Both the position numbers and the translations under genes were made by a program. DNA of 40,889 nt from Candidatus Planktophila sp. (GTDB lineage: Bacteria > Actinomycetota > Actinomycetes > Nanopelagicales > Nanopelagicaceae). Each line of letters opens with the position of its first letter. The stretch's first letter is position 1. The notes beneath the pieces are model-generated. The model was given only the letters and a program-made list of their open reading frames with translations, was not told where the DNA came from and did no database searches. The stretch is from contig SHVF01000008.1 in NCBI GenBank assembly GCA_009691135.1, positions 1-40,889 on the forward strand, read 5' to 3'. This document shows, piece by piece, positions 1-40,889 of this stretch.

Positions 1-58
1 GATGGCCTTTATGAACGCCATCGAAGACTCCGATGAGTACAACGCTGCCAGTGGTCAT
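1..58 (-). CDS. ribF: Bifunctional riboflavin kinase/FAD synthetase, N-terminal fragment
   Basis: Only the first 19 codons are inside the window; the rest runs off the left edge. Reading the minus strand from the ATG at 56-58 gives MTTGSVVLIGVFDGVHKGH. The GVFDGVHxGH signature is the nucleotide-binding loop of the FAD synthetase (nucleotidyltransferase) domain at the start of RibF. The enzyme converts riboflavin to FMN and then FAD in the cytoplasm. It begins 17 bases after the truB stop, and truB-ribF is the usual actinobacterial order, so it is probably the next cistron of the same operon. The motif and context make the call firm despite the short fragment. Confidence 0.85.
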   Translation of the reverse strand, partial: MTTGSVVLIGVFDGVHKGH

Positions 59-75
59 TTGATAATTATCGCTGA

Positions 76-951
76 TTAATTGGCCGCTGCAAAAACGGCG
101 ACTGGTTTGGCCTTACCTGATTCGTTCTTAAGCAGAGCGATTAATCGATTATCAGGTGATAAGGCGGCAAATACCTCATCACTTGAATTCAGTGGCAGTG
201 GCCTTCCAAAGGAAAGCTCTAAAACTTCATCAAGGGCTAACTCACGGACTGCGAAAGTGGCCCGCGCAACATCTGTGAGTTCAAGTGGGGTAAAAGATTG
301 CGACTTCAGATCTGCAAAGGTGATCGCTTGCGAAATCGCAAAGCCAGCGACTCTGGTGCGACGTAGCGCACAAAGATGTCCACCAACTTTAAGGTCTGTA
401 CCCAAATCACGAGCAATGGCACGAACGAATGTTCCAGCCGAGCAACTTAGATCGATATCAATTTCAATTCGCGCACCCAAGTGGCGAATGTCTAAGACAT
501 CTAATGCTGAAATTGTGATGGTGCGCGCTGCGAGTTCAAAGACTTCTCCTGCACGTACCCTGTCATAAGCGCGTTCTCCATCTACTTTGACTGCCGAAAC
601 AGAACTTGGACGTTGCTGGATTTGGCCAACCATCTTGGATAAACCGATACGAATTTCATCATCTGTAATTTTCGAAGCATCAGCCTCTGAAATTACTTTA
701 CCTTCGTGATCATCAGTAACTGTTGCAGCACCCAGAACAACAGTTGCTGTGTATGACTTGTCTCCATCGGTGATGTATTGCAGTAAACGAGTTCCGTTGC
801 CAAATCCCAGAACTAAAACGCCAGTTGCCATGGGGTCGAGAGTTCCGGCATGTCCAACTTTGCGAGTTCCAAGTGATTTTCGAGCAACCGCCACAACATC
901 ATGGCTAGTCATTGCAGGTGCTTTATCTACAACGAGAAAACCATCAGACAT
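76..951 (-). CDS. truB: tRNA pseudouridine(55) synthase
   Basis: This enzyme makes pseudouridine 55 in the T-loop of tRNAs. The 291-residue product is of normal length for a bacterial TruB. Residues 33-43 carry the family motif GHAGTLDPMATGVL, in which Asp39 is the expected catalytic aspartate. The N-terminal DKxxxxTSHDVV stretch and a C-terminal PUA-like region also fit. The gene starts with ATG six bases after the rbfA stop and is followed 17 bases later by ribF. It is one of the last cistrons of the nusA-infB ribosome-maturation operon. Nothing is unusual in the sequence. Confidence 0.97.
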   Translation of the reverse strand: MSDGFLVVDKAPAMTSHDVVAVARKSLGTRKVGHAGTLDPMATGVLVLGFGNGTRLLQYITDGDKSYTATVVLGAATVTDDHEGKVISEADASKITDDEIRIGLSKMVGQIQQRPSSVSAVKVDGERAYDRVRAGEVFELAARTITISALDVLDIRHLGARIEIDIDLSCSAGTFVRAIARDLGTDLKVGGHLCALRRTRVAGFAISQAITFADLKSQSFTPLELTDVARATFAVRELALDEVLELSFGRPLPLNSSDEVFAALSPDNRLIALLKNESGKAKPVAVFAAAN

Positions 952-957
952 GAGTAG

Positions 958-1389
958 TTAATCTTCGATTACTTTGGGGACTTTATAAGGATCTTCTCCC
1001 CCTGCAAATGATGCGTTCTTTCGTAGTTGTGCAACTTCAGCATCTAATTCGTGGACTTTATCTAATAAGGAATCGAGCGCTTTAGCAGATTCGGGGAGTC
1101 CATCTTCGAAGAATTCGATTGTTGGTGTGATGCGAGTCTGCAGATCACGACCGACTGCGCTGCGGATAACACCTTTAGCACTTTCTAGCGCTGCCGCAGT
1201 TGCAGCGCGTTGTTCGTCATCGCCAAATACGGTGTAGAAAATAGATGCATTCTGCAAGTCTCCAGTTACGCGCGCATCTGTGACAGTGACGAAGCCAAGA
1301 CGAGGATCTTTTATCTTCGTCTCAAGCAACTGCGCCACTACCACTTTGATGCGATCGGCAACTTTCTGAGTGCGATGTGATTGGCCCAT
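958..1389 (-). CDS. rbfA: 30S ribosome-binding factor A
   Basis: RbfA is a single-KH-domain protein that binds the 30S subunit and helps mature the 5' end of 16S rRNA, especially in the cold. The product (143 residues) begins MGQSHRTQKVADRIKVVVAQ and contains the family stretches KDPRLGFVTVTDARVTGDLQ and RxxxRITPTIEFFED. The acidic, slightly extended C-terminal tail is common in Actinobacteria. It lies two bases downstream of the infB stop and six bases upstream of truB, so it is almost certainly co-transcribed and translationally coupled. Confidence 0.96.
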   Translation of the reverse strand: MGQSHRTQKVADRIKVVVAQLLETKIKDPRLGFVTVTDARVTGDLQNASIFYTVFGDDEQRAATAAALESAKGVIRSAVGRDLQTRITPTIEFFEDGLPESAKALDSLLDKVHELDAEVAQLRKNASFAGGEDPYKVPKVIED

Positions 1390-1391
1390 AA

Positions 1392-4091
1392 TTAAGCGCG
1401 CTTCTTCTCACGCATCTCGAAGACCTGGATTGTGTCTCCAATTTGCAGATCCTTCATATTGCCAAGACCAATACCGCACTCGAAGCCTTCTTTGACTTCA
1501 GTTGCATCGTCTTTAAAGCGCTTGAGCGAATCGATTGTGAGTTCATCTGTGATGATCTCCGTTCCACGCATGATGCGCGCTTTCGCGTTGCGTCGAATGA
1601 CACCGTCGCGGACGACAGAACCAGCGATATTTCCAGCCTTTGATGATTTAAAGATCTCGCGGACTTCGGCATTACCCAGAACGATTTCTTCGTACTCTGG
1701 CTTGAGCAAGCCCTTAAGTGAAAGTTCAATCTCTTCTATTGCGTTATAGATAACAGAATAGAAGCGAACTTCGACGCCTTCTTGATCCGCATAGATTGCA
1801 GTCTGTGGTTCTGGCTTAACGTTAAAGCCGATCACAACTGCAGTAGATGCCGATGCCAAGGTGATGTCGCTCTTGGTGATTGCGCCAACACCACGGTGAA
1901 TAACACGAAGATCTACTTCGGCGCCAACATCGAGTTGCATCAGTGCATCTTCAAGTGCTTCCACAGAACCAGATACGTCACCCTTAAGAATGAGATTAAG
2001 AGTTGAGACCTTGGACTGTTCCATAAAGTCTTCAAGTGAGACTTTCTTACGCGCCTTAGCAAGCTGAGCGTTACGTTCTGCGGCCTGACGCTTTTCTGCA
2101 ATCTGACGGGCAGTGCGGTCTTCATCGGCAACTAGGAAAGTATCGCCAGCGCTAGGCACCGATGTAAATCCGAGAACCTGAACCGGGCGTGATGGCCCAG
2201 CAACTTCTAGATTTTTACCATCTTCATCGAGCATCGCACGAACGCGACCAAATGATCCGCCGGCAACGATAGCGTCACCAATTCGTAGAGTTCCGCGTTG
2301 TACAAGCACGGTAGCAACAGGCCCACGACCACGATCGAGATGCGCTTCAATAGCAACACCACGAGCAGAATCTTGTGCAACTGCGCGCAAATCAATAGCC
2401 GCATCCGCTGTTAGCAAAATGGCATCGATCAAATCATTTACGCCAACGCCAGATTTAGCAGAGACGTTTACGAATAACGTTTCGCCACCATATTCTTCAG
2501 CGATCAAGTTGTACTCGGTTAATTGTTGGCGGACCTTATCTGGGTTTGCGCCTTCTTTATCAACCTTGTTAACGGCAACCACAATTGGAACATCGGCTGC
2601 TTGTGCGTGATTTAAAGCTTCGATTGTCTGCGGCATAATGCCGTCATCGGCTGCAACTACCAATACTGCGATATCTGTGACCTTGGCACCGCGAGCACGC
2701 ATTGCGGTAAAGGCCTCGTGACCAGGAGTATCAATAAAGGTAATTGCTCGGTTTACACCATCATGATCGTGGTGAATTTGGTAGGCACCGATGTGCTGAG
2801 TAATTCCGCCGGCCTCAGTCCTTAGAACTTCAGATTTACGGATCGCATCTAGCAAACTGGTCTTACCGTGATCGACGTGTCCCATGACAGTTACAACTGG
2901 TGGGCGCGCTACTAAGAGATCGGCATCAAGGTCAGCAAGTTCTTGCGCCAAGTCGATATCGAAATCTTGTAGAAGTTCACGGTCTTCATCTTCAGGGCTA
3001 ACAATTTGGATTACATATCCAAGTTGAGCACCGAGAATTTCAAAGGTATCTGCATCAACTGATTGTGTTGCAGTAACCATTTCACCTAAGTGGAAAAGCG
3101 CTGCAACAAGTGCTGCTGCATCTGCGCCAATCTTTTCAGCGAAATCTGCAAGAGTTGAACCACGACGCATGCGGATCGGAGTCTTTCCATCACCGTGTGG
3201 AATAACTGCGCCACCCAATTGTGGCGCTTGCATATTGTCGAATTCATCGCGTAAGGCTTTTCTAGATTTAGGTTTGCGCTTGCTGCTCTTGCTGGCATTT
3301 TTTCCAAATGCTCCTGCTGTACCGCCGCGACCAGGACCACGATTTGGTGCACCGCCTCCGGGACGTTGTGGACCGCCAGTTGATGGTGCGCCAGTTGATG
3401 GACCACCTGAACGATAAGGACTAGAAGCTGGTGCGCCACCTGTGCGTGGTGGGAAATTACCGGGACCGCCTGTACCTGCAGGACGTGGTGTATTTGGTCG
3501 CGCTGCAAAACCAGGACGCACAGAACCAGGACGCGGTCCTGACATTCCAGGGCGCGCGCCAGTTGAACCAGCAGAACGTTGTGGTGGACGAGGAACTGCA
3601 CTTCCAGTTGAAAATGGATTATTGCCCGGACGTGGTGGACGCGCAACGCTACTTGTTCCAGTTGAACCAGCAGTTGAAAATGGATTGTTACCGGGACGAG
3701 GGGTCGTAGGTTTTATTTCTTTAACTTCAGCTCTTTCTTCAGCCACCGGCAAAGGTGGGGTTGGCGCTGTCGGAGCTTGTGCCTCCGCGCGCGCTGCTTT
3801 TAGCGCTTCAAGATCAACGCCGAGTTCGGCGGCAAGTTCGGCGGCAAGTTCTGGATTAACTTCTGCAGTTTTCTTAGCTGCGCTCTTTTTGGCGGCAGCT
3901 TTCTTAACTGGCTTTGTCTCTTCAACTGGCTTGGCATCGGGATACATCTCGATGAGTTTGCGCACGACTGGTGCTTCTACAGTTGATGATGCGGAACGAA
4001 CGAATTCGCCCATTTCTTGGAGTTTGGCAAGAACAACCTTGCTCTCCATACCGAGTTGTTTTGCCAACTCATGTACGCGGACCTTTGACAC
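1392..4091 (-). CDS. infB: Translation initiation factor IF-2
   Basis: IF2 is the GTPase that brings fMet-tRNA to the 30S subunit and promotes subunit joining. The 899-residue protein has an IF2_N domain (about 1-50), a Lys/Ala-rich helix, then a low-complexity Pro/Gly/Arg/Ser segment (about 130-260) containing a near-repeat of RPGNNPFST at about 132-140 and 154-162. A second IF2_N-type domain follows. The GTPase has G1 GHVDHGKT at 404-411, G3 DTPGH at 454-458 and G4 NKVD at 508-511, and the IF2 C-domains come last. The start is GTG at 4089-4091, with AGGAG four bases upstream (4096-4100). The long disordered N-terminus is typical of Actinobacteria. Confidence 0.98.
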
Positions 4092-4122
4092 ATTTCTCCT
4101 GTCTTGGCCCGCAATCTTTATT

Positions 4123-4138
4123 CTAGATATTTATCTAG
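4123..4138 (-). other. Small hairpin in the ylxR-infB spacer
   Basis: The 89-base spacer between ylxR and infB contains arms CTAGATA and TATCTAG separated by two bases. As RNA this gives a 6-7 bp AU-rich stem. No T-run follows it, so it is not a standard terminator. It may be a weak processing or pausing element, or chance. The rest of the spacer holds the infB ribosome-binding site and nothing else I can identify. Confidence 0.3.
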
Positions 4139-4180
4139 GGATGCGAGCCTTAGTTGTACGACCTCATAATCTGAACGAGC

Positions 4181-4492
4181 TCATTTGAGTTTCATATCTT
4201 TCGCATCCATATCTGTTAAACGTTCCTTTAGAAACGTTGTGAATTTTGAAACATCCGGCGCTTGCTCGAGCTTGAAAGCCCATTTAAACGCCTTGCGTTC
4301 TATGGCAGCGTATCCGCACTCCAGGTGCAGCCATGCTCCCCTACCGAGAGATTTTCTGCCTTGCGTCGGAATTACTTCCCCGGCAATGCAGTTGACTCGC
4401 AATAGTTGTGATTGGCTTTCAGACTTACGGCAAAGAATGCAGGTGCGTATCGGCTTGATACTCAATCGCATTGGCGCCATTTCTTTAACCAT
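4181..4492 (-). CDS. ylxR: YlxR family (DUF448) RNA-binding protein
   Basis: YlxR proteins are small basic proteins encoded between nusA and infB. They are thought to bind RNA or nucleoid and, in some bacteria, modulate transcription or RNase P. The hallmark is IRTCILCRKSESQSQLLRV near the N-terminus, followed by GRGAWLHLECGYAAIERKAFKWAF. The start is uncertain. The frame opens with TTG codons at 4498, ATG codons follow at 4492, 4480 and 4471, and none has a clear Shine-Dalgarno sequence. The first ATG is given here, but relatives usually have only a few residues before RTC, which favours 4480 or 4471. The position between nusA and infB supports the call. Confidence 0.88.
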   Translation of the reverse strand: MVKEMAPMRLSIKPIRTCILCRKSESQSQLLRVNCIAGEVIPTQGRKSLGRGAWLHLECGYAAIERKAFKWAFKLEQAPDVSKFTTFLKERLTDMDAKDMKLK

Positions 4493-4563
4493 CAACAAGT
4501 GGAAAGGATAGCGAACTCACGCGATTTAACCTAAATATGCGCGTAAATCACGGGCGTTAGCCC

Positions 4564-5544
4564 TTAGTTGGAGGGCGTATCTGGATGAATATCAATTCGC
4601 CATCCCGTCAATCGCGCAGCCAGTCGAGCGTTCTGACCATCTTTTCCAATTGCAAGTGAGAGTTGATAGTCAGGCACTGTTACTTTGGCAGAACGCATAG
4701 CTAAATCAACGATCTCTACCTTGGCAACTTTTGCAGGAGCAAGTGCTTGCGCTACAAATTCTGCAGGATCTTCTGACCAATCAACGATATCGATCTTTTC
4801 TCCGTGAAGTTCATCCATGACTGCGCGCGAGCGAGCACCCATGGGACCGATTAGTGAACCTTTCGCTGAAACTCCGGCGCGGTGTGAGCGCACTGCAATT
4901 TTTGTGCGATGGCCCGCTTCGCGTGCAACTTCCATTATCTCAACGATGCGATCTTTGATCTCGGGAACTTCCAGAGCAAATAGCTGCTTAACCAAGGCAG
5001 GATGGCTGCGCGAGAGCATAATTTCTGGACCTTTCAGTCCTTGTTTAACTTCAACTACAAAACATTTAATGCGATCGCCGTGGTTGTAGACCTCACCAGG
5101 CACCTGTTCTTGTGGAGGTATGCGACCTTCAACGCGACCTAAATTAACGTTAATCATCTTTGGATCGCGGCCTTGTTGCACGATTCCAGAAATAACATCA
5201 CCAACTGATGCACTGAATTCGCCAATAATCTCAGCATCGCTTGTGGCTCGCATTTTTAACTTAATCACTTGTCTTACCGTTGATGTCACCGAGCGCGCAA
5301 ACCCTTCAGGTTCATCGCGATCCTCAGAGATCCGCTCACCAATTTCATTGAATGTCGGAACCAGAATCGAAATCTCTCCAGTCTCGCGATCAATTAAGGC
5401 ACGGGCTTGGCGCTTAGGTTCTAACGTTTGGTAATATGCATCAAGAACGCCTGATTCAATTTCTGTTATTAACTGTTCCAGCGGAATCTCTTTATGAGAT
5501 GCAAGTGCGATTAGCGCCTCGACATCGACCTGTGACTTATTCAT
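4564..5544 (-). CDS. nusA: Transcription termination/antitermination factor NusA
   Basis: NusA binds RNA polymerase and nascent RNA and modulates pausing, termination and antitermination. The 326-residue product has the NusA N-terminal domain (about 1-125), an S1 domain (GDVISGIVQQGRDPKMINVNLG onward) and two KH domains. These include HRTKIAVRS, KGSLIGPMGARSRAVMDEL and AIGKDGQNARLAARLTGWRIDI. It lacks the C-terminal acidic repeats of proteobacterial NusA, as expected for Actinobacteria. The ATG at 5544 overlaps the rimP stop by eight bases and has no separate ribosome-binding site, so translation is probably coupled to rimP. Confidence 0.97.
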   Translation of the reverse strand: MNKSQVDVEALIALASHKEIPLEQLITEIESGVLDAYYQTLEPKRQARALIDRETGEISILVPTFNEIGERISEDRDEPEGFARSVTSTVRQVIKLKMRATSDAEIIGEFSASVGDVISGIVQQGRDPKMINVNLGRVEGRIPPQEQVPGEVYNHGDRIKCFVVEVKQGLKGPEIMLSRSHPALVKQLFALEVPEIKDRIVEIMEVAREAGHRTKIAVRSHRAGVSAKGSLIGPMGARSRAVMDELHGEKIDIVDWSEDPAEFVAQALAPAKVAKVEIVDLAMRSAKVTVPDYQLSLAIGKDGQNARLAARLTGWRIDIHPDTPSN

Positions 5545-6016
5545 CGATAGCGTCTTTACGGTTAAATTCGATCTCTACGACTGCGCGCTTGATGTCGGCC
5601 AAGGCCACCGTATGGTTCTTTATTCTTCCCTTTATATTTTCTACCAAAGTTGCATTTGTCTCATCAAATTCAGTTAAGCGACCAGTAATAATGGATCCGT
5701 CATTTAGCGTAGTTTTGATGAGGCGAGTTAAGTTCTTAGTCCAATGGCGTATTTCGGTGAGCGGACGATCAACTCCGGGTGAAGTAACTTCTAAGGTAAA
5801 TGGCATCTGACCCAATACATCTGCAGAATCAAGCAACTCAGAGATAGCCCTTGAGACTACGGTGACTTGATCTAGGTTAAGTGGGGTTGGTCCGTCTACA
5901 ACGCAGGTAACAATACGGTGGCTGCCAGGGGATGTGATTTGAACTTCTTCTAGATAGAAACCAGCTTCAGTAACGGCCGGGGAGATGAGATTTGTAATTG
6001 CCTGCGTTAGCGACAT
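5537..6016 (-). CDS. rimP: Ribosome maturation factor RimP
   Basis: RimP is needed for assembly of the 30S subunit. The product has the N-terminal alpha/beta domain (GFYLEEVQITSPGSHRIVTCVVDGP), the central FTLEVTSPGVDRPLTEIRHW motif that is diagnostic of the family, and a C-terminal Sm-like domain. The open frame extends to 6034. I place the start at the ATG at 6014-6016 because AAGGAG (6023-6028) lies six bases upstream, giving about 159 residues beginning MSLTQAITNLI. It heads the rimP-nusA-ylxR-infB-rbfA-truB-ribF operon, downstream of a permease gene. Confidence 0.95.
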   Translation of the reverse strand: MSLTQAITNLISPAVTEAGFYLEEVQITSPGSHRIVTCVVDGPTPLNLDQVTVVSRAISELLDSADVLGQMPFTLEVTSPGVDRPLTEIRHWTKNLTRLIKTTLNDGSIITGRLTEFDETNATLVENIKGRIKNHTVALADIKRAVVEIEFNRKDAIDE

Positions 6017-6067
6017 TTGGTGCTCCTTATTCAATTTTTATTAAGTTTTAATTCATTACAGACTTTA

Positions 6068-6850
6068 CTATAGAGCAATGAAGGTGTCGAAACTGACTTT
6101 CACTATCAGTGCAAAAGTGATCGCCATAAAGACTTTCCGGACAAGATTCGAACCACCGCGAAGGGCCAAGTGCGCTCCGAGAAATCCGCCAGCCACGTTA
6201 GCGATCGCAAGAGTTAGCCCCACTTTCCAGAGAATCTCACCATTGAGGCCGAAAATCAGGATGGCTCCAAAATTTGTTGCGACATTTACCACTTTGGCAA
6301 TCGCGGAGGCAGAAAGAAAAGCAAAACCAAATACGGCAACCAAGGTTAAAACTAAGAAAGATCCAGTACCTGGACCAATCAACCCATCATAGAAACCAAT
6401 TACTAGCGCAGCAAGGGCCGCAATTCGCAAACGTTGGTGTTGGTCATGTCTCATAGATTCGATGAGACCTAACTTCGGCCTCCTCCATATATAGATAAGG
6501 ACTGCAATCAAGAGTGCAACCACAATTGGTTTTAGTATTTGTGTAGGAATTAACGAGGCTAGTGATGCCCCGCCCATCGAACCAATGAGCGCAGGTAGCG
6601 CCATTGCAATAAGTAATTTCGGATCTGTTTTGATATTTCGTCGATAAATTAACGCCGAAGCGGTCGTGCCAAATATGGAAGGAACTTTATTGGTTCCAAG
6701 AATTACGACTGTTTCGGTCTTTTCTAGCCCAATCAACAACGCTGGAAGTTGGATCAAGCCTCCCCCACCTGCGATCGCATCGATGAGTCCGGCGCAGAAA
6801 GCAGCAAGTGTGAGAAAAAGAAGTGTGTAGAGAGTCAGATCTGCAAACAC
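6068..6850 (-). CDS. TauE/SafE (DUF81) family sulfite/anion permease
   Basis: This is a very hydrophobic protein of about 260 residues with roughly eight predicted membrane segments. The N-terminal FCAGLIDAIAGGGGLIQLPALL and the second-half YDGLIGPGTGSFLVL are the two related half-motifs of the TauE/SafE superfamily. Members export or import sulfite, sulfoacetate and other small anions; the substrate here cannot be read from sequence. The frame opens with TTG at 6868, overlapping the proS end by 17 bases. The GTG at 6850 would start one base after the proS stop and give a normal N-terminus, so I prefer it, although neither has a clear ribosome-binding site. It is an accessory gene between proS and rimP. 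Confidence 0.85.
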   Translation of the reverse strand: MFADLTLYTLLFLTLAAFCAGLIDAIAGGGGLIQLPALLIGLEKTETVVILGTNKVPSIFGTTASALIYRRNIKTDPKLLIAMALPALIGSMGGASLASLIPTQILKPIVVALLIAVLIYIWRRPKLGLIESMRHDQHQRLRIAALAALVIGFYDGLIGPGTGSFLVLTLVAVFGFAFLSASAIAKVVNVATNFGAILIFGLNGEILWKVGLTLAIANVAGGFLGAHLALRGGSNLVRKVFMAITFALIVKVSFDTFIAL

Positions 6851-6851
6851 T

Positions 6852-8585
6852 TTATGAAAGTGATGCAATTAGCGCAGCAACAGCGGTAACTGCTTTATCG
6901 ACGGCAACATCTGATTTTTCACCAGTCTTACGATTGCGCAGTTCTATATTGCCATCGGCGAGTGATTTACCGACGACGATAATGATGGGGATTCCAATTA
7001 ACTCAGCATCTTTAAATTTAACCCCAGCGCTGGGATCGCGACGATCATCGAGCATTACAGAGATTCCGGCTGCCTCCAACTTTGTACCGATTTCGGCAGC
7101 GGTATCAAAGGGTAAATCTTCTTTTCCGGTCGCAACGATATGCACCTTTGCGGGCGCAACTTCTAGCGGCCAAGATAGACCGATCTGGTCGTAACTTTGT
7201 TCAGCAATTGCAGCAACGGCGCGTGATACGCCAATTCCGTATGAGCCCATTGTGACAACTTGAGACTTTCCATTTTGATCAAGGACGGTTAGCCCAAGTG
7301 CATCTGCATACTTGCGCCCAAGTTGGAAGATGTGGCCAATCTCAATAGCGCGATCAATTACAACTGCCGTTGCGCAATCTGGGCAGGCATCACCTTCACG
7401 AATTTCTGCCGCTTCGATGTAGGCATCAGGTGTGAAGTCGCGTCCGTTTACTACGTTGCGCGCATGGCGATTTATTTTATTGGCACCGGTAACCCAAGAA
7501 GTTCCGGGTGCAACTCTTGGATCGGCATAAACAGTAATTCCAGATTTAGCAGCATCTTGTGGCCCGATGTATCCCTTAATCAAGATTGGGAATTTAGCGA
7601 AGTCGGCCTCTTCAAATGTGCGTAACTCTTCAACCCCGGCGAGTCCGGCTTGTAAACGTTTCAGATCAACTTCACGGTCACCCGGGACCAAGACCGAGAT
7701 AGCTTTATTATCAGCCATTAACATTACATTCTTTAAAGTTGCAGCGCCTGTAAATCCCCCACCGAATTTTTCATTTAAAATTGCGACAAGTGAATCAATA
7801 GTTGGTGTATTTGGAGTATCTAGCTCTTCCATCGCTGGGACTTTAGAGGCGTCAACTGCTGCAACTTTTGTAACCATCGCTTCAACGTTTGCGGCGAAAC
7901 CACATTTAGGGCAGAGCATGTAAGTATCTTCACCAGTTTCGCAAGGCGCTAAGAATTCCTCAGATTTGGATCCGCCCATAGCGCCAGAGACTGCTTTGAC
8001 GATGTTGTACTTAAGGTGCAGGCGATCAAAGGTACTGATGTAGGCATCGCGATGTTTCTGATATGAAATATCTAAACCTTCATCGGTTAAATCAAATGAA
8101 TACGAATCCTTCATTACAAATTCGCGACCGCGGATGATTCCGCTGCGCGGTCTGGCTTCATCGCGGAATTTATTTTGAATCTGATAAATAGTAAGAGGTA
8201 GATCTTTATAAGATGAATATTCGCCCTTAACCATCAAGGTGAACATCTCTTCATGCGTTGGGCCTAGTAAATAATCTCCACCCTTGCGATCCTGCAGACG
8301 AAATAGTGAAGGCCCGTACTCTTCCCAGCGGTTTGTGGCCTCGTATGCCTCGCGCGGCAAGAGGGATGGAAAGTGAACTTCCTGGAAACCAGCCTTATCC
8401 ATTTCTTCGCGGATGATTCCTTCAACATTGCGTAAGGTGATTACGCCAAGAGGCAACCACGAGTAAATTCCAGCAGCGATGCGACGCACGTATCCGGCTC
8501 TAACTAAGAGTTTATGGCTTGGGACTTCAGCATCTGCTGGGTCATCACGAAGTGTGCGAAGGAATAAGGTCGACATGCGCAACAT
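6852..8585 (-). CDS. proS: Proline--tRNA ligase (bacterial type with editing domain)
   Basis: This class II aminoacyl-tRNA synthetase charges tRNA-Pro. The 577-residue length matches the bacterial form with an inserted YbaK-like editing domain (about 225-385) between catalytic motifs 2 and 3. Visible signatures are [29 protein letters not shown] at the N-terminus, [28 protein letters not shown] (motif 2), and [18 protein letters not shown] (motif 3), followed by the anticodon-binding domain. The ATG at 8585 has AAGG about eight bases upstream; MSTLF, three codons later, is an alternative. It follows ispG by 21 bases in the same direction. Confidence 0.97.
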
Positions 8586-8606
8586 AGGCGCAACCTTATC
8601 GCGTAA

Positions 8607-9758
8607 TTACTTGACTGTGACGGAAGGTTCGCCTGAAAGAACTCCAGCGGCTTCCATTTCTTCGGCAAGACGCATCGCTTCTTCGATTAGCGTTTCAACG
8701 ATCATCGCCTCTGGAACAGTTTTGATGACCTGTCCCTTAACAAATATCTGTCCCTTGCCATTTCCAGATGCCACTCCAAGGTCTGCTTCGCGCGCTTCAC
8801 CCGGTCCATTAACAACACACCCCATTACTGCAACACGCAACGGAACTGTCATACCTTCAAGACCTGCCTGAACTTTTTCAGCCAGTGTGTAAACATCAAC
8901 TTGGGCGCGACCACATGATGGGCAAGAGACAATCTCTAATTTACGTTGGCGCAAGTTGAGAGATTCGAGGATTGAAATTCCAACTTTAACTTCTTCGACA
9001 GGTGGCGCTGACATTGAGACACGGATTGTGTCACCGATACCTTCAGCTAATAAAATTCCAAATGCCGTTGCAGATTTAATTGTTGCTTGAAATGCAGGTC
9101 CCGCTTCGGTAACGCCCAAGTGCAATGGGTAATCACATTTAGCGGCCAAAATTCGATATGCGTTAACCATTGTCACAGGATCGTGATGCTTAACTGAAAT
9201 CTTTAAGTCAGAAAAACCATGCTCTTCAAAGAGAGATGCTTCCCAGAGTGCTGATTCTGCAAGTGCTTCGGGGGTTGCTTTGCCATATTTGGCTAATAAA
9301 CGTGGATCAAGTGAGCCCGCGTTAACTCCGATACGAATCGGAATACCAGCATCGCCAGCCGCTTTGGCAACTTCTTTAACCTTGTCATCAAATTGCTTGA
9401 TGTTTCCGGGATTTACACGTACTGCTGCACAACCGGCATCAATTGCGGCAAAAATATATTTTGGTTGAAAGTGGATATCCGCAATCACAGGTATTTGAGA
9501 TTTCTTCGCGATCTGCGCCAAAGCATCGGCATCATCTTGACTGGGAACTGCAACGCGCACGATCTGACAACCAGCGGCAGTTAGCTCTGCGATCTGTTGC
9601 AAAGTAGCATTTACATCTGAAGTAAGTGTGGTGCACATTGATTGCACGCTAACTGGTGAATCACTTCCGACCGCGATCTTGCCAACTTGCAGTTGCCTGG
9701 TCTTGCGGCGCGGATGAAGCGGAGCAGGTGGGGCGCTGGGAATTCCGAGATCAACCAT
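8607..9758 (-). CDS. ispG: 4-hydroxy-3-methylbut-2-en-1-yl diphosphate synthase
   Basis: IspG is the iron-sulfur enzyme that reduces MEcPP to HMBPP in the MEP isoprenoid pathway. The sequence shows [22 protein letters not shown] near the N-terminus, a TIM-barrel core ([17 protein letters not shown] and AVRVNPGNI), and the C-terminal [4Fe-4S] cysteines in SCPSCGR and GCVVNGPGE. The frame opens with TTG at 9776, but relatives begin near VxLGxP, which matches the ATG at 9756-9758 ([13 protein letters not shown]), so I use that start (383 residues). It sits with dxr and rseP, the standard actinobacterial grouping. Confidence 0.96.
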
Positions 9759-9803
9759 AGGGATATTCTGCCTCAAAAGTGGGAGAACGGCTCTATTAAA
9801 AGG

Positions 9804-10952
9804 TTAGAGGTTGAGTGAAATTGGATTGAATATATCTGCGATGAGCAGCAATACCGTTAGCAGAGCCAGAATTACAAAGACGACAGTAGTAATAGGTGTA
9901 AGCACTTTCACATCAATGCCGGCAGGCCGCGCTCTGCCACGTAATCTGGCAATGAACGCTCTAATCTCATCGGCAATTGCAACTGCCATATGGCCACCAT
10001 CTAAAGGAAGAATTGGTAGTAAATTAAATAGACCAACAAATATATTAAGGCTGGCAACGATTAGGATAAAAGTTCCAATGCGCTCTGAGATAGATAGTTC
10101 TCCACTGGCGGCTGCTTGACCTGAGACTCGCGCCACACCGACGATACCTACGAGTCCATTCTCATCACGTTTTTCCCCTCCAAAAGTCTGTCCCCAGAGA
10201 GCAGGAATTTTAATTGGTAACTGAACTAACGCCTTAGCAGACGCGGTTGTGAAAGACCAAGTTAACTTTGCAGCAGAAGTTACGGATGTAACGGGGTCAA
10301 GTCGTTTCGTGCCGAATTCATTAATGATGCCAAGTACAAAACGGGATGTACCATCGTCAATATCGGTCATTCGCGGCGCTGCGGTTATTTGCTGTTCATT
10401 ACCATCGCGTTTGATTGTAAATGTCAGATTGCGGCCTTTGGAGTTCCGGATTTTATTTAACTGATCTTGCCAATCGGTTGAACGATCTCCATCTATTGCA
10501 ATGATCTCGTCACCTTTTTGAAAACCAGCTGCCGCGGCTGCGCTATTGGCCGATACGGTATCGATCACTGGAAGAACTTGATTAACACCGACTCCTGCAA
10601 GTAATAGAAGTAGGAGTAAGTAGCCAAGGATAAAATGCAGAAAAGAGCCGGCTCCCAAAACAATTAACTTCTTGGCAGAGCTGGCGAGATAGAAGGCGCG
10701 ATGGGATTCACCATCTGGCATTTCATCATCTGGGGTCATGCCTTCAATGCGGCAGTAACCACCTGCCGGAATCGCTTTAATTCCAAACTCGGTTTCACCG
10801 CGTTGGAGTGACCAGATGCGCTTGCCAAAGCCTAGAAAGAATTCGGATACGCGCATACCGAATCGGCGAGCGGTTAAATAGTGTCCAAATTCGTGCACCA
10901 TCACAGAGAAGAGCAGGGCAAATATAAAGGCCAGAATTCCGAGCAGTTGCAT
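9804..10952 (-). CDS. rseP: RIP metalloprotease RseP/Rip1 (site-2 protease)
   Basis: This membrane-embedded zinc protease cuts anti-sigma factors and other membrane proteins inside the bilayer. The 382-residue protein has the HEFGH zinc motif at residues 20-24 in the first membrane helix, a PDZ domain (about 125-210, with AAAAAGFQKGDEIIAIDG), and the second catalytic motif NLLPILPLDGGHM with Asp318. A final hydrophobic helix ends the protein. The ATG overlaps the dxr stop by one base (TAATG), so the two are translationally coupled. The substrate anti-sigma factor is not in the window. Confidence 0.95.
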   Translation of the reverse strand: MQLLGILAFIFALLFSVMVHEFGHYLTARRFGMRVSEFFLGFGKRIWSLQRGETEFGIKAIPAGGYCRIEGMTPDDEMPDGESHRAFYLASSAKKLIVLGAGSFLHFILGYLLLLLLLAGVGVNQVLPVIDTVSANSAAAAAGFQKGDEIIAIDGDRSTDWQDQLNKIRNSKGRNLTFTIKRDGNEQQITAAPRMTDIDDGTSRFVLGIINEFGTKRLDPVTSVTSAAKLTWSFTTASAKALVQLPIKIPALWGQTFGGEKRDENGLVGIVGVARVSGQAAASGELSISERIGTFILIVASLNIFVGLFNLLPILPLDGGHMAVAIADEIRAFIARLRGRARPAGIDVKVLTPITTVVFVILALLTVLLLIADIFNPISLNL

Positions 10953-12097
10953 TAGCGGGCTACTTTCGAGACGAGTTCGTGAGCTATCTTGCGAGCATCA
11001 TTCTCGATGGCACTGACATCTGCAAGATCGCGCAGCACACCCGCTGATTTCGAACCTAAAGATTGCACAACTTCTTCCACAGTTTCGATAATAGCGGTGA
11101 ATCCAATTTTTTCTGCGATAAAGGCAGCCACACAAACTTCGTTAGCCGCGTTAAATATCGCAGGCAGCCCACCGCCCAAAGTCCCACAACGACGAGCTAA
11201 ATCAATTGCTGGAAAACGCGTCGCATCAATTTGCGCAAAAGTCCAAGTGTGCGAAGTCGACCAATCTATTGCTGCAGTTGCGCCTTTGATGCGGTCCGGA
11301 AAATTTATTGCCAAAGAGATTGGCCCTTTCATATTTGGCGGAGATGCTTGAGCGATTGTCGAGCCATCAACGTATTGCACCATCGAGTGAACTACAGATT
11401 GCGGATGAATTACCGCTTCAATTTGTGAATATGGCATTTCAAATAAGTAATGTGCCTCAATTATTTCCAGCCCCTTGTTGACCAAGGTTGCAGAATTAAT
11501 TGTTACCACCGGCCCCATGAACCATGTTGGATGGTTAAGTGCCTCTGTAACTGTTATGTCGCTGAGATCTGAACGCTCACGAAATGGTCCACCGCTTGCA
11601 GTTAATATCAGTTTGGCAACTTCACTTTTCTTTTCGCCCATCAAGCATTGCCAAAGCGCCGAATGCTCTGAATCAACTGGAAGTAACTGATCAGGTTTGG
11701 CAATCGACATAACTAAATCGCCACCTGCCACAAGTGATTCTTTATTTGCTAAGGCAACTCGATTTCCTACTTTAAGCGCAGCTAACGTGGGGGCAAGCCC
11801 GATTGAGCCAGTAATTGCATTGAGAACTACATCGCAAGTAATCGCTGCAATTTCTGTGGACGCATCGGGCCCATCAATTACTGATGCCTGCGGAAGTGCT
11901 GCTCTGATCACATCAGCATTTTTAATTACACCGATTACGGATACTTTGAATTTCTTAGCCTGCTCAATTAGCGCTTGCGGATTAGTGCCAGCAGCGGTGA
12001 TGGCTACCACACGAAAAAGTGCTGGATTAGCTTCAACAATTTCCAACGCTTGAACTCCGATAGAGCCAGTTGATCCAAGGATTACTAAATCTTTCAT
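10952..12097 (-). CDS. dxr: 1-deoxy-D-xylulose 5-phosphate reductoisomerase
   Basis: Dxr makes MEP from DXP using NADPH, the committed step of the non-mevalonate isoprenoid pathway and the target of fosmidomycin. The product (381 residues) opens with the NADPH-binding loop GSTGSIG at 8-14. It carries the family motifs ALANKESLVAGG, LPVDSEHSA, ILTASGGPFRE, HPTWFMGPVVTINSATLVNKGLE and VIHPQSVVHSMV. Length is normal. It is followed directly by rseP and ispG. Upstream, the usual actinobacterial neighbour rlmN is displaced by the accessory amine-utilisation block. Confidence 0.97.
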   Translation of the reverse strand: MKDLVILGSTGSIGVQALEIVEANPALFRVVAITAAGTNPQALIEQAKKFKVSVIGVIKNADVIRAALPQASVIDGPDASTEIAAITCDVVLNAITGSIGLAPTLAALKVGNRVALANKESLVAGGDLVMSIAKPDQLLPVDSEHSALWQCLMGEKKSEVAKLILTASGGPFRERSDLSDITVTEALNHPTWFMGPVVTINSATLVNKGLEIIEAHYLFEMPYSQIEAVIHPQSVVHSMVQYVDGSTIAQASPPNMKGPISLAINFPDRIKGATAAIDWSTSHTWTFAQIDATRFPAIDLARRCGTLGGGLPAIFNAANEVCVAAFIAEKIGFTAIIETVEEVVQSLGSKSAGVLRDLADVSAIENDARKIAHELVSKVAR

Positions 12098-12113
12098 ATC
12101 GCGTACCTAATTA

Positions 12114-13112
12114 TTAACGATCAAGTAGATTTTGAGTTGGCGAATACGGTGTACCGCTACGACGTTTAGCGATTGCAGAAAGTGCCTCGAGAACTACGCG
12201 GTTTGCCAAAATGGCGGTGATATCGGCAGTATCAAATGGTGGTGCAACTTCGACCACATCAAGTCCAACCACGGGAAGTTCCAAACAGATACGACGAACT
12301 GCTTCAAGAAGTTCGCGACTTGTCATGCCGCCAGGCTCTGGGGTTCCGGTGCCGGGCGCCATACCTGGATCTACAACATCGATATCAACTGAGAGAAAGA
12401 CTCCATCGCAGCCATCTGTCAGGGTTGCAAATGATTCATCGAGCACCGTATTTAATCCGCGGTGATGAATTTCTGTCATCTCATAAGAGCGCATCCCTTG
12501 ATCGCGCATCCAATCAAGAGTTTTACTATCAGGCCAATAGCCACGCAGACCCAATTGCAAGAAACGATCCCCGCGAACCGAACCGCTTTCAATTAAGCGA
12601 CGCATTGGAGTGCCATGACCGATAAGTGCGCCAAATTGATCTTCACCTGTATCGGCATGTGCATCAAAGTGGATCATTGAAATTTTGCCAAGCCCGCGGT
12701 GATTTGCGATACCTGCAACATCGGCTGATGCGATCGAGTGATCTCCACCAAGAATGACTGGGATTTTTCCAGCGCGAGAAATCTTCTCTGTAGCATCTTC
12801 TAAAACTTTAAGGGAGGAAACGAGATCGCCCGGCGGCATCATTAAATCGCCAGCATCATAAACTTTCAGCGCTTTTAAAGCGTCAATACGTAGCGCCAAA
12901 TGTGGGCGCTGCGCATCATGCGGTAAGTAATCCCCGCCACGAATCGCTTGCGGTCCAAACTTGGCACCTGAGCGATGTGATGTTCCTGAATCGATTGGCG
13001 CACCAACAATAATTACATCGGCATCAGAAAATGACTTTGGGTCATCAAGATCGCATTGCCCGATTCCAAGAAAGGTAAAACTTGGCCCATACATGTTGCC
13101 GTGGTTGACCAT
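12114..13112 (-). CDS. speB: Agmatinase-family ureohydrolase
   Basis: The protein belongs to the arginase/agmatinase family, which hydrolyses guanidino compounds to an amine plus urea at a two-manganese site. All six metal ligands are present: His125 in GGDHS, Asp150, His152 and Asp154 in DAHAD, and Asp243 and Asp245 in SVDIDVVDP. The GTGTPEPGG loop fits agmatinase-like members, but guanidinobutyrase and guanidinopropionase share these motifs, so the substrate is not fixed. The frame extends to 13181, overlapping the upstream gene. The ATG at 13110-13112 lies 23 bases after that gene's stop and gives 332 residues of normal architecture. Its neighbours (amine oxidoreductase, Pot importer, aminoaldehyde dehydrogenase) point to polyamine or guanidine catabolism. 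Confidence 0.88.
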   Translation of the reverse strand: MVNHGNMYGPSFTFLGIGQCDLDDPKSFSDADVIIVGAPIDSGTSHRSGAKFGPQAIRGGDYLPHDAQRPHLALRIDALKALKVYDAGDLMMPPGDLVSSLKVLEDATEKISRAGKIPVILGGDHSIASADVAGIANHRGLGKISMIHFDAHADTGEDQFGALIGHGTPMRRLIESGSVRGDRFLQLGLRGYWPDSKTLDWMRDQGMRSYEMTEIHHRGLNTVLDESFATLTDGCDGVFLSVDIDVVDPGMAPGTGTPEPGGMTSRELLEAVRRICLELPVVGLDVVEVAPPFDTADITAILANRVVLEALSAIAKRRSGTPYSPTQNLLDR

Positions 13113-13135
13113 TGCTAAAGGATAGGCGTAAATCT

Positions 13136-14548
13136 TTAAGAATCGAAACCAAGCCCGAGCGAATCCAGGAGTTTGAGCCAAAGGTTGCGCTTGCCATTGT
13201 TCTCATCGGCTTTATTTATCGACCATTGCGTAAGGCGAATGAAAATGAATCTAAATGGCTCGGGGGGAAACGGCATTGGTTTTGTGCGCACCATGCGCAA
13301 CTGAGTGCGCTCATTAGCAACGCCATCGAGTAGATCCAACATCACCTGCGCGCCAAAGCGGGTGGAACCAACTCCTAAACCTGTGTATCCCAATACATAT
13401 GCGACGCGACCTTTATATGCGGTGCCCCAGAAAGGTGAGAATCGCGAACATGTATCAATTGCTCCGCCCCAACCGTGTGTGAATTTAATTCCTTTTAATT
13501 GCGGGAATGTTTCTAGAAATGCTTCTGCAAGATGGGCATAAGTTTGGGCATCGGTTTCATATTCCAGACGCACTTTCCCACGGAAGTTATAGATTGCATC
13601 GTAACCGCCCCAGAGAATTTCATTATCTTTAGTAAGACGGTAATAGTGGAACTGATTGCCGGCATCAGATAGCCCTTCACGATTGCTCCAACCTATAGAT
13701 TCGAACTGCTGTGAGGTAAGTGGCTCAGTTACTAATTGGAAGTCATAGACAGGTATTACGTATTTGTGCGCACGTTTAATAAGTGATTTGAAAACATTTG
13801 TTGCCAGAGCAACCTTTGTCGCATAAACGCTGCCATATTGGGTGTAAACAATCATTCCGCTATTCGTGTGTTCCAGACGATCCACATGAGAATTCTCAAA
13901 TATTTTTACACCAAGGCTGATACATGCTCGCTCTAAACCCCAAACTAGACGAGCTGGGTCAACGAGTGCGGTGCCATCTGGATCCCAGAGCGCGCCCTTG
14001 TAGATCGGGGATTTAATTCGAGCTTGTATCTGCTCTTGGCTAAGAAGTTCTACATTATCGCCAAATGAATTTCGCAATTCGGCTTCTTCTTTAATGCCTT
14101 TCATCTGCCAATCTTCTAGAGCAACACGCAACTCACCATTCCACTCAAAATCACATTCAATTGCGTATTTGGAAACTGTTGCTTCAATGGCATCTAAATT
14201 CTCACGCCCAAGACGCTCGATTATCGCCATCTCATCTTTAAATCTGCTATAGCCATTCATAAATCCATGGGTTAGTGAGTAGCTGCAAAAACCGCCATTT
14301 CGACCAGATGCGCCCGCACCTGTTTCGCGTTGTTCGACCAAAACGACTTCGCGTTCTGGATTTGCTTCCTTGGCTAATAAGGCTGTCCATAAACCGGTGT
14401 AACCAGCGCCAACAATGCAAAGGTCTGCCGTCACATCGCCAACTAGTGATGGGTGCGGCATTGGTTCTAGTGGGTCTTCATCCAACCAATAAAGCTGGGG
14501 TTGCATATGCGATAAATGTTTTAGAATCGATGGGTCGATGGTCGCCAT
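13136..14548 (-). CDS. FAD-dependent amine oxidoreductase (PuuB/DadA-like)
   Basis: This flavoprotein of about 470 residues has an N-terminal Rossmann motif VGAGYTG near residue 47 followed by LVEQRETGAGASGRNGGF, typical of the DAO fold of D-amino-acid dehydrogenases and gamma-glutamylputrescine oxidase. A second signature, VLGYTGLGVGSTRFGAQVMLDLL, closes the FAD site near the C-terminus. The likely reaction is oxidative deamination of an amine to an aldehyde, matching the aldehyde dehydrogenase encoded nearby. The substrate could be putrescine, agmatine or a conjugate. Start: GTG at 14551 immediately precedes an ATG at 14548, which I use. No good ribosome-binding site is visible, and two palindromes lie just upstream. 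Confidence 0.87.
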   Translation of the reverse strand: MATIDPSILKHLSHMQPQLYWLDEDPLEPMPHPSLVGDVTADLCIVGAGYTGLWTALLAKEANPEREVVLVEQRETGAGASGRNGGFCSYSLTHGFMNGYSRFKDEMAIIERLGRENLDAIEATVSKYAIECDFEWNGELRVALEDWQMKGIKEEAELRNSFGDNVELLSQEQIQARIKSPIYKGALWDPDGTALVDPARLVWGLERACISLGVKIFENSHVDRLEHTNSGMIVYTQYGSVYATKVALATNVFKSLIKRAHKYVIPVYDFQLVTEPLTSQQFESIGWSNREGLSDAGNQFHYYRLTKDNEILWGGYDAIYNFRGKVRLEYETDAQTYAHLAEAFLETFPQLKGIKFTHGWGGAIDTCSRFSPFWGTAYKGRVAYVLGYTGLGVGSTRFGAQVMLDLLDGVANERTQLRMVRTKPMPFPPEPFRFIFIRLTQWSINKADENNGKRNLWLKLLDSLGLGFDS

Positions 14549-14554
14549 CACGTT

Positions 14555-14573
14555 TTTCCGGAAATACCGGAAA
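14555..14573. promoter_or_regulatory. Interrupted palindrome, putative operator
   Basis: A 19-base perfect inverted repeat, TTTCCGG-AAATA-CCGGAAA, lies 6 bases upstream of the ATG of the FAD oxidoreductase gene. Seven-base arms with a five-base spacer are the size of a binding site for a dimeric repressor such as TetR, LacI or GntR family members. It is too short and lacks a T-run, so it is not a terminator. No regulator is encoded in the window, so the partner is unknown. Confidence 0.5.
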
Positions 14574-14587
14574 TCACCTCTGCAATT

Positions 14588-14599
14588 ACTACTAGTAGT
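14588..14599. promoter_or_regulatory. 12-base perfect palindrome with adjacent TATA-like element
   Basis: ACTACTAGTAGT is a perfect palindrome 14 bases from the TTTCCGG repeat, in the 61-base gap between potC and the oxidoreductase gene. On the minus strand it is preceded by TAATATAT, which overlaps the potC stop and could serve as a -10 element. The arrangement suggests an internal promoter with two operator-like sites. This rests on pattern only. Confidence 0.4.
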
Positions 14600-14609
14600 T
14601 GTCTATATA

Positions 14610-15446
14610 TTAGCGTGCTTTGCGGCGATTAACGAACTGCCCCGCTATAACAATTGCCAGGGCGAGGAAAAACATGCCAGAACCAATTACATTTGCTTGA
14701 GCAGGAATTCCGCGAGCCGCTGCGGTATAAACGAACTTTGGAAAAGTAATAACTGTTCCAGAGTTGAAATTTGTAATAATAAAGTCATCAAAGGAAAGGC
14801 TAAATGCCAAGAGCGCAGCTCCTGCGATTCCAGGGGCGACAAGTGGCAACGTCACACGGCGGAAAGTTTGAAATTCATTTGCGTATAGATCCATCGCCGC
14901 TTGTTCTAGCCGGGGATCAAGGCTGGCGATACGTGCCTTTACGGTGACAACAACGAATGAAATACAGAACATCACATGTGCGATAACAGTTGGCCAGAAA
15001 CCAGGATTAATTTTAAAGACTAAGAAAAGTGAGAGAAGGGAGGCACCAAGAACAATTTCCGGAGTTGCCATTGGCAAGAAAATCAGTAAGTTTGAGGTTG
15101 AACGCCCTTTAAATTTATGGCGGCCGATTGCAAAGGCGATCATTGTTCCCAAGATTGTTGAGAAAATCGTGGCTAGAAGACCGATTTTTATAGAGTTTGC
15201 CAGAGCGTTGCAGACTTCAGGGGCACCACATGGATTCTTCCAGTTATCGAGTGTAAAACCCTTCCAGATTAAGTTGCTCTTACCCGAGTCATTAAATGAA
15301 AAGGCAAATGTGTATGCCACTGGAATGAATAGGTAAGTAAATGCCAAAACCATATATACGCGAATTAAATTACGGCCAAACCAACGTTGGAAACGAGCAG
15401 TCAGTGGAATGATCGGGATCGTGGCATCGGCAATTTTCTTACTCAT
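14610..15446 (-). CDS. potC: Pot-type ABC transporter permease (PotC-like)
   Basis: This is one of the two inner-membrane permeases of a spermidine/putrescine-type importer. The 278-residue protein has about six membrane helices. It contains the EAA-loop signature that docks on the ATPase (MDLYANEFQTFRRVTLPLVAPGIAGAALLAFSLSFDDFIITNF), and the SFDDF element is typical of PotC. Its ATG overlaps the potB stop by four bases (ATGA). It is the last gene of potD-A-B-C. Exact substrate cannot be read; putrescine, spermidine, agmatine or a related cation are candidates. Confidence 0.92.
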   Translation of the reverse strand: MSKKIADATIPIIPLTARFQRWFGRNLIRVYMVLAFTYLFIPVAYTFAFSFNDSGKSNLIWKGFTLDNWKNPCGAPEVCNALANSIKIGLLATIFSTILGTMIAFAIGRHKFKGRSTSNLLIFLPMATPEIVLGASLLSLFLVFKINPGFWPTVIAHVMFCISFVVVTVKARIASLDPRLEQAAMDLYANEFQTFRRVTLPLVAPGIAGAALLAFSLSFDDFIITNFNSGTVITFPKFVYTAAARGIPAQANVIGSGMFFLALAIVIAGQFVNRRKAR

Positions 15447-16291
15447 ACCAATTCCTCCGTTCCAGCTTTACGAATATAAATGGTAACTAGAATCAAAATT
15501 GCAGCCATCAGCGTGAAAGAAAGCGCTGCTGCAGTTGGATAATCCACAATTTTAAAGTAACGCGATTCAATGACGTTACCGATCATCTTGGTATTTGGGC
15601 TACCTAAGATTGCCGCGTTTACATAATCGCCCGCTGCCGGAATGAAAGTCAGCAGAGTGCCTGCAACTACACCAGGCATGGAAAGTGGAAGAGTAACTTT
15701 ACGAAAAGTAGTAAATCCATTGGCATAAAGATCCCCCGATGCTTCCAGGGTTCGTGGATCAATGCGATCGATTGAGGCAAATAGTGGCAGCGTCATGAAT
15801 GGCAAGAAGTTATATGTCATACCCATTACTACGGCAAAGGCAGTTGAAGTCAGGGTGGTGCTATCACTGATTATTCCGATGTTGCGCAGAGTTGGAACAA
15901 CAAATCCTTCTTCACCAAGAATTTGCTTCCAGGCCACGGTACGAAGCAAAAAGGAAGTAAAAAATGGCGCCACAACCAAGACCAGGAAGAAGTTCTTGTA
16001 CTTGCCGGACTTGAAGGCAATGGCATATGCCAGAGGGTATGAAATTGCCAGCGCCAACAGAGTTGCGATCAGCGCATAAACGAATGAGCGGCCGAACTGT
16101 TCTTTATTTTCAACAAAGGCATCAATATAGTTTTGAAAACGAAAGGTTTGTTCGTATTGGCCGGTATCTCCCCCACCGACTGCAGTCTGTGTTGAAGTCT
16201 GCGCCAGATTTAAGATTGGCAAGATGAAAAATACAAACAGAAAACCAAAACCTGGCAACAAAAGCAGGTACGGGGTGCGTATCTTTCCCAT
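15443..16291 (-). CDS. potB: Pot-type ABC transporter permease (PotB-like)
   Basis: This is the partner permease of the importer: 282 residues and about six membrane helices. The EAA-loop signature is SGDLYANGFTTFRKVTLPLSMPGVVAGTLLTFIPAAGDYVNAAILG, and FIPAxGDYV is characteristic of the PotB branch. It starts with ATG 13 bases after the potA stop and overlaps potC by four bases. It acts in the cytoplasmic membrane as a heterodimer with PotC, powered by PotA and fed by the PotD lipoprotein. Confidence 0.92.
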   Translation of the reverse strand: MGKIRTPYLLLLPGFGFLFVFFILPILNLAQTSTQTAVGGGDTGQYEQTFRFQNYIDAFVENKEQFGRSFVYALIATLLALAISYPLAYAIAFKSGKYKNFFLVLVVAPFFTSFLLRTVAWKQILGEEGFVVPTLRNIGIISDSTTLTSTAFAVVMGMTYNFLPFMTLPLFASIDRIDPRTLEASGDLYANGFTTFRKVTLPLSMPGVVAGTLLTFIPAAGDYVNAAILGSPNTKMIGNVIESRYFKIVDYPTAAALSFTLMAAILILVTIYIRKAGTEELV

Positions 16292-16304
16292 CGAATTCTT
16301 TAAC

Positions 16305-17453
16305 TTACTCTTCGTCTGGATCTTCAGGATTTACTTCAGAGCCGGCGGTTACATCTTCATCTCCGCGCAGCGCAAATGTGAAGACAGGCGCCCATGAAAT
16401 ATTGACGGCATCTCCCTTGTTAAATGGAGCAACTCCATCGTCATTTTGCTCAAAGACCATTAACTCTTGGCCCCAAGGCATCTCAACTTGGTACTGAGTT
16501 GATACACCGATGTATGAAACATCTTCGATGCGGCCACCCGTTAGAACGTTTCCATTTACTGGGGTGTTTAGCAAAGAGATACGGAATTTTTCGGGACGAA
16601 TGCCGACATAGATCGAATTATCAACGGCATGTGAACGACTTTTAGGAAGTGAGATTTTCTGACCAAAAACATCTGCAATAAGTGAATCACCATCATTTCC
16701 AGAAATCGTTCCCTTAATTAGATTTGATTGACCAAGGAAGTTGGCAACAAATGCTGTCTCAGGATCGTCATATAGATCAGCTGGAGATCCCATTTGTTCA
16801 ATCTTTCCTTCGTTCATCACTGCGATGGTGTCGGCCATTGTCATGGCTTCTTCTTGATCGTGAGTTACGTGAACGAAAGTCAGACCAACTTCCTTTTGAA
16901 TCCACTTAAGTTCAATCTGCATTTGGCGTCGCAGCTTTAGATCTAAAGCACCAAGCGGTTCATCGAGAAGCAACAACGCCGGACGGTTAACAATGGCGCG
17001 AGCAAGTGCGATGCGCTGTTGTTGGCCTCCAGATAGCTGAGTTGGCTTACGACCTGCAAGATGCGGAAGTTCAACCAAGTTAAGAACTTTATTTACTTCT
17101 GCATCAACATCTTTAATACCGCGACGGCGAAGACCGAAGGCGATATTTTCAAAGATAGTTAGGTGCGGAAATAACGCATAGTTCTGAAAAACGGTATTGA
17201 TAGGACGTTGGTATGGCTTGGTTGTTGTGATATCTGTTTGGCCCAGGTGAATGCTTCCAACGGTTGGTTCCTCTAACCCTGCGATCATTCGCAAAGTTGT
17301 GGTTTTGCCGCAACCTGAAGGACCAAGGAGCGCGAAGAATGAACCCTTTGGAATCGTTAGTGAGAGATCATCTACCGCTTTGAAGTCACCATACTCTTTG
17401 GTGATTCTTGTAAGTATTAAATCTCCACGTGCAGAACTAGCATCAAAAGACAC
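16305..17453 (-). CDS. potA: Pot-type ABC transporter ATP-binding protein
   Basis: This is the ATPase of the importer (382 residues). It has a Walker A motif GPSGCGKTT at 44-52, Q-loop Gln90, signature LSGGQQQR at 140-147, Walker B LLLLDEP at 160-166, the switch His in HVTHDQEEAMTMAD, and a C-terminal TOBE-like domain with YVGIRPEK, as in PotA. The GTG start at 17451-17453 directly abuts the potD stop, so translation is probably coupled. An acidic C-terminal tail follows the TOBE region. Confidence 0.95.
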   Translation of the reverse strand: MSFDASSARGDLILTRITKEYGDFKAVDDLSLTIPKGSFFALLGPSGCGKTTTLRMIAGLEEPTVGSIHLGQTDITTTKPYQRPINTVFQNYALFPHLTIFENIAFGLRRRGIKDVDAEVNKVLNLVELPHLAGRKPTQLSGGQQQRIALARAIVNRPALLLLDEPLGALDLKLRRQMQIELKWIQKEVGLTFVHVTHDQEEAMTMADTIAVMNEGKIEQMGSPADLYDDPETAFVANFLGQSNLIKGTISGNDGDSLIADVFGQKISLPKSRSHAVDNSIYVGIRPEKFRISLLNTPVNGNVLTGGRIEDVSYIGVSTQYQVEMPWGQELMVFEQNDDGVAPFNKGDAVNISWAPVFTFALRGDEDVTAGSEVNPEDPDEE

Positions 17454-18629
17454 TTAGTTGCCGGCGGCCTTCTGGAAAGCCTCGGTCCATGCAGTTTCTT
17501 CAGTAGGTGTGAGTGAACGGAAGACGCTCAAATTCTTCATCGTTGCCTCACTTGGGAAGATGTATTCACTCTTAGCCAGATCCGGATCAATCTTCTCCAT
17601 TTCGGCCTGTGCGCCCTTAACTGGAGTTACGTAGTTAACGTATGCGGCAACTTCAGCGGCAATCGCTGGGTCGTAGTACCAATTGATTAGCTTTTCAGCA
17701 CTTGCTTTCGCTTCTGGTGTAGCAGTTGATGGAATCATCATATTGTCACCAGAAATTGTGCCACCTGATTCTGGAATTGCGAAGTCAAACTTGCCTTCAT
17801 TTTCTGAAGCCAAGATAAACATATCGCCAGACCAACCAATGACTGCAGTTGCATCCCCTGAAGTGAGGTCTTCAGCGTATTCATTACCCTTAACGCCGCG
17901 GATCCATCCATCTGAGATCTTCTTGGCCATGAAATCAACTGCGTTCATGTACTGATCTTCAGTAACTGTTGCAGGATCAGCGCCTTGCGCAAGTAGAATA
18001 ATTCCGATTGTGTCGCGAAGTTCTGAAAGTACAACGATCTTTCCCTTGTTAGCAGGTGCGAAGAGATCATCGAGTGTGCGAATTCCCTTAGGGTTCTTTG
18101 CAGTGTTCCAACCGAAACCGCCCATGATGCCTTGCCAAGTAAGTGTTGATTCGCGGCTTGGATCATATGAAGGCGACGCGAGAGTGTCGAGAATGTTTGT
18201 TTTATTTGGAATGTTTGCTGCATCAAATTTTTGTGCATATCCCAGACGAATCCAACGTGCTGCCATCCAGTCAGTTGGGCAGACCAAGTCATAACCAATA
18301 TCTTCATTTAACTTTAGCTGTGCTTGTACCTTGCCAAAAAATTCATCGTTATCGTTGTAATCTTCAAAATACTTAACTTCAATACCTGTTGATTCGGTGA
18401 ACTTATCAATTGTTGGATAAGTCTTACCTGCTTCATCGAAATCTAAATAGAGTGGCCAGTTACCCCAACGAACTAACTCACCGGAAGCGGCTCCGTCGCC
18501 ACTTGATCCACAAGCTGCGAGCGCGCCAGCAGCGCCAACGCCACCGATACCTGCAAGAACTGCGCGGCGTGAAACACGCGCATTAATAATTGAACGTGCT
18601 TCTGGTGATAGAGGTGATTTCTTAGCCAT
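17454..18629 (-). CDS. potD: Polyamine-type ABC substrate-binding lipoprotein
   Basis: This is the solute-binding protein of the Pot importer. From the ATG at 18627-18629 it has a twin-arginine pair (Arg21-Arg22), a hydrophobic stretch and a lipobox LAAC with Cys40. This indicates Tat export and anchoring as a lipoprotein on the outer face of the membrane. The mature part matches the PotD/PotF fold (YFEDYNDNDEFFGKVQAQL, YDLVCPTDWMAARW, VIGWSGDMF). The frame opens 102 bases earlier, but AAGGAG nine bases before this ATG decides the start. It is the first gene of the transporter operon and carries its own promoter-like region. Confidence 0.93.
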   Translation of the reverse strand: MAKKSPLSPEARSIINARVSRRAVLAGIGGVGAAGALAACGSSGDGAASGELVRWGNWPLYLDFDEAGKTYPTIDKFTESTGIEVKYFEDYNDNDEFFGKVQAQLKLNEDIGYDLVCPTDWMAARWIRLGYAQKFDAANIPNKTNILDTLASPSYDPSRESTLTWQGIMGGFGWNTAKNPKGIRTLDDLFAPANKGKIVVLSELRDTIGIILLAQGADPATVTEDQYMNAVDFMAKKISDGWIRGVKGNEYAEDLTSGDATAVIGWSGDMFILASENEGKFDFAIPESGGTISGDNMMIPSTATPEAKASAEKLINWYYDPAIAAEVAAYVNYVTPVKGAQAEMEKIDPDLAKSEYIFPSEATMKNLSVFRSLTPTEETAWTEAFQKAAGN

Positions 18630-18668
18630 GTTTGTGGGCTCCTTTTTTGCCGGAACAAGGGACGGTTG

Positions 18669-18708
18669 TGCAGGGCTCATTATGTAACGCAATTGCCCTG
18701 CAAGCCAA
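18669..18708 (-). promoter_or_regulatory. Candidate potD promoter with flanking inverted repeat
   Basis: On the minus strand TTGGCT (18703-18708) and CATAAT (18679-18684) are separated by 18 bases, a plausible -35/-10 pair 50 bases ahead of the potD start. An inverted repeat with perfect eight-base arms, TGCAGGGC (18669-18676) and GCCCTGCA (18695-18702), encloses the -10 box. The half-sites are 26 bases apart centre to centre, about 2.5 helical turns. This looks like an operator controlling the importer. Neither the sigma factor nor the repressor is known. Confidence 0.5.
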
Positions 18709-18747
18709 ACGATTTCGCTGTGATTTAGCAAAATTTTATAGATATTT

Positions 18748-20175
18748 TTACCCGTTTATGTTGCTCATGACGTGCTTGATACGGGTGTAATCCTCAAAGC
18801 CATAGCTCGAGAGATCCTTGCCATAACCCGAGCGCTTGAAGCCACCATGTGGCATCTCGGCAACGATTGGGATGTGGGTGTTGATCCAGACGCACCCAAA
18901 GTCAAAGGCTTTGGCCATACGCATCGCGGTGCCGTGGTCCTTGGTCCAGACAGATGATGCCAAGCCGTATTCGACTCCGTTGGAAAGCGCGATCGCTTCT
19001 GCCTCATCTTTAAATTTTTGGATTGTTATAACCGGTCCAAAGATTTCAGATTGAATATGTTCATCTTGCTGGCGCAAATCTGCGATCACAGTAGGTGCGA
19101 TGAAGAAGCCCGGGCGATCAAGGGCTGATCCGCCTGCGACCACACGAGCATGTGATGGCACGCGATTTAGAAAGCCTTTAACTCGTTCGAATTGCGCCGC
19201 ATTATTTACTGGGCCAACGATGACATCTTCATTTGGCATGCCAACTGCGATCTCATTGGTGGCTTGGTGGGCAAGAAGTTTTACCATCTCTTCATAGACT
19301 CCCTCTTGGACCAAGACGCGAGTTGCTGCAGTGCAATCTTGACCAGAGTTAAAGAATCCTGCGATTGCTATACCTGCAGCAGCGGCTTCAAGATCAGCAT
19401 CATTGAATACAACAACCGGTGCTTTCCCACCTAATTCAAGGTGAACTCGCTTTAATTGCTTGGCGGCACTGCCTGCAACTTCCATACCTGCGCGAACGGA
19501 TCCGGTGATTGAAACCATTGCAGGTGTTGCGTGTTCCACAAGTGCCTTACCGGTTTCGCGTTCTCCGCAAATTACATTTATTACGCCATCGGGAAGAAAT
19601 TCGCCCATGATCTCTGCCATGAAAACTGTTGATGCTGGCGTTGTATCACTTGGCTTTAGTACAACCGCGTTTCCGGCGGCAATTGCCGGCGCCCATTTCC
19701 AGACCGCCATCATCATTGGATAATTCCAAGGGGTTACTTGTCCGCAAACACCGATTGGTTCGCGGCGTATAAATGAGGTCATGCCTTTCATATATTCGCC
19801 GGCTGACTTACCTTCTAAGTTTCGCGCTGCGCCAGCAAAGAAGCGGATTTGGTCGATCATTGGTGGGACTTCTTCAGAAGTCGTTAACCCAATTGGCTTT
19901 CCACAGTTTTCAGATTCAATAGCGATAATTTCGTCTGCGCGAGATTCGATGGCATCGGCGATTTTAAGCAGCGCACGTTGGCGCTCAGAAGGAGTTGAGT
20001 CGCGCCATTGTGAAAATGCGCTGGCTGCGGCTGTCATCGCCTTGTCGACATCGGCAGCGTTGGAATTAGGCGCTGTTGCAAATGCCTTGCCTGTTGCCGG
20101 ATTTATAAGCGTTGTAACTTCACCCGAAGAGGAGTCAACTAACTTTCCATTTACAAAATTCTGTAGCTTCTTCAT
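18748..20175 (-). CDS. Aminobutyraldehyde-type aldehyde dehydrogenase
   Basis: This NAD(P)-dependent aldehyde dehydrogenase of 475 residues has TPWNYP at 148-153, the catalytic general base Glu247 in LELGGKAP, the nucleophile Cys281 in FFNSGQDCTAATR, and the C-terminal PHGGFKRSGYGKD anchor. Among relatives it most resembles gamma-aminobutyraldehyde (PuuC/YdcW) and betaine-aldehyde dehydrogenases. The context of a Pot importer and amine oxidase favours oxidation of 4-aminobutanal to GABA, or of 4-guanidinobutanal to 4-guanidinobutyrate. It starts one base after the upstream DinB-like gene, suggesting co-transcription with that gene and rlmN. The potD promoter region follows. Confidence 0.87.
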   Translation of the reverse strand: MKKLQNFVNGKLVDSSSGEVTTLINPATGKAFATAPNSNAADVDKAMTAAASAFSQWRDSTPSERQRALLKIADAIESRADEIIAIESENCGKPIGLTTSEEVPPMIDQIRFFAGAARNLEGKSAGEYMKGMTSFIRREPIGVCGQVTPWNYPMMMAVWKWAPAIAAGNAVVLKPSDTTPASTVFMAEIMGEFLPDGVINVICGERETGKALVEHATPAMVSITGSVRAGMEVAGSAAKQLKRVHLELGGKAPVVVFNDADLEAAAAGIAIAGFFNSGQDCTAATRVLVQEGVYEEMVKLLAHQATNEIAVGMPNEDVIVGPVNNAAQFERVKGFLNRVPSHARVVAGGSALDRPGFFIAPTVIADLRQQDEHIQSEIFGPVITIQKFKDEAEAIALSNGVEYGLASSVWTKDHGTAMRMAKAFDFGCVWINTHIPIVAEMPHGGFKRSGYGKDLSSYGFEDYTRIKHVMSNING

Positions 20176-20176
20176 C

Positions 20177-20647
20177 TTAGTTAAGCCCCTTCAGCGCCCG
20201 TACCAACTGATCACCATGATCTTTTGGATGATTTGTGTAACCCTCTAGCCATTTTGCAATTGTGTAGTGCCCTGCTTCTGTGTGAACACCTGATTTTTCT
20301 AAATCTGATTCCTCTAGTCGCTTTACAATATCTAAAGACCCAGCGCGAACGGCTGCAAAAACTGCAATTGAATTTTCAACTGGTGCGCTCTCGTAACCAA
20401 GTTGTGGAGCCACTGCCCACAGATTCTCGTCATAACCTTGAATAGTTGATCCTTCGGGCTCAGCAATCAATCGGCGCAACCGTGCATATGACTGCGCTTC
20501 AGAATCTGCTACATGATGAATAATTTGGCGAGCAGACCAGCCTTCTGGGTTTTTTACATCAAGCTGATCTTTCATCACACCACGCGCCAAATTTAAAAAG
20601 TACTGAGTTGCTGATTCATATGAGGCCGCTGATTCTTGAATGCTCAT
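20177..20647 (-). CDS. DinB-fold family protein
   Basis: This is a protein of about 156 residues of the DinB/YfiT four-helix-bundle superfamily, whose members often bind a metal through three histidines and include thiol-dependent transferases. GWSARQIIHHVADSEAQSYARLRRLI and HYTIAKWLEGYTNHPKDHGDQL supply the expected His positions. The frame extends to 20704, inside rlmN. The ATG at 20645-20647 (MSIQESAASYES) starts ten bases after the rlmN stop and is preferred, though without a visible ribosome-binding site. Biochemical role is unknown. Its position directly before the aldehyde dehydrogenase may link it to that pathway or be chance. Confidence 0.75.
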   Translation of the reverse strand: MSIQESAASYESATQYFLNLARGVMKDQLDVKNPEGWSARQIIHHVADSEAQSYARLRRLIAEPEGSTIQGYDENLWAVAPQLGYESAPVENSIAVFAAVRAGSLDIVKRLEESDLEKSGVHTEAGHYTIAKWLEGYTNHPKDHGDQLVRALKGLN

Positions 20648-20657
20648 ACGGTTGAGT

Positions 20658-21767
20658 CTATTTACTCTTCTCCGCTGCTGCCAACTGCCCACACGCGCCA
20701 TCAATTTCGCGGCCTCGGGTATCGCGCACGGTCACCGGAACGCCATAGTTCTCAAGGATTCGCACAAATTCTTCTTCATCTTCGCGGCGAGATGAGGTCC
20801 ATTTTGAACCCGGGGTGGGGTTAAGCGGGATCAAATTCACGTGTGCATTGCGGCTCTTAAGCAAACGGCCCAACAAATCCGCGCGCCAAGATTGATCGTT
20901 GATATCTCGGATCAACGCATATTCGATTGAATAGCGGCGGCCAGTTTTCTTTTCGTATGCATCAGCTGCTGCCAATACTTCACGCACTTTATAGCGAGAG
21001 TTAATTGGAACCAGGGAATCGCGAAGTTCGTCATCTGGGGTGTGAAGTGAAACTGCCAAAGTGCAGTTGATGCCTTCATCCATTAACTTTTCAATGCCAT
21101 TTACCAAGCCAACGGTTGAGACAGTGACCGAACGTGCGCTGATACCCAGACCGTCAGGATTGGTATCTGTGATGTTATGTAGCGTACGAACAACTGCGTT
21201 GTAATTTGCTAGTGGCTCACCCATTCCCATGAATACGATATTTGAAAGCCGCGCTTCTCCCCCAGGCAATTCACCATTGGCGCACGCTCTTGCTGCGGCC
21301 ACAATCTGTTCAGTAATTTCTCCAGCACTTAAGTTACGAGTAAGACCGGCTTGGCCAGTTGCGCAAAATGGACAATTCATTCCGCAACCTGCTTGCGATG
21401 AAATACAAACGGTTACGCGATCGGTGTATCGCATCAAGACTGACTCGACCAAAACACCATCATGTAACTTCCAGAGATCCTTGCGCGTCATTCCATTATC
21501 TGTTGTGCGAGTCGTTACCAACTCAATAAGTTTTGGAGTTAGCGCCTGCGCGATTGCAGTTCGTTCACCAGCAGGTATATCGGTCCACTCTTCAGGGTTA
21601 GTGGATAGATGTGTGAAGTAATGTGTCGCCACTTGCGCGGCGCGAAAAGGTTGAAACCCAAGTTCCTTAGCCCACACTTTTCTCTCTACTGGAGAAAAAT
21701 CTGCCAAATGCTTGGGGGCTTTCTTGCGCTGAACTGGCTCATCAAAGACTAACTTTATTTCGTTCAT
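20658..21767 (-). CDS. rlmN: Dual-specificity 23S rRNA/tRNA adenine C2-methyltransferase
   Basis: RlmN is a radical SAM enzyme that methylates C2 of A2503 in 23S rRNA and A37 of some tRNAs. The CxxxCxxC cluster motif is Cys128, Cys132 and Cys135 in [29 protein letters not shown] and the C-terminal active-site cysteine region [16 protein letters not shown] are present. The frame reaches 21800 but the ATG at 21765-21767 ([11 protein letters not shown]) overlaps the cdsA stop as ATGA, the usual coupled arrangement, giving 369 residues. In other Actinobacteria dxr normally lies nearby. Confidence 0.96.
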
Positions 21768-22609
21768 AGATAACGCTTCACAAGTTCCAGTGCCAGCCAC
21801 AGCGCTGGTGCGGAAAGCAATACCGAGTCAAGTCGATCTAAAATTCCACCATGGCCAGGAAGTAGATTTCCCATATCTTTGAGCGATAAATCGCGCTTAA
21901 TGGCGCTCTCGATCAAATCTCCAGATGTTGCGGTAAATACCGTAATAAAGCCTGCGATAACCCCGATACGCCAATCAAGATCTAGAATGTAATGGAAGGT
22001 AAGTGCGCCGCCTATCGGAGTGAAAAGAATTGATCCAACTAAGCCTTCCCATGATTTCTTGGGGCTAATCTTCGGTGCCATTGGATGCTTGCCGATTAGA
22101 ACACCCACTAAGTAACCAAATGTGTCATTGCATCCGACTAAAACCACAAAAGTCATTACTTGCGAAAGCCCATTGCTTGGGCGCGCCAAAAGAATTATAA
22201 ATCCAGCTAAGAAAGGTAAATAGATAAGCGCTAAAGATGTTGCTGTTGCCTTGGCGACAAATTGTTCGGGTCCTTCGCGAAGTAACCAAATCAAGAGACA
22301 AGGAAAAGCAATGGCGGTTGCAATGGCAAGCCCTGCCACTCCCCCAACCCAACTGGCATAACCAAGGCCAAGAGATGCCAACGTTAACGCTCTAAAAGAG
22401 ATTGAGATATTGCTATTTGATAGCGCCGTGCGCATTTCGCGTAGACCAAGAATTACGGCAACTGTTACAAGGCCGGCAAAAATAACTCGTTCATAGGCAA
22501 GTGCAAACCAGATTAAGGCGAGCAGAAATAGCGAGACCGCAATTGATGGTCCCAGCTTTCTTCCGGCGCGTTTGTTAATCGCCTCGTTAATGGAGTGCAG
22601 ATCTGACAT
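21764..22609 (-). CDS. cdsA: Phosphatidate cytidylyltransferase (CDP-diacylglycerol synthase)
   Basis: CdsA makes CDP-diacylglycerol from phosphatidic acid and CTP, the branch point of phospholipid synthesis, in the cytoplasmic membrane. The 281-residue protein has about eight membrane helices. The full family signature is near its C-terminus: [20 protein letters not shown] followed by GILDRLDS, with [12 protein letters not shown] upstream. It follows frr by 18 bases, with a strong hairpin between them, and overlaps rlmN by four bases. The order frr-cdsA-rlmN is standard in Actinobacteria. Confidence 0.96.
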
Positions 22610-22620
22610 AGCGAAGTAAT

Positions 22621-22646
22621 TGAACTTCTAGACTTCTAGAAGTTCA
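22621..22646 (-). other. Perfect 12-bp-arm inverted repeat over the frr stop codon
   Basis: Arms TGAACTTCTAGA (22621-22632) and TCTAGAAGTTCA (22635-22646) are perfectly complementary and separated by two bases. As RNA this can form an 11-bp stem with a four-base loop. The frr stop codon (22628-22630) lies inside the stem, and the cdsA ATG is 11 bases beyond it. There is no T-run, so it is not a normal intrinsic terminator. It could be a processing or stability hairpin, or could limit cdsA translation. Confidence 0.65.
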
Positions 22647-23191
22647 GCCTCCTTATGCTTTAACAATTCATCAATTTTATGCACGTGCTCTGATGTAACT
22701 TTTTCAAGTTCTTTTTCACCGCGGGCTAAATCATCTTTTCCGATATCGCCATCTTTTTCCAACTTTTCCATCAGCTCCTTTGCAGAACGGCGAATATTTC
22801 GGATAGAAATTTTAGAATCTTCGGCCTTGCCCTTGGCGACCTTGATGTAATCGCGGCGGCGTTCCTCTGATAATTGTGGCAATGCAACACGGATAACAAC
22901 ACCGTCGTTTCCTGGGTTCACACCTAAATCTGATTCGCGAATCGCTTTTTCGATACCAGCCATTGCGCCCTTGTCGAATGGGGAAATAATGGCAAGTCGT
23001 GCCTCAGGAATTTGGATAGAGGCTAATTGAGAAAGGGGTGTGTAAGTGCCGTAATAATCAACCATGATCTTATTAAAGAGAGCAGGGTGGGCGCGACCTG
23101 TGCGGATCGTTGCAAAATCATCTTTGGCAACTTCTACTGCCTTATCCATCTTGCTCTGCGCGTCCGCTAGAGCGCTCGCTACATCTGCCAT
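22628..23191 (-). CDS. frr: Ribosome recycling factor
   Basis: RRF splits post-termination ribosomes together with EF-G. The 187-residue protein matches the family length (about 185) and motifs: DFATIRTGRAHPALFNKIMVDYYG, PEARLAIISPFDKGAMAGIEKAI, GVVIRVALPQLSEERRRDYIKVAKGKAEDSKISIRNIRR and the C-terminal helix. The ATG at 23191 has GGGAG six bases upstream. It sits between pyrH and cdsA, as in most bacteria. Its stop codon is embedded in a strong inverted repeat. Confidence 0.98.
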   Translation of the reverse strand: MADVASALADAQSKMDKAVEVAKDDFATIRTGRAHPALFNKIMVDYYGTYTPLSQLASIQIPEARLAIISPFDKGAMAGIEKAIRESDLGVNPGNDGVVIRVALPQLSEERRRDYIKVAKGKAEDSKISIRNIRRSAKELMEKLEKDGDIGKDDLARGEKELEKVTSEHVHKIDELLKHKEAELLEV

Positions 23192-23240
23192 TTCTTACTC
23201 CCTATTTCTGTAAATCTAATTTAAACCGCCTATTGGAGGT

Positions 23241-23963
23241 TTATGAAACTAAAGTTCCGATCATTTCACCACGAACTGCGCGGCCGATATTTCCGTTTGC
23301 CATCAAGTCAAAGACAATTATTGGCAAATTATTTTCGCGGCAGAGGCTAAATGCTGCAGCGTCTGCAACTGCGAGTGATTTGGATAGCACTTCGCTATAG
23401 GAAATCTGGTCGAATTTTGTTGCCTTTGGATCTTTCTTAGGATCTGCGCTGTAGACGCCATCAACACCGCTCTTGGCCAAAAGTAACGCCTCTGATCCGA
23501 TTTCCAGTGCGCGTTGTGCGGCAACGGTATCTGTTGTGAAGAAAGGCATTCCGGCACCTGCACCGAAAATTACTACGCGACCCTTTTCTAGGTGTCGAAT
23601 AGCGCGACGTGGAATATATGGCTCAGCAACTTGTCCCATAGTGATCGCAGTTTGTACGCGAGTATCAACACCTTCTTTTTCTAGAAAATCTTGAAGCGCC
23701 AGACAGTTCATAACCGTGCCGAGCATTCCCATGTAATCTGCGCGAGCGCGATCCATACCAACTTGCTGCAACTCCGCACCGCGGAAATAGTTACCGCCAC
23801 CGACTACGACCGCTAGTTGAACTCCGCCTTTAACGACATCCTTGATTTGTTTTGCAACATCACGCATCACATTTATATCTACACCAATGCCTTTTTCGCC
23901 GCCGAAAACTTCGCCAGAAAGTTTGAGAAGCACCCGCCGATACGTTCCTCGTGTACCGGGCAT
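23241..23963 (-). CDS. pyrH: UMP kinase
   Basis: PyrH phosphorylates UMP to UDP and is the bacterial-specific hexameric amino-acid-kinase-fold enzyme. The 240-residue protein has [42 protein letters not shown] and [28 protein letters not shown], all diagnostic. The ATG at 23961-23963 has an AAGGAG seven bases upstream. It follows tsf by 48 bases, a spacer that contains a tandem 15-base repeat. A weak imperfect stem (23223-23242) overlaps its stop codon. Confidence 0.98.
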
Positions 23964-23975
23964 GGGCGCTCCTTC

Positions 23976-24006
23976 TCTAAGTCGTTCTGGTTCTAAGTCG
24001 TTCTGG
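23976..24006 (-). repeat. Tandem 15-base repeat in the tsf-pyrH spacer
   Basis: TCTAAGTCGTTCTGG (plus-strand sense) occurs twice, at 23976-23990 and 23992-24006, one base apart. The copies are identical and fill most of the spacer between the tsf stop and the pyrH ribosome-binding site. A recent slippage duplication is the simplest explanation. A protein- or RNA-binding repeat is possible but unsupported. Confidence 0.7.
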
Positions 24007-24011
24007 ATAGT

Positions 24012-24839
24012 TTACTGACCGACGCGGAAACGATGGAATGCCTTTACGGCGGTTCCTGCTTCATCGAGGATCTGCTTCACAGTCTTCTTCGCATCTTTGG
24101 CAAAAGCCTGCTCAATTAGCGAGACTTCCTTGACGAAGCCGGTTACGCGACCTTCGATGATCTTAGAAAGTGATGCCTCCGGCTTGCCTTCTTCACGGGC
24201 AGTCTCTTCAGCGATACGGCGCTCATTTTCAATGAGATCGGCAGGAACATCTTCGCGATGAACAAACTTCGGTGCAAATGCTGCAATGTGTTGCGCAATA
24301 TCGCGGCCAACTTCGGTAGCTTCTTTAGCAAGTGAGACAAGAACGCCAACTTGTGGCGGCAAATCTGGTGAAGTCTTATGTAGGTAGAGTCCAACTGGTC
24401 CATCTACGACTGCAACGTTACGAATTTCTATTTTCTCGCCAAGTGTTGCATTTGCTTCATCTACAACTGCTTGCACAGTCTTGCCGTTAGACATCGTTGA
24501 TGCAAGGAAGGCTTCAAGAGTTGCCATCTTAGAAGATAGTAGGTGCTCTACTAATTCATCACCGAGTGCGATAAATCGCTCGCCCTTTGCAACGAAGTCA
24601 GTTTCACAGTTGAGCTCAAGCATTACACCGAGATCTCCTGAAACCTTTGCAACTACCAAACCATTTGAGGTAAGACGACCTTCACGCTTAGTAACGCCCT
24701 TTAACCCCTTTACGCGAATCAAATCGATAGCTTTGTCATAATCGCCATCTGCTTCATCAAGTGCCTTCTTGCAATCGAGCATTCCTGCTGCAGTTGCTTC
24801 GCGAAGGCGCTTGACATCTTCTACTGAGTAGTTAGCCAA
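24012..24839 (-). CDS. tsf: Elongation factor Ts
   Basis: EF-Ts is the nucleotide-exchange factor for EF-Tu. The 275-residue product has the N-terminal UBA-like domain (VEDVKRLREATAAGMLDCKKALDEADGDYDKAIDLIRVKGL), the core ELNCETDFVAKGERF, and the C-terminal KTVKQILDEAGTAVKAFHRFRVGQ. The start codon is TTG at 24837-24839 with AAAGGA seven bases upstream, and no ATG is available nearby. This is unusual for a highly expressed translation factor. It follows rpsB by 24 bases. Confidence 0.97.
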   Translation of the reverse strand: MANYSVEDVKRLREATAAGMLDCKKALDEADGDYDKAIDLIRVKGLKGVTKREGRLTSNGLVVAKVSGDLGVMLELNCETDFVAKGERFIALGDELVEHLLSSKMATLEAFLASTMSNGKTVQAVVDEANATLGEKIEIRNVAVVDGPVGLYLHKTSPDLPPQVGVLVSLAKEATEVGRDIAQHIAAFAPKFVHREDVPADLIENERRIAEETAREEGKPEASLSKIIEGRVTGFVKEVSLIEQAFAKDAKKTVKQILDEAGTAVKAFHRFRVGQ

Positions 24840-24863
24840 TTTAAAATCCTTTTCTTATTTATA

Positions 24864-25691
24864 TTAAAGAACTGCGTCTGTAGTCGCAGCTGGAGCTGGA
24901 ATCTCGGACGTAGACTGATCATTTGATGGCTGTGACGCTAGGATCTCTTTTTCAAGTGACTCTGTTGCAGCGGCTTCCACAACCGCAGGTGCAGCAGGTG
25001 CAGCAGCTGCACGAGCCTTCATGCCCTCAACAATTGCATCAGTGATCACGCGAGTAAGCAGACCGATAGAACGGATTGCATCATCGTTACCTGGTATCTT
25101 GAAATCAACTTCATCTGGATCGCAATTTGTATCCAAGATTGCAATTACTGGAATTCCTAGCTTCTTAGCTTCTGCAACAGCGAGGTGCTCTTTCTTAGTA
25201 TCAACAACCCAGATCGCTGAAGGCAACTTGGTCATGTGGCGAATACCGTCAAGGTTTTTAAAAAGTTTTTCGCGCTCACGACGAAGAACTAAAAGTTCTT
25301 TCTTGGTTAGCAAAAGATCATTTGAGTTCTCAAGTGCTTCTAGCTCTTTCAGGCGCTGAATGCGCTTGTAAACAGTTGGGAAGTTAGTGAGCATTCCACC
25401 TAACCAGCGCTCGGTGACGGTTGGCATGCCAACACGTGCAGCCTGCTGCATGATCGGTTCGTGTGCTTGCTTCTTTGTTCCAACGAATAGAACGTGTCCA
25501 CCCTTTGCGACGGTGTCCTTTACAAATTCATATGCTTGATCGATAAGCGCAAGTGATTGCTGGATATCGATGATGTAGATGCCGTTGCGCTCAGTGAAAA
25601 TAAAACGCTTCATCTTTGGATTCCAGCGACGTGTCTGATGTCCGAAGTGGACTCCACTGTCGAGGAGTTCTCGCATTGTTACAACTGCCAT
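24864..25691 (-). CDS. rpsB: 30S ribosomal protein S2
   Basis: S2 is an essential small-subunit protein. The motifs are [90 protein letters not shown] and [14 protein letters not shown]. An Ala/Pro/Glu-rich C-terminal tail of about 45 residues is typical of actinobacterial S2. The open frame continues upstream to 25793, but S2 proteins begin at the ATG at 25689-25691 (MAVVTMREL), giving 275 residues. A purine-rich sequence GAAAGAGAG lies upstream. The structured leader before it may mediate autoregulation. Confidence 0.97.
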
Positions 25692-25922
25692 GGCAGCGCT
25701 CTCTTTCTTAGGTTTTTGCGCACAGCGCAATAAACCTGATCGGTTAGTGGCTAAACAATTTGTTAAGCCCGTCGCACCTACAACGCCGACCACTAATTAC
25801 TTAGTGGACCGAAGTGGCTTGTATTTCCTGCAAAGCAGTTCATACATAAGTGCTGAGATGTCACCAGATTGCTCTGGTGCAGGGGGAATCTTACCTTCTA
25901 AAAAGGGGTGCAAAATCCACAG
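25692..25922 (-). promoter_or_regulatory. Structured rpsB leader region with four stem-loops
   Basis: This 231-base gap between xerC and rpsB is the longest in the window and contains four inverted repeats. In transcript order: CACCAGA/TCTGGTG with a four-base loop (25862-25879); CCACTAA/TTAGTGG with a four-base loop (25790-25807); a 21-base pseudo-palindrome GGCTNAACAA/TTGTTTAGCC with one mismatch (25749-25769); and a 12-bp stem AGGTTT-TTGCGC/GCGCAA-AAACCT with one bulge and a three-base loop (25710-25737), ending about 18 bases before the rpsB ATG. None has a terminal T-run. The rpsB promoter must lie here but I cannot place it with confidence. An S2-binding autoregulatory leader is a reasonable hypothesis. 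Confidence 0.55.
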
Positions 25923-26852
25923 CTAATCCTGTTTTTCTGCGCGGGGGTGGGCTAGTTTAAAGGCTTTTTGAAGGCGTTCGGTTGAAACGTGGGTGTAGAT
26001 CTGGGTAGTAGCAAGGGAGGCGTGCCCCAATATTTCTTGGACGGTTCGCAGATCTGCGCCACCTTCTAATAAATGTGTTGCCGCCGAATGTCGCAGCGCA
26101 TGTGGCCCCATTCTTTCCACGCCTTCTAAAGCTGCAAGTGCGTGATAAACCACGGTACGAACAGTGCGTTGATCGATTCGCTTGCCGCGCAAGCCAAGAA
26201 AAACTGCGCGCATCGATTTTTCACCTGCTAAAGCTGCGCGTCCATTCTTTAGCCAATTCTCAAGTGCGCGCATCGCCGGGTTGCCGATCGGAATAGTGCG
26301 CTCCTTATTGCCTTTACCTAAAACGCGAATCGTCTGGCGTTGATAATCGATATCCTCCAGATCTAAACCGCAGAGCTCGGATACACGAGCACCGGAGGCG
26401 TACAAAATTTCTAGCATCGCGCAATCACGCTTTGAAATTGGGTCATCTTCCTCAGCAACTCGGACAGCCATCGAATCCATGGCAATTGCAGCATCGGTGA
26501 CATTTAAGATCTCGGGCAAAGTACGCGCACCTTTAGGTGTGGCAAGTGTCGCACCAACATCTTTTGCAAGGTATCCCTTTTTAGTCGCCCACTTTGTAAA
26601 TAAACGAATCGAGGTGGCACGGCGTGACAAAGTGGTGCGCGCTCCCCCTTTGATTTGCTGGTTAGCAAGCCAGGATCGAATATGCGAGAGTTCCAAAGTT
26701 GCAAAATTCTTTACATCTAACTTATTTAAATGATCGAAAAAGGAATCAAGATCACCCATATAGGCACGCACCGTGTGTACCGAAAGATTTCGCTCTGCCT
26801 CTAAATAACGTTCAAATGCGCTACGAATATCACTTAACGCAACGCTAGTCAT
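25923..26852 (-). CDS. xerC: Tyrosine recombinase XerC/XerD
   Basis: This is a site-specific recombinase that resolves chromosome dimers at dif. From the ATG at 26850-26852 (MTSVALSDIRSAFERYL) it is 309 residues. It has an N-terminal SAM-like core-binding domain (about 1-95) and the catalytic set Arg156, Lys180, His251, Arg254, His277 and nucleophile Tyr286 (HALRHSAATHLL, GHASLATTQIYTHVS). The frame continues upstream into cimA, but this ATG starts ten bases after the cimA stop. Normal length and a housekeeping context argue for XerC rather than a phage integrase. No dif or attachment site was found nearby. Confidence 0.92.
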   Translation of the reverse strand: MTSVALSDIRSAFERYLEAERNLSVHTVRAYMGDLDSFFDHLNKLDVKNFATLELSHIRSWLANQQIKGGARTTLSRRATSIRLFTKWATKKGYLAKDVGATLATPKGARTLPEILNVTDAAIAMDSMAVRVAEEDDPISKRDCAMLEILYASGARVSELCGLDLEDIDYQRQTIRVLGKGNKERTIPIGNPAMRALENWLKNGRAALAGEKSMRAVFLGLRGKRIDQRTVRTVVYHALAALEGVERMGPHALRHSAATHLLEGGADLRTVQEILGHASLATTQIYTHVSTERLQKAFKLAHPRAEKQD

Positions 26853-26862
26853 ACGGTAAAGG

Positions 26863-28452
26863 TTACTCGGGTTTGCGCCCTTGACGCAGTAGGCCGAAGG
26901 TAACTGCATCTTCAAGTGCCATGGCGGATGCGGCAATAACATTTTCGTGAACACCGACAGTGTTCCATTCACCTTTTCCATCAGATGTTTCAACTAACAC
27001 GCGAGTGATTGCGCCGGTTCCGAGGCGGCCTTCAAGAATACGAACCTTGTAATCAGTAAGTTCTAGAACTTCAAGTTCTGGATAGAGCTGCTTTAAACCA
27101 GAGCGAAGTGCGTTATCAAATGCGTTAACTGGACCGTTTCCTGATCCCGTGCAAGAAATCTTTTTTCCCTGCGCCGTAACCGTTACTTCTGCTTTTGTGA
27201 CGATGCTCTGATCCTGTGCGCGCTCTACGGTAGTTAACCAATGATCAATTGTGAAAAATGATGGACGTTTTCCATTTACTTCTTCTAGCAATAAAAGTTC
27301 GAAGGATGCATCGGCTGCTTCAAAGGTAAAGCCACGAGATTCCATCTCTTTTACACGATCGATAATGCGCCCAAGAAGTTCGCGGTCTCCACCTAAATCA
27401 ACGCCAAGTTCTTGGGATTTGAGTTCAATGGAGGCGCGGCCAGCCATTTCAGATACCAACATCCGCATATCATTTCCGACAGATGCTGGATCTTCGTGTT
27501 GATATAAGAAGGGATCAACTTTGATTGCAGATGCGTGGAGTCCGGCTTTGTGTGCAAAAGCTGAAACCCCAACGTAGGGCTGGCGGCCAAAGGGAGAAAT
27601 ATTTGTAACTTCAGCAACTGCATGTGAGATTCGGAATGACTCTCTTAGGAAATCGGTAGGAAGAACTAACTGCTTCTTCTTTAGCTCCAGATTGGCGATG
27701 ATTGTGACTAAGTCCGCATTACCCGTTCGCTCGCCATAGCCATTTAGAGTGCCCTGAACGTGGGTTGCACCCGCTGCGACCGCTGCCATTGAGTTAGCAA
27801 CTGCGCAACCTGTGTCGTTGTGGCAATGGATACCGATACGTGCAGAAGTTGCAGTTAAAACATCATGAACGACATCAGCGATTTCATCAGGCAACATTCC
27901 GCCATTGGTATCGCAAAGCGCAGCAACATCGGCGCCCGCATCCATTGCAACACGAATAACCTCGAGTGCATAATCGCGATTAGCCCGATAGCCGTCAAAG
28001 AAATGCTCAGCATCGAGAAATACGCGTTGCCCTTCTTGGCGAAGGTGAAGCACGGAATCGCGAATCATCGCCAGGTTCTCTTCTAAAGTAGTTTTTAGCG
28101 CAAGATCAACGTGGCGATCAAAAGCTTTTGCAACCAGAGTTACGGCAGGAGCGCCAGAATCGCGAAGTGCGCCGAGCAAAACATCATCGGCGGCCTTGCA
28201 ACCTGGGCGACGAGTTGTTCCAAAGGCAACGAAGGTAGCGTTTTTGAGTTTTAACTCTTTCTTGGCGAGAGCGAAAAATTCGGTATCTTTTGGATTAGCC
28301 CCTGGCCAACCGCCTTCAATAAAACCAACACCGAGATCATCTAGGTGACGAGCAATCGTTAGCTTGTCGTGGACAGAGAGATTTAGACCTTCTTGTTGTG
28401 CACCATCGCGCAAGGTTGTGTCATATATATGAAATGCATCAGAGACTGGCAT
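26863..28452 (-). CDS. cimA: (R)-citramalate synthase
   Basis: The 529-residue protein is of the isopropylmalate/citramalate/homocitrate synthase family. It has the TIM-barrel start YDTTLRDGAQQEGLNLSVHDKL, the metal-binding IHCHNDTGCAVANS, the subunit-exchange NGYGERTGNADL and a C-terminal LeuA-type allosteric domain. The DTTLRDGAQQEG form and VGFIEGGWPGANPKD fit the CimA branch, which condenses pyruvate and acetyl-CoA to start isoleucine synthesis without threonine. The ATG overlaps the ilvE stop by one base. Its place at the end of ilvBNC-serA-leuB-ilvE is typical of Actinobacteria. A leucine-pathway role is less likely but not excluded. Confidence 0.9.
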   Translation of the reverse strand: MPVSDAFHIYDTTLRDGAQQEGLNLSVHDKLTIARHLDDLGVGFIEGGWPGANPKDTEFFALAKKELKLKNATFVAFGTTRRPGCKAADDVLLGALRDSGAPAVTLVAKAFDRHVDLALKTTLEENLAMIRDSVLHLRQEGQRVFLDAEHFFDGYRANRDYALEVIRVAMDAGADVAALCDTNGGMLPDEIADVVHDVLTATSARIGIHCHNDTGCAVANSMAAVAAGATHVQGTLNGYGERTGNADLVTIIANLELKKKQLVLPTDFLRESFRISHAVAEVTNISPFGRQPYVGVSAFAHKAGLHASAIKVDPFLYQHEDPASVGNDMRMLVSEMAGRASIELKSQELGVDLGGDRELLGRIIDRVKEMESRGFTFEAADASFELLLLEEVNGKRPSFFTIDHWLTTVERAQDQSIVTKAEVTVTAQGKKISCTGSGNGPVNAFDNALRSGLKQLYPELEVLELTDYKVRILEGRLGTGAITRVLVETSDGKGEWNTVGVHENVIAASAMALEDAVTFGLLRQGRKPE

Positions 28453-29531
28453 TAGATAACTCTCTTCATCCAGTCATGCTTATCAGCAGTTGTTCCGTGC
28501 TGAATCGCGAGCAAATGATTTCTGATTTCCATGGTGATCTTTCCAGGTTGTCCATCACCTGTGACCCATGTGCCCATGACGCTCTTGGCTTGACCGACTG
28601 GAGATACAACTGCTGCGGTGCCGCACGCGAAAATTTCTGTGATCTCACCTGATGCAACACCGATGCGCCAATCATCAATCGATAACATAATTTCATCTGT
28701 TTTATAACCTAAATCTTTTGCGGCAGAAAGAATTGAATCACGCGTGATCCCTGGCAACAAAGTGCCAGTTAACTTAGGAGTAATTACGGAAGCGTCAGCG
28801 CCTTTACCTTTAACGAAGTAAAGGTTCATGCCGCCCATCTCTTCAACCCATTTTCGTTCCTTGGCATCGATCCAAACAACTTGGTCACAACCTTCTTTAG
28901 CAGCAGCTTTTTGGGCAATAAGAGATGCCGCGTAGTTTCCACCACACTTGGCTTCTCCAGTTCCACCCAACGCTGCGCGAACATATTCGGTTGAGATCCA
29001 AACTGAAACTGCTTTAGATGGATCAAAGTAAGCACCTGCTGGAGTAGCAATAAGAATGTATGTCGCTTTGTTGGAAGGGCGAACACCCAGTCCAACTTCA
29101 GTTGCGATCATAAATGGGCGAATATACAAAGACTCTCCAACTTTATTTGGAACCCATCCAGCATCTTGCTTAACAAGTGCCTTAACTGTTTCCAAGAATA
29201 AAGATTCAGGCATTTCTGGAAGCGCTAACCGTGCTGCAGATTTAGCAAAGCGACGGGCATTTGCTTCGGGGCGAAATAATGAAATACCGCCATCTGGTTG
29301 GCGATATGCCTTCATTCCTTCGAAGATCTCTTGTCCATAATGAAAAACCGCAGTTGCCGGATCTAAAGAAAGCGGACCATAAGGAATTAACGCAGGTTCA
29401 GCCCAGCCATCTTTTTCAGACCATTCACAAATAACCATGTGATCGGTGTAGTGCCTACCAAATCCACCTTCAGCAACTAAGGCATCGCGAGTCGCAACAT
29501 CTTTGGCATTTGGATTTAGTGAGATTTTCAT
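28452..29531 (-). CDS. ilvE: Branched-chain amino acid aminotransferase
   Basis: IlvE is a PLP enzyme that performs the last step of Val, Ile and Leu synthesis. The 359-residue protein is the class IV aminotransferase, long actinobacterial/eukaryotic-like form. Signatures are GPLSLDPATAVFHYGQEIFEGMKAYR, GESLYIRPFMIATE, the PLP-lysine region GEAKCGGNYAASLIAQ and GEITEIFACGTAAVVSPVG. It lies one base downstream of leuB and overlaps cimA by one base, so it is part of the attenuated ilv operon. Confidence 0.97.
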   Translation of the reverse strand: MKISLNPNAKDVATRDALVAEGGFGRHYTDHMVICEWSEKDGWAEPALIPYGPLSLDPATAVFHYGQEIFEGMKAYRQPDGGISLFRPEANARRFAKSAARLALPEMPESLFLETVKALVKQDAGWVPNKVGESLYIRPFMIATEVGLGVRPSNKATYILIATPAGAYFDPSKAVSVWISTEYVRAALGGTGEAKCGGNYAASLIAQKAAAKEGCDQVVWIDAKERKWVEEMGGMNLYFVKGKGADASVITPKLTGTLLPGITRDSILSAAKDLGYKTDEIMLSIDDWRIGVASGEITEIFACGTAAVVSPVGQAKSVMGTWVTGDGQPGKITMEIRNHLLAIQHGTTADKHDWMKRVI

Positions 29532-29532
29532 T

Positions 29533-30567
29533 TTAGAGTTGCGCTAAGAGCGCATCTCCGATTTCAGTAGTGCTTCGCTTCTTATCACCACGGACTAGCA
29601 AATCAGCGTTTACTGCAGCTTCAATTTCACGGGCAGCATCGAGAAATCCCAAGTGATCCATCATCATCGCAACCGACATGACTGTTGCTGTTGGATCAGC
29701 CAGATTCTTACCTGCGATATCTGGTGCAGAACCATGAACAGGTTCAAACATAGATGGGAACGCGCCAGTTGGGTTGATATTGCCGGAAGCGGCAAGTCCG
29801 ATGCCGCCACAAATTGCAGCTGCAATGTCAGTCAAGATATCTCCGAAGAGATTATCGGTGACAACTACATCAAAGCGTTCAGGGTTGGTAACCAAGAACA
29901 TTGATGCCGCATCCACGTGTAAATAATCAGTAGTAACAGTCGGAAACTCTGGTGCAACTTCGTTGAAAGTACGAGTCCAGAGGCCGCCGGCACGTGTAAG
30001 TACGTTGTTTTTATGAACAAGTGTTAGCTTCTTGCGATCGCGCTTGGCAGCACGTGCAAATGCATCACGAATTACTCGCTCAGCACCACGCCGAGTATTT
30101 AAGGATTCTTCCGTTGCAATTTCGGCATCGGTGCCTTGAGCAAGGATACCGCCAGCGCCAACATATGGACCTTCAGTACCTTCGCGTACAACGATGAAGT
30201 CGATTGGCGCCTTTGTCGCAAGTGGACCAGTAACGCCGGCACGCAAAAGTGCCGGACGTAAATTAATGTAATGATCGAATGCGAAACGCAATTTGAGTAA
30301 CAACCCGCGCTCTAGAACACCGCTTGGAACGGTTGGATCTCCAACTGCGCCAAGCAAGATGACATCTGCTTTTGCAAGTTGCGCCAAAACGGAATCAGGA
30401 AGAACTTCACCGGTGCGATGCCAATATCCAGCGCCCAAATCATATTCAGTCTTTTCAAAAGTTACGCCATGTTTTGCGGCAACCTTATCTAGAACACGGA
30501 TTCCTTGGGCAATAACTTCTGGACCAATTCCATCGCCGGCGATTACGGCAAGATTTATCTTCTTCAT
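29533..30567 (-). CDS. leuB: 3-isopropylmalate dehydrogenase
   Basis: LeuB oxidatively decarboxylates 3-isopropylmalate in leucine synthesis and can also act on erythro-3-methylmalate in the citramalate isoleucine route. The 344-residue product has [59 protein letters not shown] and [28 protein letters not shown]. This is the short actinobacterial type. The neighbouring cimA suggests dual use. leuA, leuC and leuD are not in the window. Confidence 0.96.
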
Positions 30568-30580
30568 AATTATCTTCTTG

Positions 30581-33212
<2,632 letters not shown>

Positions 33213-33500
33213 TTAGTTCTGGTAATCGGGTTGGGTGTCGTGCTTTGAATTGCTGACCGCACCGTCGAGAATCTCTTCGATACTAATCACATTTATTAAC
33301 TTATCTAACTGAGCAATAACTTGTTCCAAAGAGTGACCTTCGACGCTTACTTCGATGATCATCTTAGAAATCGTTGAGTTTTCAGTTGGGCCAACAGACA
33401 GCGAATCAATGTTGTAAAGGCGTCGCGCAAATAGACCTGCTACGCGGGCCAATACACCTGGTTCATTTTCAACGAGAACTTCTATCTTATGAATAGCCAT
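33213..33500 (-). CDS. ilvN: Acetolactate synthase small (regulatory) subunit, short form
   Basis: This is the regulatory partner of IlvB, which binds valine and stimulates the catalytic subunit. The product is 95 residues and consists of one ACT domain (KIEVLVENEPGVLARVAGLFARRLYNIDSLSVGPTE) followed by a short tail. Actinobacterial IlvN/IlvH proteins are usually about 165-175 residues with a second C-terminal domain. Here the stop is followed after 12 bases by ilvC, so there is no room for it. Enterobacterial IlvN of AHAS I is naturally this short. The ATG overlaps the ilvB stop by one base. Confidence 0.93.
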   Translation of the reverse strand: MAIHKIEVLVENEPGVLARVAGLFARRLYNIDSLSVGPTENSTISKMIIEVSVEGHSLEQVIAQLDKLINVISIEEILDGAVSNSKHDTQPDYQN

Positions 33501-35260
33501 TAGAGCTCCTGTGAATCCCAGTCAGGCGCCGTAGCGCGGGCGATCATGATTTCATCATTAGAAGTTCCGGCAGCAACCATTGGCCAAACCATGGCATCAC
33601 GATGGACACGGAAATCAACAACAACTGGTTGATCATTTATAGACATCGCTTTTTCAATTGTTGCATCAACGTCATCTGGACTCTCACAAGAAAGTCCAAC
33701 ACAACCCATGGACTCCGCCAACATTGGGAAGTTTGGAATCCGCTTAGATTCAAGGCTGGTGTTTGAATAACGGCTGTCATAGAACAAGGTCTGCCATTGA
33801 CGGACCATTCCTAAACTTTCATTGTTAATGATTGCAACCTTGATCGGAATATTATTTAAGGCGCACGTAACAAGTTCTTGATTAGTCATTTGGAAACAAC
33901 CATCTCCATCTATTGCCCAAACAGTTGTATCTGGTGCGCCAACTTTTGCACCCATCGCAGCTGGAACCCCGTAACCCATAGTCCCCGCACCGCCTGAGTT
34001 AAGCCAGGTGCGAGGTTTTTCATAACTAATAAATTGTGCTGCCCACATCTGATGTTGGCCAACACCTGCAGTGAAGATTGTGTCAGGTCCACAAATCTTT
34101 CCAAGTCGCTCGATTACAAGTTGTGGTGACAACGCACCATCGGCTGGTGTGTCATAACCCAATGGATAAGTTGCTCTCAACTTATTCATGCTATCGATCC
34201 AAGGTGAAAGATCAGTACGTCCCTTAGCAAGAACGGCAGCAAGTGCTGGAATAAGGGCTGTCATGGTCTCGCGCAGGTCACCGATTACGGCAACATCGGC
34301 ATAGCGATTCTTACCGATTTCTGCAGGATCGATATCTGCGTGAACAATCTTGGCATTTTGCGCAAATGTTGAAAGTTTTCCAGTTACTCGATCATCAAAA
34401 CGTGCGCCTAAAGTTATAAGCAAATCAGCCTTTTGCAGGGCAGTTACGGCTGCAACGGTTCCGTGCATTCCTGGCATACCAAGATGTTGCGGATGAGAAT
34501 CTGGGAAAGCACCACGCGCCATCAAAGTTGTAACAACTGGTGCACCGAGAAGTTGTGCAAGTTCTAGTAATTCGCGGGATGCGTTAGCTTTGATTACACC
34601 ACCGCCAACATAGAAAACAGGCTTTGCAGATTGCGCAATAAGCACTGCCGCATCATTGATAGCGCTCTTATTTGGATATATCTGTGGCTTATAACCAGCC
34701 AGATTCACACTAGTTGGCCAATCAAAAGTTGTCTGCTTCTGAAGTGCATCTTTTGCGATGTCAACAAGAACCGGACCGGGACGCCCTGATGTAGCGATGT
34801 GAAATGCTTCGGCAATAACACGTGGGATGTCATCTGGGTTGGTAACTAAAAAGTTATGTTTGGTAAATGGCATAGTAATCCCGCGGATATCTGCTTCTTG
34901 AAAAGCATCAGTTCCTATTGCAAGCGATGGAACTTGACCTGTAATTGCAACAACTGGAACTGAGTCCATCGCAGCATCCGCAAGTGGCGTGACTAAATTT
35001 GTGGCGCCAGGTCCAGATGTTGCAATGCAAACACCAGCGCGGCCAGTGACCTGCGCGTAACCAGTTGCAGCGTGTCCGGCACCTTGTTCGTGGCGAACCA
35101 AGATGTGACGAATCGTTGAATCATAAATTGGATCGTAAGCAGGAAGAATCGCACCGCCCGGAATTCCGAACATCACATCAACATTGGCAGCTTCAAGGCT
35201 TTTAACCAATGAAGAAGCTCCAGTCATTGCGGTGCCATTGGCAGTTGGTATATGTGCCAT
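33500..35260 (-). CDS. ilvB: Acetolactate synthase large (catalytic) subunit
   Basis: This TPP- and FAD-dependent enzyme forms acetolactate from two pyruvates, or acetohydroxybutyrate from pyruvate and 2-oxobutyrate. The 586-residue protein has the three TPP-enzyme domains, catalytic Glu58 in [39 protein letters not shown] and the TPP-binding [16 protein letters not shown] onward. The ATG at 35260 has AAGGAG seven bases upstream. It is the first structural gene after the attenuator, so the whole ilvB-to-xerC block may respond to branched-chain amino acid supply. Confidence 0.98.
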
Positions 35261-35306
35261 CTTCGTACTCCTTCCCCTTCGATTGAAATTTGTTACCTGG
35301 CAAATG

Positions 35307-35330
35307 AAAAAACCCTCAGATATCTGAGGG
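35307..35330 (-). terminator. Intrinsic terminator of the ilvB attenuator
   Basis: On the minus strand the perfect palindrome CCCTCAGAT/ATCTGAGGG (35313-35330) is followed directly by six Ts (35307-35312). As RNA it forms a 7-8 bp GC-anchored stem with a short loop and a U-tract, a standard Rho-independent terminator. It stands between the leader peptide and ilvB, 46 bases before the ilvB ATG. Termination there would prevent expression of the operon. Confidence 0.88.
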
Positions 35331-35354
35331 CGCGTGCTCTAAAACGGCACGCGC
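35330..35354 (-). promoter_or_regulatory. Second attenuator hairpin next to the terminator
   Basis: Perfect eight-base GC-rich arms GCGCGTGC and GCACGCGC are separated by nine bases. The upstream arm starts at the last base of the leader-peptide stop codon, and the downstream arm shares its final base with the terminator stem. A ribosome sitting at the stop codon would mask the upstream arm. It is probably part of the attenuation switch, as antiterminator, protector or pause stem. The exact alternative pairing is not clear by eye. Confidence 0.65.
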
Positions 35355-35410
35355 TATCGAATCACCACCACAATTACAGATGATGAGGTTAATGAGAGCT
35401 TCTTTTCCAT
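35354..35410 (-). CDS. ilvB operon leader peptide
   Basis: An 18-codon open frame too short for routine gene calling reads MEKKLSLTSSSVIVVVIR from the ATG at 35408-35410 to TAG at 35354-35356. Six consecutive codons are Val, Ile, Val, Val, Val, Ile, and two Leu codons lie earlier. These are the classic control codons for branched-chain attenuation. GGAG (35420-35423) is nine bases before the ATG. The stop abuts a GC-rich hairpin, followed by a terminator and then ilvB. Low charged tRNA-Val or tRNA-Ile should stall the ribosome on the run and favour read-through. A similar mechanism is known for ilvBNC in Corynebacterium glutamicum. Confidence 0.85.
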   Translation of the reverse strand: MEKKLSLTSSSVIVVVIR

Positions 35411-35438
35411 AAGCCTATTCTCCAACGCCTATGGGTTG

Positions 35439-35467
35439 ATAGTCAAGGTATGAGATGTAAGTCTCAA
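35439..35467 (-). promoter_or_regulatory. Candidate promoter of the ilvB operon
   Basis: On the minus strand TTGAGA (35462-35467) and GACTAT (35439-35444) are 17 bases apart, 29 bases before the leader-peptide ATG. The -10 box matches at the conserved A2 and T6 positions only, so it is moderate. A small inverted repeat TGAGA/TCTCA (35451-35466) overlaps the -35 region. The promoter must fall in the 66 bases between the ilvD stop and the leader peptide if the unit is independent of ilvD. Confidence 0.45.
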
Positions 35468-35476
35468 ATTGTGAAA

Positions 35477-37150
35477 CTACCCGCAGACCGCACCCTTTGA
35501 GGCAGAGCCCACAGTCTTGGAATACTTGGCCAAGACTCCACGAGTGAATTTATGTGGCAATGGTTGCCAGCCCACTTTGCGAGCTTCGAGTTCTGCTGGA
35601 TCCACTAAGAGATCCAATGTGCGCGCTTTAATATCAATTCGAACTAAATCACCATCATTAATAAATGCAATAGGTCCGCCATCGACTGCTTCGGGTGCAA
35701 CATGTCCAACACATAGACCAGTTGATCCGCCAGAGAAGCGGCCATCAGTTAAAAGTAGAGTTGATTTACCAAGACCGGCACCTTTAATTGCACCGGTAAT
35801 CATTAACATCTCGCGCATGCCAGGTCCCCCCTTTGGACCTTCGTAACGAATAACGACTACGTCACCAGATTGAATGATTCCGTTCTCTAACGCTTCCATA
35901 GCGGCTTGTTCGCGTTCGAATACACGCGCTGGACCTTCGAAAGATTGCACGCCAATACCTGCGGTCTTGCAAACAGCGCCATCTGTTGCAAGTGAGCCAC
36001 CAAGAATTGTGATTCCGACATCTGTAGAAAGAGGTGTGGCAACGGCATGCAAAATATCTCCATCTACATCTGGTGGATTAATTCCAGCTAAGTTTTCGGC
36101 CATAGTTTTTCCGGTAACGGTCATAACATCGCCATGTAATAAGCCGGCATCGAGAAGGGCTTTAAGAATTACTGGAACTCCCCCAACGCGATCCATATCA
36201 GTCATTACATAGCGCCCAAATGGTTTTAGATCGCCAAGCAATGGAACGCGTGAACCGATGCGATGGAAATCATCGAGTGATAAGTCAACTTCTGCTTCGT
36301 GGGCGATAGCAAGTAAGTGAAGTACAGCATTGGTTGAACCGCCCACTGCCATGACTGCAGTGATGGCATTTTCAAATGCACGCTTTGTTAAAATATCGCG
36401 AGTTGTTAGACCCATCCTGATCATATTTACAACGGCTGCACCAGATTGAACTGCAAATGCATCGCGGCGGCGATCAACTGCAGGAGGTGCAGCAGAACCT
36501 GGAAGCGAGAGACCAATTGCTTCGCCAACTGTTGCCATGGTGTTGGCGGTGTACATACCGCCGCAGGCGCCTTCGCCAGGGCAGATGGCGCGTTCAATTT
36601 GATCGACGCGCTCTTTGGTAATTAACCCGCGAGCGCAAGCACCAACTGCTTCAAAGGCATCGATGATGGTTACATCGTTTCCATCAACTTGGCCGGGCAG
36701 TGTTGAACCTGCATAAACAAAGACAGATGCAACATCGATGCGCGCTGCCGCCATCATCATTCCGGGAAGTGATTTATCGCATCCTGCAAATGTGACCATG
36801 CCATCAAAGCGCTCTGCCTGCATAACTGTTTCAACTGAATCTGCGATTACTTCGCGAGAGACCAGAGAAAAGTGCATACCTTCGTGGCCCATTGAGATTC
36901 CATCAGAAACTGAGATAGTGCCAAATTGCATTGGAAATCCACCAGCATCAATGACGCCTTGCTTTGATGCTTTCGCTAGACGATCTAAAGATAAATTACA
37001 TGGAGTGATTTCATTCCAAGATGAAGCGATACCAATCTGAGGTTTTACCCAATCTTCATCTGTCATTCCAACAGCGCGCAACATTCCGCGGGCAGGTGCT
37101 CGCTCAAGACCATCTGTGACTAGCCCTGAACGTGGTTTCATCTGCGACAT
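35477..37150 (-). CDS. ilvD: Dihydroxy-acid dehydratase
   Basis: IlvD dehydrates dihydroxy acids to 2-oxo acids, the third step of Val and Ile synthesis. The 557-residue enzyme has three conserved cysteines for the iron-sulfur cluster: Cys51 (NEITPCN), Cys124 ([14 protein letters not shown]) and Cys196 ([16 protein letters not shown]). This three-Cys pattern suggests the [2Fe-2S] type. [23 protein letters not shown] is near the C-terminus. The ATG at 37150 has no visible Shine-Dalgarno sequence, so the mRNA may be leaderless. It is divergent from the MFS gene and lies upstream of the attenuated ilvB operon but outside its leader control. Confidence 0.97.
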
Positions 37151-37224
37151 GTGGACGAGTCTAATAGAATGCGCTCATTCACTCCAATTAATAACCAAAA
37201 ACTTACCTTTTAAGGGAGAACCTT
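37151..37224. promoter_or_regulatory. Divergent promoter region between ilvD and the MFS gene
   Basis: These 74 AT-rich bases separate two divergent starts and must hold both promoters. On the plus strand AAGGGAG (37212-37218) is the MFS ribosome-binding site. On the minus strand TTGGAG followed 15-17 bases later by TATTAGAC, close to the ilvD ATG, is a possible promoter and would give a nearly leaderless message. No leader peptide or terminator was seen here. Confidence 0.4.
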
Positions 37225-38697
37225 GTGTCAAAAAAGCCCGCCCAAGAAGGAACCGACGGACTTGATCCAACGAGATGGCGCACACTATTTGTTGTAGCCA
37301 TTTCCCAATTGATGATCGTGCTCGATAGCTCAATTATGAATATTGCAATACCAAGTGCCAAGATTGACCTAGGCATCAGCGATGCCAACCAGCAATGGGT
37401 TATCACTGCATACACGCTGGCATTTGGATCATTGCTCCTTCTTGGTGGACGTATCGGTGACTACATGGGGCGTAAGAAGATTTTCTTAATTGGTCTAGCC
37501 GGTTTTGCTGCAGCATCAGCACTTGGCGGAATCGCATCAACTCAAGGATTGCTATTTGCATCCCGCGCACTTCAAGGTGTATTCGGTGCGTTACTCGCTC
37601 CCGCTGCCCTTGCGATCATCTCGGTAACTTTCACCGTTCCAGCAGAGCGCGCCAAGGCATTTGGTGTAGTTGGAGCAATTTCTGGTGGTGGCGCCGCAAT
37701 CGGGTTAATCCTCGGTGGAACGCTGACTGAATTCTTCTCATGGCGCTGGTGCTTAGGCGTTAACGTTCCAATCGCGATTATTGCTGCTCTGCTTGCTCTC
37801 AAATTTGTTAAAGAGTCAAAAGCCGAAGGTAATAACACTTACGATATTCCCGGTGTATTTACCGCAACTGCCGGACTTTTCTCACTCACATACGGATTTA
37901 ACGAAGCGGCAACCAAGGGTTGGTCATCTTCAACCACGATTTCTTTCCTTGTTGCAGCCGTAGTTCTCTTGCTTATCTTTGTAATTATTGAAAAGAAGGT
38001 AGCAAATCCACTTATGCCACTTCGCGTGGTAACCGAGCGCAATCGTGGTGGTTCATACCTTGGCTCACTTGTTGTTGGAGCCGGACTCTTCTCCATGTTC
38101 CTCTTCCTTGGACTTTACCTACAAGTAATCCTTGGATACTCACCACTGAAATCTGGCTTTGCATTCTTGCCATTTACCGCCGGCATCATTGTCTTTGCGG
38201 GAATTGCATCACAACTCTTGCCGAAATTTGGACCAAGGCCGTTAATGGTTCCTGGCTTGATTTTCGCTGGCATTGGGCTGCTGATGATGACCCGAATTAC
38301 ACCAGAGACTTCTTATGTAACTCACGTACTGCCATCGCTGTTAATAATGTCTAGCGGTATGGCACTGGTATTTATCCCGCTGACCTCAACCTCACTGCAT
38401 GGAGTTTCAAATCATGACACTGGCGTGGCAAGTGCGATGTTAAATACTTCCCAGCAAATCGGTGGCTCACTTGGTACCGCGCTGCTAAATACAATCGCGG
38501 CAACCGCTACAGCGACTTATGCTGCAGCAAATACTCAACTTGGTGATCGAGTGATGCCATTTGCGATGACCCATGGATTCACCGTGGCATTTAAATTCAG
38601 CGCAGTATTACTATTTGCTGGAGCAGTTGTGCTCTTCTTCTTTATTAATATTGGAAAAGAGTCGCTCGTTGAAACAGAAGGCGTATCAGTACATTAA
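37225..38697 (+). CDS. MFS transporter, DHA2 (EmrB/QacA) family
   Basis: This is a 490-residue membrane protein with about 14 predicted helices, a proton-coupled drug or metabolite exporter of the DHA2 family. LDSSIMNIAIPSAKIDLG in helix 1 is the DHA2 motif D1. GGRIGDYMGRKKIFLIG is the MFS loop 2-3 motif A. GAISGGGAAIGLILGGTLTEFFSWRW contains the antiporter motif C region. The GTG start at 37225 has AAGGGAG six bases upstream. It is the only plus-strand gene here, divergent from ilvD and converging on gatB with a 12-base gap and no recognisable terminator. The substrate is unknown. Confidence 0.93.
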   Translation: MSKKPAQEGTDGLDPTRWRTLFVVAISQLMIVLDSSIMNIAIPSAKIDLGISDANQQWVITAYTLAFGSLLLLGGRIGDYMGRKKIFLIGLAGFAAASALGGIASTQGLLFASRALQGVFGALLAPAALAIISVTFTVPAERAKAFGVVGAISGGGAAIGLILGGTLTEFFSWRWCLGVNVPIAIIAALLALKFVKESKAEGNNTYDIPGVFTATAGLFSLTYGFNEAATKGWSSSTTISFLVAAVVLLLIFVIIEKKVANPLMPLRVVTERNRGGSYLGSLVVGAGLFSMFLFLGLYLQVILGYSPLKSGFAFLPFTAGIIVFAGIASQLLPKFGPRPLMVPGLIFAGIGLLMMTRITPETSYVTHVLPSLLIMSSGMALVFIPLTSTSLHGVSNHDTGVASAMLNTSQQIGGSLGTALLNTIAATATATYAAANTQLGDRVMPFAMTHGFTVAFKFSAVLLFAGAVVLFFFINIGKESLVETEGVSVH

Positions 38698-38709
38698 CTA
38701 ACTTAGAAA

Positions 38710-40218
38710 CTAACTAGTGGCTTGACCCAAGTATCCAAGTAGAAGCTCTCGAACTCGAGCAGCATCTGCTTGGCCCTTTGTCTCTTTCATGACCGCACCA
38801 ATTAGAGCGCCAGCTGCAGGCACATGGCCGTTACGGACTTTATCTGCAGTCTCTGATTGCTCAGCACAAACTTTTTCAATTGCAGCCATTAGCGCACCGT
38901 CATCGTTAACCACTTTGATACCGCGCTTTGCAACAACTTCTGCAGGTGTTCCTTCGCCAGCGATAACACCTTCAACAACTTGTCGCGCTAACTTATCTGT
39001 AAGTTCTCCGGTAGCAATTAAGGCAACAATTTCTGCAACATCACGAGGTGTAATTGAAAGATCAGCAATTGCAATGTCTTTTTCATTTGCTACACGTGAA
39101 ATTTCACCGAGCCACCAAGTGCGAGCCTTAGTTGGGTCTGCACCAAGTAGAACTGTCTCTTCAACAATGTCTAAGACATCGGCGTTAATCATCGCTGCCA
39201 TTTCCTTATCAGGTACTGCCCATTGCTCTTTAAGACGTTTGCGGTGAAGTGAAGGGCGCTCAGGAAGTTGTGCACGCAATTCTTCAATCCAGGTAGCAGC
39301 AGGTGCGACAGGGACTAAATCTGGCTCTGGGAAATATCGGTAATCCTCGGCTTGTTCTTTAGAACGCCCCGAACGGGTAAGGCCTGTATCTTCTTGGAAG
39401 TGACGAGTCTCTTGCTTTACTTTCTTGCCTTCATTTAAGAGCTGCGCATGGCGAATCATTTCACCGCGAATTGCACGTTCTACTGAACGAAGTGAGTTAA
39501 CGTTTTTAGTCTCCGAACGAGTTCCTAGAACTTCTGATCCAATTAAACGCAAGGAAACGTTAGCATCGCAACGAAGGGAACCTTGCTCCATCTTTACATC
39601 TGAAACCTTAAGTCCTCGCAAAATATCGCGAAGTTCTGCAACATATGCTTTAGCTACCTCAGGTGCGTACTTGCCGGTGCCTGGAACAATTTTTGTAACG
39701 ATTTCTACCAATGGAATTCCGGCGCGGTTGTAATCCAAGAGCGAATACTCAGCGCCATGGATGCGCCCAGTTGCACCGCCAACGTGCAGTGACTTTCCGG
39801 TGTCTTCTTCCATGTGCACGCGCTCAATTTCGATACGGAACTGCTTCGGACCTTCATCCGTCTGGATTTCCACATCAACGAATCCATCGAAACAGATTGG
39901 CTCGTCATATTGCGAGATTTGAAAGTTCTTAGGCATATCTGGATAGAAGTAATTCTTTCGAGAAAAGCGGCTATATGGTGCGATCTGACAATTAAGGGCC
40001 AGACCAATCAAGATAGATGACTCGATCGCCTTGGCATTTACAACTGGCAGCGCACCAGGCAGCGCCAAGCAAACGGGACAAGTTTGGGTATTTGGTTTGC
40101 CGCCGAATGTTGTGCTGCAGGAACAGAACATTTTTGATTCGGTATTTAACTCAACGTGTACTTCCAAACCAAGAACTGGTTCGTACTTTGCAATTACATC
40201 ATCATATGAAAGAGCCAT
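38710..40218 (-). CDS. gatB: Asp-tRNA(Asn)/Glu-tRNA(Gln) amidotransferase subunit B
   Basis: GatB is the tRNA-binding kinase subunit of GatCAB, which converts mischarged Glu-tRNA-Gln or Asp-tRNA-Asn to the amide form. The 502-residue protein has [26 protein letters not shown] and [16 protein letters not shown] with the zinc-type cysteines. It also has [54 protein letters not shown] and a C-terminal YqeY-like tail domain. The ATG overlaps the gatA stop by one base. gatC should lie upstream of gatA, outside the window. Confidence 0.98.
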
Positions 40219-40889
40219 TACTTAGCACCCCCCAAAGCAGGTGCTTTAGAAATCAAGTGAGCACCCCATTTTGTAACTAGGGCCGCTTCTAACGCTGCTC
40301 CAACTTGATAAAGACGTTGATCCTGCATTGCAGGTGCCATGATCTGGAATCCAACCGGCAGATTGTCCTCATCGGCTAAACCAGCTGGCAGGCTCATGCC
40401 GCAGATACCAGCCAAGTTAACTGGAATTGTTGCTACATCCGCTAAATACATTGCCATGGGATCCTCTGATTTTTCACCAATCTTAAAAGCGGTAATCGGA
40501 GAAGTCGGAGATACCAGCACATCTGCTTGCGTAAATGCCTTCTTGTAATCTTCAATAATTAGGGTACGGATCTTCTGTGCACTGCCGTAATAAGCATCGT
40601 AATAACCAGATGAAAGTGCGTAGGTTCCCAAAATAATGCGGCGTTTAACTTCACGGCCAAAGCCAACTTCACGAGTCGAATTCATTACTGATTCAGCAGA
40701 TGCACCATCGACGTCGCCAGTGCGAAGGCCATAGCGCATTGCATCAAAGCGAGCCAAGTTTGATGAGCATTCTGAAGGTGCGATCAAGTAATAAGCAGCC
40801 AAAGCAAATTCAAAACTTGGGCAATCCACTTCGACAATTTCGGCGCCGAGTGATGAAAGTATTTCAAGTGACTCGTTAAAGCGTGTCAA
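40218..40889 (-). CDS. gatA: Amidotransferase subunit A, C-terminal part
   Basis: The reading frame is open to the right edge, so the N-terminal half, including the Ser-cisSer-Lys catalytic triad, lies outside. The 223 residues present contain [51 protein letters not shown] and [26 protein letters not shown], typical of the GatA C-terminal region. GatA is the glutaminase/amidase subunit of GatCAB. The internal codon giving a Met at the edge is a TTG within the gene, not a start. It overlaps gatB by one base. Confidence 0.95.

Follow-up and report, generated by a model that had tools for sequence, protein, structure and literature searches.

A probable ribosome-sensing attenuator ahead of ilvB in Candidatus Planktophila, with a hairpin proposed to act by position

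We analyzed a window of 40,889 nucleotides (the whole stretch of DNA under study) from Candidatus Planktophila sp. and conclude, with a probability of about 0.8, that the minus-strand region from the ilvD stop (35477) to the ilvB start (35260) carries a transcription attenuator that senses branched-chain amino acids through the ribosome and whose upstream hairpin (hairpin 1) would act by position. The element is of the actinobacterial ilvB (ilvL) attenuator kind, which is already known, and the member described here is new. Direct reading of the sequence bore out the parts reported in the initial annotation, namely an 18-codon frame with a VIVVVI run, a hairpin starting from its stop codon and a terminator with six Ts (Table 1). 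The leader, hairpin 1 and the terminator, T run included, take up 105 bases, and the ilvB ATG lies 150 bases below the leader start. As had also been claimed, hairpin 1 and the terminator have a single base in common, C35330 (two if a flanking G-U pair is counted). The folding energy of the 121-nt RNA is -41.7 kcal/mol vs -28.6 +/- 3.65 kcal/mol in shuffled sequences (z = -3.6).

Table 1. Coordinates of the control region and of the downstream genes in the window, in order of transcription
Feature	Position	Strand	Remarks
Palindrome TGAGACTTACATCTCA (TGAGAY-N4-RTCTCA)	35451..35466	.	Candidate operator, 4 nt before -35
-35 element TTGACT	35441..35446	-	TTGAC in 31/31 genus leaders, spacer 17-18 nt
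-10 element GAGAAT	35417..35422	-	Last base 6 nt before leader ATG
Leader peptide gene MEKKLSLTSSSVIVVVIR	35354..35410	-	ATG at 35410, stop TAG at 35356-35354; regulatory run V-I-V-V-V-I; predicted leaderless; GUG-enriched Val codons
Hairpin 1 (GCGCGUGC / GCACGCGC)	35330..35354	-	Arms GCGCGTGC (35354-35347) and GCACGCGC (35337-35330); first base is G of leader stop codon; proposed ribosome-controlled antiterminator, adjoining terminator; folding, covariation
Intrinsic terminator CCCTCAGA-TA-TCTGAGGG + six T	35307..35330	-	Arms 35330-35323 and 35320-35313, TA loop, TTTTTT at 35312-35307
ilvB, acetolactate synthase large subunit	33500..35260	-	NF005860, 1047.7 bits vs cut-off 881; first structural gene
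ilvN, acetolactate synthase small subunit, short (95 aa)	33213..33500	-	TIGR00119 over cut-off
ilvC, ketol-acid reductoisomerase	32166..33200	-	NCBIfam
serA, phosphoglycerate dehydrogenase	30581..32200	-	TIGR01327
leuB, 3-isopropylmalate dehydrogenase	29533..30567	-	NF002898
ilvE, branched-chain aminotransferase	28452..29531	-	NCBIfam
cimA, citramalate synthase	26863..28452	-	TIGR00977
xerC-like tyrosine recombinase	25923..26855	-	PRK00283 over cut-off; TIGR02224 (XerC) slightly under

Relatives were collected with the IlvB protein as the query and were found in 58 of 60 genomes; 80 further loci, mostly from named species and some from MAGs, were added. The regions upstream of ilvB were extracted and then scanned for leader, hairpin and terminator. 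The genus relatives are freshwater-type actinobacterial MAGs and one single-cell genome. The Val/Ile run in a short frame upstream of ilvB, the GC-rich hairpin and an intrinsic terminator between frame and gene are retained in all 31 genus loci whose leader is complete; the terminator has the form CCCTCAG...CTGRGGG followed by a T run. A leader with a V/I run, a hairpin and a terminator are also present in 63 further Actinomycetes loci that could be parsed by script, and the homologous element, a GCGCG hairpin adjoining a terminator, recurs at the orthologous gene. The comparison with close relatives proposed in the initial annotation thus found the small frame and the terminator conserved rather than absent, together with hairpin 1 arms that covary (see below). 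Upstream of ilvB in one relative (L056), the leader MLSRISVRLERAS has no contiguous Val/Ile run, and the hairpin and a terminator-like stem are still there.

The leader peptide varies freely in its N-terminal part, its length in the genus ranging from 9 to 19 codons, and the run, hairpin and terminator are constant. Genus leaders end in or near the Val/Ile run. In the short form found here, the stop codon comes just before the hairpin arm. Other families, too, have comparable short forms. The 5' arm of hairpin 1 begins at the stop codon here and within a few nucleotides of it in the other short forms. Two genus members (L015 and L016) have a frame that runs through the 5' arm (...VVIRKRAI, then stop), and such a read-through frame (...LVVLGRRVG, then stop) is the form in most other Actinomycetes. 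GUG accounts for 71 of the 86 Val codons across 24 distinct genus leaders vs 7% of the Val codons in ten genes of the window; it is the rarest Val codon in ordinary genes here, yet it is the one used in the regulatory run. The commonest Val codon of the run in other Actinomycetes is GTA. Leader peptides typically use rare regulatory codons, and their retention here is hard to explain by an untranslated frame. Pairing of the GUG run with the 3' arm of hairpin 1, considered by eye, was set aside, as the use of rare codons suffices to explain the codon conservation. The sensing logic of the element is well supported, the codon bias lending indirect support to control by aminoacyl-tRNA supply through ribosome stalling, and the earlier proposal of branched-chain attenuation ahead of ilvB stands: leader, rare codons, hairpin and terminator are conserved in genus and class, and homologous leaders are known attenuators.

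A promoter, TTGACT-18-GAGAAT, which the initial annotation had missed, is conserved ahead of the leader. All 31 genus leaders have TTGAC, a spacer of 17-18 nt and GAGAAT (or GACAAT, GATAAT), with the last base of the -10 element precisely 6 nt ahead of the start codon, and in nearly all other class loci a -10-like element, defined by a loose pattern, lies 6-8 nt before it. Because the -10 element ends 6 nt before the ATG, transcription is predicted to begin at or next to the A of the AUG, and a leaderless transcript starting on the leader AUG is a strong prediction from these distances. The homologous leader of Streptomyces lividans is leaderless by RNA-seq (PMC8079986), and the title of Morbach et al. 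2000 describes the C. glutamicum ilv leader peptide as formed without a ribosome binding site (cited in PMC4046766). The terminator lies only ~150-170 nt past the ilvD stop (window 35307-35477), so that transcripts reading through from ilvD would also run into it, and on these the leader would not be leaderless.

The relation between hairpin 1 and the terminator is one of position. When hairpins were scanned without a limit on the distance to the terminator, hairpin 1 ended at most 3 nt from it (0-3 nt) in 93 of 94 loci, with loops of 3 to 43 nt; an equally strong adjoining hairpin was found in ~1% of shuffled sequences. At most one or two bases are common to both stems, one here and none in most relatives. 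RNA was also folded with a 27-nt ribosome mask, placed ahead of every regulatory codon in turn or at the stop codon. The third pair of the terminator kept a probability of at least 0.9 under every stall in 31/31 genus loci and in 59 of the 63 others. Its closing pair, by comparison, fell to 0.4-0.5 here with the ribosome on early regulatory codons and was 1.0 with the ribosome at the stop, a response that this species shares with a few others. In the masked folding suggested earlier, the closing pair responds to the ribosome here and the terminator is otherwise nearly intact. No base-swapping antiterminator beyond the closing pair appeared in the ribosome-masked folding of the genus and class loci, and a terminator and antiterminator made mutually exclusive by shared bases, as in the trp type, were not found either, the terminator persisting under stall. 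The initial annotation was correct to deny a textbook mutually exclusive pair and to doubt the antiterminator, and on the evidence of abutting stems and masked folding this holds across the class.

Hairpin 1 itself is supported by covariation. At the inner arm positions, anchored on the outer GCGC, pairing with its own partners beat that with randomly dealt partners, as 0 of 2000 shuffles reached it for the other class loci and 19 of 2000 for the genus, with relatedness retained in both tests. Taken with the folding and the abutting geometry, this means that hairpin 1 is real and constrained in position, and that it does not displace the terminator by strand exchange. Three other pairings were considered: that of the leader segment AGAAGCUCUCA with the 3' side of the terminator was rejected, being seen in this species only; that of the A/G-rich leader start with the U run (terminator value 0.03 here) is spurious, as the U run is not free at the decision point; and a loop-terminator pseudoknot is possible in a few members only.

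We propose that the RNA starts at or beside the leader AUG, so that ribosomes would load on leaderless RNA and trail the RNA polymerase. When charged Val-tRNA and Ile-tRNA are scarce, a ribosome would stall on the GUG/AUU run without covering the 5' arm of hairpin 1; the hairpin would then fold, the terminator directly behind it would fail, and ilvB and the later genes would be transcribed. When the charged tRNAs are plentiful, the ribosome would run on to the stop codon, which lies at the base of hairpin 1, and cover the 5' arm, and without hairpin 1 transcription would terminate ~46 bases before ilvB. Since a ribosome at the stop would cover this arm and one on the first regulatory codons would not, hairpin 1 could report stalling. 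Because it has almost no bases in common with the terminator, it is proposed to act by position. The exit channel widened by NusA holds one hairpin duplex plus a single-stranded segment (PMC12288461), and a folded hairpin 1, 0-3 nt away, would occupy the space of the single strand beside the terminator stem; there should be no room next to that stem for another duplex attached through 0-3 nt. In a few species, this one included, hairpin 1 may also compete for the closing C-G pair of the terminator. Three points count against this reading: equilibrium folding alone shows no switch; it has been argued that neighbouring hairpins in clusters favour termination (PMC8355165); and in S. coelicolor, as cited in PMC1262725, substitution of candidate regulatory codons before ilvB left regulation unaffected. 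The wider proposal, that throughout the Actinomycetes a ribosome-controlled hairpin defeats a terminator by abutting it, through steric exclusion in the exit channel and not through base sharing, is tentative, and we consider it somewhat less than an even bet. If true, it would be a distinct antitermination principle and would account for the actinobacterial ilvB leaders.

The rival explanations differ mostly in what they make of the two stems. A textbook attenuator, in which an antiterminator sharing a long stretch with the terminator forms upon ribosome stalling, as in E. coli trp, would fit the competition of the closing terminator pair with hairpin 1 in this species and a few others, and a pairing of the terminator 3' side with the P1 loop has been proposed in Corynebacterium (PMC10272879). 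We nevertheless regard it as improbable, since there is no conserved competing helix, the terminator beyond its first pair persists in 31/31 genus loci at all stalls, and the stems are 0-3 nt apart. Hairpin 1 might instead be a pause hairpin that holds RNA polymerase for the ribosome, with antitermination brought about by the ribosome or by another structure such as a loop-terminator pseudoknot. Pause hairpins often accompany attenuators, and in several genus members the loop CCUUCA has a potential partner in UGAGGG, the 3' arm of the terminator; however, this loop pairing is missing in most relatives and a pause role by itself leaves the constant abutting of the stems unexplained, which makes the explanation unlikely, if still worth keeping in mind.

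Two further explanations dispense with the sensing ribosome altogether. The terminator might end the transcript of ilvD, which lies just upstream on the same strand, with the small frame non-regulatory and ilvB subject to promoter control alone, exerted by an IclR-type regulator; a conserved palindrome does lie next to the -35 element, and the NdgR site called at ilvB in S. coelicolor, TCCCACCCACTTGAC, extends over this palindrome (PMC4340878). The terminator, however, is downstream of the ilvB promoter and thus acts on ilvB transcripts, and the leader retains its rare GUG codons and its fixed distance to the -10 element, so we hold this account to be very unlikely. A riboswitch or other ligand-binding RNA could be suspected from a conserved structure ahead of a biosynthetic operon, but the conserved part consists of a coding frame and two simple hairpins, and this possibility can almost be dismissed. 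A search with Rfam 15 models other than ilvB-II gave no match in the window at the gathering score and none at E<=5 in 35200-35520. The ribosome-sensing attenuator with a hairpin acting by position remains our preferred reading.

The palindrome, also overlooked in the initial annotation, may form a second layer of control at this locus. The site before the ilvB -35 element is the only perfect match to TGAGAY-N4-RTCTCA in this genome. A search of the genome with one mismatch allowed gave about as many matches as the control, and therefore only perfect or well-placed copies were used. The palindrome is found in 23 of 37 genus genomes, usually in one copy and mostly before ilvB. Among the other class loci, a related palindrome (at most two mismatches) lies near the -35 element in 21 of 59, most often 5 nt before it, vs ~1% in shuffles; the gap to the -35 element is 4-5 nt across the class. 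ChIP-seq of S. coelicolor NdgR names the above site at ilvB (PMC4340878), and its position is that of the palindrome in the Streptomyces loci analyzed here. In ten genus genomes inspected, an IclR-type gene of 241-242 aa is divergent from leuC, and all ten (L168-L177) have a palindrome copy with 0-2 mismatches (e.g., CGAGATTAGCATCCCA) at the junction between the start of this gene and leuC. The palindrome is thus perhaps an operator bound by an IclR/NdgR-like protein, a link suggested by gene neighbourhood and the Streptomyces data and not by a family model. Another perfect copy lies within the 3' end of an aspartokinase-like gene (L178, G035 contig 136, 1136-1151) and shortly before an aspartate-semialdehyde dehydrogenase-like gene.

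Downstream of the attenuator, only short gaps separate the genes as far as cimA. The cimA stop is followed ~7 nt later by the start of the xerC-like gene, which is likely the last gene of the transcript. The reach of the operon to serA, leuB, ilvE, cimA and possibly xerC, as suggested initially, is plausible from this spacing. Four relatives have the order ilvB-ilvN-ilvC-serA-leuB-ilvE-cimA-xerC as well, although one of them lacks serA in the cluster. In L180 (G015), serA is absent between ilvC and leuB (3347-3349), and in L181 (G014) the segment 3429-4379 matches only the first 317 residues of serA. IlvN is 93-95 aa long in this species and many genus members (most of L003-L023, and L052) and 159-184 aa in L012, L025-L027 and the outgroups. 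The short form retains the N-terminal ACT domain and a C-terminal tail (..DYQN) and looks like the result of a loss of the C-terminal domain, which may have changed feedback control.

These results place branched-chain attenuation in an actinobacterial genus whose members have small genomes and are mostly uncultured, with parts conserved class-wide. We found no literature on leader peptides in the order Nanopelagicales, and class-wide abutting of stems without base sharing was not found stated in the literature searched. Homologous leaders act as attenuators in Corynebacterium (PMC10272879) and in M. tuberculosis, where induction is lost when LVVI is replaced by AAAA and the defect is relieved by removal of the terminator (PMC13236596). 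Among known systems, the S. lividans ilvL/ilvBHC attenuator (leader MRTRILVLGKRVG) has a leaderless leader peptide, as predicted here, and the Streptomyces loci examined likewise have a GCGCG hairpin, a terminator with a U run and a palindrome before the -35 element. They differ in that the leader frame in Streptomyces continues through the hairpin 1 5' arm and the hairpin has a long loop, whereas here the stop codon stands at the foot of the arm, and the regulatory run is longer here (VIVVVI) than in the S. lividans leader. The M. tuberculosis ilvB1NC attenuator also combines a leader peptide rich in branched-chain amino acids with a terminator before ilvB (PMC13236596), but its leader sequence is different and its published model relies on mutually exclusive folds, which were absent in our folding of most mycobacterial relatives (M. 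tuberculosis not being among them). The Corynebacterium ilvB-II motif has two stems as well, P1 and P2 (the terminator), and a leader frame of 15-17 codons (PMC10272879); its P1, however, is mostly inside the leader frame, and its antiterminator is proposed between the right side of P2 and the P1 loop. The candidate actinobacterial ilvB leaders of Seliverstov et al. 2005 concern the same genes and the same kind of leader and terminator, in Corynebacterium, Mycobacterium and Streptomyces and not in this genus, and their mode of regulation was left open (PMC1262725). The constant abutting of hairpin and terminator makes this 2005 question of how such leaders act addressable by spacing.
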